This document shows, one piece after another, positions 1 through 64,000 of a DNA stretch of 64,000 nucleotides (the first letter of the stretch is position 1; the number at the start of each line of letters is the position of its first letter). This DNA is from Phycisphaerales bacterium (lineage in GTDB: Bacteria; Planctomycetota; Phycisphaerae; Phycisphaerales; UBA1924), in NCBI GenBank assembly GCA_022843545.1, contig JALHNL010000007.1, positions 1-64,000 of the forward strand, written 5' to 3'. The notes beneath the pieces are model-generated. The model did not search any database. It was given only the letters and a program-made list of their open reading frames with translations, and was not told the DNA's origin. The translations under genes were made by a program, and so were the position numbers.

Positions 1-734
1 TCTTCGTCGCTGCCGCCGATCTCGCCGATGAGCAGCACGGCGTGGGTGTCCTTGTCCTGGGCGAAGAGCTTGAGCGTGTCCAGGTGCGAGAGCCCGCGGA
101 CGGGGTCGCCGCCGATGCCCACGCAACTGCTCTGGGCCAGGCCCAGGTTGCTGGTCTGCCACACCGCCTCGTACGTCAGCGTGCCGGAGCGCGAGACGAT
201 GCCCACGGCCTTGCCCAGTTTGGACTGGCTGACGTGCGTGTGGATGTAGCCGGGCATGATGCCGATCTTGCAGCCCGCGCTGGTGTACACGTCGCCCGGA
301 CCCGTGCCGCCGCCGGTCTTGGGGCCGGGGGTGATCACGCCCGGGCAGTTGGGCCCGATGAGGGTGATGCCGGCGCCCGCCGCGTTTAGCGCGTCCAGCG
401 CAGCCCGGACCTTCACCATGTCCTGCACCGGCACGCCCTCGGTGATCGCGCAGATCACCTTGATCCCCGCGTCCGCCGCCTCCAGGACCGCATCGCCCGC
501 AAAGGGCGGGGGCACGAAGATCATGGTCGCGGTCGCGCCGGTGGCCTTCACGGCGGCGTGCACCGTGTCGAAGATCGGCAGGCCGTTCTCGTCCTTGGTG
601 CCGCCCTTGCCCGGGGTCACCCCTCCCACCAGTTTGGTGCCGTAGTGCAGGCAGCCCCTGGTGTGCTGAGCGCCGTACGCGCCGGTGATGCCCTGGCAGA
701 GAACTTTGGTCGAGGAGTCAACGAGAATGGCCAT
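1..734 (-). CDS. sucD: Succinyl-CoA ligase (ADP-forming) alpha subunit, partial at the window edge
   Basis: Alpha subunit of succinyl-CoA synthetase, a TCA-cycle enzyme that couples succinyl-CoA cleavage to nucleotide triphosphate synthesis together with SucB. The first 244 codons are present; the rest, including the phosphorylated active-site histidine, lies beyond base 1. Family hallmarks are clear: CQGITGAYG near the N-terminus (CoA-binding fold), [10 protein letters not shown] at 36-45, [12 protein letters not shown] at 126-137, [11 protein letters not shown] at 179-189 and GIGGDP at 206-211. Compared with the E. coli protein there is an insertion of about 16 residues after VITPG (roughly 138-153) and a shorter one after GYIH. 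The ATG at 732-734 follows TACCCT by 8 nt and has no Shine-Dalgarno sequence, which suggests a leaderless transcript. Confidence 0.95.
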
Positions 735-742
735 AGGCGGGG

Positions 743-748
743 AGGGTA
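743..748 (-). promoter_or_regulatory. TACCCT -10 element, leaderless start of sucD
   Basis: On the minus strand TACCCT ends 8 nt before the sucD ATG, so transcription would begin at or next to the start codon. No TTG-type -35 or Shine-Dalgarno sequence is visible. Confidence 0.6.
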
Positions 749-851
749 GCGGGGGCGGCGTGGGCCGGTTGTGCCCCCGGCGGGCAGGCCTCACAACCAG
801 ACGCCAAACGTGAAATCGAGGTGAACGGCACGTGATTCTCGGCCTAGGCAC

Positions 852-880
852 TTGTTCGTACCCGTATCCCGAGGTAGGCT
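852..880 (+). promoter_or_regulatory. Promoter TTGTTC-17-TAGGCT of the subtilase gene
   Basis: A -35-like TTGTTC (852-857) and a -10-like TAGGCT (875-880) are separated by 17 nt, leaving a leader of about 40 nt with a strong Shine-Dalgarno sequence. The spacer holds a 14-mer, TTCGTACCCGTATC, that recurs upstream of the GH15-like gene. Confidence 0.5.
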
Positions 881-928
881 GACTCCGCCCACCCGCCGCG
901 ACCGCGGCCCTAACCCGAGGAGAGAGAG

Positions 929-3394
929 ATGCGCTTCGCCACGGCCTCCGTCCGCGCCGGCTCCGCCGCGCTGGTCCTGTTCGTGCTCGCCGGAACCGCG
1001 GCGGGCCAGGACGTGCTGACCAACGGCGACGCTCCTTTCGCGTGGCAGAATCCGTACGCACCGGCCAACACGAACCCCGCCGACCGCATCAACCAGGGCA
1101 ACGTGACCAATGCGCAGGTAGTCCGCCAATCGCGCGACACGGCCAACAAGGTGCTGGTGCTCTGGGGGCGTGCCACCGTTACCGAAGACGGCAACGCCGT
1201 TCGCGATCGCTTCAACTTCACGATGGGCGGCACGCAGGAGTTCGAGGTGCGCGCCGGCGGCGGCAATCTGTGGGCTCCGCTCTGGCTCAACGGACGCATC
1301 AACTTCTTCCAGAACCCCGCCGCGCCCAACGCCAACTTCGCCGTCGGCTCCATGCGCGCCGAGATCGAGTTCAAGATCTGGGACGGCACCAACTACGTCT
1401 CGCGCGCCGCGGGCGCGGGCGGGCCGATCCGCGCGAGCCTCGACTACAACCGCGACGCGCAGGTCAACCCCGCGGGTGGCGACACCGATCAGTACCGCAT
1501 GCTCCGCTTCGACGGCGCGGCCGCTGGTCGCTATCGCCTGGACGTGACCTACACCTTCAGCGGCGAGGCGGACGCGGGGTTCGCGCGTCAATCCGACAAC
1601 GGTTCCGGCGTAACGGCGGGCGCGTACTTCCAGAACGCCAGCGACCTGACCAGCGGCGTGATGACCGCCCTGGGCTACGCCCCCTCGGCCGCCCTGCCCA
1701 ACAGCCGCGCACGCGTCACCGCGCCGCAGGCCCGGGCCGACTTCGGCGTCGACGGTTCGGGCGTCTCCATCGCGGTCATGGAGATCGGGCGCGTCATCGA
1801 CACGCACGACGCCTTCGCCGGGGGCAAGGTGACGCAGCTCCGCCAGCGGCTCGATCAGCCCGCGGGGGACGTGCCGCTGCCCGGCGGTGGGACCGAGCGT
1901 CGCGCCGACGGACGCACCGAGCACACCACCGCCGTCGCCGGCATCGCCGCCGGTGCGGCGGGCGATTCCTCTCAGCGCGGCGTGGCGCCCGGCGCGGACA
2001 TCATCTCCGCGCCGCTGGCGGCCTATGCGTCGTCAACGGACATGTTCGACGCCCTGGCCGGCTCGGGCGCGCGGATCATGAACATGAGCGCCCGCTTCGG
2101 CACCCTCACCACGCAGCACGTTGACGCGCACCTGAACACCGACCCGCGGTTCCTGTTCGTCAAGAGCGCGGGCAACGCCGGCGCGCCCGTCGGGGGCGGC
2201 AACACCATCTCCAACCCCGGCATGACCTACAACGGCATCGTCGTCGGCGCCCTCAACCAGCAGGCGAACGCCCGCGCCACCTTCTCCGCCTTCAACAACG
2301 GCGCCGCTGGCCTCCGCAAGCCCGACATCGTCGCCCCCGGCGACTACATCACCGCCCCAGTCTCGATCGATGTCAACAGCGACGGCAACGTCAACGACTT
2401 CGACCAGCGCTTCACGGGCGTGGGCGCACGCTACCACGACTCGGAGGTCAACATCGGCGGCACCTCCGGCACCTCCTTCGCCACGCCCCACGTCTCGGGC
2501 GCCGCCGCCCTCATGATGGAGTACCGCGACAACAAGGTCACCGCGGGCGACTGGGATGTGAACAGCGACGACTCACGCGTCATCAAGGCCGTCATGATGA
2601 ACACCGCCCGGCGCGACGGCATCGGGGGATGGGGGCAGGTGGGCGAAAACGTCGGCTCGCAATCCGGCGTCGTCATCCGCGAATCGCTGGACCGCGAGGT
2701 CGGCTCGGGCCTGCTCGACACCCGCGCCGCCATGCGCAACTACGCCGCCGGCGAAGTCCGCCTCGCCGACAACAACAATCAGCAGCATGTGAACATCTCC
2801 GTCCCCGCGGCGCAGGGCGGCGGACGCCGCGCCCAGATGTGGGACCTTGAGCGCGTGGCGGGTGCGCAGGCCGGCCCGCCCTCTGGCTCTTCGCTCGAAG
2901 GCACCGTCAACTACTTGCTGGGCGCGCAGCTGAGCATCTCCCAGATCGCCGAGACCGGGCAGTTCATCGGCACCATGGGCCCGGGCTTCTCCTTCCTCCG
3001 CGCCGCGCTCACCTGGCACCGCACCGTCATCGCCGGGGCCTATGACGCGCTGCCCCAGCTTGAGATGCGCCTGTACATGGACGACGTGAGCCTCAGCAAC
3101 CAGCGCGGCTTTGACCCCGCCAACCCCGCCGCCGACCGCCTCATCGCCCGCACCGAAGGCGTGGGCGAGAACGTCAAGCTCTTTGATCTCTCCAACCTCG
3201 GCGGCATCAGCCAGTCCATCAACTTCGGGACCAACATCCCCTTCATCTGGGAGCCCACCTTCTACCTGCAGGTCATCAACCTCAGCGGGGGCGGGTTCGT
3301 CGACTTCGGCCTCTCGATCACCATCCCCGCACCGGGCGCCGTCTCGATGCTGGCCGTGCTCGGCGTGCTGGCGGCGCGTCGGCGTCGCGCATGA
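929..3394 (+). CDS. Secreted S8 (subtilisin-like) serine peptidase with PEP-CTERM-like tail
   Basis: An 821-residue exported subtilase. A signal peptide covers about residues 1-26 (ending GTAAGQ). An N-terminal beta-rich region of about 240 residues precedes the peptidase domain (about 270-600). The histidine motif EHTTAVAG places His332 and [12 protein letters not shown] places the nucleophile Ser516. At the usual Asp motif the sequence reads IAVMEIG, with Glu285 where catalytic Asp is expected. After the peptidase comes a C-terminal beta region and a tail of the form IPAPGA, hydrophobic segment, ARRRRA, typical of PEP-CTERM-like sorting signals. No exosortase gene is in the window. The ATG is preceded by GAGGAGAGAGAG, an excellent Shine-Dalgarno. 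It probably degrades extracellular protein; substrate unknown. Confidence 0.88.
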
Positions 3395-3435
3395 CCCGCC
3401 GCGCCCGCCCGCGATCGTCCAGGTCCTGAAACATC

Positions 3436-3466
3436 AGAGCCCCGGCGCACCGCGCGCCGGGGCTCT
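3436..3466. terminator. Bidirectional Rho-independent terminator
   Basis: A perfect 13-bp stem (AGAGCCCCGGCGC with its complement) around a 5-nt loop, lying between the convergent subtilase and hydrolase genes. It is followed by a T-rich stretch on the plus strand and a shorter T-containing stretch on the minus strand. Confidence 0.75.
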
Positions 3467-3500
3467 TGGTTTGGTCTCGTTGATCAGCGGCCGTCCGCGC

Positions 3501-4850
3501 TCACGACCGGCCGTCGGCCTTCATCCACGCCAGGATCGCGTCGGTCATGGCCCGCGACCGCTGCCCCTGCCCCACCGCCGAGAGCGAGTCGATCAGCGAC
3601 TCGTGGGTTGTGAACGCGTGATCCATCGCCGGGATAGTCAGCGACTCGCCGCGGCCGGGCCGGCCGTTGCTCACGATCCGCGCGATCGCGGTGTGGGCGT
3701 CGTCGGGCACCACCCAGTCATACTCGCCGTGCACCGCCAGCGTGCGCGTGTTGACCTTTGACCACGCCTCGTCCAGGTTCACGTCCTGCAACTGGTGGAA
3801 GAACGTCACGTGCCGTCCGTACTGGCGCACGCCGTCCATCATGGGTTCCTGGAACCGCAGTTCGGGGTTGGCGGTGAAGATCTGCTCGAAGGTCTTCTTC
3901 TCCAGCAGCATCTGGGCCTGCACGCGGGCCAGCCGCTGCAGATAGCGCGTGATGTCGGCGTCATTCATGCCCTGAAGCCGGGCCTGCCGGCGCGCGTTGT
4001 CCAGCACGTACTCCATCCAGGTGACGTTGACGGTGCCATAGACGACCAGGCCGCGGATGTCGCTCCGGCCCGCCGCCATCACCGGCGCCATCACCCCGCC
4101 CATCGAGTGCCCCAGCACATACACGCGCGACTTGTCCACGTCGGGGCGCGACATCAGCGCGTCCAGCCCCACCTTGTACCCCGCCAGTTCGGTCTCAAAG
4201 TCGATGTCCCCGCAGGGCGGGCCCAGCGAGTCGCCCATGCCCGGCTTGTCCACCCGCATCGTCACCAGCCCCGCCTCCGTCAGTTGGTGCAGGATCTGCA
4301 CGTCGGGCGACGGCGTGGGCAGCAGCGGGTTGTCCACGCTCTGGCACATCAGCCCCTGGATGAACAGCACCGCCGGCCTGGGCGACTGCGCGCTCGCCCC
4401 CGTGGGCACCGTCGTGATCGTCCGCAGCATGTACCCGCCCGGCGCCGTCACCGCGCCGTACTCCGCCGCGCCGCCAGGAACGGTCTCGGCGGGCTGGGGC
4501 TTGGCCGGCGCGGCGAGCTCGACGGTCTTGCCCTCGCGCTCGACGGTGATCTTGAGATCCTGCCCCGCCCGCACCGCTCGCAGCGCCGGCGCGATCTCGG
4601 CCGACGCCTTGATGGCCGTGTTTCCGATCTTCACGACCTTGTCGCCAGCCTTCAGCCCCGCGGCCTCGCCCGTGCCTTCAGGCCGAACGTCGATCACCAC
4701 GCCCGTGGGCTGGAATGACGCACCCAGAAACGCCCGCCGCGCCAAACCGCCCGGCGCGGCCGCGCCCGAGGGGGCCGATTCGGCATGCACCAGGGCCGGG
4801 GTGAACGCCGCCGCCGCCAGCAGCGCGGCACGCAGAATGTGTGAACGCAT
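3501..4850 (-). CDS. Secreted alpha/beta hydrolase with N-terminal PDZ domain
   Basis: 449 residues. A signal peptide (about 1-23, ending VHAES) is followed by a PDZ domain (about 42-112, with the usual GLKAGD motif) and an alpha/beta-hydrolase domain (about 130-449). The nucleophile elbow GHSMGG gives Ser249; HGEYDWVVPD and MDHAF supply the likely acid and histidine. The hydrolase part resembles exported serine esterases/peptidases of the acylaminoacyl peptidase-like group. The PDZ domain may bind C-terminal peptides or mediate localisation; this is inference. An upstream in-frame ATG at 4910 exists, but 4850 is preferred because it opens directly into the signal peptide and has AGGGAG 5 nt upstream. 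It is divergent from the 4955 gene. Substrate unknown. Confidence 0.85.
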   Translation of the reverse strand: MRSHILRAALLAAAAFTPALVHAESAPSGAAAPGGLARRAFLGASFQPTGVVIDVRPEGTGEAAGLKAGDKVVKIGNTAIKASAEIAPALRAVRAGQDLKITVEREGKTVELAAPAKPQPAETVPGGAAEYGAVTAPGGYMLRTITTVPTGASAQSPRPAVLFIQGLMCQSVDNPLLPTPSPDVQILHQLTEAGLVTMRVDKPGMGDSLGPPCGDIDFETELAGYKVGLDALMSRPDVDKSRVYVLGHSMGGVMAPVMAAGRSDIRGLVVYGTVNVTWMEYVLDNARRQARLQGMNDADITRYLQRLARVQAQMLLEKKTFEQIFTANPELRFQEPMMDGVRQYGRHVTFFHQLQDVNLDEAWSKVNTRTLAVHGEYDWVVPDDAHTAIARIVSNGRPGRGESLTIPAMDHAFTTHESLIDSLSAVGQGQRSRAMTDAILAWMKADGRS

Positions 4851-4954
4851 GAGGGCTCCCTGCTTCTCCACCGGCCGCCACCAGATGCGCCCGCGGCGGT
4901 AACCCGTCAACCATTCCGGCTCTCACCCCCGCGCCCCTCGCCCCAGGAGGCCCC

Positions 4955-5521
4955 ATGCTCTCCATCAGTCTTGCCCTGGCCCTCACCCTCGCGCAGCCCG
5001 CGCAGGCCAAGCCCGAAGCCCCCGCGCCGGCCGCGGCTTCGCCCGCCGCCGCCCCCTCGCCCCTGCCGCCGGGGTGGCTGGGCGAGTGGAAGGGCGAGAT
5101 GACCACCGCCACGCCCTCGGGAACCTCTGGGCCCGCGGCGCGGTTCACCATGGAACTGCGCGTGAAGGAGATCACCCCCGGCGAGCGCTGGACCTGGACG
5201 ATCATCTACGACGGCCCGCCCGGCCGCTCCGAGCGCCCCTACGAACTCATCGCCAAAGACGCCGCCAAGGGCGCGTTCCAGATCGACGAGAAGAACGGCA
5301 TCGTCCTCGACGCCACCCTCCTGGGCGACACGCTCGCCTCGCCCTTCCAGGTGCAGGGCACGACCCTGCTCGCCGAGTATCGCCTGCGCGAGGACGCGAT
5401 CGAGGTGGCCATCTGGTCATGGCGGGGCGAGCCCGTCGCCACCGGGCCCGAGGGCCTGCCGGTCAAGTCGTGGCGCGTGGGGAGCGTGCAGCGCGGGGTG
5501 CTGAAGAAGTCGCCCTCGTGA
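4955..5521 (+). CDS. Small exported protein, lipocalin-like candidate
   Basis: 188 residues with a signal peptide (about 1-18, LALALTLAQPAQAK) and a proline/alanine-rich linker to about residue 42. The mature part begins WLGEWKGEM and is rich in alternating beta strands (FTMELRVKEI, WTWTIIYDG, GIVLDATLLGD, LAEYRLRED, IEVAIWSW), suggesting a small beta-barrel of lipocalin-like type. I do not recognise the family. AGGAGG lies 4 nt before the ATG. The 3' end is 6 bp from the end of the convergent methyltransferase-like gene. Confidence 0.75.
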   Translation: MLSISLALALTLAQPAQAKPEAPAPAAASPAAAPSPLPPGWLGEWKGEMTTATPSGTSGPAARFTMELRVKEITPGERWTWTIIYDGPPGRSERPYELIAKDAAKGAFQIDEKNGIVLDATLLGDTLASPFQVQGTTLLAEYRLREDAIEVAIWSWRGEPVATGPEGLPVKSWRVGSVQRGVLKKSPS

Positions 5522-5527
5522 GGGCGG

Positions 5528-6652
5528 TCAGTTGTCTTTCCGCTCAAGCAGTGTGTACTTCGCGAAGATGTACCGTTCGGGGTTCTTCGCCTCTTCATCG
5601 CTGAACAGGCCCAGCGCGCTCCACACTCGGCGGATCGGCGCGCTGTCGTCCTCGTCAAACGCCCACACGCGGAAGCCCGCCTTCTCCAGCCGTTCGCGGT
5701 CCCACGGGCACCGCGCGTCGGCGTGCGGGATGTAGGGCTGACCCTCGGCGTTCTGCGGCGGCGCGATGTTGTAGATCAGCACCAGCCCGCCGGGCTTGAG
5801 CGCGTCGTGCAGGGCTTTGATGAAGACATCGTCTTCGACGCCCAGGTCCACGAGCATCCGCGGGTCGGCTTCTCGCTCCGGGCGCACATAGCCGCGCTTC
5901 AGCACGTTCTTGGAGATGATGAGATCAAAGTCCCCGCCCACCCCTTCCACCAGGAACTTCTCGGCGGGCCAGCGCCCGTGGTGCAGGGTGAGCGTGCCGA
6001 ACTTGGCCTCGCCCGTGGACGGGTCGGCGAGCGGTATGTTCCCGGTGTCATTGGGCGCGCTGTAGAGCGCGCGGAACACCGGCTCGACCTCCACCCCATG
6101 CACCCGCGCGCCCAGCGATGCCAGCAGCCGCAAGTGCCCGATGTGCCCGTAGCCGAAGTCGAAGATCTTCGCCGTGGGCAGGTCCACCCCGTGATCCGCC
6201 GCGATCTGAAGCGCACGCGCGTAGATCAGCGGCGAGCCGTAGCCCGTCATGTAATAGAACTCGGGCTGGAAGACCCGGAAGCGGTAAAACGACTTCTCCG
6301 AGGCGGGCAGAGCCTCGTACTCGCGCGGGATCAGCGCCTGGCTGCGGTCCTGCGCCAGCCACAGCCCGCGCGGGCCCGGGTCGGGCAGCGCCTTGGTCGC
6401 GTCCAAAAACGCCAGCATCTGCGGTGAGCCCGCGAACAGCGGCCTGAGCGCCTCCGCCTCGGCCTTCAACCGGTCCACGATCGGGAACCGCGAGGGGTCC
6501 GGGATCAGCGGCGTCATGTCGACGGGCAGCACACGCTCAGCGGCGGGGGGCGGGGGAGCGGGAGCGGCTGGCGCGGGGGCCGGCTCGCCACCGTTGGCGG
6601 GAGGCTGCATCAGCGAGATCAACGAAGCAAACGCCCAGGCGCAAGCGACCAT
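5528..6652 (-). CDS. Methyltransferase-like protein with probable export signal
   Basis: 374 residues. The core has a Rossmann-like motif, KIFDFGYGHIGHLRLL, followed by VHGVEVEP, as in class I SAM-dependent methyltransferases (motif I and the acidic end of strand 2). Later LIISKNVL and KPGGLVLIYNI match motifs IV and V. The N-terminus (MVACAWAFASLISLMQ) looks like a signal peptide and is followed by a proline/alanine-rich stretch, so the protein may act outside the cytoplasm, which is odd for a SAM-dependent enzyme. The start at 6652 is chosen because GGAG lies 6 nt upstream; an upstream frame extension to 6793 has no family features. Substrate unknown. Confidence 0.78.
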   Translation of the reverse strand: MVACAWAFASLISLMQPPANGGEPAPAPAAPAPPPPAAERVLPVDMTPLIPDPSRFPIVDRLKAEAEALRPLFAGSPQMLAFLDATKALPDPGPRGLWLAQDRSQALIPREYEALPASEKSFYRFRVFQPEFYYMTGYGSPLIYARALQIAADHGVDLPTAKIFDFGYGHIGHLRLLASLGARVHGVEVEPVFRALYSAPNDTGNIPLADPSTGEAKFGTLTLHHGRWPAEKFLVEGVGGDFDLIISKNVLKRGYVRPEREADPRMLVDLGVEDDVFIKALHDALKPGGLVLIYNIAPPQNAEGQPYIPHADARCPWDRERLEKAGFRVWAFDEDDSAPIRRVWSALGLFSDEEAKNPERYIFAKYTLLERKDN

Positions 6653-6762
6653 GTAAGTCTCCGAATGACCGCCTAAAGGTAGACGCCAGCCGCCTGCGCA
6701 CCGAACCGCCCCACCCGACCAAACCCCTGCGCGCCGCTCCGGGCCCACGCAAACACCCGCCT

Positions 6763-6768
6763 TACACT
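6763..6768 (+). promoter_or_regulatory. TACACT -10 element, leaderless start of the 6777 gene
   Basis: TACACT is followed by 8 nt and then ATG at 6777. No Shine-Dalgarno sequence is present. The spacing favours ATG 6777 over the in-frame TTG at 6768, which would overlap the -10 element. Confidence 0.6.
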
Positions 6769-6776
6769 TGGCTCCT

Positions 6777-7916
6777 ATGCGCGCCATCATCACCGGTCAG
6801 ATCGGCCTGGACAAGAAGCCCTACATCAACGGAGCCGCCGAGTTCGCCGGGCAGCAGGGCGAGGGCATCAGCGTCTACCACGTGGGCGACCTGATGTACA
6901 AGGAAGGCCGCGACGTCCGCCCGGGCAAGATCCTGGACCTCCCGCTGTCGCGCCTCAACTCCCTCCGCCGCGCCGCGTTCAAGGACGTCATCGCCGACTC
7001 GCGCGACCAGAAGAACATCATCGTCAACACCCACGCCACCTTCCGCTGGCGCCACGGGCTCTTCAGCGCGTTCGACTACGACCAGATCGCCGCGCTCAAG
7101 CCCGAGGTCTTCATCTGCCTCGTCGACAACATCGAGGTCGTCCACCACCGCCTCCACCAGGACCACGAAATCGACGCCACCCTCAAGGACTGCATGGTCT
7201 GGCGCGAGGAAGAGATCCTCGCCACCGAACTGCTCAGCCAGGCCGTGCCCGGCAGCCAGTTCTACATCCTCTCCCGCGGTCGCCACATCGACACCCGCCA
7301 GACCCTCTTCCGACTCGTCTGCCGACCCGGCATGCGCCGCGTCTACCCCTCCTTCCCCATGAGCCACGTCGTCGACATGCCCGACGTGCTCAAGGAGATC
7401 GACGACTTCCGCGCCGAGCTCGCCAAGCACTTCATCTGCTTCGACCCCGGCGACGTCGACGAAAAACTCCTCCTCGAGCGCGCCATCGCCGCCAGCAAGG
7501 AAAGCAAGGACTACCTCGAGGTCGCCCCCCACTCCTTCGGCGGGTCCAAGGCCGCCGGCGCCAAGCCCATCAAGGTCCGCGTCCGCGAGGTCCTCGACAT
7601 CGCCGGCGACATCGACGGGCAGATCTACATGCGCGACTTCAAACTCATCGACCAGTCCGACATGATCGTCTCCCTCGTCCCCGAACTCCCCGGCCGCGAC
7701 GGCAAGGACATCCCCGGCCTCTCCAGCGGCGTGGAGCGCGAACTCCAGCACGCCTGGGAGCACACCAAAGAGGTCTACGTCGTCTGGAAACCCAAGAAGC
7801 ACCCCTCGCCCTTCATCACCGAAACCGCCACCAAGGTCTTCAAGAGCGTCCCCGAGGCCCTCGCCTATTTCGAACAGAAGGGCATGTTTGCGGACAAAAA
7901 CCTGTTCGGGCAGTAA
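6777..7916 (+). CDS. Two-domain protein: adenylate kinase-like P-loop domain plus nucleoside deoxyribosyltransferase-like domain
   Basis: 379 residues, cytoplasmic. The N-terminal half begins RAIITGQIGLDKKPYINGA, a divergent P-loop in strand-loop-helix context. It continues with GDLMYKEG and IIVNTHATFRWRHGLF, an arrangement much like archaeal-type adenylate kinases (GDFM and DTHA motifs). The C-terminal half (about 265-355) contains YMRDFKLIDQSDMIVSLVP and SSGVERELQHAWEHTKEVYVVW, resembling the nucleoside 2-deoxyribosyltransferase fold in which a Glu after SxG is catalytic. The pairing suggests nucleotide salvage or modification, but neither activity is proven: the P-loop lacks the usual S/T after Lys. 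It stands alone, divergent from the methyltransferase-like gene. Confidence 0.75.
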   Translation: MRAIITGQIGLDKKPYINGAAEFAGQQGEGISVYHVGDLMYKEGRDVRPGKILDLPLSRLNSLRRAAFKDVIADSRDQKNIIVNTHATFRWRHGLFSAFDYDQIAALKPEVFICLVDNIEVVHHRLHQDHEIDATLKDCMVWREEEILATELLSQAVPGSQFYILSRGRHIDTRQTLFRLVCRPGMRRVYPSFPMSHVVDMPDVLKEIDDFRAELAKHFICFDPGDVDEKLLLERAIAASKESKDYLEVAPHSFGGSKAAGAKPIKVRVREVLDIAGDIDGQIYMRDFKLIDQSDMIVSLVPELPGRDGKDIPGLSSGVERELQHAWEHTKEVYVVWKPKKHPSPFITETATKVFKSVPEALAYFEQKGMFADKNLFGQ

Positions 7917-7966
7917 GGCCACGCATCACCTGAACCGGTGGTTTTCTCACCCCACCTAAGCCCTCG

Positions 7967-7995
7967 TTGGCCACGGGCGAGCCCCGGCGTAAACT
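7967..7995 (+). promoter_or_regulatory. Promoter TTGGCC-17-TAAACT of the 8062 gene
   Basis: TTGGCC (7967-7972) and TAAACT (7990-7995) are 17 nt apart and give a leader of about 60 nt. The same -35 hexamer and spacing occur upstream of acpP at 21279. Confidence 0.5.
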
Positions 7996-8061
7996 TCTAC
8001 CGAGTTTGGGGAGAGTGCCCGCACGCGGCTCGCGTGTTCACCTGCACTCCGAGGTCCTCTC

Positions 8062-8847
8062 GTGAACCCCAATCGCTCGCCCCGCTCGCGGCTTTGCGTC
8101 ACCTTCGCCATGCTGGCTCCCCTGGGCTTCACCCCCGCCCTCAGCGCCGGCGTTTTCGATGACCCCGCCTCCAGGTTCAGCGCCTTCGGTCTGGCTTACG
8201 CCGATCTGCGCGACGACGAAGAGAATCTCTCGGACTCCGACCCTTTCCCCTTCCAGAATGTCTCGCCGAGCCACAACGATGCGCTCGGCGCGTTGGTCAC
8301 GCTCAGCGCCTCCGGCGCCGCCATGGAGGCCAATTCGTTCATCGTGCTGTCCTCGACGAGCACCACCGTCACCTACGACCTCGACCTCGACGCCGAGTCC
8401 ATCCGAGGCAACTTCGGCGACGGTCCGGTCACGGCGGGCCCCGGAACCGCACAGGCCATCGCCAAACTCTCGACTTCGTTTTTCATCCCGCAGGGCTTCG
8501 TGGGCGAGTGGTCGTTCAGCGACTTCTCTACCTTCGGCGAAGTCCCCTTGCGATCGATCCAACTCTTCCCGGTCGGAACCCGCGGACCTTCCGAAGGCTA
8601 CGACTTCGCCTTCGACGACAACAGTGACCCCACCGACAACACGGGCATTCTCATCCCGGGCGAGTACATCATTCAGGGCGAGATCAGGCTCGAACTCGAC
8701 TACAGCAATCAGGCGAACAGGAGTGACGCCGCCGGCCTGGCATTCTCCTTCACCGTCAACCTCATCCCCGGCCCGTCCGCGGCGATGCCCCTGGCGCTGG
8801 CCGGGCTCATGCTCACCCGCCGCCGGCGCACCCCCGCCCCGGCGTAA
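8062..8847 (+). CDS. Secreted protein with PEP-CTERM-like tail
   Basis: 261 residues. A signal peptide (about 1-29, ending ALSAG) leads a beta-rich body with no recognised catalytic motif. It ends IPGPSAAMPLALAGLMLTRRRR, a sorting-type tail with a short proline motif, a membrane-spanning segment and an arginine cluster. It is probably a surface-attached or exported structural protein. The start is GTG at 8062, with GAGG 7 nt upstream. The stop codon TAA is also the first part of a TAACCT -10 element for the next gene, which begins 9 nt later. Confidence 0.8.
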   Translation: MNPNRSPRSRLCVTFAMLAPLGFTPALSAGVFDDPASRFSAFGLAYADLRDDEENLSDSDPFPFQNVSPSHNDALGALVTLSASGAAMEANSFIVLSSTSTTVTYDLDLDAESIRGNFGDGPVTAGPGTAQAIAKLSTSFFIPQGFVGEWSFSDFSTFGEVPLRSIQLFPVGTRGPSEGYDFAFDDNSDPTDNTGILIPGEYIIQGEIRLELDYSNQANRSDAAGLAFSFTVNLIPGPSAAMPLALAGLMLTRRRRTPAPA

Positions 8848-8850
8848 CCT
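8845..8850 (+). promoter_or_regulatory. TAACCT -10 element, leaderless start of the 8857 gene
   Basis: TAACCT overlaps the TAA stop of the 8062 gene and is followed by 6 nt and ATG 8857. There is no Shine-Dalgarno sequence, so the epimerase gene may be transcribed separately from the secreted gene before it. Confidence 0.5.
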
Positions 8851-8856
8851 CTCCCC

Positions 8857-9831
8857 ATGGCCGACACCGTTCTCGTCACCGGGGCCGCCGGGTTCATCGG
8901 GTCGCATGTCGTCGCGGCGCTGCTCTCACGCGGGCAGCGCGTCGTGGGCGTCGATAACTTCGACCCCTACTACCCCCGCGCGGCCAAAGAACGCAACCTC
9001 GCCGAGCTCCGCGCCCACCCGCGCCACGCCGACTTCGCCTTCGCCGAGGCCGACATCACCGACCCCGCCGCCATGGCCCGCCTCTTCGCCCAGCACAAGC
9101 CCGCGGGCGTCATCCACCTCGCCGCCAAGGCCGGCGTCCGCCCCAGCCTCGACAACCCCGTCGCCTACGCCCACGCCAACGTCACCGGCACCGCCGTCAT
9201 ACTCGAAGCCGCCCACAAGGCCGGCTGCACGCGCCTGGTCGCCGCGTCGTCCAGTTCGGTCTACGGCAACTGCCCCAAGGCGCCCTTCAGCGAGGAGTTC
9301 GACGTCAGCGAGCCCATCTCGCCCTACGCCGCCACCAAGCGCGCCTGCGAACTCATCGGCTACACCCATTGGCACGTGACGAAGATGCCCACCGGCATGC
9401 TCCGCTTCTTCACCGTCTACGGCCCGCGCCAGCGCCCCGACCTGGCCATCAGCCTCTTCCTCCGCAAGGCCGCGCGCGGCGAAGAGATCGAGGCCTTCGG
9501 CGATCCGCGCTCCAGCCGCGACTACACCTTCATCGACGACATCGTCGCCGGCGTGCTCGCGTCCTACGACCGCGTCCACGAGCGCGGCTACCGCGTCTGG
9601 AATCTCGGCAACAACAGCCCCGTCGCCCTCGCCGACCTCATCGACGCGGTGGGCAAAACCGTCGGCAAACCGGTCCGCGTCAAGGCCCTCCCCGCCCGCG
9701 TGGGCGACGTGCAGCGCACCTGGGCCGACCTCTCTCGCTCCAGTGCCGAGATCGGCTACACGCCCAAGACCTCGCTTCTGGCCGGACTCGCCAGGCAGTT
9801 TGAGTGGCTGAAGGCGACGGGACAGATCTAG
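8857..9831 (+). CDS. NAD-dependent sugar-nucleotide epimerase (UDP-glucuronate/UDP-glucose 4-epimerase type)
   Basis: 324 residues of the extended short-chain dehydrogenase family. The N-terminal Rossmann motif is GAAGFIGSH. The catalytic tyrosine and lysine lie in YAATK, preceded by the serine-rich ASSSSVYG strand. FFTVYGPRQRPDLA and FGDPRSSRDYTFIDD are typical of UDP-glucuronate 4-epimerases and related enzymes. Length is normal for the family. It probably supplies an activated sugar (for example UDP-galacturonate) for surface polysaccharide or glycoprotein, in keeping with the reductase-like gene at 10254. Exact substrate is not decidable by eye. Confidence 0.9.
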   Translation: MADTVLVTGAAGFIGSHVVAALLSRGQRVVGVDNFDPYYPRAAKERNLAELRAHPRHADFAFAEADITDPAAMARLFAQHKPAGVIHLAAKAGVRPSLDNPVAYAHANVTGTAVILEAAHKAGCTRLVAASSSSVYGNCPKAPFSEEFDVSEPISPYAATKRACELIGYTHWHVTKMPTGMLRFFTVYGPRQRPDLAISLFLRKAARGEEIEAFGDPRSSRDYTFIDDIVAGVLASYDRVHERGYRVWNLGNNSPVALADLIDAVGKTVGKPVRVKALPARVGDVQRTWADLSRSSAEIGYTPKTSLLAGLARQFEWLKATGQI

Positions 9832-9853
9832 GGGCCAGCCCAATGGCGAAGGA

Positions 9854-10174
9854 TCACCCGGCCCACTGAGTGCAAGAACAGGCGAAGAACTCGATCATCT
9901 CACGACCTTCGTCGTACACATGGAATCTGATCTCTCTACTCGGGTGTTCGCTCACCTCGTCGATCACTACCCGAGCTCCGTTGAGCGCCGCAGCATCAGA
10001 CACCCGTACTCTCAGATCGGCAATCGGACGAAGAACGAACGAACGCGACCGAATCCGGTCCTTCTCTCGGCAGGCGATTTCGAGGGTTGCGCCAAAGTCG
10101 CCGTTGCACGGAGACAGAGCGAAGTCCAAGCGTTGCAGCTCCCCGCTTGCCAGTTGCCGCAGGACCCAAGTCAT
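9854..10174 (-). CDS. Small protein of unknown function, atypical codon use
   Basis: 106 residues on the minus strand in a 420-bp gap between two epimerase/reductase genes. The translation looks protein-like (ADLRVRVSDAAALNGARVVI, EIRFHVYDEGREMIEFFA) with alternating hydrophobic strands, but I recognise no family. Third codon positions carry noticeably more A and T than the neighbours, suggesting recent acquisition. The ATG at 10172-10174 lies 5 nt after TACGAT (a -10-like element), and the intervening bases GGAGC could also serve as a weak Shine-Dalgarno. The frame stays open upstream to 10630, but that part overlaps the plus-strand gene. A competing plus-strand frame (9920-10186) is less convincing. 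Confidence 0.45.
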   Translation of the reverse strand: MTWVLRQLASGELQRLDFALSPCNGDFGATLEIACREKDRIRSRSFVLRPIADLRVRVSDAAALNGARVVIDEVSEHPSREIRFHVYDEGREMIEFFACSCTQWAG

Positions 10175-10179
10175 GCTCC

Positions 10180-10185
10180 ATCGTA
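10180..10185 (-). promoter_or_regulatory. TACGAT -10 element of the small 9854-10174 gene
   Basis: On the minus strand TACGAT is followed by GGAGC and ATG (5 nt spacing), which supports the chosen start of the small gene. Confidence 0.4.
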
Positions 10186-10242
10186 GGGAAACCTGACACG
10201 CTCTAGGAGGTCCAAATCCCTCAGCATGCCAACACCGCATCC

Positions 10243-10248
10243 TACCGT
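10243..10248 (+). promoter_or_regulatory. TACCGT -10 element, leaderless start of the 10254 gene
   Basis: TACCGT is followed by 5 nt and ATG 10254, with no Shine-Dalgarno sequence. Confidence 0.5.
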
Positions 10249-10253
10249 CACTC

Positions 10254-11240
10254 ATGCTCGAGTGGCCCTCACAGCGCATCATCGTCACCGGCGGCGCCGG
10301 CTTCCTGGGCCGGTCCATCGTCCGCGCTCTCAGCGAACGCGGCGTGCCCGACGCGCACGTCTTCATCCCCCGCTCCCGCGACTTTGACCTCACCCACCCC
10401 GCGCTCGCCGTGCGGATGTTCCGCGCCGCCGCCGACGCGCTGGGCGGCCCGCCCACCCGTGTCATCCACGCCGCCGGCTTCGTGGGTGGGCTGGGCGCCA
10501 ACCGCGCCTTTCCCGCGCGCTTCTTCGCCGACAACCTGCTCATGGCGATCAACCTGCTCGACGCGGCCCGCCGCGAAGGTCTGCTCGACCGCGGGCCGGG
10601 TTCCCTGCACTTCACGCAGGTCTCCACCATGTGCGCCTACGGCGCAGACGCCCCGCTCCCCTACCGCGAGGACGACCTCTTCAAGGGCCTGCCCGACGCC
10701 GACATCGCCTCCTACGGGGTCGCCAAACTCGCGATCCTGCAAGGGCTGCTCGCGTTCGCGAAGCAGCACGCGCTGCGCGGCGCGTACGTCATCCCCGTCA
10801 ACCTCTTCGGCCCCGGCGACAACATCGCCGACGAGAAGAACAGCCACGTCGCCGGCGCGCTGATGCGCCGCTTCGTCGAGGCCGCCGACGCCGCCGCGCC
10901 CGAGGTCGTGTGCTGGGGCACCGGCGCGCCCACGCGCGACTTCATCTTCGTGGACGACGCCGCCGAGGGCGTGGTCCGCGCCGGCGAGGTGGTCGACGAC
11001 TTCACGCCGATCAACATCGCCTCCGGCGCTGAGACCAGCATCAAGTCGCTCGCGGAGACCATCGCCCGCCTCGCGGGCTATCGCGGGCGCATCGTGTGGG
11101 ACGCCGGCAAGGGCGACGGCGTGTCGCGCCGCTGCCTGGACATCACCCGCGCGCAAACGCTCCTGCGCTGGTCCCCGCGCACAAGCCTTGAAGACGGCCT
11201 CTCCCGGACAATCGCGTGGTACCGCGAGTCGCGCCGGTAG
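10254..11240 (+). CDS. NAD(P)-dependent epimerase/reductase, GDP-L-fucose synthase-like
   Basis: 328 residues of the extended SDR family. IVTGGAGFLGRSIV is the dinucleotide-binding loop. VGGLGANRAFPARFFADNLLMAINLLDAA closely follows the GDP-fucose synthase pattern (VGGI.AN..YPA.F...N....N...AA). STMCAYG and YGVAK hold the catalytic Ser/Tyr/Lys. WGTGAPTRDFIFVDD is the usual substrate-binding strand. GDP-fucose synthase converts GDP-4-keto-6-deoxymannose to GDP-L-fucose; the partner GDP-mannose dehydratase is not in the window, so the substrate remains an inference. It probably serves surface polysaccharide synthesis along with the epimerase at 8857. Confidence 0.85.
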   Translation: MLEWPSQRIIVTGGAGFLGRSIVRALSERGVPDAHVFIPRSRDFDLTHPALAVRMFRAAADALGGPPTRVIHAAGFVGGLGANRAFPARFFADNLLMAINLLDAARREGLLDRGPGSLHFTQVSTMCAYGADAPLPYREDDLFKGLPDADIASYGVAKLAILQGLLAFAKQHALRGAYVIPVNLFGPGDNIADEKNSHVAGALMRRFVEAADAAAPEVVCWGTGAPTRDFIFVDDAAEGVVRAGEVVDDFTPINIASGAETSIKSLAETIARLAGYRGRIVWDAGKGDGVSRRCLDITRAQTLLRWSPRTSLEDGLSRTIAWYRESRR

Positions 11241-11261
11241 GCCTCTGGCCAGGCAGCAGCG

Positions 11262-13007
11262 TTAGAGCGCGCAGCCGTCGCTGAACGCGTTCACGAACCC
11301 GATCACGTCATCGACGGTGAGTTGCCCGTCCCCGCCCACCACGCCGCCGACCTCGGCGATGTCCGCGAAGAGGTTCCCGTCGCCGAACGCGTTGAAGAAC
11401 GCGATCGTGTCATCGACCGTGTACACGCCGTCGGGCGCGCCGGCGCCGCCGACATTCGTCAAGTCCGCCGGGCAGCGCGTGACGCTCGCGGACAGGATCG
11501 CCGACGAACCGTCGGTGAACGTGGCTTGGTACACCACCTGCCCGCGCTCGCTCATGGAACTGGGCTTGCCGTCCTGGTTGCCGGTGTCCAGGGTGGTGCG
11601 GATGCTCGAGACCACTTTGTTTGCGCCGCCGACGTTCAGGGTCGCGCCGGTCCTCACCACCAGCCGGGTGCCGAGCTTGTCCCACGCGTACAGCGCGGTG
11701 TTGTTGCTCGAGTCCACGCCCGCGCCCGTCAGCGTCGCGCGGTACAGAATGGTGCCCTGGCTGTTGATCACCGCGCCGCCGAAGCCCGCGATGGTCGCGC
11801 CGCCCGCGCCCACGCCCGCCGCGCCCTTCACGGCCACCAGCGTGATCGCGCCGGGCACGTTGGTCCACAGCGCCAGGTCGTTGGTGCTGTTCACGCTCCC
11901 GCCCGTCAGCGCCGAAAGCAGCACCACCCGCCCGTACGCGTTGATGCGAGGGAACCCGGGGATCGACAGGGAGGTGTTGAGCAGACCGGGAGCCGCCTCG
12001 CCCGAGCGAACGATCTGCGCAAACGGCCCGCCCGCGTTGCTCCACGCCGCCGCGTCGTTGAACGCGGTGATGCCCGTCCCGCGCATGTTGCCCGAAAACG
12101 CCAGGTTGCCCGCCGCGTTGATCGCCGGCGCCCCCAGCGGGCCGTAGCGGATCCCCGCCGGCTGGTTCGGGGCCTGCTGCCCCTCGCGGGCGCCCGTGGA
12201 GATGGCGTTGGGAAGCCCGCGGGCCACCAGTTGGTCGTTGGTCGTGCTCACCCCGCTGCCCGCGATCACCGCCGTGAACGCGAGCTGGCCCGAAGCGTTG
12301 ATCGTCGGCAGGCCCAGCGAGGTGTACAGCGTGCCGGGGATGAACAGGGTCAGGTCGCCAGTCCGCGCCGCCGCCGACAGCGCGCCCAGCCCGCTCCAGA
12401 TGCCCACGTTGTTGCTGCTGTCCACGAACGGCCCGTTCAGCGTCGCGTACAGCGCCGCGTGCCCGTTGGCCCCCAGCCGCAGCGTGTCGAAGCTGCCGAA
12501 CACCTCTTCGTTGAACGTGCCCGGCGGAGCGTCGCCCGTCCGCCCCAGCAGGGCCGATGCCCCGCCCGTCGAGAACACCGCCACGCGGTTGTTCTGGAAC
12601 GTCGAGCCCGCGCCCAGCGTCGCCGTGAACGCCACCGCGCCTGTGCCCGCGATCAGCGGATCATCAAAGTCGGCATAGCCCGTGCCCGCCACGCCCGGCG
12701 GAGTCTGCCCCGATCCCGCGACGAGCGACAGCGTCGCCGAGCGGCCCGCGAACACGCCCGACTGACCCCCGAACGACCCCTTGAACGCCACCGAGCCGTC
12801 GGCGTTCACGCTGGGCGTGCCGAAGCCGGAGAAGGACTGTCCGGACACGCCCGGAACCGCCGCGCCGCTGACGACGAACGGACGGTTGTCGACCTGACCG
12901 CTGGCCACGCTCGAACCGGCGAGTGAGGCAAGCAAAAGTACCTGAAGTGACAGACGACCACGCGACCGCGCGGTCAAAGTGAAGAACGCCTCGCCGTGCA
13001 TGTTCAT
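11262..13007 (-). CDS. Secreted NxxGxxAF tandem-repeat protein with GC-type dockerin tail
   Basis: 581 residues. A signal peptide ends near SSVASGQ. The body is at least six imperfect repeats of about 65-75 residues, each with an NxxGxxAF-type strand (NADGSVAF, NASGQLAF, NAAGNLAF) and a later SSNN/STND plus W segment (NVGIWSG, NDLALWTN). This is a planctomycete-type surface repeat fold, perhaps a propeller. The last about 70 residues form a GC-type dockerin with two calcium-loop-like halves (DGVYTVDDTIAFFNAF and DGQLTVDDVIGFVNAF). A GGAGGGG Shine-Dalgarno precedes ATG 13007; the in-frame ATG at 13001 is also possible. It is a paralogue of the next gene upstream. Confidence 0.85.
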   Translation of the reverse strand: MNMHGEAFFTLTARSRGRLSLQVLLLASLAGSSVASGQVDNRPFVVSGAAVPGVSGQSFSGFGTPSVNADGSVAFKGSFGGQSGVFAGRSATLSLVAGSGQTPPGVAGTGYADFDDPLIAGTGAVAFTATLGAGSTFQNNRVAVFSTGGASALLGRTGDAPPGTFNEEVFGSFDTLRLGANGHAALYATLNGPFVDSSNNVGIWSGLGALSAAARTGDLTLFIPGTLYTSLGLPTINASGQLAFTAVIAGSGVSTTNDQLVARGLPNAISTGAREGQQAPNQPAGIRYGPLGAPAINAAGNLAFSGNMRGTGITAFNDAAAWSNAGGPFAQIVRSGEAAPGLLNTSLSIPGFPRINAYGRVVLLSALTGGSVNSTNDLALWTNVPGAITLVAVKGAAGVGAGGATIAGFGGAVINSQGTILYRATLTGAGVDSSNNTALYAWDKLGTRLVVRTGATLNVGGANKVVSSIRTTLDTGNQDGKPSSMSERGQVVYQATFTDGSSAILSASVTRCPADLTNVGGAGAPDGVYTVDDTIAFFNAFGDGNLFADIAEVGGVVGGDGQLTVDDVIGFVNAFSDGCAL

Positions 13008-13135
13008 CTCCAATTCCCCTCCAAAATTGGCAAAACACTCATCGGCCGCGGGTTGGCGCGGACGCCGACGAGGTTCAACCTACTAGGGTTATCGGAGTAT
13101 GCAAGCGATTTCGAGCGAAACAGCCAAACCCGCTG

Positions 13136-13155
13136 GAGATACCACGGGGTATCTC
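13136..13155. promoter_or_regulatory. Palindrome GAGATACC-N4-GGTATCTC upstream of the 13007 gene
   Basis: A perfect 8-bp inverted repeat with a 4-nt centre in the AT-richer 213-bp gap between the two paralogues. It lies about 130 bp upstream of the 13007 start, and a protein-binding operator is plausible. No confident promoter was identified here. Confidence 0.4.
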
Positions 13156-13226
13156 AGTGAACCTAGGGAATACCAAGGCTCACCCTTGAGTTAAATTACT
13201 TCCCTAAATGAGGTCGCTTTTCACCC

Positions 13227-14909
13227 TTAGCGGGCGGCTTCATAACTCGCGGTAAACGCGTCCAGGTCGCGCTGGTCCACCACGCCGTCGCCGCCGGGGA
13301 GGCCGTCGACCCGACCCGAGATGTCCGCCGCGAGGTCGCCGCTTGCAAACGCGGCCATAAACGTCGTCAGATCCTCGCGGGTGATCCGTCCGTCGCTGAG
13401 CATCTGGCCCGAGACGGTCGCCACGTCGGCGGCGGCCTTGGGCAGCGTGCCCAGCAGGATCGCCTCGCTCTTGTCGTCGTACACGACCTTCACCGCGACC
13501 ACGCCCTCGCTGCTCAGGCCGGTGGCCCGGCCGTCCTCGCCGCCCGAGCCGGCGACGAACCCGAAGGTCATCACGCGCTTGGCGGGCCCGCGGGCCTGGG
13601 CGACCTCGTCGCCGGTAGCCAGCACGGTGACCGGACCGCGCGAGGGGTCCCACGCCAGCAGGGCCTCGCGGGCCTGCTGGCCATCCTGCACGCGGGCGAT
13701 GAACACCACGCGCCCGCCGCGGGCCGCGGCGCACTCGCGCAGCTGCAGGACGGTCATGGCGCGAGCGGAGCCGAACTCCTCGCCCTCGCGCGCGATCATG
13801 AACCGATCGCCCTGCGCGGTCGTCAGCCACAGCGCCATGTCGTTCCCGGCGTTCACGCCCGGGCCCATCACCGAGCCCATGAACGCCGCGTTGCCGTCCG
13901 CGTCCAGCAGCGGAGCGCCGAGCAGGCCCACGCTCAGCCCGCCCGGCAGCGCGTCGCCCATGCGAACGGCGGCGCGCCCTTCGGACACCACCGCAAAGTC
14001 GTTGCCCCAGTTCACGCCGCCGCCGGTCAGCATCGAGGTGAACGCGAGCGTGCCCGCGCCGTTCAGGCCCGGCATCGTGAACGTCGAGACCGCCGCGCCC
14101 GGCGCGTTGGAGAGGGTCATGCCCTCGCCCGCGCCCACGCCCAGCACGCCGCCGGTGAGCATGAACACGCCCGCGTCGCTGGCGCTCTGCGGGTTGGCGT
14201 CGGCCAGGAAGCCCTGGAAGGCCGCCTGCCCGGCCGGGTTCACCGACGGTTCGCCGATGGTGTCCAGCGACCGCCCGCCCAGGCCGCCCTGAGGCTGACC
14301 CTGACGGAAGGCCTGCGGGCCCGTGCCCGGCGCCGCCCAGAGCAGCGCACGCGAGCCGCCCTCCAGCCCCGCGATCATCGCGACGTGGCCCCCGTGGCCC
14401 ATCACCAGCGAGCCCAGATCATCGATCACCGCGCCCGCGGCATTCTCGCCGGCCCGGGCCACCGTGCGCAGCCCGCCAACGCGCCCCTGCATCACCGCCG
14501 CCTCACCGCTGAAGCCCGTGCCCACCAGCCGCGTGGAGAACGCCAGGTTCGCGTCCTGACCCATCACCAGCGAGTCAAAGCCGAACATGCGGGCGTTGCG
14601 CACGCCCGGGGCCGCCGAGCCCGACCGCGCCGCGGCGGCCAGCCGCCCGCGGGCGTTGCGGACGATGACGGCCTGGTCGTTGCCGGGGTTCACACCCTTT
14701 CCCGAGAGCCGGGCGACAAAGCCGACCTGCCCCTCGGGGCTCACCACGGGGCTGTCAAAGCCGGCCAGGCGGGTCGAGCCCGCGCCGCTGGACTGTCCGG
14801 TGACCGCCACGGTCGAGAGCGCGACCTGCCCCGCCGCGGGAGCGGCCAGGCAACCCCCGGCAAGCAGGGCCAGGGCGAGATTCCGGTGCATCAGGGCGCG
14901 ATTCGGCAT
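13227..14909 (-). CDS. Secreted NxxGxxAF tandem-repeat protein, paralogue of the 13007 gene, degenerate dockerin tail
   Basis: 560 residues. A signal peptide (about 1-30, ending APAAGQ) is followed by repeats of the same kind as its downstream neighbour (NPAGQAAF, NGAGTLAF, DADGNAAF, each with GND and a W or V strand). The C-terminus (ADVATVSGQMLSDGRITRED to the end) is a dockerin-like pair of D-rich loops (SDGRITREDLTTF, GGDGVVDQRDLDAF) that lacks the usual cysteines, so it is a diverged version. The start at 14909 has GGAG 6 nt upstream, inside the palindrome GTTCGGCTCCGAAC (14910-14923). An open frame to 15095 exists, but it would run across the terminator hairpin of the gene upstream. Confidence 0.83.
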   Translation of the reverse strand: MPNRALMHRNLALALLAGGCLAAPAAGQVALSTVAVTGQSSGAGSTRLAGFDSPVVSPEGQVGFVARLSGKGVNPGNDQAVIVRNARGRLAAAARSGSAAPGVRNARMFGFDSLVMGQDANLAFSTRLVGTGFSGEAAVMQGRVGGLRTVARAGENAAGAVIDDLGSLVMGHGGHVAMIAGLEGGSRALLWAAPGTGPQAFRQGQPQGGLGGRSLDTIGEPSVNPAGQAAFQGFLADANPQSASDAGVFMLTGGVLGVGAGEGMTLSNAPGAAVSTFTMPGLNGAGTLAFTSMLTGGGVNWGNDFAVVSEGRAAVRMGDALPGGLSVGLLGAPLLDADGNAAFMGSVMGPGVNAGNDMALWLTTAQGDRFMIAREGEEFGSARAMTVLQLRECAAARGGRVVFIARVQDGQQAREALLAWDPSRGPVTVLATGDEVAQARGPAKRVMTFGFVAGSGGEDGRATGLSSEGVVAVKVVYDDKSEAILLGTLPKAAADVATVSGQMLSDGRITREDLTTFMAAFASGDLAADISGRVDGLPGGDGVVDQRDLDAFTASYEAAR

Positions 14910-15046
14910 GTTCGGCTCCGAACAAAGAGAGTGCGAGGTCAGACCCATCCCTGCGGGAAGAGATCGGATCAGACCGCCCGGAGCGGAAGGGCAGGGAACC
15001 TGGAGAAGGCGGATCGCGCGTAAGCCCTGCGGGCCCTGCGGCGCAG

Positions 15047-15086
15047 CGAAAGAAAACGCCCGCCCGAGAACGATCCCGGGCGGGCG
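15047..15086 (-). terminator. Rho-independent terminator of the GH15-like gene
   Basis: A perfect 10-bp stem (15057-15066 with 15077-15086), 10-nt loop, then a GTTTTCTTTC tract on the minus strand, 30 nt beyond the stop codon at 15117. Confidence 0.75.
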
Positions 15087-15116
15087 CAGATTCACGTCCG
15101 ATCATCTGTCACGCGA

Positions 15117-18100
15117 TTACTGGCAGCCGTCGCTGAACGCGTTGACGAACTCGATGATGTCGTCCACGGTGAGCTGACCGTCGGGCCCGCTGGGCAGCCC
15201 GCCGATGCCGGTGACGTCGGCCAGGTTGCACGGGGCCGAGCCCGGGCAGTTGATGCCGTCGGAGAAGGTGTTGACGAACGCGATGATGTCGTCCACCGTG
15301 AGCTGCCCGTCGGGGCCCGCGCCGGTGTCGCCGATGTCGGTGACATCGGCGAGCGACCGCCCGAAGACCTCGATGGTGGTGGTGACGCCCGCGCCGACGG
15401 CCAGAGCCCCGTCGACGGTGACCGCGCCGATCGACGCGTTCACGCTCGTCGGGGCGACGGGCACGCCGTTCACCACCACGCGGCAGGGCGCGGCGTTCAG
15501 CCCGTAGCGGACCACGGTGCTGAAGTTGGCGGCGTTGCCCGCGTCGTTGGTGATGATGTGGGCGGTGCTGTAGGCGCGGCGCTCGACCTGCACGTCGAAC
15601 GTGCCCGCGCCCACGCGGACGTTGTTGAACTTCATGGTGTCCCAGCCGCCGGGGAGCTTGGGCTTGATGCGCAGGGTGTTGCCCGGCGCGTCGGGGGTGT
15701 AGTCGAGCAGGAGCATCATCGCGTCCACGTAGAAGGACATCGACTCCCACGCGTTGGGCCAGGCGGTCTGGAGCGTGAAGTCGGGCTGGCCCGGGTAGAG
15801 CAGCGAGTTGATGGGTGACATCTGCTCAGCGCCGAACCCGATGGGCCCGTTGTGGTCCGCGGCTCGGTTGATGCGGAAGAGGTGGTTGTCAATGTCGCCC
15901 GTGCCCGGCGTGAAGTTCTGACGCAGGGCGTAGTACGCGCCGTACCACAGCGTGGTGAGGAACCACGGGCCGGCGCGGGTGGGGCCCAGCGCCGCGTTGC
16001 CCCAGTACGAGTCGCCGTAGTACCGGTCGATCAGCCCCACGAAGTCCGAAGCGTCGTTGTTGAACTGACCGGCGAAGCGCACCAGCGGCTTGGTGGCGCC
16101 GAAGCGGTCGGTGGCCACGCCGTTGATGCGGTCGATGATCTTCACCGCGCCGGGGTGCGTGGGGTCCACCACGTAGAACGGATACACCACGCCCAGCAGC
16201 GACGCGTCGGTGTTCTCGCCGTTCCAGTTGATCTTGTCGAGCAGGCCGGCGAGCACGCCGTTGGCGCGGTTCGTGAAGTCGGCCGCGTCGGCGGGCTGGC
16301 CCAGGATCGTGGCGATGCTCGCCGCGTCGCGCAGGCCGCGGACGATGTTGGCGTTGGACATGATGAACGTGTCGTACTGGTCCTCCCAGATGTTGTTCGA
16401 GTACATCATGAAGGTCGACGAGCCGGGGTACGACGCGCGGTGGTTCAGGCGCGTCCCGTCGTTCACCGACGTCTGGCTCATCGCGATCGCCGCGTCCTTC
16501 ACGATGGCGTAGTTGGTGTTGGCGGGGTTGCCGGCCTGCGCGTCGTTCAGATACGCCAGGTCGCCCGTGACCAGGTAGTTGTAGTAGATCATCCACGGGA
16601 TCACCGCCGTCTCGTCCACCTGCGGCGCGCCCCACACCGTGTACCCGTCGGTGGTGTACTTCTGCTTCCAGAAGCCCTTGCGGGTGCCGAAGAAGGGCGA
16701 ACCGCCCGCCGCGGCGAACCCGGGGGTGTTGCCCGGGGTCCAGGTCTCAAAGTCGCGGAAGGTGGTGTCGCGGAGGAAGTCGGTCATGCGGTCGACGATC
16801 GCGGTGTGACCGGTGCGCGCGAGGGTCACGCCGGCCCACGCCATGTCGCGGGGCCACACGTACGGATACGCGCCGTTGCGGAAGCCGGCGATGAGCCCGC
16901 CATTGCGCTCGTCAAAGTGCAGCATCGTGCCCAGGATGCCGCGGTCGAACAGGGTCTGCAGGCGCGCGTCGGGCACCTCGATGGTGACGCCCTGGGTCAG
17001 GAAGTTCTGCCAGTACGCGTCGGTCTGCGACTGCCACACGGAGGTGTTGCCGTCGCGGAACCACTGGATGACATTGGCCATCTGGGTGTTGTACACGCCG
17101 GGCCCGTTGATGCCGGCGAAGGCATCGCGGCCCGCGGGACGCTCAAACCCGCCCACGATGATGAAGTTCACCTCCACGTCCTGACCCGAGGGCAGCACGA
17201 CCTGCTGCCCGATCCAGCCCTGCCCGTTGTCGCCCGAGGTGTCGCGCCAGGCGTCGGAGCTCATGGTGCCGCCGGTGCCGTTGACGGCCGGGACAGTCTT
17301 CATGGCGGCGGCGAGGAAGACCGAGACGTTCTTCTCGTAGCCGCTGAAGGTGGTGATGTTGTACTCCTGGCCGGGCCCGATGGAGCCGGTGTTGGTGGCG
17401 ATGCGGAACTGGTTGTCGCCCGCGATCATCGCCCCCAGCATGTCCGTGCTCTTGAGCATGAAGTCGTACTGGTCGCCGCCGTTGAGGGCCGGGTCCATGT
17501 ACAGATAGACGTTGACGGTCTCGGCGCCAGGGTTGTTGTTGCGCAGGATCATGCGCTTGATGGTCATGCCCGGGCTGCCGTTGGGCGGCGTGAAGACGCC
17601 CTTGGGCGAGAAGTCAAACTGCGTGACGCTGATGTTGCGCCCGCCGCGGACCAGCCGGCTCTGGGTGCGGATGGTCTGGGTGCGGGGCTCGTACTGCTGC
17701 TGGATATCGACGAAGTCGGTCCCGTTCTGGTTGGTCAGCCAGCTGGTCACGTCGCCGGCGCGGATGCCGGTGATGATCTGGTTCAGGTGCATCTGCCCGC
17801 GGTTGTCCAGAGGCAGGCCGGCGGGGAAGGTGTCCAGCCCGTCGACGTAGCCCTCGTTCTTGGTGCCGATGCCCTGCACGCCGCCGGCGCCGGGGTAGTA
17901 CACGTCAAAGACGTTGCCGTTGCGGTCCAGCATCGCGTTGATGTAGTTGTTCCCGACGACACCCTCTTCCTTCCACGCGTGGAAGGGCGGGTAGCCGATG
18001 CCCTCGGCGCCGGGGAAGTTGGAGCCCTGCCCTGGCCAGGCGAGCAGGTTGGTGTAGGCGTGGATCAGACCGGTGGCCTGCGCCGCCGGCGAGTTGCTCC

Positions 18101-18533
18101 ACGCGGTGACGCGGTACTTGATGTTCTGGGCGTAGTTGCGCGTGCTGGCGGGCAGCGTCACCCGCCACCAGTCGCGCGTGCAGGTGCCGCCGAACTCATT
18201 GGCCACGAACGTGGCGGCCAGCACCTGCGTGGTCCCGAAGCCGGTGCTAAAGCTGCCGGTGGGGTCCGAGCCGTCGATGGTGTAGTACACCGCGGCGTTG
18301 GAATACGTGAACTGGCAGCCCACGCGGAAGTAGATCGTGACGCCCTCGTCCTCGCGCGGCGTAGCGGGGCTGCGCTGCGTGCTCGCCCCGCCGAAGGGGT
18401 TCGAAGGGTTCAGGTTGCTTGTGGGCAACCCGCCGAAGGGGTTGTGGTCGATGCTGGTCGGCTGAGCGACCGCGACGACGGCGGACGCGCAGACCGATAG
18501 CATGGCCGCGAAAAACGTCTTGACAGTGAACAT
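15117..18533 (-). CDS. Secreted GH15-like (glucoamylase-type) glycosidase with double GC-type dockerin tail
   Basis: 1138 residues. A signal peptide (about 1-22) is followed by an NPFGG-containing linker, a chitobiase C-terminal-like domain (about 55-130; VYYTIDGSDPTG), a beta-rich supersandwich-type domain and an (alpha/alpha)6-barrel (about 530-960). YPYVWPRDMAW puts the typical Asp at 563, and APQVDETAVIPW puts the probable general acid at Glu641; both match bacterial GH15. The tail has two near-identical dockerin halves (GPDGQLTVDDIIAFVN and GPDGQLTVDDIIEFVN). It probably hydrolyses alpha-glucosidic polysaccharides outside the cell. ATG 18533 has GGAG 9 nt upstream; an upstream in-frame ATG at 18587 lacks a signal-peptide context. 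It carries its own terminator. Confidence 0.85.
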   Translation of the reverse strand: MFTVKTFFAAMLSVCASAVVAVAQPTSIDHNPFGGLPTSNLNPSNPFGGASTQRSPATPREDEGVTIYFRVGCQFTYSNAAVYYTIDGSDPTGSFSTGFGTTQVLAATFVANEFGGTCTRDWWRVTLPASTRNYAQNIKYRVTAWSNSPAAQATGLIHAYTNLLAWPGQGSNFPGAEGIGYPPFHAWKEEGVVGNNYINAMLDRNGNVFDVYYPGAGGVQGIGTKNEGYVDGLDTFPAGLPLDNRGQMHLNQIITGIRAGDVTSWLTNQNGTDFVDIQQQYEPRTQTIRTQSRLVRGGRNISVTQFDFSPKGVFTPPNGSPGMTIKRMILRNNNPGAETVNVYLYMDPALNGGDQYDFMLKSTDMLGAMIAGDNQFRIATNTGSIGPGQEYNITTFSGYEKNVSVFLAAAMKTVPAVNGTGGTMSSDAWRDTSGDNGQGWIGQQVVLPSGQDVEVNFIIVGGFERPAGRDAFAGINGPGVYNTQMANVIQWFRDGNTSVWQSQTDAYWQNFLTQGVTIEVPDARLQTLFDRGILGTMLHFDERNGGLIAGFRNGAYPYVWPRDMAWAGVTLARTGHTAIVDRMTDFLRDTTFRDFETWTPGNTPGFAAAGGSPFFGTRKGFWKQKYTTDGYTVWGAPQVDETAVIPWMIYYNYLVTGDLAYLNDAQAGNPANTNYAIVKDAAIAMSQTSVNDGTRLNHRASYPGSSTFMMYSNNIWEDQYDTFIMSNANIVRGLRDAASIATILGQPADAADFTNRANGVLAGLLDKINWNGENTDASLLGVVYPFYVVDPTHPGAVKIIDRINGVATDRFGATKPLVRFAGQFNNDASDFVGLIDRYYGDSYWGNAALGPTRAGPWFLTTLWYGAYYALRQNFTPGTGDIDNHLFRINRAADHNGPIGFGAEQMSPINSLLYPGQPDFTLQTAWPNAWESMSFYVDAMMLLLDYTPDAPGNTLRIKPKLPGGWDTMKFNNVRVGAGTFDVQVERRAYSTAHIITNDAGNAANFSTVVRYGLNAAPCRVVVNGVPVAPTSVNASIGAVTVDGALAVGAGVTTTIEVFGRSLADVTDIGDTGAGPDGQLTVDDIIAFVNTFSDGINCPGSAPCNLADVTGIGGLPSGPDGQLTVDDIIEFVNAFSDGCQ
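15123..15345 (-). repeat. Two DNA-level repeats of the dockerin cassette, related to the 11271 dockerin
   Basis: The two dockerin halves at the end of the GH15-like gene (about 15123-15220 and 15249-15345) are strongly similar in nucleotide sequence. The first also shares a 21-nt identical stretch (15123-15143) with 11271-11291 at the end of the first NxxGxxAF gene. This fits cassette duplication or gene conversion among dockerin tails. Confidence 0.7.
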
Positions 18534-18638
18534 CTCGGTAATCTCCAGCGTCGGAAGTTGCCGGCGCATCTGGGCGCCGCCCGACATGGGCCAAGTATGA
18601 GCGCGCTCCTCGCTTGGGGCTAGTCCTTAGCCGATACG

Positions 18639-18652
18639 GGTACGAAAATCGC
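18639..18652 (-). promoter_or_regulatory. 14-mer TTCGTACCCGTATC shared with the subtilase promoter
   Basis: On the minus strand, about 105 nt upstream of the GH15-like start, the same 14 bases occur as in the subtilase promoter at 856-869. A related TTGTTCGTAC sits in the rsbU-like promoter. It may be an activator or alternative sigma-factor site for secreted-protein genes. Confidence 0.4.
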
Positions 18653-18719
18653 GCGCAAGAGGCGTCACTCTGGAGAAGTTTGCACGGTTTCCATCGCTTC
18701 CAGCCGACCAGTGATTCCC

Positions 18720-19325
18720 ATGGGCGAACCTCCGGCCCAACCTGATGCCCCCGCCGCCGCGCCCGTGCCCGCGACCGACGCCGCACGCCGACCGCCGGAG
18801 ATGGCCAGCCCGCACTCCTTCGGCAATCGACTGGGCCGGGTGGTGTGGGGGCTGGTGTGGGGGCTGCTGTGCCGGCACTCTCCGCGGCCGTTCTTCGCGT
18901 GGAGGCGGTTCTGGCTGCGGCTGTTCGGCGCGAAGCTGGCGCGCGGGGCGCGCGTGTACCCCAAGGTGCGCATCTGGGCCCCGTGGAACCTGCGGATGGG
19001 GCGCGACTCGACTATCGGCGACCTGGTGGACGTGTACTGCGTCGCGCCCGTCACGCTGGGCGACCGCGCCGCGGTCTCGCAGTACTCGTACCTCTGCGCC
19101 GCCACGCACGACTACCGCTCGCCCAAACTGCCCCTGGTGCCGATGCCCATCACGCTGGAGGCGGACGTGTGGGTGGCGGCGGACGTGTTCGTGGGGCCGG
19201 GCGTGACCATCCGCGAGGGCACGGTGGTGGGCGCGCGGTCCAGCGTCTTCACCGACCTGCCCCCCTGGAGCGTGTGCGTCGGCACGCCGGCGAAGGCGGT
19301 GAAGGCGAGAAGAAGTGATCAGTGA
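18720..19325 (+). CDS. WcaF-like hexapeptide-repeat acetyltransferase
   Basis: 201 residues. After a proline/alanine-rich N-terminus of about 30 residues the protein follows the colanic-acid-type O-acetyltransferase pattern: WRRFWLRLFGAKLARGARVYPKVRIWAPWNL, then hexapeptide strands (IGDLVDVYCVAPVTLGDRAAVSQYSYLCAATHDY) and ADVWVAADVFVGPGVTIREGTVVGARSSVF. The His in CAATHDY is the probable catalytic base. It likely acetylates a sugar during exopolysaccharide synthesis with acetyl-CoA. The ATG at 18720 is preferred over GTG 18711; neither has a good Shine-Dalgarno. The last codons (after KARR) and the stop lie inside an intergenic repeat element that begins near 19309. Confidence 0.85.
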   Translation: MGEPPAQPDAPAAAPVPATDAARRPPEMASPHSFGNRLGRVVWGLVWGLLCRHSPRPFFAWRRFWLRLFGAKLARGARVYPKVRIWAPWNLRMGRDSTIGDLVDVYCVAPVTLGDRAAVSQYSYLCAATHDYRSPKLPLVPMPITLEADVWVAADVFVGPGVTIREGTVVGARSSVFTDLPPWSVCVGTPAKAVKARRSDQ

Positions 19326-19490
19326 GCAGTGAGCAGTGATCGGGTGGGAAGGAGGGGCTGGGCACCGGGGGATCGACGCCGACTCCTCCAATGCCTGATG
19401 CCCAGAGCCCGATGCCTCACTCCAAGCGCCCACTCCCCCATCACTGATCACTGATCACCCCTCACTGATCACTTCTCACTTCCCCCCCCT
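19309..19490. repeat. Intergenic inverted-repeat element built on AGTGATC/AGTGAGC heptamers
   Basis: The left arm (19309-19352) contains AGTGATC, AGTGAGC, AGTGAGC, AGTGATC in tandem. The right arm (19437-19487) carries TCACTGA-type heptamers, the reverse complement. They form an imperfect inverted repeat with about 85 bp between the arms. The centre has copies of GATGCC. The left arm encodes the last codons of the acetyltransferase; the right arm ends next to the TACCCT element of the following gene. Confidence 0.75.
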
Positions 19491-19495
19491 ACCCT
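19490..19495 (+). promoter_or_regulatory. TACCCT -10 element, leaderless start of the MEMO-family gene
   Basis: TACCCT, then 5 nt, then ATG 19501; no Shine-Dalgarno sequence. It lies directly after the inverted-repeat element. Confidence 0.55.
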
Positions 19496-19500
19496 CCGCC

Positions 19501-20874
19501 ATGACTCAGCCCGGCGAACCCGCCCAGCCCCCCCAACCCGCCACGCCCCCGTTTGATCCCAACGCTCCGCACCAGCAGCGTCCCAAGCTGCGCCCGGTGC
19601 GCGGGTTCCCCTACCCGGCCAACATGCCCGACGGCAAGCAGGTCGTGCTGCTGGGGCTGTCCGACGCCCGGCAGATCAGCCCCAAGATCGTCGTGCTCGC
19701 CCCGGCCGCGGGCGAGATCCTGCCGCACATGGACGGCACACACGACCTCGACCAGATCGTTCAGAAGGTGGGCAAGGGCCTGAGCCGGACGATCATGGAG
19801 CAACTGGTCGCGCAGCTCGACGACGCCGGTCTCATCGACGGGCCCAACTTCCGCTCGATGCTCAAGAAGATGCAGGACACCTTCGACGCCTCGACGCTGC
19901 TGCCCCCCGCGGGCACGGCGGACTTCGGCGATCAGCTCTACCAGCAGGCCCCCGAGGAGGGCGCCAGCGACGAGCGCAAGGGCGAGATCATCCGCGAGCA
20001 GTACAAGAAGTGGTTCGACCAGTGGATCGACGCGGCCCTGAAGGACGCGCCCGACCCCGCCGTCACCGATCTGCCCCTGGCGATCGTGGCCCCGCACCTG
20101 GACTATCCGCGCGGGTGGATCAACTACGCCGCGGCGTACGGTCGGCTGCGCGTCGCCGACCGTCCGGACCGGGTGATCATCCTGGGCACCAACCACTTCG
20201 GCGAGGGCACGGGCGTGGTGGTGTGCGACAAGGGGTGGACGACGCCGCTGGGCAGTTGCCACGCCGACACGGGGCTGATCGCGGCTGTCCGCCGCCGCCT
20301 GGGCGACAAGGCCTTCGCCAACCGGTACGACCACGAGCACGAGCACTCGATTGAACTCCAGATCCCCTGGATCCAGCACGTCTTCGGCGCGGGCGAGAAC
20401 GGGGAGTACCCCAAGGTTCTCGGCGCGCTCATCCACGACCCCAGCGTGAACAACGGCGAGTCGTACGACGGCGAGGGCGTGGGCCTGCAGGCGTTCGTCG
20501 ACGCGATGCGCGAGGCCATCGCCGAGATGCCCGGCCGCACGCTGGTCATCAGTTCCGCCGACCTTTCGCACGCGGGCCCGGCCTTCGGCGACCAGACGGC
20601 CATGGCGGGCGAAGAACCCCGGGCCATCGAGGCCCGCACCAAGATCTTCCAGCACGACCGCGAGATGCTGGAACTGCTGGTGCAGAACAAGCCCAGCGAA
20701 CTGGTCGCGGCCATGGCCTGGATGCAGAACCCCACCCGCTGGTGCAGCGTGGGCAACCTGGTCGCGGCCGTGATGATCACCCAGCCCCAGACCGTCCGCC
20801 TGCTCAACTACTCCGCCGCGATGGACGAGCAGGGCAACACCATGGTCTCCAGCGCCGCGATGATGCTCGAGTGA
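19501..20874 (+). CDS. MEMO/AmmeMemoRadiSam protein B family with N-terminal PqqD-like domain
   Basis: 457 residues, probably cytoplasmic. The C-terminal about 330 residues carry MEMO-family motifs: APHLDYPRGW, IILGTNHFGEG, HEHSIELQIPWIQ and ISSADLSHAG, with histidines placed as in the class III extradiol dioxygenase-like fold. The biochemical role of bacterial MEMO proteins is not firmly known. The N-terminal about 120 residues include ILPHMDGTHDLDQIVQKVGKG and LVAQLDDAGLIDG, the pattern of PqqD-like winged-helix (RiPP recognition element) domains. This fusion is unusual. The next gene overlaps its stop, so the two are translationally coupled. No AMMECR1 or radical-SAM partner is in the window. 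Confidence 0.82.
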   Translation: MTQPGEPAQPPQPATPPFDPNAPHQQRPKLRPVRGFPYPANMPDGKQVVLLGLSDARQISPKIVVLAPAAGEILPHMDGTHDLDQIVQKVGKGLSRTIMEQLVAQLDDAGLIDGPNFRSMLKKMQDTFDASTLLPPAGTADFGDQLYQQAPEEGASDERKGEIIREQYKKWFDQWIDAALKDAPDPAVTDLPLAIVAPHLDYPRGWINYAAAYGRLRVADRPDRVIILGTNHFGEGTGVVVCDKGWTTPLGSCHADTGLIAAVRRRLGDKAFANRYDHEHEHSIELQIPWIQHVFGAGENGEYPKVLGALIHDPSVNNGESYDGEGVGLQAFVDAMREAIAEMPGRTLVISSADLSHAGPAFGDQTAMAGEEPRAIEARTKIFQHDREMLELLVQNKPSELVAAMAWMQNPTRWCSVGNLVAAVMITQPQTVRLLNYSAAMDEQGNTMVSSAAMMLE

Positions 20875-21230
20875 ACACCGCCGACTGGCTCATGCTGGCC
20901 GTGGGGGCCGGGCTCGTACTGGTCGGGCTGGTGATCACCGCCCGCTCGCGCCGTCCCGTGCAGGTGGAGCAGGCCCGCCTCGACAACGAGGAGCCGCCCG
21001 AGCCCCGCTTCGCCATCGACCGCTTCATCGACCGCCACCAGATCAGCACCCAAACGGTCATCGCGGCGGGCATGAGCCTGCTCGTCATCGGGTACCACTT
21101 CGTAGCCTGGGCCCTGCCCGCCGGGTACAAGCCCATCCACGTTGAGCCGGGGCTGGGCTGGCTGCTGCCCCTGGTGGCGACCGGGCTGGTAATGCTCAGC
21201 CGCGCACTGGACGTGATGGAGCGGGGGTGA
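20871..21230 (+). CDS. Small multi-spanning membrane protein, unknown function
   Basis: 119 residues starting at GTG 20871, which overlaps the TGA stop of the MEMO-family gene (GTGA), so translation is probably coupled. Three hydrophobic helices are visible: [19 protein letters not shown] near the N-terminus, [21 protein letters not shown] in the middle and [18 protein letters not shown] near the C-terminus, with a charged loop of about 40 residues between the first two. No family recognised. The tight linkage suggests a functional connection with the MEMO-family protein. Confidence 0.78.
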
Positions 21231-21278
21231 GGCGCAGCGTACCCAAACACCAACCTTCCCACTCCACGGGCCATGGGG

Positions 21279-21307
21279 TTGGCCTGACAGCCGGAAACGG
21301 CTATGCT
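21279..21307 (+). promoter_or_regulatory. Promoter TTGGCC-17-TATGCT of acpP
   Basis: TTGGCC (21279-21284) and TATGCT (21302-21307) with 17-nt spacing, about 140 nt upstream of the acpP start. The leader ends in a good Shine-Dalgarno sequence. Confidence 0.55.
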
Positions 21308-21448
21308 TCGCCCCACGGCCCCTCGCTCCCGGCACGTCCGCCGGGGACAAGAGGTCGGATGGGTAGGGATTTTCGTTGGGGGTCAAAGGGTGGCCCGACC
21401 GGCGGGCAACGGCCGGCGAGCCCCGATCAGAGGCCTGGGAGATACCAC

Positions 21449-21697
21449 GTGACGCGTTCCGAGATCGAAGCGAAGGTGATCGAGATCGTGGCCAAGCAGA
21501 TGAACGTCGACAAGGCGACGATCCAGGGCGCCACGAACTTCCAGAGCGACCTGAACGCCGACAGCCTCGACGTGGTCGAGCTGGTCATGGAGTTCGAGGA
21601 CGAGTTCAAGACGACCATCCCCGACGAGCAGGCGGAGAAGATCACCACCGTCGGGCAGGCGATCGACTTCATCGCGTCCGCCAAGGGCGCCAAGTAA
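21449..21697 (+). CDS. acpP: Acyl carrier protein
   Basis: 82 residues. The 4'-phosphopantetheine attachment serine is Ser39 in [13 protein letters not shown], and the acidic helix [18 protein letters not shown] follows, both diagnostic of fatty-acid synthase ACP. It carries growing acyl chains as thioesters for FabF and also donates acyl groups to lipid A enzymes such as LpxD. The start is GTG 21449 with GGGAG about 7 nt upstream; a frame opening at 21227 has no homology-like content. fabF follows 48 bp downstream in the same direction. Confidence 0.95.
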
Positions 21698-21745
21698 TCC
21701 CGCGCGGGGCCACCACGGGGCCGAGCGGGCGATAGAGGCCGGGTC

Positions 21746-23047
21746 ATGCACCATCACGCCAAGCGCGGTCCGCGCATCGTCATTACGGGCCTGGGCGCCG
21801 TCACCAACCTCGGGCACGACGCCGCGAGCACGTGGGCCGAGATGCGCGAGGGCCGCTCGGGCATCGGTCCGCTGGAGGCCGAGGCCTTCGGCCGCTATTC
21901 CGCCAACTGGGACGTGCGGATCGCCGGGCAGGTCAAGGGCTGGGACGCCGGCAAGGTCATCGACCCGCGCGAGGCCCGCCGCCTCGACCGCTTCTGCCAG
22001 TTCGGGCTGGCCGCGGCCATCGAGGCCGCCCGCAGTTCGGGCGTGGATTTCGCCAAGATCGACGGCGAACGCGCCGGCGTGATCGTCGGCTCGGGCATCG
22101 GCGGCATCCAGACCATCGAAGAGGGCGTGTGGCTCCTGCGCGAGCGCGGGCCCGACCGCGTGAGCCCCTTCACCGTCCCGCGCCTGATGGCCAACGCCGC
22201 CGCCGGAAACATCTCCATCCGCTTCGGGCTCAAGGGCCCCGCCAGCACCCACGCCACCGCCTGCGCCAGCAGCGGGCACGCCATCGGCGACGCGATGCAC
22301 AGCATGCGCCGCGGCGAGGCCGACGTCATGATCGTGGGCGGCGCCGAGGCCTCGATCATCCCGATCTGCGTGGCCGCCTTCGCCGCCATGCGGGCGCTCT
22401 CCACCCGCAACGACGACCCCACCCGCGCCTCGCGCCCCTTTGACATCGACCGCGACGGGTTCGTCCTCGCCGAGGGCGCCGCCATGATGGTGCTCGAAAC
22501 CGAGGAACACGCCAAGGCCCGCGGGGCCACCATCCTGGCCGAGATGGTCGGCTACGCCAACTCCGGCGACGCCCACCACATCACCGCCCCCGACCCCGCC
22601 GGCTCCGGCGCCGCCCGCGCCATGCGCTGGGCCCTGCGCGACGCCGGGCTCAGGCCCGACCAGATCGACTACATCAACGCCCACGGCACCAGCACCCCCC
22701 TGGGCGACCAGGCCGAGGTCGAGGCGGTGCTCGCGGTCTTCGGCGATCACGCCCGCCTCAGCAAGGGCGGCAAACTGCTCATGAGCAGCACCAAGAGCAT
22801 GCACGGGCACTGCCTGGGCGCGTCGGGCGCGGTCGAGATGATCGCCTGCGTCCACGCGGTGCGCGAGGGCATCATCGCCCCCACCATCAACCTCCTCAAG
22901 CCCGCCGCCAGCCACGAGAACCCCGCCCCCTTCGACATCGACCTGGTCCCCAACCACGCCAAGGAACGTCGCACCAAGTACGCGATGAACAACACCTTCG
23001 GCTTCGGCGGCCACAACTGCTCGCTTGTGGTCGGGCGGTACGAGTAA
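21746..23047 (+). CDS. fabF: Beta-ketoacyl-ACP synthase II
   Basis: 433 residues. Condenses acyl-ACP with malonyl-ACP in fatty-acid elongation. The thiolase-fold catalytic triad is visible: Cys173 in TACASSGHA, His313 in NAHGTSTPLGD and His355 in TKSMHGHCLGASG, the last with His replacing the more usual Thr two residues before the catalytic His. The N-terminus (RGPRIVITGLGAVTNLG) and C-terminus (NNTFGFGGHNCSLVV) are standard. Length is close to the family norm. It follows acpP closely, a common arrangement, and probably shares its promoter. Confidence 0.95.
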   Translation: MHHHAKRGPRIVITGLGAVTNLGHDAASTWAEMREGRSGIGPLEAEAFGRYSANWDVRIAGQVKGWDAGKVIDPREARRLDRFCQFGLAAAIEAARSSGVDFAKIDGERAGVIVGSGIGGIQTIEEGVWLLRERGPDRVSPFTVPRLMANAAAGNISIRFGLKGPASTHATACASSGHAIGDAMHSMRRGEADVMIVGGAEASIIPICVAAFAAMRALSTRNDDPTRASRPFDIDRDGFVLAEGAAMMVLETEEHAKARGATILAEMVGYANSGDAHHITAPDPAGSGAARAMRWALRDAGLRPDQIDYINAHGTSTPLGDQAEVEAVLAVFGDHARLSKGGKLLMSSTKSMHGHCLGASGAVEMIACVHAVREGIIAPTINLLKPAASHENPAPFDIDLVPNHAKERRTKYAMNNTFGFGGHNCSLVVGRYE

Positions 23048-23358
23048 CTTCGCGACTCGCCCCCTTCAGCGCGGGCCTTCTCGCCGACCAACCTCATCCC
23101 TGCCCCCTCCCCCGCCGCCCCATCAGGCCGCGCGGGCGTTTGGGTATGCGCTCGCCGCCGGGTTGACTTGTGGCAGTTTGTTCGTACTATGTTCGCATGT
23201 TTCGGAACGCGCACGCGCGGTCGCATGGTGCGATCTGTGGTGATTATGCCCCGATCTGCAACCGATCAGACGCGAATACGAAGGCATATCAAGACTATCA
23301 GACCAAACGGTCGATCTAGGACGAATCGACCCAGCCCGGCCCACGGACGATCACCCTC
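23048..23358. other. Intergenic region, 311 bp, promoter only
   Basis: Between fabF and the RsbU-type gene. The first half is GC-rich without clear structure. The second half is AT-richer and holds the TTGACT-16-TACTAT promoter. No gene, RNA or terminator is evident. Confidence 0.6.
23163..23190 (+). promoter_or_regulatory. Promoter TTGACT-16-TACTAT of the RsbU-type gene
   Basis: The best sigma-70-like promoter in the window: TTGACT (23163-23168), 16 nt, TACTAT (23185-23190), leaving a leader of about 160 nt. GTTC-N7-GTTC (23181-23195) overlaps the -10 and resembles the alphaproteobacterial LexA box, though chance cannot be excluded. Confidence 0.6.
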
Positions 23359-25317
23359 ATGCTCCCCCAGGACACGCACCCGACAACCCGGACACCGCTC
23401 GCCGGCGAACTGGTCCGGGACGGTCGCTCCTTGATTTGGGACCCCGACGCGGATTCCATCGGTATCTCTCCCGCCGCCACCACCCCGGACCACGGCATGA
23501 TCGAGCCCAAACGTGCGCCCGCCCCCGGCGACAACGCCGCCCAAGGCGGGGCGCGCGGACCGCTCCCGGCCCGCTGGTTTGAGCCCGGCACGGTCTCCAT
23601 CCGCGACTTCCTTACCGACGGCTCGCTCGCCCGGCTGTGCGACGAGGTGGCCCGCCTCACCGGCGTGCCCATCTGGCTGCGCGACCTGGACGGGCAGGTC
23701 ATCATCCCCGCCGAGGGCGGCGGCCCCGGCCGGCCGACGTGGCGCGTGGTCGACGGCGAGCACGGCGCGATGCGGGCGTTCGCGCTGGTGGGCCGGTCCT
23801 ACACGGGCACGCCCGACCTGTTCGTGTCACCGCTGCGGACGAGCGTGGGCGAACTGGGCGCGATCGTGATGCCGGCGGACTGGGGCAACGACGACCCGGT
23901 GGAGCGCCGCGCCCTGGAGCGCGCGGTGACGCTGCTGGGTCGTTCGGCGCTGGAAGCGTGCGAAGGGCAGATCGCCATCCAGCACCGCGTGAACGAACTG
24001 GACGCGATGTTCCGGCTGTCGTCGGCGCTGACGCAGGCGGGCGACCCCGACCGCGTCCTGGGCCTGGCGCTGGACATGGCGCTGGAAACCCTGCGCATGG
24101 ACGCGGGGACGATCTCGGTCTTTGAGGAGCCCGCGCCCGCCGGCGGAGGGCCCGCCTCCGAGCCCGCGCCCGAGGGCGGCGTTCACGCCTCGGCGGTGCT
24201 GCGCCACCGCGCGGTGCGCCATCTGAGCGAGGAGTGGCTCACGCAGGTGACGCCGATCTCGATCGACGGGACGCTGCGGGCGGCCGCGCTGCGGGGCGAG
24301 GTGGTGACGGTTGAGGACCTTCGGTCCGACGCGCGGATCGCCGACCCCGAGCGGGCCCAGCGCGAGGGGCTGGCCAGCCTGATCCTGACGGGGCTGATCT
24401 ACCAGGGGCGCGCGACGGGGCTCATCCGCCTGTACAGCCGCAAGCCGCGCACCTTCAGCGATCAGGAGAAGGAACTGCTCCGCTCCATCGCGGACCACGC
24501 GGCGAGCGTGCTGGCGACGGCCCGCCTGCGCGAACTGCGCCAGCAGGACCGCGAACTGCAGCGGCAGCTCAAGATCGCCGCGGACGTGCAGAAGCGGATG
24601 CTCCCGCGCCAACTGCCGCAGGTGCCCCAGTTTGAACTGGCGGCGCGCTACGCGCCCACGTACCAGATCGGCGGCGACTTCTACGACCTGTTCGAATCGG
24701 GCGGGCAACTGGGCCTGATCGTGGGCGACGTGGCGGGCAAGGGCGTGCCCGCGGCGCTGATCATGTCCAGCGTGCGCGCCACCGCCCGCGCGCTCTTTGA
24801 TTCCTCCGCCGCGCCCGGATCGCGCGGGCCCGCGCTCGACCGCGTCGCCGCCGATCTCAACCGCGCCGTCGTCCGCGACACGCTCGAGAGCGAGTTCGTG
24901 ACGCTGTGGTGCGGCGTGGTGGACCCGGTGACCCTCCGCGCCTCGGTGGTGTCGGCGGGCCACGACCCGGCGATGCTCTTCCGCCCCGAGGGCGGGCGCG
25001 TGGAGGTGCTGGAGATGGGCTCGGGCGGCATGGCCCTGGGCATCGACCCCGAGCAGACCTACGACGTCGCCGCCTTTGACCTGCGGCCCGGCGACATCGT
25101 GCTCGCCTTCACCGACGGGCTCACCGACGCCGCCAACTTCGACGACCGCAAGTTCGGCAAGGACCGCGTCCGCGACACCGTCGCCGCCCTGCTCACCAGC
25201 GAACCCACCGCCACCGCGGCGCGGATCGTGGAGCACCTCATGTGGTCGCTGAGGCAGTTCCGCGGCCTGCGCCTGGCCACCGACGACGTGACGATCGTGG
25301 CCGTGCGCGTGAGGTGA
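23359..25317 (+). CDS. PP2C-type serine/threonine phosphatase (RsbU/SpoIIE family) with GAF and PocR-like sensor domains
   Basis: 652 residues, cytoplasmic. Residues about 75-220 (SIRDFLTDGSLARLCDEVARLTGVPIWLRDLDG and following) resemble the PocR-type sensory domain. A GAF domain spans about 220-390 (NELDAMFRLSSALTQAGD to LIRLYSRKPRTFSDQEKELLRSIADHAASVL). The phosphatase domain follows a short coiled helix (LKIAADVQKRMLPRQLP), with metal-binding and fold motifs YQIGGDFYDLF, VGDVAGKGVPAALIMS, SAGHDPAMLF and LAFTDGLTDA. Such proteins dephosphorylate anti-sigma-factor antagonists in partner-switching stress responses; no STAS antagonist or anti-sigma kinase is next to it. Start ATG 23359. Confidence 0.9.
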   Translation: MLPQDTHPTTRTPLAGELVRDGRSLIWDPDADSIGISPAATTPDHGMIEPKRAPAPGDNAAQGGARGPLPARWFEPGTVSIRDFLTDGSLARLCDEVARLTGVPIWLRDLDGQVIIPAEGGGPGRPTWRVVDGEHGAMRAFALVGRSYTGTPDLFVSPLRTSVGELGAIVMPADWGNDDPVERRALERAVTLLGRSALEACEGQIAIQHRVNELDAMFRLSSALTQAGDPDRVLGLALDMALETLRMDAGTISVFEEPAPAGGGPASEPAPEGGVHASAVLRHRAVRHLSEEWLTQVTPISIDGTLRAAALRGEVVTVEDLRSDARIADPERAQREGLASLILTGLIYQGRATGLIRLYSRKPRTFSDQEKELLRSIADHAASVLATARLRELRQQDRELQRQLKIAADVQKRMLPRQLPQVPQFELAARYAPTYQIGGDFYDLFESGGQLGLIVGDVAGKGVPAALIMSSVRATARALFDSSAAPGSRGPALDRVAADLNRAVVRDTLESEFVTLWCGVVDPVTLRASVVSAGHDPAMLFRPEGGRVEVLEMGSGGMALGIDPEQTYDVAAFDLRPGDIVLAFTDGLTDAANFDDRKFGKDRVRDTVAALLTSEPTATAARIVEHLMWSLRQFRGLRLATDDVTIVAVRVR

Positions 25318-25374
25318 GAGGCATCGAGCACGGCTCGGGATGAACCGCGCGGGCGGCGCCCAAAAACGAAGACC

Positions 25375-25411
25375 AAAAAGAGAGAGGGCGGACCCGATCG
25401 GGCCCGCCCTC
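25375..25411 (-). terminator. Rho-independent terminator of the transketolase gene
   Basis: A long hairpin (25384-25411: 8-bp outer stem around a CCCGATCGGG palindrome) is followed on the minus strand by TCTCTTTTTGG. It lies 27 nt past the stop codon. Confidence 0.8.
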
Positions 25412-25437
25412 CAGAATGCTCGCGATAAGGCTCGTGC

Positions 25438-27405
25438 TCAGGCGACCTGAAGGACCTTCAGCGCTTCCTTCACGATGTCGTCGGCGCTGATGGCGCACAT
25501 CTTGAGCACCTCCTCGGGCGTCTTGGCGCTCTTGGGGATGCGGCGGACGTTGAGCTGGCGGAGGGTGAAGGCGTCGCCCGAGCTGGTGAGCGCGTCGGCG
25601 ACGGCGCTGCCGATGCCGCCGGCGTAGTTGTCCTCGATGGTCATGATGTAGCCGTTGTTCTGGTTGGCGATGTCGAGCAGGGCGTCGGTGTCGAAGGGGA
25701 GGCTGTAGAGGTCGACGAGGCTGGCGGAGACGCCGGCCTTGTCGAGCGCGTCCAGGGCCTTGTTGGCCTCGTGGACCATGTAGCCCGCGGCGCACAGCAG
25801 GATGTCACGGCCCTCGCTGAGGACCTCGAACCCGCCGAGGTTGAAGGCGGTCTGATCGCTGTAGATGAACTCGGTGTCGGCGCGGAGGGTCCGCATGTAG
25901 CACGCGCCCTCGTACTCGGCCATGGCCCAGGTGAGGGCGTAGGCGGCGTACGCGTCGGCGGGCTGCAGCACGTAGCAGGCGGGGTTGCCGCGGTGGTCGC
26001 GGACGGTGCTGAAGGAGCGGAACCACGCCAGGTCGGGGAGGCTCATCTGGCTGGGCCCGTCGGCGGCGAGCGTGACGCCCGCGTGGCTGCCCACGATCTT
26101 GAGGTTCGCGCCCGAGTTGATCGCCATTTCGATCTGGTCGTACGCGCGGGTGACGAACTTGGCGAAGGTGGAGACGAACGGGATCTTGCCCGCGGCCGAC
26201 AGGCCCGCCGCGACGCTGATCATGTTCTGCTCCGCGATCTTGCACTCAAAGAACCGCTGCGCCAGCGCCGGGTCCTTCTTGAACATGTCGGCGTAGGTGC
26301 TGTTGGAGACGTCGGCGTCGAGGGCCACGACCTTGTCGTTGGCCTGGCCCAGAGCCCGCAGGCCGATGCCGTAGGCGCGCCTCGTGGCCATCTTGCCGGC
26401 CTGGATCGCCGACACCATGTCCATCCGCTTGGCCACCTCGCCCAGCGTGACGAACTCGCCCTGCTTGGGCTCCTTCACCTTCAGCTCCGCGGGGGGCTGG
26501 ATCTCGAACGAGTCGCTGCTCACCAGGCTGCTGGTGAGTTCGACGCGGCGCTCGTCCAGCTCGGCCAGAGCCTTGTTCATCTGGTCGCCGGCGATCGGCT
26601 TGCCGTGCCAGCCCGCGCCGTGCATCACGCTGGCGCCCCAGCCCTTGACGGTCTTGGCGACGATGGCGATGGGCTGGTCGAAGCTCTGGGCGTTGGCGGC
26701 GAACTCGTCGAGCGCCTTCTTGATCTGGTTGGGGCTGTGCCCGTCGATCTCGATGACCTTGAACCCGTACGCCTCGAGCTTGGCCTTCTGCTTCGCCACG
26801 CCCTGCTGCGGGCTCACGCGGTCGGTCTGGCCGTAGTCGTTACAGTTCAGGATCGTGCAGACGTTGGTCAGCTTGCGATCCATGATGTAGTCGAGCGCCT
26901 CGCTGATCTGGCCCTCGCGGCTCTCGCCGTCGCCGATGATGCAGTAAATCCGGCGGTCAAGACCGTCGAGCTTGGCGGCCTCGCCCAGACCCGCCGCGAC
27001 GCTCAGGCCCTGGCCCAGCGAGCCGGTGGCGGCGTCGAAGAAGGGGAAGCCCTCCATCGGGTTGGGGTGACCGTCCAGCTCGCTGGCGGCCTCGCGGAGC
27101 TTCTTGAGGTCCTCCACCGTCAGCGGGCGGCGCTTCTCGGGGTCCTTGCCGTACATCACGCCCAGCTTGGCGCACGCGGCGTACACGATGGGCACGGCGT
27201 GCCCCTCGGAGAGGACCAGGCGGTCGCTGGTGGGGTAGTCGGGGTATTCGGGGCTCCAGCGCATCGCGCTGAACATCAGGACCGTAATCAGGTGACCGAG
27301 GCTCATGGCCGTGGACGGGTGGCCCGAGCCGGCGGCCGCGGTCATCTCGATGGACAGACGATCCAGTTCGATGGCCTGGGCATGCACGGCGGCTTCAAAG
27401 GACAT
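25438..27405 (-). CDS. tkt: Transketolase
   Basis: 655 residues, full-length single-chain enzyme of the pentose phosphate and Calvin pathways; it moves two-carbon units between sugar phosphates using thiamine diphosphate. The ThDP/Mg site is in IIGDGESREGQISEALDY with NCNDYGQTD downstream. SGHPSTAMSLGH near the N-terminus and IAEQNMISVAAGLS at the start of the pyrimidine-binding domain are typical. The C-terminal domain ends normally. The ATG has AAAGGAA about 9 nt upstream. It stands alone, divergent from dnaN, and ends in a strong terminator. Confidence 0.95.
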   Translation of the reverse strand: MSFEAAVHAQAIELDRLSIEMTAAAGSGHPSTAMSLGHLITVLMFSAMRWSPEYPDYPTSDRLVLSEGHAVPIVYAACAKLGVMYGKDPEKRRPLTVEDLKKLREAASELDGHPNPMEGFPFFDAATGSLGQGLSVAAGLGEAAKLDGLDRRIYCIIGDGESREGQISEALDYIMDRKLTNVCTILNCNDYGQTDRVSPQQGVAKQKAKLEAYGFKVIEIDGHSPNQIKKALDEFAANAQSFDQPIAIVAKTVKGWGASVMHGAGWHGKPIAGDQMNKALAELDERRVELTSSLVSSDSFEIQPPAELKVKEPKQGEFVTLGEVAKRMDMVSAIQAGKMATRRAYGIGLRALGQANDKVVALDADVSNSTYADMFKKDPALAQRFFECKIAEQNMISVAAGLSAAGKIPFVSTFAKFVTRAYDQIEMAINSGANLKIVGSHAGVTLAADGPSQMSLPDLAWFRSFSTVRDHRGNPACYVLQPADAYAAYALTWAMAEYEGACYMRTLRADTEFIYSDQTAFNLGGFEVLSEGRDILLCAAGYMVHEANKALDALDKAGVSASLVDLYSLPFDTDALLDIANQNNGYIMTIEDNYAGGIGSAVADALTSSGDAFTLRQLNVRRIPKSAKTPEEVLKMCAISADDIVKEALKVLQVA

Positions 27406-27760
27406 GGGCGGTTCCTTTCAGAGCGGGAGGCGGGCGGGCGAGGCGAACAGCAACGCCAAGGTGATCGCGCGGCAGGCTGAACCCGCCGGCGCCACCCGGG
27501 CGCAGATCGGCTGGCACGGGGTTTGCCCATGAAAGCCGATGGGGGAGTATCGCCCTTCCGGGCTCTGGGATCAACCACCCTTCTGTGGAATTCTGGAGCC
27601 CCCCCGGGGTGTCGCGATCCCGGCGGATTGGCGGAAGCCGCCAAGCAGGCCTTCGGGACAACCGGTGCATGAACTGTCCTCTGGGCGGATCGGCGTGGTT
27701 CTGAGCCGCAATCCCACCAGACGGGCGTCTTGGGGCAAACAGCACAATATGATGGGCACC
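27406..27760. other. Intergenic region, 355 bp, with several hairpins upstream of dnaN
   Basis: Divergent control region of tkt and dnaN. It contains an outer stem GGGCTC (27560-27565) with GAGCCC (27596-27601) enclosing CCAC/GTGG, a perfect 7-bp hairpin TTGGCGG-aag-CCGCCAA (27628-27644) and GGACA/TGTCC (27656-27679). These could belong to a structured leader or small RNA. No DnaA-box cluster, tRNA or protein gene is evident. Confidence 0.4.
27748..27753 (+). promoter_or_regulatory. TATGAT -10 element, leaderless start of dnaN
   Basis: TATGAT is followed by 7 nt and ATG 27761. It overlaps two in-frame upstream ATGs (27749 and 27752), which argues that translation starts at 27761. Confidence 0.6.
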
Positions 27761-28990
27761 ATGAAAGTGATCGCCGACCGTTCGGCCCTCCTCGAGGCCG
27801 TCAACATCATCGCCGCCGTCGTTCCGCAGCGCACCCCCAGCCCCGCGCTGTCGTGCGTGAAGCTCTCGGCGGCGCGGGCCGCGGGCGGGGGCGGGGGCGG
27901 GGTGAGCGAACTGACGCTCTCGGGCACCGACGCCGAGCACTCGATCTCGATGAGCCTGACGCAGGTGGACGTGACGGACCCGGGCGTGGCGATCGTCAGC
28001 GCGCACAAGCTCCAGCAGATCCTGGCGAACATCGACCAGTCCGACCCGACGGTGACGATCGAACTGGACGGCGAACTGTGCTCGATCCGCGGGGCCAACT
28101 CGCGGTTCAAACTGCACGCGTACCCGTCGTCGGACTTCCCGCCCATGCCCGAGTTTGACGCGGCCTCCAAGGCCCCGGGCGTGCGGGCGGTCTTCACCCA
28201 CACCGCCGGCGGGCTCATGCGGCTGATCGCCCGCACGGTCTTCGCGGTGGCGCGCGAGACCTCGCGCTACGCGATCAACGGCGTGCTGCTGAAGCGCGAC
28301 GGCAAGCGGCTGGAGATGGTGGCAACCGACGGTCGGCGCCTGGCGCTGTGCCGGGCCCAGGCCCGCACCAGCCCCACCGACGCGGGCAGCGGGGCCAGTT
28401 CGTGCATCATCCCCACCAAGGCGCTGCAACTGCTGCTCCGCCTGGCGGGCGACCCCGAGGGCGCGGTGCGCGTGGCGATCACCGACAACCGCGTCTTCTT
28501 CGCGATCATGGACGCCGCCGAGGGCGAGGGGGGCAAGAAGGGCGCGGCGACGACCGCTGCGCCGCGGGCCGTGCTGTCGAGCGCGCTGGTGGAGGGCACC
28601 TTCCCCCCGTTCGAAGACGTGATCCCCAAGGACCAGGACAAGAAGGTGACCGCCTCGACCGACGAACTGGCGCGGGCCGTTCGCCAGGCGTCGGTGCTCA
28701 CCAACGAAGAATCGCGCGGGGTGCGCTTCGCGTTCAGCGCCAAGTCCAAGCGGCTGAAGATCAGCAGCCGGGCGCCGGAGGTCGGCGAGTCGGAGATCGA
28801 GATGCCGCTGACCGACATGGTGGGCGACGATCTGGAGATCAGCTTCAACCCGCAGTTCCTGACCGAGGCGCTCAAGGCGGTGGACGAGGGCGAACTGAAG
28901 ATCGAACTCAAGGCCTCCAACAAGCCCGCGACGATCCGCGCGGGTGACGACTTCCTGTACGTGGTGATGCCGGTCAATCTGCCGCAGTGA
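27761..28990 (+). CDS. dnaN: DNA polymerase III beta subunit (sliding clamp)
   Basis: 409 residues. Forms the ring-shaped processivity clamp of the replicative polymerase. The three-fold clamp pattern is visible: MKVIADRSALLEAVNIIAAVVPQRTPSPALSCVKL at the N-terminus, FTHTAGGLMRLIARTVFAVARETSRYAINGVLL with ATDGRRLAL in the middle, and a C-terminus ending DDFLYVVMPVNLPQ, close to the family's final MPM/VRL pattern. It is longer than the usual about 370 residues because of low-complexity insertions (a poly-Gly stretch near residue 43 and EGEGGKKGAATTAAP near 250-270). No dnaA, recF or gyrB lies next to it. Confidence 0.93.
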   Translation: MKVIADRSALLEAVNIIAAVVPQRTPSPALSCVKLSAARAAGGGGGGVSELTLSGTDAEHSISMSLTQVDVTDPGVAIVSAHKLQQILANIDQSDPTVTIELDGELCSIRGANSRFKLHAYPSSDFPPMPEFDAASKAPGVRAVFTHTAGGLMRLIARTVFAVARETSRYAINGVLLKRDGKRLEMVATDGRRLALCRAQARTSPTDAGSGASSCIIPTKALQLLLRLAGDPEGAVRVAITDNRVFFAIMDAAEGEGGKKGAATTAAPRAVLSSALVEGTFPPFEDVIPKDQDKKVTASTDELARAVRQASVLTNEESRGVRFAFSAKSKRLKISSRAPEVGESEIEMPLTDMVGDDLEISFNPQFLTEALKAVDEGELKIELKASNKPATIRAGDDFLYVVMPVNLPQ

Positions 28991-29032
28991 GCGGGTCCTC
29001 TCTCTCATCCAACTCCATACCGAAAGCACGCC

Positions 29033-29545
29033 ATGGCCAAGAAGAAAGCCGCCGCCAAGAAGAAGCCCGCCAAGAACGCCAAGCCCGCGCCCAAGGCTAA
29101 GGGCAAGGCGCGCTCGTCCAAGAGCGCCGGCCCCGCCTCGATCCCCGCGGGCGGGCCGGTGTCGCCCATCAACAGCGGGTCGGGCCCGTCGCCGGCGGAA
29201 CTGGGGTCCAAACTGGTGCAGATGTTCAACGCCCGCACGCCCGACACCAAGATCTGGGACGCGCTGTTCGCCAAGGACTTCGCGAGCATCGAGGGTCACG
29301 GCGTGAACATGATGTTCCGCGGTCGCAAGGCCGTGGAGGGCAAGGCCCACCAGTGGGAAGCCGCCCACACCGTCCACGGCGCGCGGGCCGAGGGCCCGTT
29401 CGTCGGCTCGACCGGCTTCGCGGTGCGGTTCACAGTGGACGTTGAGGTGAAGGCCACCGGCCAGCGCAAGCTCATGGACGAGATCGGGGTCTACTCCGTC
29501 CTGGACGGGAAGATCGTGCAGGAAGAGTTCATGTACGGCGGGTGA
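29033..29545 (+). CDS. NTF2/SnoaL-like protein with Lys/Ala-rich N-terminal tail
   Basis: 170 residues. The first about 35 are almost entirely Lys, Ala and Pro (a histone H1-like basic tail), followed by a Gly/Ser/Pro linker. From about residue 60 the sequence fits a SnoaL/NTF2-like cone fold (LGSKLVQMFNARTPDTKIWDALFAKDFASIEGHG, GRKAVEGKAHQW, GFAVRFTVDVEVKATGQRKLMDEIGVYSVLDGKIVQEEFMYG). The basic tail could bind nucleic acid; topA at 29763 has a similar tail, so the pair may act at DNA, which is inference only. It starts 42 bp after dnaN and ends at a terminator. Confidence 0.8.
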   Translation: MAKKKAAAKKKPAKNAKPAPKAKGKARSSKSAGPASIPAGGPVSPINSGSGPSPAELGSKLVQMFNARTPDTKIWDALFAKDFASIEGHGVNMMFRGRKAVEGKAHQWEAAHTVHGARAEGPFVGSTGFAVRFTVDVEVKATGQRKLMDEIGVYSVLDGKIVQEEFMYGG

Positions 29546-29584
29546 GACGGGCGGGCGGGCCTCAATCGCGTAGGTGTTTTGTCT

Positions 29585-29620
29585 TACGACCGCGATCCCG
29601 TGGCGGCGGTACGTATTTTT
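29585..29620 (+). terminator. Rho-independent terminator after the NTF2-like gene
   Basis: Stem TACGACCGC (29585-29593) pairs with GCGGTACGTA (29606-29615) with one bulged base, followed directly by TTTTT (29616-29620). It ends transcription from dnaN and the NTF2-like gene before topA. Confidence 0.65.
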
Positions 29621-29762
29621 ACTGGACTCACGCTCGCCGGTCCCGGATTAGCACTAACAAAATCCTATAAACGCTTGCCGCGCTCAACTGCTCGCGCCTT
29701 CCTTCCGTATCCAAGCCGCCCACCGGCCGATCTGAGTCTTTCCGCCGGCGGCTTCCTTCACT

Positions 29763-32591
29763 ATGGCCAAAGCCCGAACCAGTTCGACCAAGACCCCCGC
29801 CAAGAGCAAGGCCCCTAAGGGCAAGGCCAAGCCCGCCGAGGGCGATGCGCCCTTTGAGGCGGACGCGGGGGAGCCGGCGGGCGGCGGTGGCGGGGGTCGC
29901 GGGCGGCAACTGGTGATCGTGGAGTCGCCGGCGAAGGCCAAGACCATCAACAAGTACCTCGGCACGGGGTACCACGTGCTCGCGAGCGTGGGGCACGTGC
30001 GCGACCTGCCCACCAAGAACCCCAAGGGCGTGAAGGCGCCGGTGCCGGGGGTGGACCTCGAGCACGACTTTGAGCCCACGTACCAGGTGATCGACGGCAA
30101 GGGGAAGGTGATCACCGACCTGAAGCGGTCGGCGAAGGTGGCCAGCGAGGTGTGGTTCGCGACCGACCCGGACCGCGAGGGCGAGGCGATCGCGTGGCAC
30201 ATCGCGGAGGAACTGGGGATCAAGCCCGACCGCGCCAAGCGGGTGATGTTCAACGCGATCACCAAGGTGGAGATCCAGCGGGCGTTCACGAACCCCCACC
30301 CGATCAACATGGACCGGGTGAACGCGCAGCAGGCGCGGCGGGTGCTGGACCGGATCGTGGGCTACCAGGTGTCGCCCCTGCTGTGGAAGAAAGTGGCCCG
30401 CGGGCTGAGCGCGGGGCGCGTGCAGAGCGTGGCGGTGCGGCTGATCGTGGAGCGCGAGCGGGAGATCCGCGCGTTTGTCCCCGACGAGTACTGGGAACTC
30501 AAGGCGATCTTCACCGCCGACGCGGCGGGGGCGGAGCGGCTGGCCTCGGCCTGGCCCGCGTGGAACCAGGAGCAGCGCGAGCTGGCGGCGAAGGAGGATC
30601 GCAAGCCCGGCAAGCGCCCGCGCACCGGCGCCACGCTCAAGGACATCGCGGAGTGGCTGGGCAAGAACGGCTGCTTCACCGCGGAACTGGTGGAGGTCGG
30701 GGGCGAGAAGTTCGAGATGCGCGGGGGCGACGCCCAGGCCGGCGAGAAGATGGCCGAGCGCGCCCGAGCGGTCGCGGCGGCGGCGGGGCTGCTGGATGTT
30801 CAGATGAAGGTGACCCAGGACCCGTCGGGCAAGGGCCCGGCGCGGTTCGTGCGGAGCCTGACCGGGCGCGTGGACCCCACCACGCCCTACGCCATCCGCG
30901 AGATCAACACCAAGCGCGTGAGCACGCGGCCCGCGCCGCCGTTCATCACCAGCACGCTGCAGCAGGCGGCGGCCAACCGGCTGGGCTTCAGCGCCCGGCG
31001 GACGATGACCGCGGCGCAGCAGCTTTACCAGGGCGTGGACCTGCCGGGGGAGGGGCCCACCGCGCTGATCACGTACATGCGAACCGACAGCACGCACCTG
31101 TCGGGCGACGCGCTGGCGATGGTGCGCGACTACATCCCGCAGCGGTACGGGGCCAAGTACCTGCCGGAGAAGCCCAACTTCTTCGCGTCCAGCAACAAGG
31201 ACGCGCAGGAAGCCCACGAGGCGATCCGCCCGACCAACGTGAGCATCGCGCCCGACGCGAAGCTGCGGGCGGCGCTGAAGCCCGACCAGTTCCGGCTGTA
31301 CGAGCTGATCTGGCAGCGGTTCGTGGCGTGCCAGATGACCCCGGCGCAGTGGGACTCGACATCGGTGGTGATTGATGGGGGGCGGGCGGCCGCGGGGGCC
31401 GCGCTCCCGATCACCTTCCGCGCATCCGGACGAGTGCTGGCGTTCGACGGGTTCTACAAGGTCACGGGCGTGCCGCACGCCGCGGAAGAGCAGACCCTGC
31501 CCGCGCTGGCGGAGAAGCAGAAGGTCGCGCCGGTGGCTCTGGACCCGATGCAGAAGTTCACGCAGCCCCCGCCGCGGTACACCGAGGCGAGCCTGATCAA
31601 GACGCTGGAGTCGGAGGGCATCGGCCGCCCGTCGACGTACGCGTCGATCATCGGGGTGATCCAGGACCGCAAGTACGTCGAGCAGGTGGAGCGTCGCTTC
31701 TGGGCCACCGCGCTGGGCGAGGCGGTGACCGACAAGCTCATCGAGGCCTTCCCCGACCTGATGGACGTGGGCTACACCCGCGAGATGGAGGCCAAGCTGG
31801 ACAAGGTCGAGGAGGACCACCTCGACTGGGTCCAGATGCTCCACGAGTTCTACGGGCCGTTCAAGGACCGGCTGGGCAAGGTTGAGCACACGCTCACGCA
31901 CGCCAAGGCCGTCACCACGCCCGCGCCCGCGGAGTACACCTGCCCCAAGTGCGCCGCGGAGCGGGCCAAGAAGGGCCTGCCCCCGGCGGGCATGGTCTAT
32001 CGCCTCGGCAAGAGCGGGCGCTTCCTGTCGTGCGACACCTATCCCAAGTGCACCTACGCCGCCCCGGTTGACCGCGAGGGCAAGCCCCAGCCCGTCGAGA
32101 CCACCGACGTCGCCTGCACCAAGTGCGGCGCGGCGATGATCTACCGCACCGGGCGGTTCGGGCCGTTCCTGGGCTGCTCCAAGTACGGCGACAAGGCCGC
32201 CCCCTGCGACGGGATCCTCAAGCTGGACAAGACCGGGCGGGTGGTGGCGCCGGCGATCCCGCCGTATTCGCCCGAGCCCGCGCTGCCCTGCCCCAAGTGC
32301 CAGGCGGCGATGTACCTGCGGCCCGGGAAGTACGGCCCGTGGCTGGGGTGCTCGAAGTTCCCCAAGTGCCGGGGGCGTGGCAACTTCAAGGGTCTGCCCG
32401 AGGCGCAGCAGAAGGAACTGATGGTGGCGCTGGCAAACTGGGAGAAGCAGCACCCGGTGCCGGTGATCAAGACCACGTCCGGGAAGGCCCTGACGGGTCC
32501 GGACGGCAAGCCGGTTGAGGGCGCGCCGCGAATCGACCAGCAGGACGGCGGCGAAACCCTGGAAGCGGTGGCGGATGAACTGGGCGTCTAA
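29763..32591 (+). CDS. topA: DNA topoisomerase I (type IA)
   Basis: 942 residues. Relaxes negative supercoils through a 5'-phosphotyrosine intermediate. After a Lys/Ala-rich tail of about 45 residues the Toprim domain begins (RQLVIVESPAKAKTINKYLG), with TDPDREGEAIAWH as its metal-binding motif. The active-site tyrosine is Tyr438 in ITYMRTDSTHLS. EGIGRPSTYASII is a conserved core motif. The C-terminus has three topoisomerase-type zinc ribbons: CPKC...CDTYPKC, CTKCGAAMIYRTGRFGPFLGCSKY and CPKCQAAMYLRPGKYGPWLGCSKFPKC; the second appears to lack the regular fourth Cys spacing. Two unknown genes follow in the same direction. Confidence 0.95.
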   Translation: MAKARTSSTKTPAKSKAPKGKAKPAEGDAPFEADAGEPAGGGGGGRGRQLVIVESPAKAKTINKYLGTGYHVLASVGHVRDLPTKNPKGVKAPVPGVDLEHDFEPTYQVIDGKGKVITDLKRSAKVASEVWFATDPDREGEAIAWHIAEELGIKPDRAKRVMFNAITKVEIQRAFTNPHPINMDRVNAQQARRVLDRIVGYQVSPLLWKKVARGLSAGRVQSVAVRLIVEREREIRAFVPDEYWELKAIFTADAAGAERLASAWPAWNQEQRELAAKEDRKPGKRPRTGATLKDIAEWLGKNGCFTAELVEVGGEKFEMRGGDAQAGEKMAERARAVAAAAGLLDVQMKVTQDPSGKGPARFVRSLTGRVDPTTPYAIREINTKRVSTRPAPPFITSTLQQAAANRLGFSARRTMTAAQQLYQGVDLPGEGPTALITYMRTDSTHLSGDALAMVRDYIPQRYGAKYLPEKPNFFASSNKDAQEAHEAIRPTNVSIAPDAKLRAALKPDQFRLYELIWQRFVACQMTPAQWDSTSVVIDGGRAAAGAALPITFRASGRVLAFDGFYKVTGVPHAAEEQTLPALAEKQKVAPVALDPMQKFTQPPPRYTEASLIKTLESEGIGRPSTYASIIGVIQDRKYVEQVERRFWATALGEAVTDKLIEAFPDLMDVGYTREMEAKLDKVEEDHLDWVQMLHEFYGPFKDRLGKVEHTLTHAKAVTTPAPAEYTCPKCAAERAKKGLPPAGMVYRLGKSGRFLSCDTYPKCTYAAPVDREGKPQPVETTDVACTKCGAAMIYRTGRFGPFLGCSKYGDKAAPCDGILKLDKTGRVVAPAIPPYSPEPALPCPKCQAAMYLRPGKYGPWLGCSKFPKCRGRGNFKGLPEAQQKELMVALANWEKQHPVPVIKTTSGKALTGPDGKPVEGAPRIDQQDGGETLEAVADELGV

Positions 32592-32607
32592 TGCGGGAGG
32601 TCGGCAC

Positions 32608-33168
32608 GTGGCGTGGAGCACCGGATTTGCGGCGGGTTTGGCGGCGGGGGCCTTGTGCGGCGGGCTGATCGCCGGCGCGGTGGCCATGACGCAGCCCATC
32701 AAGAGCACGCCCAAGCCGGCGGACATCGCGTTCGCGGACATGCCCGGCCCGGTGAAGAGCTACCTCAAGTCGCAGACGGCGTGGCTGACGGATGGCCAGG
32801 CCAAGGTCTTTGAGACCGGCCCGGCGAAGATCTACGTGGTCGATGCTGACAACGGCCCGACGGCGATCGGGGCCTATGTGACGAACAAGGGCGTTCTACT
32901 GAACTGGAAGCGCAACCACTCCGGGCTGAGCGCGGTGGTGCCCCAGCAGGTGAAGGACCACTTCGCGGAGGCGATGCCCGACGCGAAGCTGCTGGGCTAC
33001 CAGGATTACGACTCGGTGATGTACATCTACAACGCGATCATGGAGAAGGACGGCAAGGGCTACCGCCTGAGCCTGTCCAGCGTGAGCGGGATGGAAATCG
33101 AGGAACTTCCGGATTGGCAGATGAACACCTACAAGCGGATGCTTGAGAAGAACGAGAACAAGCCATGA
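32608..33168 (+). CDS. Membrane-anchored protein of unknown function
   Basis: 186 residues. The GTG at 32608 is chosen because GGGAGG lies 7 nt upstream; it begins 16 nt after topA. An N-terminal hydrophobic segment (STGFAAGLAAGALCGGLIAGAVA) is a signal anchor, and the remainder is likely periplasmic. The body (FADMPGPVKSYLKSQTAWL, AKIYVVDADNGPTAIGAYVTNKGVLLNWKRN) has an alternating helix-strand pattern reminiscent of PepSY-like small domains, but no family is assigned. Its stop overlaps the start of the next gene (ATGA), so the pair is co-translated. The two products may share a related fold. Confidence 0.75.
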   Translation: MAWSTGFAAGLAAGALCGGLIAGAVAMTQPIKSTPKPADIAFADMPGPVKSYLKSQTAWLTDGQAKVFETGPAKIYVVDADNGPTAIGAYVTNKGVLLNWKRNHSGLSAVVPQQVKDHFAEAMPDAKLLGYQDYDSVMYIYNAIMEKDGKGYRLSLSSVSGMEIEELPDWQMNTYKRMLEKNENKP

Positions 33169-34202
33169 ACACGACGACCCGACTGACCGCGGCCGCGCTG
33201 CTGGCGCTGGCCTTCGCCTCCCCGCTGATCGCGCAGCCCGAACCGGCGCCGGCCCCGGCTCCTGCCCCGGCCCCCGCGCCCGCGCCCGACAAGCCGCCGC
33301 TGCCGAAGTTTGAGGAAACGCCCGAGGCGGTGCAGCGGGCGGCGCGCGGGTTTGACCAGCGCCTGGAGGTGTTCGAGGTCACCGATCACAAGCGGCTGGG
33401 TGGGGCGATGTGGTACATGGTGACGGGACGCGCCCGGGGCATCCAGGTGGAGATGCGGATCTTGGCCAGCGGGATCGTGATGTCGGCCCGGACGTTCGAG
33501 GAGCAGTCGGGAGACGCCCCGCCGGAACTGCTGAAGGACATCGAGGAGCGGTATGGCAAGGACGCGCAGATTCTGAACACGCGCCGGATCACGGTGATCT
33601 TCATTGAGCCGACTACGTGGCTGAAGGTGTCCGACGAGAAGGACGCGGAGATCCGGCGGTGCTACATCAACAGTTCGCTGGGGGCGGCCTACCAGCCCCT
33701 TGGCCCGGACGAAGCGGTGCCCTCCGACGAGCCGCTGGCGCCGCTGTCGGCCGAGGAAAAGGAGGCCAGCGACAAGGCCCTGGCCTCGCTGCCCGAGCCG
33801 GTGCGCAAGGCGATCACGACGTTCGACCCGCAGTTTGACCGGTTCACGGTGGAGGAACTGACGATCGAGACCGCGCAGGTCTTTGACGTGACGGCCGAGT
33901 CGGCGCAGCGGAAGGTGAAGCTCCGCGTGGCTCCGCTGGGCACCATCCTGATGAGCGACGAACTGAGCCGCACGGTGAGCGTGAAGCCCAAGGAGTTTGA
34001 CGAGATCACTCCGACCATCTATCCCAAGGCGATCCCGGTGGTGCGCCGGCAGCGGCTGGTGCGCACGGGCGACTGGGGCACCGTGGTGGAGTCCAAGGCC
34101 GGGCGGCAGCAGTTCATCCTGCGCAACAACGGGCGCATGGAGATCCAGGTCGACAACCCGCTGGGTCAGCCGCCCCGCGGGCGCCCGGCGGATCGTCCGT
34201 AA
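33165..34202 (+). CDS. Secreted protein of unknown function with internal duplication
   Basis: 345 residues. A signal peptide (about 1-23, ending SPLIAQP) is followed by a Pro-Ala linker of 9-10 PA pairs. Two similar units follow: PEAVQRAARGFDQRLEVFEV... to ...ILASGIVMS (about 50-107) and PEPVRKAITTFDPQFDRFTVE... to ...APLGTILMS (about 208-262). Both have the order helix, FD, strands, GxIxMS, so the gene probably arose by internal duplication. Function unknown. It overlaps the preceding membrane-protein gene by 4 bp. Confidence 0.75.
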   Translation: MNTTTRLTAAALLALAFASPLIAQPEPAPAPAPAPAPAPAPDKPPLPKFEETPEAVQRAARGFDQRLEVFEVTDHKRLGGAMWYMVTGRARGIQVEMRILASGIVMSARTFEEQSGDAPPELLKDIEERYGKDAQILNTRRITVIFIEPTTWLKVSDEKDAEIRRCYINSSLGAAYQPLGPDEAVPSDEPLAPLSAEEKEASDKALASLPEPVRKAITTFDPQFDRFTVEELTIETAQVFDVTAESAQRKVKLRVAPLGTILMSDELSRTVSVKPKEFDEITPTIYPKAIPVVRRQRLVRTGDWGTVVESKAGRQQFILRNNGRMEIQVDNPLGQPPRGRPADRP

Positions 34203-34246
34203 CCCCCAGTCCGGGCGGCATTGAATGAGGTGGGCCTGCGCGCGGC

Positions 34247-34252
34247 TATGCT
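34247..34252 (+). promoter_or_regulatory. TATGCT -10 element upstream of the SulP gene
   Basis: TATGCT lies 15 nt before the GTG start, giving a very short leader with no visible Shine-Dalgarno. The hexamer is identical to that of the acpP promoter. Confidence 0.4.
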
Positions 34253-34267
34253 CGCGCAGACCCGCTC

Positions 34268-36043
34268 GTGAACGCCTCTCGACAGCGCTACAGCCCGGTC
34301 TCGCTCGTGCCCCCGCCCGCGCCCCCGCGGCTGGGGATGGCTCTGCGGCGCGCGCTGTCGCGCGGGTACGGCGCCCGCGACCTGCGCGCGGACATCCTCG
34401 CGGGCCTGGTGGTGGGCGTGGCCGCGCTGCCCCTGAACATGGCCCTGGCGATCGCGTCGGGCGTGCGCCCCGAAAACGGGCTGTACACCGCGATCATCGC
34501 GGGGTTCCTGATCGCGCTCCTGGGCGGGAGCAAGTTCCAGGTGTCCGGGCCCACGGCGGCATTTGTGGTGATCCTCGCGCCGGTGGCCGGGCAGTACGGG
34601 CTGGCGGGGCTGGCCATCGCCTCCGCGCTGGCGGGCGTGCTGCTGATCCTGATGGGCCTGCTGCGCCTCGGGCGGCTGATCGAGTTCGTGCCCTACCCGG
34701 TGACTACGGGCTTCACCGCGGGGATCGCGGTCGTCATCGCGACGCTGCAGCTCAAGGACTTCCTGGGCCTGCCGGTGGCGCACATGCCCGATGGCTTCGT
34801 CGAGAAGCTCATCGCCATGTGGCACGCGGGGCTGGCGAAGTTCGCCGAGCCGGGCCCGGGGGTCTACAGCGACGTGGCGGTGGGCGTGGTGACACTGGTG
34901 GGCCTGCTGGCGTGGCCGCGGATCACGAAGAAGGTCCCGCCCGCGCTGGTGGTGCTGCCGGTGGTGGCGGTGGGTGCGCTGCTGCTCTCGCGGGCGTGGC
35001 CGGAGTTCTCGCCGCACACGATCATGTCGCGGTTCGGGTCGATCCCCACCACGCCGCCGATGTTCATCTGGCCGTGGAACGAGCCGGGGCCGGTGGGCCC
35101 CGACGGCGTCGCGGGCGCGCTGACGCTGGACACGGCGACGGTGCGGGCGCTGCTGTCGGCGGCGTTCGCGATCGCGATGCTGGGGGCGATCGAGTCTCTG
35201 CTGTCGGCGGTGGTGGCCGACGGGATGACGGGCAAGAAGCACCACCCGGATTCGGAACTGATCGCTCAGGGCATCGGCAACGTGGCGGCGCCGTTCTTCG
35301 GGGGCTTCGCGGCGACCGGGGCCATCGCGCGGACGAGCACCAACATCCGCGCCGGGGCCCGCTCGCCCATCGCGGCGATGATCCACGCGCTGTTCCTGCT
35401 GGCGGCGATGATGGGCCTGGCCCCGCTGCTGGCGCACCTGCCCATGGCCTCGATGGCGGCGATGATCCTCGTGGTCGCCCGCAACATGGCCGACGTGAAG
35501 CACGTCGCCTTCCTGCTCCGCTTTGCGCCGCGGAGCGACGTGGCGGTGATGCTCACCTGCTTCGGGCTCACCGTCGTGTTCGACATGGTCGTCGCGGTCA
35601 GCTTCGGGTTCGTGCTCGCGGCGATCCTGTTCATGCGCCGCATGGCGGAGGTGTCGCGCGTGCGACTGATCGCGGAGGACCACCCGGCCTTCGCCGCGCC
35701 CATGCCCACGGGCGTCACGCTCATGGAGATCAGCGGTCCGCTGTTCTTCGGCGCCGCCGCGAAAGCCCTGAGCACGCTTGAACTGCTCGATGACAGCACC
35801 AAAGCCGTGATCCTGGACCTGGAGGGCGTGCTCACCATCGACGCGACCGGGCTGGTGAACCTGGACTCGGCGGTGTCGCGGCTCTCCAAGCGCGGCGTGA
35901 TGGTGATCCTCGCAGGCGTGCAGGAGCAGCCGCAGCAGTTGCTGCGCCGCGCCGGCTGGGAAGAGCGCGAGGGCCTGCTGGCGATGGCGGGCGACGTGGG
36001 CGCGGCGGTGGAGGTGGCGCGGGCGTATGTGGAAGGGGCGTGA
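34268..36043 (+). CDS. SulP-family inorganic anion transporter with STAS domain
   Basis: 591 residues, integral inner-membrane protein. The transmembrane domain (about 35-430, 10-14 helices) starts DLRADILAGLVVGVAALPLNMALAIASGVRPENGLYTAIIAGF, the SulP signature. It includes KFQVSGPTAAFVVILAPVAG and GGFAATGAIARTSTNIRAGARSP. The C-terminal STAS domain (about 475-580: EISGPLFFGAAAKAL, ILDLEGVLTIDATGL) is complete. Family members move sulfate, bicarbonate, dicarboxylates or similar anions; this one's substrate cannot be told. The start is GTG 34268. It converges with pyrE 13 bp away. Confidence 0.92.
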   Translation: MNASRQRYSPVSLVPPPAPPRLGMALRRALSRGYGARDLRADILAGLVVGVAALPLNMALAIASGVRPENGLYTAIIAGFLIALLGGSKFQVSGPTAAFVVILAPVAGQYGLAGLAIASALAGVLLILMGLLRLGRLIEFVPYPVTTGFTAGIAVVIATLQLKDFLGLPVAHMPDGFVEKLIAMWHAGLAKFAEPGPGVYSDVAVGVVTLVGLLAWPRITKKVPPALVVLPVVAVGALLLSRAWPEFSPHTIMSRFGSIPTTPPMFIWPWNEPGPVGPDGVAGALTLDTATVRALLSAAFAIAMLGAIESLLSAVVADGMTGKKHHPDSELIAQGIGNVAAPFFGGFAATGAIARTSTNIRAGARSPIAAMIHALFLLAAMMGLAPLLAHLPMASMAAMILVVARNMADVKHVAFLLRFAPRSDVAVMLTCFGLTVVFDMVVAVSFGFVLAAILFMRRMAEVSRVRLIAEDHPAFAAPMPTGVTLMEISGPLFFGAAAKALSTLELLDDSTKAVILDLEGVLTIDATGLVNLDSAVSRLSKRGVMVILAGVQEQPQQLLRRAGWEEREGLLAMAGDVGAAVEVARAYVEGA

Positions 36044-36055
36044 GACGATCGGGCT

Positions 36056-36610
36056 TTACAGCCCCAGGTCCGCCTTCGTGAACAGCGATTCAAACCGGAT
36101 GCCCGCGGCCTCGATGGCCTCGCGCGCGCCCTCCAGCCGGTCGATGGTGGCGATGATCGCCTTCACCCGCGCACCCTCGTCCTGCAACACCTTCGCCGCC
36201 TCCAGCGCCTGACCGCCGGTGGTGGCGATGTCCTCGACGATGATCACCTCGTCGCCCTTGTTCAGGACGCCTTCCAGCCGCTTGGCCGTGCCGTAGTCCT
36301 TCTTGCTGTTGCGGATGAACAGGCTGGGCAGCCCGGTGGCCATTCCGGCGGCGGCGACGAGGGGGATGCCGCCCAGCTCGGCCCCGGCCAGGCGGGTGGG
36401 GCGGCCGATGCGCTCGATGGTGCGGGCGAACATCTCGCCCAGGACCTTGAGAATCTCGGGGCGGGTGGAGAAGAGGTACTTGTCGAGGTACACGTTGCTC
36501 GTGCGACCCGACCGGAGAACGAACGTTCCGCGAAGCACGCACACATCGGCCAGAGCCTTGGCGATGCCGGCGTGGTCGGAGGGGTTCAGGGCGGCGGTGG
36601 TGGTGGGCAT
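36056..36610 (-). CDS. pyrE: Orotate phosphoribosyltransferase
   Basis: 184 residues. Converts orotate and PRPP to orotidine 5'-monophosphate in pyrimidine synthesis. The PRPP-binding loop is VIIVEDIATTGGQALEA; RSGRTSNVYLDKYLFSTRPEIL near the N-terminus and RNSKKDYGTAKRLEG (the flexible catalytic loop) are typical. An in-frame ATG at 36673 would add 21 residues without family features, so 36610 is preferred. No other pyr genes are adjacent. Confidence 0.93.
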   Translation of the reverse strand: MPTTTAALNPSDHAGIAKALADVCVLRGTFVLRSGRTSNVYLDKYLFSTRPEILKVLGEMFARTIERIGRPTRLAGAELGGIPLVAAAGMATGLPSLFIRNSKKDYGTAKRLEGVLNKGDEVIIVEDIATTGGQALEAAKVLQDEGARVKAIIATIDRLEGAREAIEAAGIRFESLFTKADLGL

Positions 36611-36720
36611 GGGTGCAATCCGAAAGGCGGATGGGGCGTTATCCGAATGACCTGTTGAGCGTACGACGATCAAGCCTTGGCCGTCGGCGGTGACGCCCGC
36701 GGCGCAGAAGGGGAGCCCAC

Positions 36721-37611
36721 ATGCCGAGCCGTCGCCTCATTTCGCTGCTGGCCGTTGTCCCGTTCGTCGTGATGCCCGCGGCTCACGCCGAGCCCGACCC
36801 GATGGCTCCCGGCAAGGCCGAGCCCGCGCCGGCCAAGACGGAGCCGGCCTCGGGCGCCAAGACCAGCGACCCGCTGGCGGGACCGAGCGTGGCGCACTCG
36901 GCGCAGAAGCGCACGCTGGTGGAGCGCGACGCCGACGGGAAGATCAAGCGCCTGGACATGGCCCCCGCGGAAGCGGCGGTGAGGCTGGTCAACTTGGGAA
37001 GCGAGGCGCAGGCCCAGGTGGACAAGATCCTCGCGGAGCGCGCCGCGATGATGGACAAACTGGTCGCCGAAAACCTGCGCGAGGTGATCGAGATCGCCGG
37101 GGCGGCGCAGGCCGGCAACCGCGAGGAGGCGGGCCGCAAGATGCGCGAACTGGCCCCGATCGCCGCGCCGCTGCGTGAGCGCGGCATGCTGGGGGCCGAG
37201 CTGGCCCGCGTGCTGCCCGAGGCCCCGGCCGGCGAGGTGCGCCGCATGGTGGAGGAATACACCGAGGCGGTGACGGCGGAAGAGAAGCAGGCCGCCGAGG
37301 CCCGGGGTGAGACGTTCGACGCCCGCGCGGCGCGCCGGGCGGAGATGATCCGCCTGGTGGGGGCGGAGATGCGCCGGGCGTACGAGCGCGTGGTGCAGCA
37401 AAGGGCGCAGGACTTCGACAAACTGCTGGCCACACTGGGTCTCACCCCCGAGCAGGAGGGCGCGGTCCGCAAGATCGTGAGCGATGACTTCACCGCCAAC
37501 TACGGCAAGAGCACGCCCGAGCAGCGCGCCAGGGTGTTCGGCGAAGTGTGGAAGCTGCTGAGCAGCGAGCAGCGGCGGAAGGTGATGGAGCACATGCGGG
37601 AAGCCCGGTAG
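36721..37611 (+). CDS. Secreted helical protein, Spy/CpxP-like candidate
   Basis: 296 residues. A signal peptide (about 1-23, ending AAHAEP) precedes a Pro/Ala linker and a long, almost wholly helical, charged body rich in Ala, Glu and Arg. Two LTxxQ-like motifs near the C-terminus (LTPEQEGAVRKI and LSSEQRRKVMEHM) recall the Spy/CpxP periplasmic chaperone group, but the protein is about twice as long. GGGGAG lies 5 nt before the ATG. It is followed by a second secreted unknown gene 53 bp downstream, likely in one operon. Confidence 0.75.
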   Translation: MPSRRLISLLAVVPFVVMPAAHAEPDPMAPGKAEPAPAKTEPASGAKTSDPLAGPSVAHSAQKRTLVERDADGKIKRLDMAPAEAAVRLVNLGSEAQAQVDKILAERAAMMDKLVAENLREVIEIAGAAQAGNREEAGRKMRELAPIAAPLRERGMLGAELARVLPEAPAGEVRRMVEEYTEAVTAEEKQAAEARGETFDARAARRAEMIRLVGAEMRRAYERVVQQRAQDFDKLLATLGLTPEQEGAVRKIVSDDFTANYGKSTPEQRARVFGEVWKLLSSEQRRKVMEHMREAR

Positions 37612-37664
37612 TCGCCGTACCATCAGGCCCCCGCGCTGAGCGGGCGGTTTTGGAGGGTGCGACG

Positions 37665-38630
37665 ATGCGAATGCGGGCTGTGCTGATCGGTCTGTTGTCG
37701 GCCTCGGTGAGCGGCGGCGCGCTGGCGCAGGTGATCCCGCCGGCTCCGTCCAAGCCCGCGCCCACGCCCGCGTGGGAACCGCCGCCCCCGCCCGAGCCGC
37801 CGAAGGTGGAGGTCGCGCCCCCGCCCCCCCCGCCGATGCCCGCGCCGGAGATCATCCAGCGCGGCGCGGACGGGAAGGTGGTGATGTTCACCGAGCCCGT
37901 GGAAGAGGTGGCGGTGGCGAAGCTGGCGATCGCGCCGGAGAAGAAGGCGCTCTTTGACGCGGTGCGCGCGGAGCGGAGCGTGCTCTTCCAGCGTCGCCTG
38001 GCCTCGCTTGGCGAGAAGGTGCTGCGCGGGCGCGAGGGCTTCGCGAAGGTGTGGGCCGATCCGAACTTCGACCGCTCGATGGACTTCCTGGCGGTCGGGC
38101 GCGAACTCATGCTGTCGCCCCCGCTGCACCGCCAACTGCAGGCGGCGGGTGTGATCAGCGAGCAGGAGTACGACGCGGCGGACCGGGCGATCAAGGCGTA
38201 CAGCGCCGAACTGGCCAAGGAACTGCGCGCCGAACTGGAGACCGCGCCGATGTCGGCCCAGATGCAGCGCACCGTCAACGTGAACCTGCGCCGAATGACC
38301 CCCGAGGTCATCCGCGAGACCGACAACCTGCTGCGCACGGCCGGCTCGCGCTGGGGCGAGATCACCGCGGGCGCGACGCTGAACCCGACCGACAAGGCCG
38401 CCTTTGCCGAGGCCATGAAGGCCTTTGCCGGCGGCAGCCCCACGCCCGACGCGGTGGCCAAGGCGCTCTCGCTGCTCCCGCCCGAAGAGATCAAGGGGCT
38501 GCTGGAGCGGGCCGCGCCGCCCCTGCCCGCGGCGGAGAATCGCGTGATCCCCGACGCGCCGACCCCGCCCCCGCCGAGCCGCCCGGCCGGGCGCGTGCTG
38601 ACGCCCGCGGAACTCAAGTCGCCCAAGTGA
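37665..38630 (+). CDS. Secreted proline-rich helical protein, unknown function
   Basis: 321 residues. A signal peptide (about 1-21, ending GGALAQ) is followed by a strongly proline-rich region (residues about 22-62, with runs of up to six Pro) and a helical body of about 220 residues (LFDAVRAERSVLFQRRLASLGEKVL, EYDAADRAIKAYSAELAKELRAEL). It ends in another Pro-rich segment. No family recognised; the layout is similar to the preceding gene. The start at 37665 has GGAGGG about 7 nt upstream. Its stop lies on a 14-bp palindrome (38630-38643) shared with the end of convergent lysS. Confidence 0.72.
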   Translation: MRMRAVLIGLLSASVSGGALAQVIPPAPSKPAPTPAWEPPPPPEPPKVEVAPPPPPPMPAPEIIQRGADGKVVMFTEPVEEVAVAKLAIAPEKKALFDAVRAERSVLFQRRLASLGEKVLRGREGFAKVWADPNFDRSMDFLAVGRELMLSPPLHRQLQAAGVISEQEYDAADRAIKAYSAELAKELRAELETAPMSAQMQRTVNVNLRRMTPEVIRETDNLLRTAGSRWGEITAGATLNPTDKAAFAEAMKAFAGGSPTPDAVAKALSLLPPEEIKGLLERAAPPLPAAENRVIPDAPTPPPPSRPAGRVLTPAELKSPK

Positions 38631-38642
38631 TCGCCCGGGCGA

Positions 38643-40241
38643 TTACTCGGGGCGCATGAGCGGGAAGAGCACCACGTCGCGGATGGTGCGCTGGTTGGCC
38701 AGCAGCATCGTCAGACGATCCACGCCCAGGCCCATGCCGCCGGCGGGGGGCATCCCCACCTGCAGCGCGCGCAGGAAGTCGTGATCCATGGTGCGGTAGG
38801 TCGCCTCCTCGGCGTTCTTGTCCGCGTCGATGCCCACGAGCTGCTGGCGGAACTTCTGCTCCTGCACGTCCGGGTCGTTGAGCTCGGTGTAGTGCGGCGC
38901 GATCTCCATGCCCCCGATGAACAGGTCGGCGCGGTCGGCGATGGCCGGGTTGTCGCGGCTGGGGCGCACCAGCGGGCTGATGGCCGAGGGGTAGTGGGTG
39001 ATGAACGTGGGCACGGCGGGGTCGAGCTGCGCTTCGCCGCCGTGCTGCTTGTCCTCGAAGAGTTCGTTGATCAGCAGTGCGTCGTCCATCTGCTCGATGG
39101 CGCGGGGGTTCTCGCGGACCAGCCCCGGGTGGCGGCGGGCGAGTTCCTGCCGCGCCTTGGCCGTGTCGGTCATCGGGAAGCCGTACGCGCGCTCGAAGAG
39201 CTCGGCGTACGACACGCGGACGAAGGGTCTGGAGTAGTTGATGCTCAAGTCGCCGAAGGGGAGCACAGCGTCGCCGGTCCCGCCGGTCATTTCGTGGACC
39301 ATGCGCGCCGCGTCGCGGATGAGGCTCTCGGTGAGTTCCATGACGGTGGTCATGTCGCCGAAGGCCTCGTAGGCCTCGAGCATGGTGAACTCGGGGTTGT
39401 GCTGCTTGTCGAGCCCCTCGTTGCGGAAGTTGCGGTTGATCTCGAAGACGCGGGGCATGCCGCCCACGAGCAGGCGCTTGAGGTAAAGCTCGGGGGCGAT
39501 GCGCAGGAAGAGGTTGATGTCCAGCGCGTTCATCTTGGTGATGAAGGGGCGGGCCGCCGCGCCGCCGGCGAGCGACTGGAGCATGGGCGTCTCCACCTCG
39601 CTGTAGCCGCGCCCGTGCAGGAAAGCGCGCATCCTCGCCACCAGCGCGCTGCGCAGGCGGAAGACCCCCAGCGTCTCGGGGTTGGCCCACAGGTCCATGT
39701 AGCGCTGGCGGTAGCGCAGTTCGACATCGGCCAGACCCGCGTGCTTCTCGGGGGGCGTGACGAGGCACTTGGACGCGGGCGAGGCCGACGACGCCCACAC
39801 CGTGACCTCGCCGGTCTTGGTCTTCATCAGCGGCCCGCGCACGATGACCACGTCGCCCAGGTCGGTGAGCTTGGCGAACTGGAAGGACGTGGCGTCGCAA
39901 TCGCGCTGCGAAAGCGCGACCTGCAGATCGCCCGTCGAGTCGCGCAGCGTCATCCAGATCAGTTTGCCGTTGTCGCGCGAGAGCATCACGCGCCCCGCCA
40001 CCTGCACCACCGGCCGGCGATCAACCACGGGCGTGCCCGGCGCGGCCTTGGCGGCCTGCGTCGAGGCCTGGTGCTCCGCGTCGGCCTCGGGGCTGTAGCG
40101 GGCCCGAGCGTCGGCGAGCAGAAGCAGGTCGCGCGTGCTGTGCCCGTACGGCTCCAGCCCCAGCGCCCGCACCGCCTCGCGGTTGGCACGACGCTGAGCC
40201 TCGAGCGAGAGGCCGGGACTGGACGGGCTGGGCGTGGTCAT
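38643..40241 (-). CDS. lysS: Lysyl-tRNA synthetase, class II
   Basis: 532 residues. Charges tRNA-Lys. An N-terminal OB-fold anticodon-binding domain (VVQVAGRVMLSRDNGKLIWMTLRDSTGDLQV) is followed by the class II catalytic core: motif 1 region RYRQRYMDLWANPETL, motif 2 PRVFEINRNFRNEGLDKQHNPEFTMLE and motif 3 GGMGLGVDRLTMLL. An N-terminal extension of about 70 residues precedes the OB fold. The start at 40241 follows TACCCT by 8 nt. The frame is open upstream to 40703 only across the heptamer repeat, which gives low-complexity sequence. Confidence 0.95.
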   Translation of the reverse strand: MTTPSPSSPGLSLEAQRRANREAVRALGLEPYGHSTRDLLLLADARARYSPEADAEHQASTQAAKAAPGTPVVDRRPVVQVAGRVMLSRDNGKLIWMTLRDSTGDLQVALSQRDCDATSFQFAKLTDLGDVVIVRGPLMKTKTGEVTVWASSASPASKCLVTPPEKHAGLADVELRYRQRYMDLWANPETLGVFRLRSALVARMRAFLHGRGYSEVETPMLQSLAGGAAARPFITKMNALDINLFLRIAPELYLKRLLVGGMPRVFEINRNFRNEGLDKQHNPEFTMLEAYEAFGDMTTVMELTESLIRDAARMVHEMTGGTGDAVLPFGDLSINYSRPFVRVSYAELFERAYGFPMTDTAKARQELARRHPGLVRENPRAIEQMDDALLINELFEDKQHGGEAQLDPAVPTFITHYPSAISPLVRPSRDNPAIADRADLFIGGMEIAPHYTELNDPDVQEQKFRQQLVGIDADKNAEEATYRTMDHDFLRALQVGMPPAGGMGLGVDRLTMLLANQRTIRDVVLFPLMRPE

Positions 40242-40249
40242 AGGGGGTG

Positions 40250-40255
40250 AGGGTA
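40250..40255 (-). promoter_or_regulatory. TACCCT -10 element, leaderless start of lysS
   Basis: On the minus strand TACCCT is followed by 8 nt and ATG 40241, with no Shine-Dalgarno. The heptamer repeat starts 19 bp further upstream. Confidence 0.6.
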
Positions 40256-40273
40256 GGAGAGGGCGGAGGGGGG

Positions 40274-40357
40274 GTGCTGAGTGCTGAGTGCTGAGTGCTG
40301 AGTGCTGAGTGCTGAGTGCGTGGTGCGTGGTGCGTGGTGCGTGGTGCCCTGTGCCTA
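40274..40357. repeat. Tandem heptanucleotide repeat: (GTGCTGA)6 (GTGCGTG)4 plus two variants
   Basis: Twelve consecutive 7-mers, all of the form GTGCNNN: six GTGCTGA (40274-40315), four GTGCGTG (40316-40343), GTGCCCT and GTGCCTA. It lies in the divergent gap between lysS and the MuiA-like gene. Confidence 0.9.
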
Positions 40358-40482
40358 TCGCCCCCCTCCCACCCCCGCACCACACCTCGGGAACCCGCGC
40401 CCGCCGTGTGCGTCTCACTGTTTGCCCGGCCATGACCCGGGCGCCTGAGTGCATCCTGAACCCCGCCCACGGAGACGATCCC

Positions 40483-42342
40483 ATGATCCTCGTCCGCACG
40501 CTGTCCGCCGCTCTGGTTCTTTCACTCGCCGCCGGCGCCGCGCTGGCGCAGCCGGAGGCCGCGCGAGCCGCGGCGGAGGCGCCGCTGATGGGCGTCGCGC
40601 TCACGGGCGCGGTCAGCGACGTGACGGTGTACCGCGGGCAGGCGCTGGTGACGCGCCGGGTAGACCTGCCCGCGGGGCGGGGCCTGCGCGAGGTGGTGAT
40701 CACGGGCCTGCCCGACGGGATCGTGCCCGGCTCGATGTTCGCCGAGGGCGTGGGCGGGGTAGACGTGCGGTCGGTGAGTTACCGCGCCCGCCCCGTGGCG
40801 AAGGACGCACGCCAGCAGGTGAGCGAACTGGAAGAGAAGATCCAGTGCGCCCGCGACGCAGTGGCGGGGATCGAGGCCGAACGGGCCGTGGACGAATCGC
40901 ACCGGGCCAACCTTGAGCGGCTGGAGCAGTTCGTCGCGCCGACGGCGCAGGCGGAACTCAAGAGCGGCGTGCTGAACGCCGAGACGCTCACCCGGCTGAT
41001 CAGCTTCGCCAAAGAGCAGCGCGCCGAACTGGCGGAGCGCGGAGCGCAGCGCGAGGTTCGCCTGCGCGAGGCGCACCGCAACCTCTCGCTCCTGGAGCGC
41101 GAACTGGCCACGCTGACGGCGGGCGCCTCGCGCACCGCCCGCGAGGCCGTGCTGTTCGTGGACGCGCCCGAGGGTCGGGGCGAAGTGCGCGTGAAGTACC
41201 TGGTGAACAACGCGACCTGGCAGCCCTCGTACAACCTTCGCGCCGACGAGGCGCGCAAGACCGTGAGGATCGAGTACCAGGCGCAGGTGCGCCAGATGTC
41301 GGGCGAGGACTGGTCCAACGTGAGCATGACGCTGAGCACCGCCACGCCCGCGCTGGTGAGCGCGGGCCCGCGCCTGGAACCCATGAAGCTCTCCCTCGCC
41401 GGCGGCTCGGGCGGGGATGAACTGGTCCGCCTGCTGCAGTCCCAGAAGTACGAGGACGCGGCCAAGGCGATCGGAGAAAAGCGGCGCGAGGCCGGCGCGA
41501 CCCGGACCCAGTTGGCCGCCGCCGCCCCCGCCGACCGCGACGACGCCCGCGCCTATCAGATCGCCGACAAGTCGCTGAACGTGGTGGCGGCGGAGTCGCA
41601 ACTGCTGGACCTGGTGACCAGCGAGCGCTTTGAGCGCAAGGACCGCCGGGGCGACGACGCCTTGGCCGCCGAGCCGGGCGTGAGCGTCACCTATGTGCTG
41701 CCCAGCGCCACCACGCTGCCCAGCCGGAGCGACCAGCAGTTGATCCTGATCGCGCAGGGAGATGCGCCGGCGGCCTTTGCGCGGGTGGCGACGCCCGTGC
41801 TCTCCGAGCATGTGTACGTCGAGGCGGAGGTGGCCAACGCCCTGGCCTCGGGCGGGCAGGGGCTGGTGCTGCTGGCCGGGCCCGTCAGCGCGTATCTGGG
41901 CGAGCAGTTCGTGGGGCGGGGCGTCTTGCCCACCGTGTCGGCGGGCGAGAAGTTCACCGCGGGCTTCGGGATCGACGCGACGCTCCGCGCCCGGCGCGAA
42001 CTGGTGGAGCGTGCCGAGACCATCCAGGGCGGCAACCGCGTGGTGGACTTCACGTATCGCCTGACGATCGAGAACTTCTCGGGCTCGCAGGCCCAGGTGC
42101 GCCTGCTGGACCGCATGCCCGTGGCGCAGGGCGGGGACATCAAGATCACCCTGGCGCCGCTGCCCGAGAGCGCCCGGCTCTCGACCGACGCCGCGTACCT
42201 CAAGAATGAGCGCAAGCAGGGCATCCTGCGCTGGGACCTCACGGCCGCCGCGGGCACATCGGGGCTCACCGCCCAGGCCGTGGAGTACTCGTTCAAACTC
42301 GAACACGACAAGCAGATGAACCTGGCGGGGCTGGGGGGCTGA
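40483..42342 (+). CDS. MuiA-family (DUF4139-type) exported protein
   Basis: 619 residues. A signal peptide (about 1-22, ending GAALAQP) leads an N-terminal domain (VALTGAVSDVTVYRGQALVTRRVDLPAGRGLREVVITGLPDGIVPGSM) typical of the mucoidy-inhibitor MuiA family. A coiled-coil of about 120 residues (QQVSELEEKIQCARDAVAGIEAERAV and following) comes next. The C-terminal DUF4139 domain has VKYLVNNATWQPSYNLRADE, VSVTYVLPSATTLPSRSDQQ and YRLTIENFSGSQAQVRLLDRMPV. The molecular role of the family is poorly known. The start at 40483 has GGAG 8 nt upstream; the frame upstream passes through repeat sequence. Confidence 0.88.
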   Translation: MILVRTLSAALVLSLAAGAALAQPEAARAAAEAPLMGVALTGAVSDVTVYRGQALVTRRVDLPAGRGLREVVITGLPDGIVPGSMFAEGVGGVDVRSVSYRARPVAKDARQQVSELEEKIQCARDAVAGIEAERAVDESHRANLERLEQFVAPTAQAELKSGVLNAETLTRLISFAKEQRAELAERGAQREVRLREAHRNLSLLERELATLTAGASRTAREAVLFVDAPEGRGEVRVKYLVNNATWQPSYNLRADEARKTVRIEYQAQVRQMSGEDWSNVSMTLSTATPALVSAGPRLEPMKLSLAGGSGGDELVRLLQSQKYEDAAKAIGEKRREAGATRTQLAAAAPADRDDARAYQIADKSLNVVAAESQLLDLVTSERFERKDRRGDDALAAEPGVSVTYVLPSATTLPSRSDQQLILIAQGDAPAAFARVATPVLSEHVYVEAEVANALASGGQGLVLLAGPVSAYLGEQFVGRGVLPTVSAGEKFTAGFGIDATLRARRELVERAETIQGGNRVVDFTYRLTIENFSGSQAQVRLLDRMPVAQGGDIKITLAPLPESARLSTDAAYLKNERKQGILRWDLTAAAGTSGLTAQAVEYSFKLEHDKQMNLAGLGG

Positions 42343-42365
42343 GCCCGCCGGGGGGCGCGGGACGG

Positions 42366-42591
42366 TTTACCACGGCGGATCACGGCGGAACACGGGCAGA
42401 GTCTTGGAGAGTTCAACACGGAGGACCACGGAGAGCCACTGAAGAAGAAATTGGAAGACCAGATGAACTCGAGATACGCCCAGAGTCTGGCTCGAGATCA
42501 CTCCTCTTTCACATCCCATGCTCTTCCCCCCGTGCCCCTCCGTGGCTCTCCGTGTTGAACACTCTGCCCGCCCGTGATCCGCCGTGGTGAA
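42366..42591. repeat. Intergenic inverted-repeat element with CACGG-based units
   Basis: The left arm (about 42366-42438) and the reverse complement of the right arm (about 42520-42591) match over about 70 bp with small gaps. Both start TTnACCACGGCGGATCACGG, contain GGGCAGAGT and GTTCAACACGGAG, and end in CACGGAG units. About 80 bp lie between the arms. It is non-coding, fills the gap between the MuiA-like gene and gatC, and ends 22 bp before the gatC TACCCT element. Confidence 0.85.
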
Positions 42592-42613
42592 GAACGCAGA
42601 GGAATCGGGCGGC

Positions 42614-42619
42614 TACCCT
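42614..42619 (+). promoter_or_regulatory. TACCCT -10 element, leaderless start of gatC
   Basis: TACCCT, 7 nt, ATG 42627, with no Shine-Dalgarno sequence in between. Confidence 0.6.
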
Positions 42620-42626
42620 CGCTGCG

Positions 42627-42956
42627 ATGTCCACTCCGCCCACCAACACGCCGGCCGCGCTCTCGATCGAGGCGGTCCGCAAGGTCGCCAAACTGGCCCG
42701 TCTGTCGCCCACGCCCGAGAAGGCGCAGCGCTACCAGGGGCAGTTGTCGTCGATCCTGACGTACATCGACCGGCTGCGCTCGCTGGACCTCAAAGGCGTG
42801 GAGCCGATGGCCAGCCCGCTGGACGCGACGAGCAACCTGGGCGCCGACCGTCCGGGCCCCACGCTGCCCACCAGCGTGCTGATGGACATGGCCCCGCAGA
42901 AGCACGAGCCGTTCATCCGCGTGCCCAAGGTGCTGGGCGACGGGGGTGGCGCATGA
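42627..42956 (+). CDS. gatC: Asp/Glu-tRNA amidotransferase subunit C
   Basis: 109 residues. The small subunit that stabilises GatA in the GatCAB complex, which converts Glu-tRNA(Gln) or Asp-tRNA(Asn) to the amide form. IEAVRKVAKLARLSPTPEKAQRYQGQLSSILTYIDRLRSLDLKGVEPM is the diagnostic N-terminal helix pair, and a conserved region ending FIRVPKVLG closes the protein. It overlaps gatA by 4 bp (ATGA). gatB is not in the window. Confidence 0.93.
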   Translation: MSTPPTNTPAALSIEAVRKVAKLARLSPTPEKAQRYQGQLSSILTYIDRLRSLDLKGVEPMASPLDATSNLGADRPGPTLPTSVLMDMAPQKHEPFIRVPKVLGDGGGA

Positions 42957-44446
42957 GCACCATCGACCCCGGAGCGCCGATCCTCGACACGCGCGAGCGC
43001 GTCACCGCCCGCAAGGTCAGCGCGGCGGAGATGGCCCGCGCCGCCCTCGACCGCGCGCAGGCCCTGCAAAAGACCCTCAACGCCTTCGTGGACCTCTTCC
43101 CGGACCAGGCCATGGAGCAGGCCCGCGCGGTGGACGCGCGGATCGCCCGGGGCGAGCCCGTGGGCGCGCTGGCGGGCGTGCCCGTGGCGATCAAGGACAA
43201 CATGAGCCTGGCCTACGGGCGCACCACCTGCTGCTCGCGGATCCTGGAGAACTACCGCGCGCCGTACACCGCCACGGCGGTGCAGAAGCTGATCGACGCG
43301 GGCGCGATCATCGTGGGCAAGACCACGATGGACGAGTTCGCGATGGGCTCCTCGGGCGAGCACTCCTGCTTCGGGCCCACCCGCAACCCGTGGGACCTGT
43401 CGCGCGTGCCGGGCGGATCATCCTCAGGCTCCACCGCCGCCGTCGCCGCGGGCATCGTGCCCGCCTCACTGGGCTCGGACACGGGCGGGTCAATCCGCCA
43501 GCCCGCGGGCTTGTGCGGGATTTACGGGCTCAAGCCCACCTACGGGCTGGTGTCGCGCTACGGGCTGGTGGCCTTCGCCAGTTCGCTGGACCAGATCGGC
43601 CCGCTGACCCGCACCGTGGACGACCTGGCCGCGATGCTCTCGGTGATCATGGGGCACGACGACATGGACTCCACCAGCGCCACCGCGCACGTGGACGCCA
43701 TGCGCGACCTGCACACGCCCGTTGACGGGCTCACGCTGGGCGTGCCCCGCCAGGCCCGCAGCACCGCCAACACCCCGGGCGTCGCCGCCGCGCTGGAGGC
43801 CGGCATCAAGACCTTCCGCGACCTGGGCGCGCGGATCATCGACATCGACCTCCCGCACATCGACCACGGCATCGCCGCTTACTACATCATCGCCCCGGCC
43901 GAGGCCAGCAGCAATCTGGCCCGCTTTGACGGCGTGCGCTACGGCCGCCGGGCGCAATTGGGCCCGGGCGAGGACCTCATGGCGCTGTACTGCAAGAGCC
44001 GCAGCGAGGGCTTCGGGCCCGAGGTGCAGCGCCGCATCATGCTGGGCACGCACGTGCTCAGCAGCGGGTACTTCGACGCGTACTACCTCACCGCGCTCAA
44101 GGTCCGCCGGCTCATCAAGAACGACTACGACGCCGCCTTCAAGCAGGGCTGCCACGCGATCCTCATGCCCAGCAGCCCCTCGCCCGCCTTCACGCTGGGC
44201 AGCAAGACCAGCGACCCGCTGGCGATGTACCTCGAAGACGTCTATACCGTGGGCGTCAACCTCGCGGGCCTGCCCGGGCTCACCATGCCCGGCGGCTTCG
44301 AGAAAGTCACCGACAACGGCCGCGCCGCCGAACTGCCTGTGGGCCTCCAGCTCGTAGGCCCTGCCCTGGGCGAGAACACCCTGCTGCGGATCGCGGCGAT
44401 GTTCGCCGACCGCACGACCTGGCACACCCGCCGGCCGGCGATCTGA
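42953..44446 (+). CDS. gatA: Asp/Glu-tRNA amidotransferase subunit A
   Basis: 497 residues of the amidase-signature family; releases ammonia from glutamine for tRNA-dependent amidation. The catalytic Lys is Lys81 (GVPVAIKDNMS); the cis-Ser and nucleophile Ser lie in PGGSSSGSTAAVAAG and GSDTGGSIRQPAG. The C-terminal part (NLAGLPGLTMPGG, LPVGLQLVGP) is standard. The start ATG overlaps the gatC stop, so translation is coupled. GatCAB use implies that this organism lacks a direct GlnRS or AsnRS route for at least one tRNA (inference). Confidence 0.95.
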   Translation: MSTIDPGAPILDTRERVTARKVSAAEMARAALDRAQALQKTLNAFVDLFPDQAMEQARAVDARIARGEPVGALAGVPVAIKDNMSLAYGRTTCCSRILENYRAPYTATAVQKLIDAGAIIVGKTTMDEFAMGSSGEHSCFGPTRNPWDLSRVPGGSSSGSTAAVAAGIVPASLGSDTGGSIRQPAGLCGIYGLKPTYGLVSRYGLVAFASSLDQIGPLTRTVDDLAAMLSVIMGHDDMDSTSATAHVDAMRDLHTPVDGLTLGVPRQARSTANTPGVAAALEAGIKTFRDLGARIIDIDLPHIDHGIAAYYIIAPAEASSNLARFDGVRYGRRAQLGPGEDLMALYCKSRSEGFGPEVQRRIMLGTHVLSSGYFDAYYLTALKVRRLIKNDYDAAFKQGCHAILMPSSPSPAFTLGSKTSDPLAMYLEDVYTVGVNLAGLPGLTMPGGFEKVTDNGRAAELPVGLQLVGPALGENTLLRIAAMFADRTTWHTRRPAI

Positions 44447-44457
44447 CGGCCGGGCCC

Positions 44458-44670
44458 CTACGCCCCCACCCGCCGACGCTCAACCGCCATCACCACCCCC
44501 GTCGCCGCCGGCAGGACCAGCAGGCCCACCACGGCCGCCAGTTCGGGCGTGCTCAGCCCGTGGAAGAACGTCGGGGCGAAGATCCAGACGATGACGCCGG
44601 CGGCCGTGAGGCTCACGGCGGCGGCAACAACGAGCGCCCAGCGGCGGGCGCGGAGGAGCGGTCGGGACAT
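44458..44670 (-). CDS. Small membrane protein, unknown function
   Basis: 70 residues with a basic N-terminus (MSRPLLRARRW) and two hydrophobic helices (ALVVAAAVSLTAAGVIVWIFA and LAAVVGLLVLPAATGVVMAV), ending in VERRRVGA. The positive charges at both ends suggest a hairpin with both termini inside. No family recognised. It converges with gatA (11 bp between stops). No good Shine-Dalgarno or TAnnnT element is clear, so the start is tentative. Confidence 0.55.
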   Translation of the reverse strand: MSRPLLRARRWALVVAAAVSLTAAGVIVWIFAPTFFHGLSTPELAAVVGLLVLPAATGVVMAVERRRVGA

Positions 44671-44735
44671 CGGGCACGGGCTCTCTAGCTCGCCAAAGGC
44701 GCGAGCGATGGGGACAACAGGGGGACAAGTTCAGG

Positions 44736-44770
44736 CCCGCCAAAGACACCCTTAGGGCTGCCCTGGCGGG
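44736..44770. other. Stable hairpin in the gap upstream of bamA
   Basis: CCCGCCA (44736-44742) pairs with TGGCGGG (44764-44770), with an inner CCC/GGG pairing. There is no T-tract, so it is not a clear terminator; role unknown. Confidence 0.4.
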
Positions 44771-44888
44771 GGGATGAGCATACTCGGCCACCCGGGGTCT
44801 ATCCCTGTACACATTGCCCGCATGGGCGAGCCTGTCGGCTGCCCCGCCCCCGGCGCGGAGACTTGGGGCACCCGGGAGGGACGGGAAG

Positions 44889-44917
44889 TTGTAGTCCGGC
44901 CTCATCGGGTGTATTGT
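44889..44917 (+). promoter_or_regulatory. Promoter TTGTAG-17-TATTGT of the bamA-lpxC cluster
   Basis: TTGTAG (44889-44894) and TATTGT (44912-44917) with 17-nt spacing. The -10 overlaps an alternative GTG at 44916 and is 10 nt from GTG 44928, which favours 44928 with a near-leaderless message. Confidence 0.55.
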
Positions 44918-44927
44918 GCCTGCCCCT

Positions 44928-47483
44928 GTGACCCCACACGCTGGACATCTCGCCGCCCGCACCCTCCCTCGCTCGCACGCCTTTGGCCTGATCGGGGGTC
45001 GATGGACCCGGTCGGTGGCTCTGGCGGCGTTGGCCGGGGGGATTCTGGCCTCATCCGGGCTGGCCCAGCCCATGCCCGCCACCCCCCCCACCCCCCCCGC
45101 CTCCCCGGCCGCTGAGGGCGAGCCGCGGGCGCGCATCCCCGCGCTGGCCCCGTTTGAGGACCGGCTGATCCGCGAGATCAAGGTGGTCGGGCTCAAGGAT
45201 GTGAGCGAGCAGCTCGTCCGCAACCAGATCCGCGCCGCGGCCGGGCGGCCCATGAAGGTGGAGACGGTGGAGTCGGACGTGGCCCGGCTGGTGCGCCTGG
45301 GGCGGTTCCGCGAGGTCTCGGCCTCGGTTCAGCCCTACGACGACCAGAGCGTGGGCGTGGTCTACACCCTCACCGAGGCGCCGGTCATCCGCAGCGTCGA
45401 GGTCGCGGGCAACCGGCAGGTGAGCGACCAGGAGATCGCGGCGGAAGTGAACATCCTGGCGGGCACGCCGGTGGACCCGTTCCAGATCGACCGCTCGCTG
45501 CGGAAGATCAAGGACCTGTACAAGGCGAAGGGCTACTACCAGGCCGACGTGACGGTGGACGAGAAGGAACTGGCCGAGTCGCAGATCCTGCTCTTCCGCG
45601 TGCGCGAGGGCGAGCGGCTGCGGGTGACGGACATCCGCTTCGACGGGAACAAGGCGATCGAGTCGGGGCTCCTGCGTCCCAACGTGAACACGAGCGTGTG
45701 GAACATCTTCAGCGCGGGCACGCTGGACGACGCGGTGCTGGATCAGGACGTGTCGAACCTGATCACGTACTACAAGGACCGCGGCTACCTCGACGTGCGG
45801 ATCGACCGCGCGATCCGTCCCTCGCCCGACGGCAAAGAAGCGATCATCACGTTCATCATCGAGGAAGGCCCGCTGTACACGCTGCGGGCGGTGCGGGCCG
45901 AGCTGGACGCCGGCGGCGGGATGATCTCCACCGGCAAGCCCACCACGGTCTACAGCGAGGAGCAGCTCGCGGGCCTGATGCTCATCAAGGCCGGCGACGT
46001 CTACAGCCTCGACAAGATCCGCAAGTCGATCGAAGCGGTCACCGACGCCTACGGCAAGCTCGGATACGCGGACGTGCGGGTCAACCGCGTGGAACTGCGC
46101 GACCCCGAGAAGCCCGAGGTCGAACTGCTGCTGCTCATCACCGAGGGGCGGCGATTCAAGACCGGCGTCGTCGGCACGCGCGGCAACGAGATCACCCGTC
46201 AGAACGTCGTCCGCCGGCAACTGCGCTTCTATCCCGACCGCCCGCTGGACACCGTGGGCATCCGCCAGAGCGAGCAGAACCTGCGTGAGACCGGGCTGTT
46301 CGCGGGCAACCGCAACGACGGTCCGCCGCCGCGCGTCATCGTCCAGAACGAGCGCGAGGACGAGCCGGGCTACCGCGACGCGCTGGTCGAGGTGCAGGAA
46401 ACCAACACGGGCTCGCTGTCGTTCGGCGCCGCCGTCAGTTCCGACCAGGGGCTGATCGGCAGCATCACCCTGCGGCAGGAGAACTTCGACATCGCCGACT
46501 TCCCGGACAGCTTCGACGAGCTCTTCCGCGGGCGGGCGTTCCGCGGGGGCGGGCAGCAGTTCAACCTGGTGGCCTCGCCGGGCACCGAGACGCAGAACTA
46601 CAGCATCAGCATCGCCGAGCCCTACCTGTTCGAGAGCGACTACTCGGGCTCCATCGGCGGCGGCTACAACTCGCGCGAGTTCGACGAATACCGCGAGCAG
46701 CGCTTCGGCGGGCAGATGGCGGTGGGGCGGCGCTTCGGCGAGCGCTGGACCGGGTCGATCACGGCCCGCGGGCAGTACGTGGACATCGGCGGGCTGGACA
46801 GCGACTCCATCATCGACCTGCTCGAGGTCGAGGGCGAGAACGTCCTGACGGGCATCGGCGCCCGCCTCCGCCGCACCACGCTCGATTCGAGCTTCCGCCC
46901 CAGCCGCGGGTCGCGCATCGAACTCACGGTTGAGCGGGTGGGCGCGCTGGGCGGGGACTACCAGTTCACCAAGCTCGGCGCGAGCGGCACGGTGTACTTC
47001 ACGGTCTACGAAGACTTCATGGGCCGCAAGACGATCGTGAACTTCCGCAACTCGGTGAACTACATCCCCGAGGGCGAGGACGAGGTCCCCATCTTCGAAC
47101 GCTACTTCCTGGGCGGTCGCGACTTCCGCGGGTTCGACTACCGCGGCGTCTCCCCGCGCGGGTTCAAGAACGGCGAGAACCCCGGCGATCCGCCAGTCAT
47201 CACCGACGACCCCTCCGGCGGCACCTTCTCGTTCTTCGCCGGCGTCGAGATCGAGCACCCGATCATCCAGGAAGTCATCAAGGGCGTGGCCTTCATCGAC
47301 ACCGGCACCGTCACCAACGACCCCGGGTTCGAGGAATACCGCGTCTCGGTCGGCGTGGGCATCCGCCTGTATCTCGAGCAGCTCGGGCCGGTCCCGCTGG
47401 CCTTCGACTTCGGCTTCCCCCTGCTGAAGGAAGACGGCGACCAGGAGCAGTTGTTCTCGTTCAGCCTCGACCTGCCCTTCTGA
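44928..47483 (+). CDS. bamA: Outer membrane protein assembly factor BamA
   Basis: 851 residues. Core subunit that folds beta-barrel proteins into the outer membrane. A signal sequence (hydrophobic SVALAALAGGILASSGLA) is followed by a Pro-rich linker and five POTRA-type domains (starting IREIKVVGLKDVSEQ, IRSVEVAGNRQVSD, VTDIRFDGNKAIES, YTLRAVRAELDAGG and FKTGVVGTRGNEIT). The C-terminal barrel (about 505-851) contains the loop-6 motif FRGF in GGRDFRGFDYRG and ends FSFSLDLPF, a normal C-terminal Phe beta-signal. Start GTG 44928 chosen from promoter position; GTG 44916 is the alternative. It heads a cluster with skp, lpxD and lpxC. Confidence 0.92.
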   Translation: MTPHAGHLAARTLPRSHAFGLIGGRWTRSVALAALAGGILASSGLAQPMPATPPTPPASPAAEGEPRARIPALAPFEDRLIREIKVVGLKDVSEQLVRNQIRAAAGRPMKVETVESDVARLVRLGRFREVSASVQPYDDQSVGVVYTLTEAPVIRSVEVAGNRQVSDQEIAAEVNILAGTPVDPFQIDRSLRKIKDLYKAKGYYQADVTVDEKELAESQILLFRVREGERLRVTDIRFDGNKAIESGLLRPNVNTSVWNIFSAGTLDDAVLDQDVSNLITYYKDRGYLDVRIDRAIRPSPDGKEAIITFIIEEGPLYTLRAVRAELDAGGGMISTGKPTTVYSEEQLAGLMLIKAGDVYSLDKIRKSIEAVTDAYGKLGYADVRVNRVELRDPEKPEVELLLLITEGRRFKTGVVGTRGNEITRQNVVRRQLRFYPDRPLDTVGIRQSEQNLRETGLFAGNRNDGPPPRVIVQNEREDEPGYRDALVEVQETNTGSLSFGAAVSSDQGLIGSITLRQENFDIADFPDSFDELFRGRAFRGGGQQFNLVASPGTETQNYSISIAEPYLFESDYSGSIGGGYNSREFDEYREQRFGGQMAVGRRFGERWTGSITARGQYVDIGGLDSDSIIDLLEVEGENVLTGIGARLRRTTLDSSFRPSRGSRIELTVERVGALGGDYQFTKLGASGTVYFTVYEDFMGRKTIVNFRNSVNYIPEGEDEVPIFERYFLGGRDFRGFDYRGVSPRGFKNGENPGDPPVITDDPSGGTFSFFAGVEIEHPIIQEVIKGVAFIDTGTVTNDPGFEEYRVSVGVGIRLYLEQLGPVPLAFDFGFPLLKEDGDQEQLFSFSLDLPF

Positions 47484-47554
47484 CCCCGCCCGGCGGGTGT
47501 TCGGGACCGTTCAAGTTCGCGTCGCTGAAGCCGGTTGGCCCGTCCCGGCGAAGG

Positions 47555-47560
47555 TACAAT
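47555..47560 (+). promoter_or_regulatory. TACAAT -10-like element upstream of the Skp-like gene
   Basis: TACAAT lies 37 nt upstream of ATG 47598. A TTGGCC sits only 14 nt further upstream, so the -35 is uncertain. It may give an internal promoter for skp-lpxD. Confidence 0.35.
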
Positions 47561-47597
47561 GCGTACGCATCCCCCTTTCACCGAAGGAAGCTCTCTC

Positions 47598-48239
47598 ATG
47601 GCGATTCGCAGCGCTCGTTGGTCCACCGGTCTGGCTCTGTGCATGGCTATCGGCGCCCTGGGCGTCGGTGGCGTGGGCGCGGGCATGGCGTACTCCGCCG
47701 TGGCCCGGCGCGCGGCCCCCCCCGCCGCGGTGGTGGCGACGTTCGACCTGGAGCGCGTCTTCAACAGCCTCGAGGAGCGCACGGCCCGTCAGACGGAGTT
47801 CAAGACCTACGCCGACTCGCTGCAGAAGGAACTGACGGACCTTGAGGGCAAGCTCAAGGACGAGCAGAGCAAGGTCGACGCGCTGCCCGAGGGCCCGGAC
47901 AAGACCAAGGCCCGCGCCGCGTTCGTCGAGATGCGCCTGAACGCCGAGGTGAAGAAGAAGGTGGCCGAGGCCCTGCTCGAGCAGCGCGGCGGCCAGACCT
48001 TCGTGGACCTGTACCGCAAGATCAACGCGGGCGTGGCCACCCTGGCCAAGCAGAACAACTACACGATCGTGCTCTCGTCCGACGAGAAGGCGGTCATCCC
48101 CGACGGCGCGTCGTCGCAGGACATCCAGCGCGTCATGCAGCTGCGCCGGCTGTACTACGTCGCCCCCGGTCATGACGTGACCGACGACCTCATCACCCTG
48201 CTGAACAACGAGTTCAAGGCCGGCGGCAAGCCCGGCTGA
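47598..48239 (+). CDS. OmpH/Skp-family periplasmic chaperone
   Basis: 213 residues. A signal peptide ([27 protein letters not shown]) precedes the Skp-type core: [50 protein letters not shown], a strand followed by a long coiled-coil tentacle, then [29 protein letters not shown], the returning strand. Skp holds unfolded outer-membrane proteins for delivery to BamA, in keeping with its place between bamA and lpxD. The ATG has AAGGAAG about 7 nt upstream; the frame extends upstream to 47535 without relevant sequence. Confidence 0.85.
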
Positions 48240-48298
48240 TCCTCCGCGGCCCGCAAACACGTCTACTCACCCCGGCCCCGTCAGGCCCGGAGCGCCCC

Positions 48299-49396
48299 TT
48301 GACCGCCACGCCCGCCCAGACCAAACCCCCGACCCCGCCCGGCGCGGGAGGTGGGCCCGTGGATGTCGCCGCCATGCTCGCCAAGGGCATGGTCACCTCG
48401 GGCCTGGTCGCCTCGGTGCTCAAGGCTGAACTCGTCGGCCCGCCCGACCTGGTCATCACCGGGTTTGACGCTATCGACACCGGCGGCCCGGGCGTGCTGA
48501 CGTTCATCCGCGACCACACCTACACCGCGGCATGGGCCAAAAGCCGCTGCTCGGCGGCCATCGTCACCCGCGGGCTGAAGATCGATGGGCATGACCCGAG
48601 CAAGCGGGCCCTGCTCATCGTCCCCGACGCCGAGATGGCGGTGGTGCAGTTGCTCAAGCTGATCACCCCGGCCGAGGTGGTCGCGCCCGGGCGGCACCCC
48701 ACCGCGATCATCGACCCTTCGGCGCACCTGGACCCCAGCGTTGCGGTGGCGGCGGGCGTGGTCATCGGGCCCGGGTGCCACGTCGGGGCGGGCGTGAGCA
48801 TCGGCATCCACTCGATCCTGGGCAAAGACGTGCGGATCGGCCCCGGTTCGCGGATCGGGCCGCGCGTTCACGTGGGCGACCGTTCCGTCCTGGGGTCCAA
48901 CGTCATCCTGCACACCGGAGTGGTGCTGGGGTGCGACGGGTTCGCCTATCGACCCAATCCCGACGGCTCGGGCTACGTGAAGCTGCCCCACGCCGGCAAC
49001 GTGGTCGTCGAGGACAACGTCGAGATCGGCGCCAACTCGTGCATCGATCGCGGGCGCTTCGGGCCCACCCGCATCGGTCTGGGCACCAAGATCGACAACC
49101 TCGTCCAGATCGCCCACAACTGCCAGATCGGCAAGCACGTCATCATCTGCGGCTGCACCGGCATCGCCGGCAGCGTGCGCATCGGCGACCACGCGGTGGT
49201 GGGCGGGCATGTGGGCATCGCCGACAACCTGACCATCGGGCGCAACGCCAAGGTCGGGGCCAAGTCGGCGGTCATGCACAGTGTGCCCGACGACGGGTAC
49301 ATCGCGGGCGTCCCCGCCTTGCTCGGGCGCGAGGCGTTCAAGCTCGTGGCCTATGTCCGGCGGATGCTCACCGACCGGGGCAAAGGCCCGGGCTGA
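48299..49396 (+). CDS. lpxD: UDP-3-O-acylglucosamine N-acyltransferase
   Basis: 365 residues. Third step of lipid A synthesis: adds an N-linked hydroxyacyl chain from acyl-ACP to UDP-3-O-acylglucosamine. The N-terminal uridine-binding domain is followed by a left-handed beta helix (hexapeptide repeats such as [33 protein letters not shown]). The catalytic His is His273 in [10 protein letters not shown]. The C-terminal helix ([14 protein letters not shown]) is typical. It starts at TTG 48299, with GGAG 6 nt upstream. It has an N-terminal Pro/Thr-rich extension of about 20 residues. Confidence 0.93.
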
Positions 49397-49403
49397 TCAG
49401 GAC

Positions 49404-49436
49404 TCGACAATTGGCGAGCGGGCACTAACATACGCT
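49404..49436 (+). promoter_or_regulatory. Promoter elements of lpxC: TCGACA-16-TAACAT, overlapping TACGCT
   Basis: TCGACA (49404-49409), 16 nt, TAACAT (49426-49431), 10 nt before ATG 49442. TACGCT (49431-49436) overlaps it and is 5 nt from the ATG. Either gives a leaderless or nearly leaderless lpxC message; no Shine-Dalgarno is seen. Confidence 0.45.
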
Positions 49437-49441
49437 TGGGG

Positions 49442-50359
49442 ATGCCCACGCCCGTCGCCCATCTTGCGCGCCGCACCGTGTGCCGGCCCGTCGGCTTCGA
49501 CGGCGTGGGCCTGTTTTCGCCCCTGCACACCCGCATCACGGTGTTGCCCGCGCCCTCGGGCGCGGGGATCGTGTTCCATCGCACCGACCTTCCCGGGCAG
49601 CCGTCGATCCCCGCCAAGGTGGGCCACGTGGCCACCGCGCCGCGCAAGACCGTGCTGGTCGCCAAACCCGGCGACGCCTCGGCGGGGGGGGCGGGCGTCC
49701 ACACGGTCGAGCACCTGCTCTCGGCGATGGCGGGTTTGGGGATCACCGACGCGTACGTCGAGGTCGCGGGGGCGGAGATCCCCATGATGGACGGTTCGTC
49801 CGCCCCCTTCGCCACCGCTCTGCGCGACGCGGGCGTGGGCCCCGCCGCGGTCAACGGCACGGGGCACCACCCGGTCGAGCCCATCGTGGTGACCAAGACG
49901 GTGAGAGTGGACAAGGGCTCGGCGTGGGCCGAGGTCCAGCCTCTGCCCGCGGGCGGGCGGCCCCGGATGGAAGCGGAGTATCGCCTGGACTACGGCGCGG
50001 GCGCGCCGATCGCGCCGCAATCAGCGGCGTTCACGCTGTTCTACGACGAGCCGGAGGTCGCCGGGTACATGCGCGACGTGGCCCCCGCGCGCACCTTCGC
50101 CACGCTGGCCGAGGCTCTGCAGATGCGCCAGGCCGGGCTCTTTTCGCATCTGCGCGAGGGCGACACGCTGGTGATCGGGCCCGAAGGGCCCGTGGGCGGG
50201 CCCTACCGCCTGCCCGACGAGCCGGCCCGCCACAAACTGCTGGACCTGATCGGGGACCTGAGCCTGGCGGGGCGTCCGATCATCGCGAAGGTGGTGGCGA
50301 GCCAGTCGGGGCACGCGCTGAACCACGAATTGGCGGCGGCTCTGCTGGGGCAGTACTGA
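49442..50359 (+). CDS. lpxC: UDP-3-O-acyl-N-acetylglucosamine deacetylase
   Basis: 305 residues. The zinc-dependent committed step of lipid A synthesis. The first zinc-ligand region is VHTVEHLLSAMAGLGI and the second DEPARHKLLDLIGDLSLAG, which supplies His and Asp ligands; SGHALNHELAAAL holds the catalytic His near the C-terminus. FDGVGLFSP and MMDGSSAPF are also family motifs. It is a standalone enzyme, not the LpxC-FabZ fusion known in some phyla. It follows lpxD by 45 bp. An in-frame start at 49436 would overlap the -10 element. Confidence 0.93.
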   Translation: MPTPVAHLARRTVCRPVGFDGVGLFSPLHTRITVLPAPSGAGIVFHRTDLPGQPSIPAKVGHVATAPRKTVLVAKPGDASAGGAGVHTVEHLLSAMAGLGITDAYVEVAGAEIPMMDGSSAPFATALRDAGVGPAAVNGTGHHPVEPIVVTKTVRVDKGSAWAEVQPLPAGGRPRMEAEYRLDYGAGAPIAPQSAAFTLFYDEPEVAGYMRDVAPARTFATLAEALQMRQAGLFSHLREGDTLVIGPEGPVGGPYRLPDEPARHKLLDLIGDLSLAGRPIIAKVVASQSGHALNHELAAALLGQY

Positions 50360-50382
50360 CCCCTGAGCGGGCTGGTCCGGCA

Positions 50383-50405
50383 AGAACTTTCAAAATGTTC
50401 TGAAA
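50383..50405. promoter_or_regulatory. Overlapping palindromes upstream of the GbsR/MarR gene, operator candidate
   Basis: AGAAC-N9-GTTCT (50383-50401) overlaps TTTCA-N8-TGAAA (50388-50405), in an AT-rich stretch just upstream of the -35 of the regulator gene. Autoregulation is plausible. Confidence 0.45.
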
Positions 50406-50410
50406 CCTTG

Positions 50411-50439
50411 TTGCTTGGCGTCCGAAGTGTCTCTAGACT
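50411..50439 (+). promoter_or_regulatory. Promoter TTGCTT-17-TAGACT of the GbsR/MarR gene
   Basis: TTGCTT (50411-50416) and TAGACT (50434-50439), 17-nt spacing, leader of about 30 nt. Confidence 0.55.
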
Positions 50440-50475
50440 CTGTCGGAGGCGGGCGGCGCTGTTGTCAAGCTGACC

Positions 50476-51054
50476 ATGTCATCCTCATCGCGACATTCCG
50501 GGGCGGACCTCAGCGCGGCGCAGGACCGCTTTATCGCCGCGTGGGGGCAGATGGGCAGCACCTGGGGCATCAGCCGAACGATGGCGGAGGTCCACGCGCT
50601 GCTGTACATCCTGGGTCAGCCGCTGTGCACCGACGACGTGATGGCCCGCCTGAAGATCAGCCGGGGCAACGCGTCGATGTCGCTGCGGGCCCTTTTGGAC
50701 TGGGGCGTGGTGGCGCGGGTTCACAAGCGCGGGGACCGCAAGGAGTACTTCGCGGCGGAGCAGGACGTGTGGGCCCTGACGCAGGCGATCCTGCGCGAGC
50801 GGGTGAAGCGCGAGATCCGCCCGGTGCTGGGCGCGCTGTACGAAATCCGCGAGCTCACCGGCGGGCGGGCGCCCTCGGGCGAGAGTGAGCGGGCGCAGCG
50901 CCTGGGCGAGCACAACCGGCGCGTGGACGACATGATCGAACTGGTGCGCACGCTTGAGCAACTCTCCGCGAAGCTCACCGAGCTGCCGCCCGACGCGCTG
51001 CGCGGGACCGCCTCGGCTCTGCAGGCCGACAACGACCTGGGGGAGGAGCGATGA
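50476..51054 (+). CDS. GbsR/MarR-family transcriptional regulator
   Basis: 192 residues. A winged helix-turn-helix of GbsR type: DRFIAAWGQMGSTWGISRTMAEVHALLYILGQPLCTDDVMARLKISRGNASMSLRALLDWGVVARVHKRGDRKEYFAAE, where the RGNASMSLRAL helix is the recognition helix. A C-terminal dimerisation helix region follows (NRRVDDMIELVRTLEQLSAKL). Regulators of this type in planctomycetes and Bacteroidetes often control lipid or osmolyte genes; the target here is unknown. Its own promoter carries overlapping palindromes. It overlaps the next gene by 4 bp (ATGA). Confidence 0.88.
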   Translation: MSSSSRHSGADLSAAQDRFIAAWGQMGSTWGISRTMAEVHALLYILGQPLCTDDVMARLKISRGNASMSLRALLDWGVVARVHKRGDRKEYFAAEQDVWALTQAILRERVKREIRPVLGALYEIRELTGGRAPSGESERAQRLGEHNRRVDDMIELVRTLEQLSAKLTELPPDALRGTASALQADNDLGEER

Positions 51055-51458
51055 GCGCCGCCCCGGTCACCCCGATCTCCACGCTTCAGGGCTCCACCTC
51101 CCCCGCGGGCGTGGTGCGCGTTCTGTGGGATGTCTCGCACGCGCTGGACGACCGCTCGATCCGCGGCGAGGACCCGCCCCCCGCCACGCTGGAGTGGCGC
51201 GTGTGGCGCGATGAGCCCGCGGGCGCTTGGCTGGCTTCCTGCACGCTCACCCGCGCCGGACAGGCCCGCGCCATCGTGGATCGCGCCGCCGTCACCCGTC
51301 GGCTGGACGAGGCCTCGGGCGTGGAACAGTTCGAGGCGGGCGAGGACCTCTTGCTGTGCCGGCGCGGGGACAGGCTGCTGCTGGCCCGCGGCGCGGTGAT
51401 CGCCCGGCTGGACCCCCGCGGCGGCCGGATCGACCGCCCCGCGCTCGTGCGCGGCTGA
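51051..51458 (+). CDS. Small protein of unknown function, coupled to the GbsR/MarR gene
   Basis: 135 residues, no signal peptide or membrane segment. It is mostly short beta strands (TLEWRVWRDEPAGAWLASCTLTRAG, DLLLCRRGDRLLLARGAVIARLDPRGGRI). No family recognised. The ATG overlaps the stop of the regulator, so the two are made together; it could be a partner or modulator of the regulator, which is inference from linkage only. Confidence 0.65.
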   Translation: MSAAPVTPISTLQGSTSPAGVVRVLWDVSHALDDRSIRGEDPPPATLEWRVWRDEPAGAWLASCTLTRAGQARAIVDRAAVTRRLDEASGVEQFEAGEDLLLCRRGDRLLLARGAVIARLDPRGGRIDRPALVRG

Positions 51459-51548
51459 CCGTTGATTGATCGGTGTTGGGGATGGCGCACAGAATCGTGC
51501 CACCCGGGCCGGCCCGCGCACTACCATCGGTCAGCACGGAGGCCAGCC

Positions 51549-52619
<1,071 letters not shown>

Positions 52620-52677
52620 TCCGGGCAAGGACTCATCCGCGGGTCCGGCTGTCACACGCTCAGACACTTTGCACTTC

Positions 52678-52713
52678 CCTCCTTGGGGCTGGAACCCACC
52701 CGCCCCAAGGAGG
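52678..52713 (+). promoter_or_regulatory. 12-bp hairpin that sequesters the Shine-Dalgarno of the 52718 gene
   Basis: Bases 52678-52689 pair perfectly with 52702-52713 around a 12-nt loop. The 3' arm contains the entire AAGGAGG Shine-Dalgarno (52707-52713), 4 nt before ATG 52718. No T-tract follows, so it is not a normal terminator. It could act as a translational switch, such as a thermosensor or protein- or RNA-relieved structure. Confidence 0.7.
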
Positions 52714-52717
52714 TCTC

Positions 52718-53317
52718 ATGCTTCGCCTGAATCCCGCTCGTCTTGCTCTCTGCACCGCGACCCTCGCCGCCTTGGCCGGCACGGGCCGCGCCGAGGCCGC
52801 CGCTTCGCTCGTGGGCGACACTATCCAGCGCGTAAGCCAGCCTCAACTCACCGGCGTCGTCGGCGATCCGCAGTTCGCGGTGGTTCAGGATCCGGGGTTT
52901 GAGTACATCGACAGCTTCCAGTTTTCGGGAGATTTCCGCCGCATCGACATCGGCCCGGACTACATCCGCATGGAGAACCTCAGTTCGTGGTTCAGCCCGT
53001 GGTTCAACTCGGGCTTCGCGCCCACGTATGTCGAGTTCCGCGATCTGGACTTCGACGTGCCCGGCGTGGTCATCGGCGGGGTTCAGGTCTCGTGGTCGTC
53101 GACGATCGGGCTCGAGGACAACGCGCCGATCGGCTACCCGCTGTTCGGTGCGCACGCCGTGACCTGGAACGCCGACACCATCCGCCTGCAGATCGGGCCG
53201 TACTCCTTTCCTGAGGGCTCGTTCGTGCACATTCAGATCCTGACGATCCCCGCGCCCGGGGCCGGCGCGGTGGCTCTGGCGGGCGGGCTGCTGGCGCTGC
53301 GTCGCCGGCGGCGCTAG
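52718..53317 (+). CDS. Secreted protein with PEP-CTERM-like tail, translationally controlled candidate
   Basis: 199 residues. A signal peptide (about 1-28, LALCTATLAALAGTGRAEA) precedes a beta-rich body with aromatic and Asp/Gly content (YIDSFQFSGDFRRIDIGPDYI, FVHIQILTI). It ends IPAPGAGAVALAGGLLALRRRRR, the same tail type as the subtilase at 929. No catalytic motif is seen. The Shine-Dalgarno is a perfect AAGGAGG but is buried in a 12-bp hairpin. The frame is open far upstream through moxR, but that is a shadow; the signal peptide fixes the start. Confidence 0.8.
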   Translation: MLRLNPARLALCTATLAALAGTGRAEAAASLVGDTIQRVSQPQLTGVVGDPQFAVVQDPGFEYIDSFQFSGDFRRIDIGPDYIRMENLSSWFSPWFNSGFAPTYVEFRDLDFDVPGVVIGGVQVSWSSTIGLEDNAPIGYPLFGAHAVTWNADTIRLQIGPYSFPEGSFVHIQILTIPAPGAGAVALAGGLLALRRRRR

Positions 53318-53339
53318 ACCGGGCCCCGCGCCGGACCGA

Positions 53340-53345
53340 TACCAT
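53340..53345 (+). promoter_or_regulatory. TACCAT -10 element, leaderless start of the P-type ATPase gene
   Basis: TACCAT, 7 nt, ATG 53353; no Shine-Dalgarno sequence. Confidence 0.6.
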
Positions 53346-53352
53346 TGGTCGC

Positions 53353-55404
53353 ATGACCAACGCACCGGGCACATCGGCGGGCGACGGCGCCCCCCGCGGC
53401 CTCTTCTCTCCCAAGGGCGAACTTTGGGCCGCGATCACCATGGGCGCGTGCCTGCTCGTCGGCACGCTCACCCACTGGCTCGCCGACACCGGCTCGACCT
53501 TGCACGCCGCGGGCGAGGCCACGATGTGGGCCGCCCTGGCGATCGGGCTGTTTTATGGCGGGCGGGCGGCGCTCGAGTCGGTCGCGGTCGAGAAGAGGTT
53601 CGACATCGACGTGCTCATGTTCCTGGGCGCGGTGCTGGCGGCTTACCTGGGTGCGCCGGCCGAGGGCGCGCTGCTGCTCTTCCTCTTCACGCTCTCGGGC
53701 GCGCTGGAGGAACTGGCGATGGCCCGCACCCGACGGGCGGTGGAGGCCCTGCACGGGCTCATGCCCACCGCGGCCCAGAAGTGGGACGGAGCGGGGTGGA
53801 CCTCGGTGGCGCCCGAATCGCTCGCGACCGGGGACCGCGTGCGCATCCTGCCGGGCGAGAACATCCCGGCCGACGCGAGGATCGCCAAGGGCGCCACGAG
53901 CGTGAACCAGGCGACGCTCACCGGTGAGTCCATGCCCCGCGACGTCATGGAGGGCGACGAGGTCTACGCCGGGACGATCAACGTGGGCGACCCGGTGGAG
54001 GCGGTGGTGGTGCGGGCGGCGGCGCAGTCCTCGCTGCAGAAGATCCTGAATCTCGTCCTCCTGGCGCAGCAGCAGCGCGAGCCGGTGCAAAGGCTCATCG
54101 ACCGGATCAGCCAGCCCTACGCGATCGGGGTCACGCTCGCGTCGCTGGCGGTGTGGCTGATCTGGTGGCAGGCGCTGGGCTTTGAGTTCAAGGACGCGGT
54201 GTACACGGCGATCACCCTGCTGATCGTGGCCTCGCCCTGCGCGCTGATCATCAGCACGCCCACGGCGACGCTGGCTGGCATCAGCCGCGGGGCGCGCGGG
54301 GGCGTGCTCTTCAAGGGCGGGCAGTCCATCGAGCGGCTGGCGCGCGTGCGGGCCATCGCCTTTGACAAGACGGGCACGCTCACCATCGGGCGACCGCGCG
54401 TGCTGCAGGTGTATCCCTTGGCGTGGTCCGATGAGTCGCGCCTCCTGGCGGTGGCGGCCGCGCTGGAGGGGCACAGCACGCACCCGATCGCCGAGGCGGT
54501 GGTGCAGCACGCCGCGTCGCGCTCGATCACGCCCAGCCAGGCCGACGAAGTCCGCTACGTGCAGGGGCGCGGGGTGATCGCGATGGTGGACGGCGTGGAG
54601 GCCCGGCTGGGCTCGCTGGCCCACGTGGAGGACCTGGTGCCGGTGTGCCTGCGCAAGCGGCTGAGCGAGGCGCTCGCGAGCGTGCAGGGGCGCGGGCACA
54701 TCGCGGTGGTGTGCGCCCATGGCGAGCAGGCCGCGGTGATCGTGCTCAGCGACGCGACCCGCCCCGGCGCCGACTGCCTGGTGGAGCGCCTGCACGCGCA
54801 GCGCGTGCGCCCGGTGGTGATGCTCACGGGCGACAACAAGGCCACCGCCGCCGCAGTGGCGGAAGAACTCCGGCTCGACGAATTCCACGCCCAGCTGCTC
54901 CCCGCCGACAAGGTGGCGCACGTGGAGCGGCTGAAGCGCGAGCATCACGTGGTGGGCGTCATCGGCGACGGCGTGAACGACGCGCCCGCCCTGGCCCGCG
55001 CCGACGTGGCCATCGGCATCGGCTCCATCGGCTCCGACGCGGCCCTCGAATCCGCCGACATCGTCCTGCTCTCCGACGATCTCTCCGCGGTGCCCTGGTC
55101 GATTCACCTGGCGCGGCGGGTCCGCCGCACGGTGAAGATCAACCTGTCGGTCGCGCTGGGGGCGATCGCGATCATGGTGGTCGCCACGATCGTGGGCTCG
55201 CTCACGGGGCATGCGCTGCCGCTGTGGATGGGCGTGATCGGGCACGAGGGCGGCACGCTGCTGGTGGTGGGCCACTCACTGCTCTTGCTGACGTTCCGGG
55301 GCGTGCCGCTGTGCACCTGCGAGGCCGGGGCGCGACGCGGATCGGCCCGCCCCGTGGACTCCCGCCCGATCAGCGACCCGCCGCTTTCGCCCGCGCCGGC
55401 GTGA
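53353..55404 (+). CDS. P1B-4-type heavy-metal-transporting ATPase
   Basis: 683 residues, inner membrane. The phosphorylated Asp338 is in DKTGTLT. LTGESMP, HSTHPIAEAV and GDGVNDAPAL are the actuator, nucleotide-binding and P-domain motifs. The metal-site motif in the membrane is Ser294-Pro-Cys296 (VASPCALIIS), not CPC, and the last pair of helices has HEGGT (His631, Glu632). SPC plus HEGGT and the lack of an N-terminal metal-binding domain define the P1B-4 subgroup, known for Co, Fe or Zn efflux. Its 3' end overlaps the convergent TVP38-like gene by 35 bp. Confidence 0.92.
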   Translation: MTNAPGTSAGDGAPRGLFSPKGELWAAITMGACLLVGTLTHWLADTGSTLHAAGEATMWAALAIGLFYGGRAALESVAVEKRFDIDVLMFLGAVLAAYLGAPAEGALLLFLFTLSGALEELAMARTRRAVEALHGLMPTAAQKWDGAGWTSVAPESLATGDRVRILPGENIPADARIAKGATSVNQATLTGESMPRDVMEGDEVYAGTINVGDPVEAVVVRAAAQSSLQKILNLVLLAQQQREPVQRLIDRISQPYAIGVTLASLAVWLIWWQALGFEFKDAVYTAITLLIVASPCALIISTPTATLAGISRGARGGVLFKGGQSIERLARVRAIAFDKTGTLTIGRPRVLQVYPLAWSDESRLLAVAAALEGHSTHPIAEAVVQHAASRSITPSQADEVRYVQGRGVIAMVDGVEARLGSLAHVEDLVPVCLRKRLSEALASVQGRGHIAVVCAHGEQAAVIVLSDATRPGADCLVERLHAQRVRPVVMLTGDNKATAAAVAEELRLDEFHAQLLPADKVAHVERLKREHHVVGVIGDGVNDAPALARADVAIGIGSIGSDAALESADIVLLSDDLSAVPWSIHLARRVRRTVKINLSVALGAIAIMVVATIVGSLTGHALPLWMGVIGHEGGTLLVVGHSLLLLTFRGVPLCTCEAGARRGSARPVDSRPISDPPLSPAPA

Positions 55405-56194
55405 CGCCTGTGACCCGGGCGATCGCGTGCTTGGCGATCGTGGCGATCACCACCAGCACGACCAGTGTGACGGCGATGCCCACGGCGTAGACCCACCAGG
55501 GCTGGCCCTGCTTGGCCGCGTCGGCCGCCGCCAGCCCATCGCGGAGCTGGACCGCCAGGAACAGCACCAGCCCGGTGCGCGGGGCCATGCCGATGAGCGT
55601 GCCCAGGGCGAAGGGCAGCGGGGGCACCTTCACGCTCGCCATCACCAGGTTGGTGAGGGCGAAGGGCGAGTTGGGGGGCACGCGCACCAGAGCGACGATC
55701 CCCAGCGTGCGCCAGAAGCCCCCGCCCACCAGCGCGTCGCGCACCGCCTTCCACGTCGGCTTCTCCGCGATGATCTTCTCGACGCGGTCCTGCGACACGC
55801 TGCGGCAGATCGTGTAGCCGATGAGCGCGCCGCCCAGGAACCCCGCCAACGCCGCCGGGAACCCCAGCGCGAACCCGAACGCCCAGCCCCCCAGGATCGC
55901 CGAGGCGTAGGTGGGCAAGAGCGCCAGGCCCGAGAGGATGGCGAAGCCCGCGGCGTACATGACCAGGCCGATGTCCTCGTGACCGCGCAGCCACGTGCCG
56001 ATCGTGTTCATGTACGTGAACAGCACCACCGAGCCCAGGGGCGGCAGGATCAGCGCACCCAGCGCCAGCGCCGACGCCGGACCGGCACGCCGGATCATCG
56101 ACCACGGCGAGCCCGCGGCCGCCGGGGCGGCGGAGGGCGGGGCGGGGGAACTGATCGGGGCGGCGGGGCCTTCGGGTGCTGGAGGGGCGTTCAC
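55370..56194 (-). CDS. TVP38/TMEM64 (DedA-like, VTT domain) membrane protein
   Basis: 274 residues with a Pro/Ala-rich cytoplasmic N-terminus of about 30 residues and about six membrane segments. The VTT-domain core is visible: LLPTYASAILGGWAFGFALGFPAALAGFLGGALIGYTICR, followed by LVRVPPNSPFALTNLVMASVKVPPLPFALGTLIGMAPRTGLVLF, where the second Pro-rich re-entrant loop is typical. Family members are linked to lipid scrambling or transport. It starts at GTG 56194, 8 nt after TACTGT. It is convergent with and overlaps the metal ATPase. Confidence 0.88.
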   Translation of the reverse strand: MNAPPAPEGPAAPISSPAPPSAAPAAAGSPWSMIRRAGPASALALGALILPPLGSVVLFTYMNTIGTWLRGHEDIGLVMYAAGFAILSGLALLPTYASAILGGWAFGFALGFPAALAGFLGGALIGYTICRSVSQDRVEKIIAEKPTWKAVRDALVGGGFWRTLGIVALVRVPPNSPFALTNLVMASVKVPPLPFALGTLIGMAPRTGLVLFLAVQLRDGLAAADAAKQGQPWWVYAVGIAVTLVVLVVIATIAKHAIARVTGVTPARAKAAGR

Positions 56195-56202
56195 TGGTCC
56201 GG

Positions 56203-56208
56203 ACAGTA
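56203..56208 (-). promoter_or_regulatory. TACTGT -10 element, leaderless start of the TVP38-like gene
   Basis: On the minus strand TACTGT is followed by 8 nt and GTG 56194. The match helps to choose this GTG. Confidence 0.55.
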
Positions 56209-56315
56209 GCCCCGGGCGGCGTGACGGCCCGGGGCGCGATAGACTTCGGACGAGTAGGTAGTGCAGCGACCTTTCCGAGCCGGGCTAGCGGCCCTGCTCT
56301 TGGAGATTCTCTCTC

Positions 56316-57242
56316 ATGCTCCCCAAACCCCCGCCCCGTGAGCCCAGCGTCGGCTTCCTGTATCTGCCCCCCTACCGGGTGGCGGGGACCTCGGTCGCCG
56401 GCGAGGCCACCAGCGTGATGGTGCCCGAGCTCGACGTGGTCTTCGACCTGGGCTGCTGCCCTCGCGCGATGCTCGCGGCCAAGACCGCGTGCATCAGCCA
56501 CGGGCACATGGACCACATCGGCGGCCTGGCGTATTACTGCTCGCAGCGCGTCTTCCAGGGCATGGGCCCCGCCCGCATCCTCTGCCCCAGCATGATCGCC
56601 CCGGCCATCACGAAGATGATGGAGGGCTACATCGAGCTGGAGCGCCAGCGCACCCCGTACGAACTGATCCCGATGGAGCCCGAGCAGACCTTCGAGATCA
56701 AGAACAACATCTTCGTCCGCGCCTTCCCGCTCGAGCACACCGTGCCCACCTTCGGGTACGCGGTGGTCGAGCGCCGCACCAAGCTCAAGCCCGAACTCGT
56801 CGGCCTGCCCCAAGAGAAGCTGATGGAGCTCAAGTCGCGCGGCGAAGAGATCACGCGGACGCTGGAGATCCCGCTGGTCGCCTACGTGCTCGACACCGTG
56901 CCCGGCCCCTCGCTGGTGCGCGAGGACGTGCGCAAGGCCCAGATCGTCATCGCCGAGTGCACGTTCTTCGAGCCCGACCACAAGGAGCGGGCCAAGGTCG
57001 GCATGCACATGCACGTCGACGACCTGGTGCAGTGGGTGAAGGTGCTGGAGTGCCAAAAGCTCGTGCTCGCCCACGTCTCGCGCCGCACCAACCTCGCGCT
57101 CGCCAAAAAGGAACTCATGACCAAGCTCGGCCGCAAACTGGGCGACAAGATCGAGTTCCTCATGGACGGCAAGGCCAACAAGGCCCGCTACGAGCGCCAG
57201 CAGATGGACGCGGGCGAGCACCCCACGCAGCTCAAGCGGTGA
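56316..57242 (+). CDS. Metallo-beta-lactamase-fold hydrolase, RNase Z-like
   Basis: 308 residues. The binuclear metal motif SHGHMDHIGGLAYYCSQR (HxHxDH) and later FPLEHTVPTFGYAVVERR, VIAECTF and LVLAHVSRR follow the RNase Z / ElaC-like subgroup of MBL hydrolases. The typical exosite of tRNA 3'-processing RNase Z is not obvious, so the substrate is open. It has a long insertion of charged helices (ERRTKLKPELVGLPQEKLMELKSRGEEI). GGAG lies 10 nt before the ATG. Confidence 0.83.
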   Translation: MLPKPPPREPSVGFLYLPPYRVAGTSVAGEATSVMVPELDVVFDLGCCPRAMLAAKTACISHGHMDHIGGLAYYCSQRVFQGMGPARILCPSMIAPAITKMMEGYIELERQRTPYELIPMEPEQTFEIKNNIFVRAFPLEHTVPTFGYAVVERRTKLKPELVGLPQEKLMELKSRGEEITRTLEIPLVAYVLDTVPGPSLVREDVRKAQIVIAECTFFEPDHKERAKVGMHMHVDDLVQWVKVLECQKLVLAHVSRRTNLALAKKELMTKLGRKLGDKIEFLMDGKANKARYERQQMDAGEHPTQLKR

Positions 57243-57298
57243 GTCCGCCCGTGCCGGACGCGAGTTCTCGGCCCCACGGCCAAGCCCCGGATGAGCCG

Positions 57299-57406
57299 AT
57301 GAATATCCTCCGCGACCGTCGCGGCCCGCGCGGCCGACCGGTCCCGGCACTCGCGCGCCCGCGCGGGCCGATTTCGCCCCCGCTCCCGCCGATCAACACA
57401 CCTTGA
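57299..57406 (+). CDS. Possible 35-residue leader ORF overlapping the methyltransferase start
   Basis: ATG 57299 opens an Arg/Pro-rich 35-residue frame (MNILRDRRGPRGRPVPALAR and so on) whose TGA stop (57404-57406) overlaps the TTG start of the next gene (TTGA). This spacing would couple the two. The composition is also what GC-rich non-coding DNA gives by chance, so support is limited. Confidence 0.3.
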   Translation: MNILRDRRGPRGRPVPALARPRGPISPPLPPINTP

Positions 57407-58275
57407 ACCTCGCCCCCGCCCAAGTCGTCTGCCCCCTCTGCAAGGCCCCCGCCTCGCCGTGCTTCGCCACGGCCCAGCACCGGATGTTCCGCTGTTCGGC
57501 GTGCCGCACCGCGTTTGTGCACCCCACGCCCAGCGACGAGGAACTGACCCGGTTCTACAACACCTATCACCTGGGCGACGACCAAGGCGGCACGTACGAC
57601 GCGGTGGAGGCCCGGATGCAGGCCGACTTCCCGGCGAAGGTCGCGCTGGTCAAGTCCGCCACCGGCGGCAACCCCGGGCGCGTCTTGGACGTGGGCTGCG
57701 GCAAGGGCTACTTCGTGAAGGCCTGCCGAGACGCGGGCATCGATGCCCAGGGCTGCGACCTCTCCGAGTCGGGCGTGGCCTTCGCCCGTGAGAAGCTGGG
57801 CGTGCCCGCCACGGCGGGTCTGCTGCGCGACCTGGTCCCCACGCTCGGGCAGTTCGACACCGCCACCTTCTGGGCCACCATCGAGCACCTGCCCGACCCC
57901 GTGGGCACGCTGCGCGACATCCACGCGGCGCTCAAGCCCGGCGGGCGGCTGCTCATGGACACCGGCATCGGCGCCGACTGGCTGGACAACATGCTCCCGG
58001 GCTGCGCGCAGTGGTACAACCCGCCCGAGCACCTGTTCGTGTTCAGCGGCGCGGGGCTGCGCAAGGCGGTGGAACTCGCGGGCTTCACCGTCGAGAGCCA
58101 CGCGCAGAACTTTGAACGCTCGGGCCTTCGCCGGCTCATGAAGAACACCCGCAACGCCCTGCTCGCCACGGGTCTGCGCCTGGCCGCGGGCGCGGGGCGG
58201 ATGAAGTCCAGCGGCTTCACCATGACGCGCTACCCGGTGGGCAACCTGCAGAGCATCGTGGCCCGCAAGGCCTGA
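57403..58275 (+). CDS. Class I SAM-dependent methyltransferase with N-terminal zinc-ribbon-like motif
   Basis: 290 residues. Two CxxC pairs near the N-terminus (CPLC and CSAC, 23 residues apart) suggest a zinc ribbon, followed by a helix (PTPSDEELTRFYNTYH). The SAM domain has GRVLDVGCGKGYFVKACRDAG (motif I), GCDLSESGV, ATFWATIEHLPDPVGTLRDIHAALKPGGRLLMDTG and a C-terminal extension. This layout (Cys-rich head plus DVGCGxG) matches small-molecule or sugar C-/O-methyltransferases. The start is TTG 57403, overlapping the stop of a possible 35-residue leader; no Shine-Dalgarno is visible. Confidence 0.85.
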   Translation: MNLAPAQVVCPLCKAPASPCFATAQHRMFRCSACRTAFVHPTPSDEELTRFYNTYHLGDDQGGTYDAVEARMQADFPAKVALVKSATGGNPGRVLDVGCGKGYFVKACRDAGIDAQGCDLSESGVAFAREKLGVPATAGLLRDLVPTLGQFDTATFWATIEHLPDPVGTLRDIHAALKPGGRLLMDTGIGADWLDNMLPGCAQWYNPPEHLFVFSGAGLRKAVELAGFTVESHAQNFERSGLRRLMKNTRNALLATGLRLAAGAGRMKSSGFTMTRYPVGNLQSIVARKA

Positions 58276-58365
58276 GGGAGAGACCGGGGACGACTGATCT
58301 CGGACCCTATCCACCTCACAAACCCCGCACCTGCTCACTTCACTGCCCCGGCCCGCTCCCGTCCC

Positions 58366-58371
58366 TACCCT
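58366..58371 (+). promoter_or_regulatory. TACCCT -10 element upstream of glmS
   Basis: TACCCT 115 nt upstream of the glmS ATG. The leader downstream has a perfect 7-bp hairpin (58399-58405 with 58409-58415) and CTCCGC/GCGGAG pairing (58442-58447 with 58470-58475) that would include the Shine-Dalgarno GGAG. Confidence 0.4.
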
Positions 58372-58485
58372 CAAATGCCGAGATTTTGCATGACCCGGAC
58401 GCCCTCCGAGGGCGTAGCACCTTCCCCATCTTCGCGGACCCCTCCGCGGGTGGTTCCGGAAGCGTCCCGGCGGAGAGTTCTACCT

Positions 58486-60315
58486 ATGTGCGGCATCGTC
58501 GCTTACGTCGGCTCCAAGCAGTGCGCCAACCTCATGCTCGAGGGCCTCAAACGCCTCGAATACCGCGGGTATGACTCCGCCGGCATCGCCACCATCGACC
58601 AGGGCAAGATCACCGTCGTCAAGACCGTCGGGCGCGTCGCCAACCTCGAGGACAAGCTCGAACAGGTCGGGGGCATCCGCGGCTCCATCGGCATGTGCCA
58701 CACCCGGTGGGCCACCCACGGCGGCGTCACCGACCCCAACGCCCACCCGCACACCGACGACAAGTCCGGCATCTGCCTCATCCACAACGGCATCATCGAG
58801 AACTACGTCGCCCTGAAAACCTACCTCGAGGAGAAGGGCCACAAGTTCAAGAGCCAGACCGACACCGAGGTCCTCGCCATGCTCATCGGCGAGCTCTACG
58901 ACGGGGACCTGGAGGCCGCGGTCCAGGCCGCCCTGCGCGAGGTCACCGGCGCGTACGGCATCGTCGTGATGTGCGAGAAGGAGCCCGACACGCTGGTCGC
59001 CGCCCGCAAGGGCTCGCCCCTGATGGTGGGCGTGGGCGACGGGGAGTTCGTCATCGCGTCCGACGGCTCGGCGATCATCGCCCACACCTCGCACGCCTTC
59101 ACCCTCGAAGACTACCAGGTCGTCAAGGTCACCCCCAAGGGCTTCCGCACCAGCACCATCCACAACGTGCCGGTGACGCCCAAGGTGCAGCAGCTCGAGA
59201 TCGAACTGGAGCAGATCGAACTGGGCTCCTTCTCGCACTTCATGCAGAAGGAGATCTTCGAGCAGCCCAAGGCCCTGCGCAACACGCTCCGCGGGCGCAC
59301 CGACGCCCGCGAGGGCAAGATCGTGCTGGGCGGCGTCTCCAACTTCGCCAAGCAGCTCACCGCCACACGGCGCATCGTGCTCACCGGGCAGGGCACCGCG
59401 CTGCACGCCGCCACCATCGGCGAGTACCTCATCGAGGACCTGGCCCGCATCTACTCGGTCGCGGAGTACGGCTCGGAGTTCCGCTACCGCAACCCGATCA
59501 TCGAAGAGAACACGCTGGTGATCGCGGTGAGCCAGTCGGGCGAGACCGCCGACACGCTCGCCGCGCTCATCGAGGCCAAGGAGCGCGGCGCGCTGGCGCT
59601 GGGCGTGGTCAACGTGGTGGGCTCGTCCATCGCGCGCGAGACCGACGCGGGCGTGTACCTGCGCGTGGGCCCGGAGATCGGCGTCGCCAGCACCAAGGCC
59701 TTCACCGGGCAGGTCGCCGTGCTCACGCTGCTGGGCCTGTATCTGGCCCGCCGGCGCCACATGTCGGGCGATGAGTGCAGCGACCTGATCCGCGAGCTGG
59801 AGCAGATCCCCGACAAGATGGAGCGGATCCTGGAGCACGACGCGAAGGTCCGCAAGGTGACCGAGAAGTACGTGGACCGCGAGAACTGGCTCTTCCTGGG
59901 GCGCGGGTACAACTACCCCACCGCGCTGGAAGGCGCGCTGAAGCTCAAGGAAATCTCCTATATCCACGCCGAGGGCATGCCCGCCGCCGAGATGAAGCAC
60001 GGGCCCATCGCGCTCATCAACGACGGCATGCCGGCGGTCTTCATCGCCAACAAGGGACGCCAGTACGAGAAGGTGATCTCCAACATCCAGGAGGTCAAGA
60101 GCCGCGGCGGGCGGATCATCGCGGTGGCCACCGAGGGCGACGAGCACATCAAGAAGATGGCCGACGATGTGTTCTACATCCCCGACGTGCCCGAGTGCCT
60201 CTCGCCCATGCTCGCGGTGGTCCCGCTGCAGCTCATGGCGTACCACGCGGCGGTCATCCGCGGGCACGACGTGGACAAGCCGCGGAACCTGGCCAAGAGC
60301 GTGACGGTGGAGTGA
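58486..60315 (+). CDS. glmS: Glutamine-fructose-6-phosphate aminotransferase (isomerising)
   Basis: 609 residues. Makes glucosamine-6-phosphate, the entry to peptidoglycan and lipid A precursors. The start is fixed by MCGIVAYVG: Cys2 must become the N-terminal nucleophile of the Ntn glutaminase domain (about 1-240). LEYRGYDSAG and CHTRWATHGG are glutaminase motifs. Two SIS domains follow (GQGTALHAATIGEYL, SQSGETADTLAALIEAKERG; GRGYNYPTALEGALKLKEISYIHAEGMPAAEMKHGPIALI), ending KPRNLAKSVTVE as expected. An in-frame ATG at 58375 would bury the catalytic Cys and is rejected. The product pool feeds the lpx genes in this window. Confidence 0.96.
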   Translation: MCGIVAYVGSKQCANLMLEGLKRLEYRGYDSAGIATIDQGKITVVKTVGRVANLEDKLEQVGGIRGSIGMCHTRWATHGGVTDPNAHPHTDDKSGICLIHNGIIENYVALKTYLEEKGHKFKSQTDTEVLAMLIGELYDGDLEAAVQAALREVTGAYGIVVMCEKEPDTLVAARKGSPLMVGVGDGEFVIASDGSAIIAHTSHAFTLEDYQVVKVTPKGFRTSTIHNVPVTPKVQQLEIELEQIELGSFSHFMQKEIFEQPKALRNTLRGRTDAREGKIVLGGVSNFAKQLTATRRIVLTGQGTALHAATIGEYLIEDLARIYSVAEYGSEFRYRNPIIEENTLVIAVSQSGETADTLAALIEAKERGALALGVVNVVGSSIARETDAGVYLRVGPEIGVASTKAFTGQVAVLTLLGLYLARRRHMSGDECSDLIRELEQIPDKMERILEHDAKVRKVTEKYVDRENWLFLGRGYNYPTALEGALKLKEISYIHAEGMPAAEMKHGPIALINDGMPAVFIANKGRQYEKVISNIQEVKSRGGRIIAVATEGDEHIKKMADDVFYIPDVPECLSPMLAVVPLQLMAYHAAVIRGHDVDKPRNLAKSVTVE

Positions 60316-60340
60316 GAAGTCGGACGTTCCGTGTCCCGCC

Positions 60341-61495
60341 TCACCACCCGCCCCCCACCCGCCTCCACGTCCCCCGGTTCGCCGCCGGGCACGCCCCGCT
60401 CGCGAACCACACCCGCCCACCCCGCGGCTCGGCCACCGCCGAGTAGATCGTCCGCAGGCTCGCGCCCGACGACGCCACGCGCATCTCCACCCGCTCATCC
60501 GCGAGCATCTCCGCCAGGTCATCGGGCAAGTGCTCGGGCGGCGCGTGTTCCAGGATCTCGAGCAATCGCGAGTACCGGCTCACGGTCCCGTTGCCCGCGC
60601 CGGCGCGCGGGCCCTCCGGGTGCTTGTGCCGACAGTGGTTCGTCCCCACCAGCGCGCGGGAGCGCCCGATCGCCCACGGGTCCACCCGGGTGAACGACGA
60701 CCGCCCGCACTCGTAAATCGCCGCCGCGCCGCTGGGGCCGTGGGCCGCGAAGAGCATCACCCCGCGGTCGCGGTCGGTGCGCGCGATGAACGCCTCCAGA
60801 TCTCCCAGGTTCGCGCACTGTTCCAGCGCCTCGCGCATCCAGAAGAGCCACGAGATGCACGACACGCCGGCCCGCGGCTCATCGCGCGAGAGCAGCGTGT
60901 GCATGTGCAGCCACAGCCCCTCGGCGTTCAGCCCCGTGTCCGCGTCGATGTCGCCCATGAGCCCCACGCACACGCACGGGATGCGGTGGGGCGCGCGGTG
61001 GGTCACCGCCACCGTCCCGCGCCACAGCGTGGGCTCGTACCAGTCGCAGTTGCGCGCCACCCACGGCGCGCCGTGCTCAAACGTCACCACGCCCGAGCAC
61101 ATCGGCCCCGCGCCGCTCACCAGGTCCGCCGGGGCGCACACCGAGCCCGCCGCCGCCGCCCGCCCGCCCGAGGGCGCGGCGATGTCCGCGTACAGCCACT
61201 GCTGAATGTCGCCCAAAGACGCCCGCGCCCCCACCGCCATCGCCGCCATCTGGGCCTGGTATCGCGCCGGCAGCGTGCCCGCCCAGCGCTGCGCCAGCGG
61301 GCCCAGGTCCTCGCGCCGCGTCCGGGTGATCCACCCTAGCGCTTCCAGATACGCCTCCAGCCGCGGGCGCTCCAGCAGGTGGGCGCAGGCCCGCCCGTAG
61401 GCAAAGCCCGCCTCTTCGATCCCCGTGGGGAGCACCAATTCATGGAACGCGGGGTCGATCATCACGCCATCTTTCGCCGCCACCGATACCCTCAT
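60341..61495 (-). CDS. C45-type peptidase/acyltransferase (Ntn-hydrolase fold)
   Basis: 384 residues. The core has GAGPMCSGVVTFEHGAPWVARNCDWYEP, matching acyl-CoA:6-aminopenicillanate acyltransferase-like (C45) proteins, in which a Cys after autocleavage is the nucleophile. MGDIDADTGLNAEGLWLHMHTL and VSCISWLFWMREALEQC continue the family pattern, and NHCRHKHPEGP gives a later conserved Asn-His. Substrates of most bacterial members are unknown, with amide or peptide bond hydrolysis likely. The start is ATG 61495, only 5 nt from the divergent ATG 61501; a second ATG at 61462 is possible. It converges with glmS 25 bp away. Confidence 0.8.
   Translation of the reverse strand: MRVSVAAKDGVMIDPAFHELVLPTGIEEAGFAYGRACAHLLERPRLEAYLEALGWITRTRREDLGPLAQRWAGTLPARYQAQMAAMAVGARASLGDIQQWLYADIAAPSGGRAAAAGSVCAPADLVSGAGPMCSGVVTFEHGAPWVARNCDWYEPTLWRGTVAVTHRAPHRIPCVCVGLMGDIDADTGLNAEGLWLHMHTLLSRDEPRAGVSCISWLFWMREALEQCANLGDLEAFIARTDRDRGVMLFAAHGPSGAAAIYECGRSSFTRVDPWAIGRSRALVGTNHCRHKHPEGPRAGAGNGTVSRYSRLLEILEHAPPEHLPDDLAEMLADERVEMRVASSGASLRTIYSAVAEPRGGRVWFASGACPAANRGTWRRVGGGW
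61487..61492 (+). promoter_or_regulatory. TACCCT -10 element, leaderless start of the GT41 gene
   Basis: TACCCT, 8 nt, ATG 61501. The element lies inside the first codons of the divergent C45-type gene, so promoter and coding sequence overlap on opposite strands. Confidence 0.6.
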
Positions 61496-61500
61496 CCGCC

Positions 61501-63273
61501 ATGAGCGCCCGCGACTTGGCCAGAGCGCAGCAGATGATCGGACGGGGGGAGTACGCCCCCGCCGCGCGGCTGCTGCGCGCGGTGGTGAGCGCCGACCCGG
61601 CCAATGCGCTCGCCCAGACCGACCTGGCCCAGGCCCTGTGGCGCGACGGCAAGCCCGCCGAGGCCGTGCCCTTCGCCGCCCGCGCCGCGGAACTCATCCC
61701 GAACTCACCCTCGTTCCACCTCTTGCACGGCTTCTGCCTCGCGCTCGCCAAGCGCCTCCCCGAGGGCATCGCCGCGATGGAGCGGGCCCTGGCCCTCGAC
61801 CCCGCCTCGCCCGACGCGGTGGTTCCCCTGGTCGAGGCCTACGCCACGGAAATGAGATTCCACGACGCGGCGAAGCTCGCGCGTGCGGCGGTGGACCGCT
61901 TCCCCGCCGAGCCGCGCTTCTGCTCCTCGCTGGCCTCCGCGCTGATCAACCTGGGCGACGAGGCCGGAACCGACGCCGCCCTGGAGCTCGCGGCGCGGCG
62001 CTGCCCGGCCGACCTCACCTGCGCCAGCATGCGGGCCTTCGTCACGCATTACCGCGACGCCTTCGACCGCACCGAGCAGCTCGCCCGCCACCGGCGCGTG
62101 GGCGAACTCATCTCGATGGGCCTTGACCCGCTCCCGCCCGTGGTCATCGACGAGCACCCCGACCGCACCCTGCGCATCGGTCTGGTCTCGCCCGATCTGC
62201 GATCACACTCGGTGGCCTACTTCGCGCGCCCGCTCATCGAGAACCTCGGCCCGGGCTTCAAGGTCCACGTCTTCTTCACCTCGCGCGACCCCGACGACGC
62301 CACGCTGCGCTTCCGCGCCTTCGTCACCCGCGCCGGCGGAGCCTGGCACGACGCCGCACGCCTCGAGCACCTCGCCATCACGCAGCTCATCCGCACCCAG
62401 AAGATCGACGTGCTCATCGACCTCTCGGGCCTCACCAACAACCACCGCCTCCCCGTCTTCGCCCTCAAGCCCGCCCCCGTGCAGGTCACCGCCATCGGCT
62501 ACCCCGGCACCACCGGCCTGCGCACCTTCGACGCGCGCATCACCGACACCCTCGCCGACCCGCCCGGCGAAGAACGCTGGCACACCGAGCCCCTCCTCCG
62601 CCTCGACCCGTGCTTCCTCTGCTACACGCCCATCGACGAGGCCCCGCCCCCCGCGCCCGGGCCGCTGGAGCGCGGCGGGCCCGTCACCTTCGGGTCGTTC
62701 AACGCCGTGTCCAAGTTCAGCGACCGCGTGCTGGCGCTCTGGGCGCGGGTGCTGAACGCCGTCCCGGGCTCGCGGCTGGTGCTCAAGGTCGGCGGCTCGT
62801 CCAAGCCAGGGGCCGCCGCGCCGCTGCTGTCTCGCCTGCAGCGCGCGGGCATCGACCCCGCGCGGGTCACGCTGCTTGAGCGCACGACCACCCAGAGCGA
62901 GCACCTGGCCCTTTACTCCGAGATGGACATCGCGCTCGACACCTTCCCCTACCACGGCACCACCACCACCTGCGAGGCCCTGCTCATGGGCGTGCCCGTC
63001 ATCAGCCGTGCAGGCGACCGCCACGCCTCGCGCGTGGGCCTCTCGCTCCTGACCGCCGCGGGCAGGCCCCAGTGGGCCGTGCTCAGCGACGACGACTTCG
63101 TCGCCCGCGCCGTCGAACTGGCGCAGGACCCCGCCCGGCTCGCGTCCCTGCGGCGCGAACTCCGCCCCGCGCTGCTCGCCTCGCCCCTGTGCGATGCGCC
63201 CGCCTACGGCCGCCGCTTCGCCGCCGCCCTGCGCGGGCTGTGGAAGAACCGCCGGTCGCTCCCGCGGGGGTGA
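61501..63273 (+). CDS. TPR protein with GT41 (O-GlcNAc transferase/SPINDLY-like) glycosyltransferase domain
   Basis: 590 residues, cytoplasmic. The first about 190 residues are degenerate TPR helices (ALAQTDLAQALWRDGKPAEAVPFAARAAEL and similar). The GT41 catalytic region (about 215-590) has IGLVSPDLRSHSVAYFARPLIENL, IDVLIDLSGLTNNHRLPVFALKPAPVQVTAIGYPGTTGL, VTFGSFNAVSKFSDRVLALWARVLNAVPGSRLVLK and DIALDTFPYHGTTTTCEALLMGVPVISRAG, close to eukaryotic and bacterial OGT/SPY. It probably adds a sugar (GlcNAc or fucose type) to Ser/Thr of target proteins. glmS and a GDP-fucose synthase-like gene elsewhere in the window could supply donors, which is only suggestive. Confidence 0.92.
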   Translation: MSARDLARAQQMIGRGEYAPAARLLRAVVSADPANALAQTDLAQALWRDGKPAEAVPFAARAAELIPNSPSFHLLHGFCLALAKRLPEGIAAMERALALDPASPDAVVPLVEAYATEMRFHDAAKLARAAVDRFPAEPRFCSSLASALINLGDEAGTDAALELAARRCPADLTCASMRAFVTHYRDAFDRTEQLARHRRVGELISMGLDPLPPVVIDEHPDRTLRIGLVSPDLRSHSVAYFARPLIENLGPGFKVHVFFTSRDPDDATLRFRAFVTRAGGAWHDAARLEHLAITQLIRTQKIDVLIDLSGLTNNHRLPVFALKPAPVQVTAIGYPGTTGLRTFDARITDTLADPPGEERWHTEPLLRLDPCFLCYTPIDEAPPPAPGPLERGGPVTFGSFNAVSKFSDRVLALWARVLNAVPGSRLVLKVGGSSKPGAAAPLLSRLQRAGIDPARVTLLERTTTQSEHLALYSEMDIALDTFPYHGTTTTCEALLMGVPVISRAGDRHASRVGLSLLTAAGRPQWAVLSDDDFVARAVELAQDPARLASLRRELRPALLASPLCDAPAYGRRFAAALRGLWKNRRSLPRG

Positions 63274-63361
63274 GGGGGGTAAGGGAGCAAGGGGCCGGGA
63301 CGCAAGGTTCTCGGTCGTTCCCGCGCGCCGCCGGCCGGGAGCACGCGCACACTTACCCCGC

Positions 63362-64000
63362 ATGACGCTCGACGACACGGTCATCCAGAGCATGGTGCGC
63401 CTGATCGAGGTCAAGGACGCCAGCACCGCCGCCCACACCTGGCGCGTCGTGCTCTACGCCCGCGCCCTCGCCGAACGCGCCGGCCTCACCCACCAGGGCG
63501 TCGAGAAGATCACCCGCGCCGCCGCGCTCCACGACCTGGGCAAGATCGACGTGCCCGACGAGATCCTCAAGAAGCCCGGCCCGCTCACGCCCGATGAGCG
63601 CGCGATCATGCAGACCCACGCCGCCAAGGGGCATGAGCGTCTGCTCGCCATGGGCATCGACTGCCCCGTCATGCTCGACCTGGTCCGCCACCATCACGAA
63701 CGCTGGGACGGCTCAGGCTACCCCGACGCGCTCAAGGGCGAGGCCATCGGCGTGCCCGCGCGCGTCTTCGCCGTCATCGACTCCTTCGACGCCATGACCA
63801 GCCTGCGCCCGTACCGCACGCCCGCTCCCGACGCCATCCCCCGCGCTCTCGATGAACTCCGCAAGGGCCGCGGCTCGGCCTACTGGCCCGGGGCGGTCGA
63901 CCTCTTCACCGACCTCTGGGACCGCGGCGAACTGCTCTGGATCCACGACCACTTCCACGACACCTGCGCCGTGAGCCTGCCGCCCTTCACCGCCGCGCCG
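63362..64000 (+). CDS. HD-GYP domain protein, probable cyclic-di-GMP phosphodiesterase, partial
   Basis: The first 213 codons are present; the gene runs off the window. The HD motif is His57-Asp58 in ALHDLGKIDVPDEIL, and the GYP motif is complete at 110-121 (HHHERWDGSGYP). VFAVIDSFDAMTSLRPYR is the usual following segment. There is no N-terminal receiver or membrane domain: the protein starts directly with HD helix 1 (SMVRLIEVKDASTAAHTWRV). It may turn over c-di-GMP; partner domains could follow beyond the window. CACACT lies 8 nt before the ATG, a weaker version of the leaderless motif. Confidence 0.9.
   Translation, partial: MTLDDTVIQSMVRLIEVKDASTAAHTWRVVLYARALAERAGLTHQGVEKITRAAALHDLGKIDVPDEILKKPGPLTPDERAIMQTHAAKGHERLLAMGIDCPVMLDLVRHHHERWDGSGYPDALKGEAIGVPARVFAVIDSFDAMTSLRPYRTPAPDAIPRALDELRKGRGSAYWPGAVDLFTDLWDRGELLWIHDHFHDTCAVSLPPFTAAP

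Follow-up and report, generated by a model that had tools for sequence, protein, structure and literature searches.

Inverted repeats at the ends of IS10/IS50-type insertion sequences hide the ribosome-binding site of the transposase, and they do so in read-through transcripts only. In the tisB mRNA of E. coli a hairpin in the 5'-UTR sequesters the ribosome-binding site and prevents direct binding of the 30S subunit; this gene codes for a toxin, its standby site has been mapped, and both processing and an antitoxin RNA belong to the system (PMC7708055). In the mRNA of the ISPpu9 transposase the structure of the 5'-UTR is opened by the Asr9 sRNA (PMC8450116). The hairpin described here, which lies in a 64,000-nucleotide stretch of DNA from an uncultured Phycisphaerales bacterium (the window), is a new instance of an element of known kind. 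As in other Shine-Dalgarno-sequestering leader hairpins, a stable stem encloses the Shine-Dalgarno of a real gene.

The hairpin is found in the 98-nt gap between a moxR gene and the gene for a 199-aa secreted protein (Table 1). Its two arms, 52678–52689 and 52702–52713, are exact reverse complements over 12 bp without a mismatch, and two extra G-C pairs are possible within the 12-nt loop across one mismatch. AAGGAGG is contained entirely within the 3' arm and the ATG at 52718 begins 4 nt further on. Both the pairing and the position of the Shine-Dalgarno had been picked out in an earlier sequence-only reading and both are exact; the start codon is backed by two full-length homologues, whose signal peptides begin at about the same position. 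A minus-strand frame starting at 52667, which would suggest a divergent gene, was rejected as an antisense shadow of moxR.

Table 1. Positions in the window of the hairpin, its parts and the neighbouring genes.
Feature	Position	Strand	Description
moxR, MoxR-type AAA ATPase gene	51549..52619	+	Upstream; stop codon 58 nt ahead of the hairpin; read-through transcripts may come from here
Candidate -10, TTCCCT	52675..52680	+	Weak; genome consensus TACCCT; predicted start at ~52687, inside the 5' arm
Hairpin 5' arm	52678..52689	+	CCTCCTTGGGGC; outer end CCTCCTT is an anti-Shine-Dalgarno
Hairpin loop	52690..52701	+	12 nt, TGGAACCCACCC; 6 nt after inner GG/CC pairing
Hairpin 3' arm	52702..52713	+	GCCCCAAGGAGG; full Shine-Dalgarno AAGGAGG at 52707-52713
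199-aa secreted-protein gene	52718..53317	+	Target of the hairpin; PEP-CTERM/MYXO-CTERM-like tail IPAPGAGAVALAGGLLALRRRRR
Heavy-metal P-type ATPase gene	53353..55404	+	Downstream; own leaderless-type -10 TACCAT

Folding of the leader, which the same reading had put forward as a check, gave an energy of -28.0 kcal/mol for the isolated hairpin (z -5.3 against shuffles) and a z of -3.95 for the 121-nt leader, and no shuffled sequence matched either of them in folding energy. The Shine-Dalgarno is predicted to be unpaired with a probability of about 0.001 at 37 °C, and the mean stays below 0.04 even at 85 °C. Opening it is predicted to cost 16.6 kcal/mol (about 15–17), as compared with a genome median of 4.3 kcal/mol, which supports the proposal that the structure blocks translation, for transcripts that contain the 5' arm. 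In any such transcript the folding model predicts that the Shine-Dalgarno should be inaccessible. When the 5' end was moved in silico from 52678 to 52686 the opening cost was 4.4 kcal/mol (4.4–4.9 for ends at 52686 or later), which is near the median.

To place the hairpin within its genome we used a sample of 1.26 Mb out of the 3.42 Mb, in which genes were called with a home-made simple hexamer model. AAGGAGG is present in only seven of the 1005 sampled genes, so the remark of the sequence-only reading that this Shine-Dalgarno is the best in the window is plausible. Amongst the 388 genes whose Shine-Dalgarno is 4 nt or longer, a perfect stem of at least 10 bp over the Shine-Dalgarno was found only once, at 52678–52713. 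Because shuffled upstream sequence yields only 0.017 Shine-Dalgarno-covering stems of at least 12 bp per 388-gene sample, or about 0.05 when scaled to the whole genome, the hairpin has probably not arisen by chance. In opening cost it ranks fourth of 1005 starts and first amongst the 51 with a strong Shine-Dalgarno. Two of the three starts with a higher cost have no Shine-Dalgarno, one of these being a terminator where the start was miscalled, and the third is obg, the start of which is doubtful. We rejected obg (C2:2370) as a second case, since the hairpin there is upstream of the doubtful called start and translation likely begins at the internal Met of MFVDRALITV.

The sequence-only reading had called the gene PEP-CTERM-like. 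In favour of this the genome encodes an exosortase (PF09721 match, E 1.5e-45) and there are approximately 25 genes with similar PEP-CTERM-type tails in the sampled genome. On the other hand none of the curated sorting-signal models scored above its cut-off with the 199-aa protein, the only match being to a MYXO-CTERM-type model with an E of 0.06, below the cut-off of that model. A search by sequence for a relative of the protein with a solved structure found none. A search through the family (163 genomes) and the order (400 genomes) found full-length homologues in only two other genomes, and the closest named relatives that carry one are Phycisphaerales MAGs. The two homologues, at around 40% identity, sit in different gene surroundings. 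Since in some relatives (e.g. G015 and G035) the gene for the heavy-metal P-type ATPase directly follows moxR, the 199-aa gene and its hairpin appear to have been inserted between the two in this lineage, the PEP-CTERM-type gene being extra in the region 51549–55404.

The pairing is absent in both homologues, where opening of the Shine-Dalgarno is predicted to cost 2.2 and 4.0 kcal/mol, so that the site is open; no closer homologues were present in the searched genomes. Conservation therefore cannot support a block on translation. None of the approximately 25 other PEP-CTERM-type genes of the sampled genome has a leader like this one, which rules out a shared PEP-CTERM leader, and the leader matched no Rfam family, riboswitches and other cis-regulators included, with only a sub-threshold chance match elsewhere. 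No second copy of the hairpin sequence was found in the genome and a genome- or family-wide repeat was likewise rejected. The RNA thermometer was ruled out, as such an element is only marginally stable and opens at growth temperatures, whereas the stem here is predicted to stay closed to 85 °C. Taken together, the missing pairing in the homologues, the single copy, the lack of a shared PEP-CTERM leader or an Rfam family and melting far above growth temperatures do not bear out the description of the element as a designed switch.

How the gene might be transcribed was considered from the promoter signals. Across the whole sampled genome the motif TANNNT (TACCCT/TATCCT) peaks strongly between positions -15 and -11 relative to the starts, for instance at 53338–53353 before the P-type ATPase gene, pointing to leaderless mRNAs as a probably widespread feature of the genome. 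This signal is absent at the 199-aa gene and therefore its Shine-Dalgarno should matter. A sigma-70 promoter scan was empty. The best match in the leader to the genome's own -10 motif is TTCCCT, from which RNA would begin near 52687 and so leave out most of the 5' arm; the match is weak, as it is without the most conserved A and is equalled in 20% of shuffles. An ECF-like GGAACC-16-GTCTCA at 52691–52718, spotted by eye, was discarded since it would initiate transcription inside the gene.

We tentatively favour a reading in which the hairpin acts in cis to block the translation of RNA that reads in from moxR, because its position is tied to the start codon, it is rare and stable, and truncation frees the site. 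RNA begun upstream of around 52682, above all read-through from moxR, would pair its 5' arm with the Shine-Dalgarno once the latter was made, and the closed stem would bar 30S subunits and leave the gene silent. A productive transcript could have its 5' end, by initiation or by processing, within the 5' arm or the loop, such that AAGGAGG is free; alternatively there may be a slow, standby-type entry. We infer the read-through from moxR, the start or processing site inside the hairpin and the selection on the block alike. A more specific proposal would seem improbable: a dedicated on/off gate on the translation of a single exosortase-type surface protein, where the promoter or processing site falls within the hairpin and the gene's own short mRNA alone has a free Shine-Dalgarno, and this in a genome where leaderless mRNAs otherwise abound.

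Against the block stand the weakness of the candidate -10 and the moderate T-richness of the region past the stem, which is within the range of the genome's terminators. Strong intergenic hairpins are far commoner in this genome than in shuffles and most are located 10–50 nt past a stop codon with a T-rich tail; most of them are terminators. For the 25 hairpins with arms of at least 12 there are 21 stop-codon neighbours within 10–50 nt, and in co-directional gene pairs with gaps of 60–150 nt (n = 197) 23 of the 27 hairpins lie 8–46 nt after the stop. Typical examples are perfect stems of 10–16 bp around 20–45 nt past the stop with tails such as TTTTTGGG, as at 3436–3466 of the window and at many other intergenic sites. 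One possibility is therefore that the hairpin serves moxR as its intrinsic terminator and that crowding has fused it with the following gene's ribosome-binding site; a single stem would then both end moxR transcription and hide the Shine-Dalgarno. The gap after moxR holds no further strong hairpin, and the tail of this one, TCTCATGCTT, has 5 T in 10 and a score at the 29th percentile of the genome's terminator-like hairpins. However, it begins 58 nt past the stop, beyond the usual distance, while ending 4 nt ahead of the next start; its GC-rich stem is followed by no T-run longer than 2 and a consensus terminator scan gave no match. In relatives a strong hairpin after the moxR stop is mostly missing, and if transcription ended here it would do so at the ATG, and no obvious promoter would remain for the gene. 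On this evidence we regard a terminator as possible though doubtful. Elsewhere in the genome a 9-bp perfect hairpin (GTGATACCT...AGGTATCAC; G000:C9:3626-3652) ends 1 nt ahead of an ATG and contains TACCTT; it is possible that this one is an operator over a promoter.

The combination of a near-consensus Shine-Dalgarno with so extreme a block might also be expected of a riboswitch-like device, in which an sRNA, a protein or a processing event opens the stem on demand. Leader structures opened by an sRNA are known (the ISPpu9 transposase, PMC8450116), and sequestered sites can be translated by way of standby sites (tisB, PMC7708055). Such a device is nevertheless very unlikely given the lack of an Rfam match, of a conserved leader in the homologues and of a shared one in the other PEP-CTERM-type genes, and given a stem too stable for a thermometer; moreover the sole competing pairing, found by eye, is of 6 bp (CAAGGA, between the end of moxR and the hairpin) and much weaker than the stem of 12 bp. 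The single copy in a single species would also fit a neutral or mildly harmful quasipalindrome, produced by chance or through a template switch at the Shine-Dalgarno and without a regulatory role. The gene is a lineage-specific insert of a family present in only 3 of the 400 genomes of the order, and the low whole-genome expectation applies to a case that the sequence-only reading had picked from the whole window. That 12 bp over a strong Shine-Dalgarno have been retained free of mismatches argues the other way, as a harmful block should decay, and we consider this explanation unlikely.

Pairs of long anti-Shine-Dalgarno and Shine-Dalgarno sequences were also counted across the family. Outside genus g91 they are no commoner than in the reversed control, and those tied to an ATG are slightly commoner (119 versus 78 in the family, approximately 95 versus 74 without g91). 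The other matches in the family, with stems of 8–11 bp, are mostly within long open frames or ahead of short ones. In another genus of the family the AGGAGG of a gene for a secreted protein is covered by an imperfect hairpin (G070 L194 1501-1547), which is a weaker analogue. Genus g91 itself carries palindromes in pairs, with the pattern GTGCCCTCCTTYG...CRAAGGAGG, spacer, CCTCCTTYG...CRAAGGAGGGCAC at loci L046, L048, L050, L053 and others, in many copies per genome (37 pattern matches in G171); these look like a REP/BIME- or MITE-like repeat of the genus.

If the translation block on moxR read-through is real, the locus would be a clean natural case of silencing by a single perfect hairpin that covers a near-consensus Shine-Dalgarno, and this in a phylum, Planctomycetota, where translational control has been little studied. 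That most strong intergenic hairpins of this genome are terminators sets a baseline to be considered before any such structure is called a switch. With the intrinsic terminators of its genome the hairpin shares a GC-rich perfect stem in the 10–16 bp range and an intergenic position, but it is tied to the next start rather than to the previous stop, has a poor T-run and has a larger loop. As in tisB, the ribosome-binding site is hidden by structure in the leader, with a less structured stretch ahead of it, here 52620–52677; the standby site, the processing and the antitoxin RNA are features of tisB. The resemblance to the ISPpu9 transposase mRNA is in a stable leader structure that keeps translation low, although an overlapping antisense RNA is not known here and the target gene is not a transposase. 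At the hairpin locus neither a mobile element nor a terminal repeat was detected; the likeness to the IS10/IS50 ends is that RNA arriving from outside would be blocked and RNA begun within would not.
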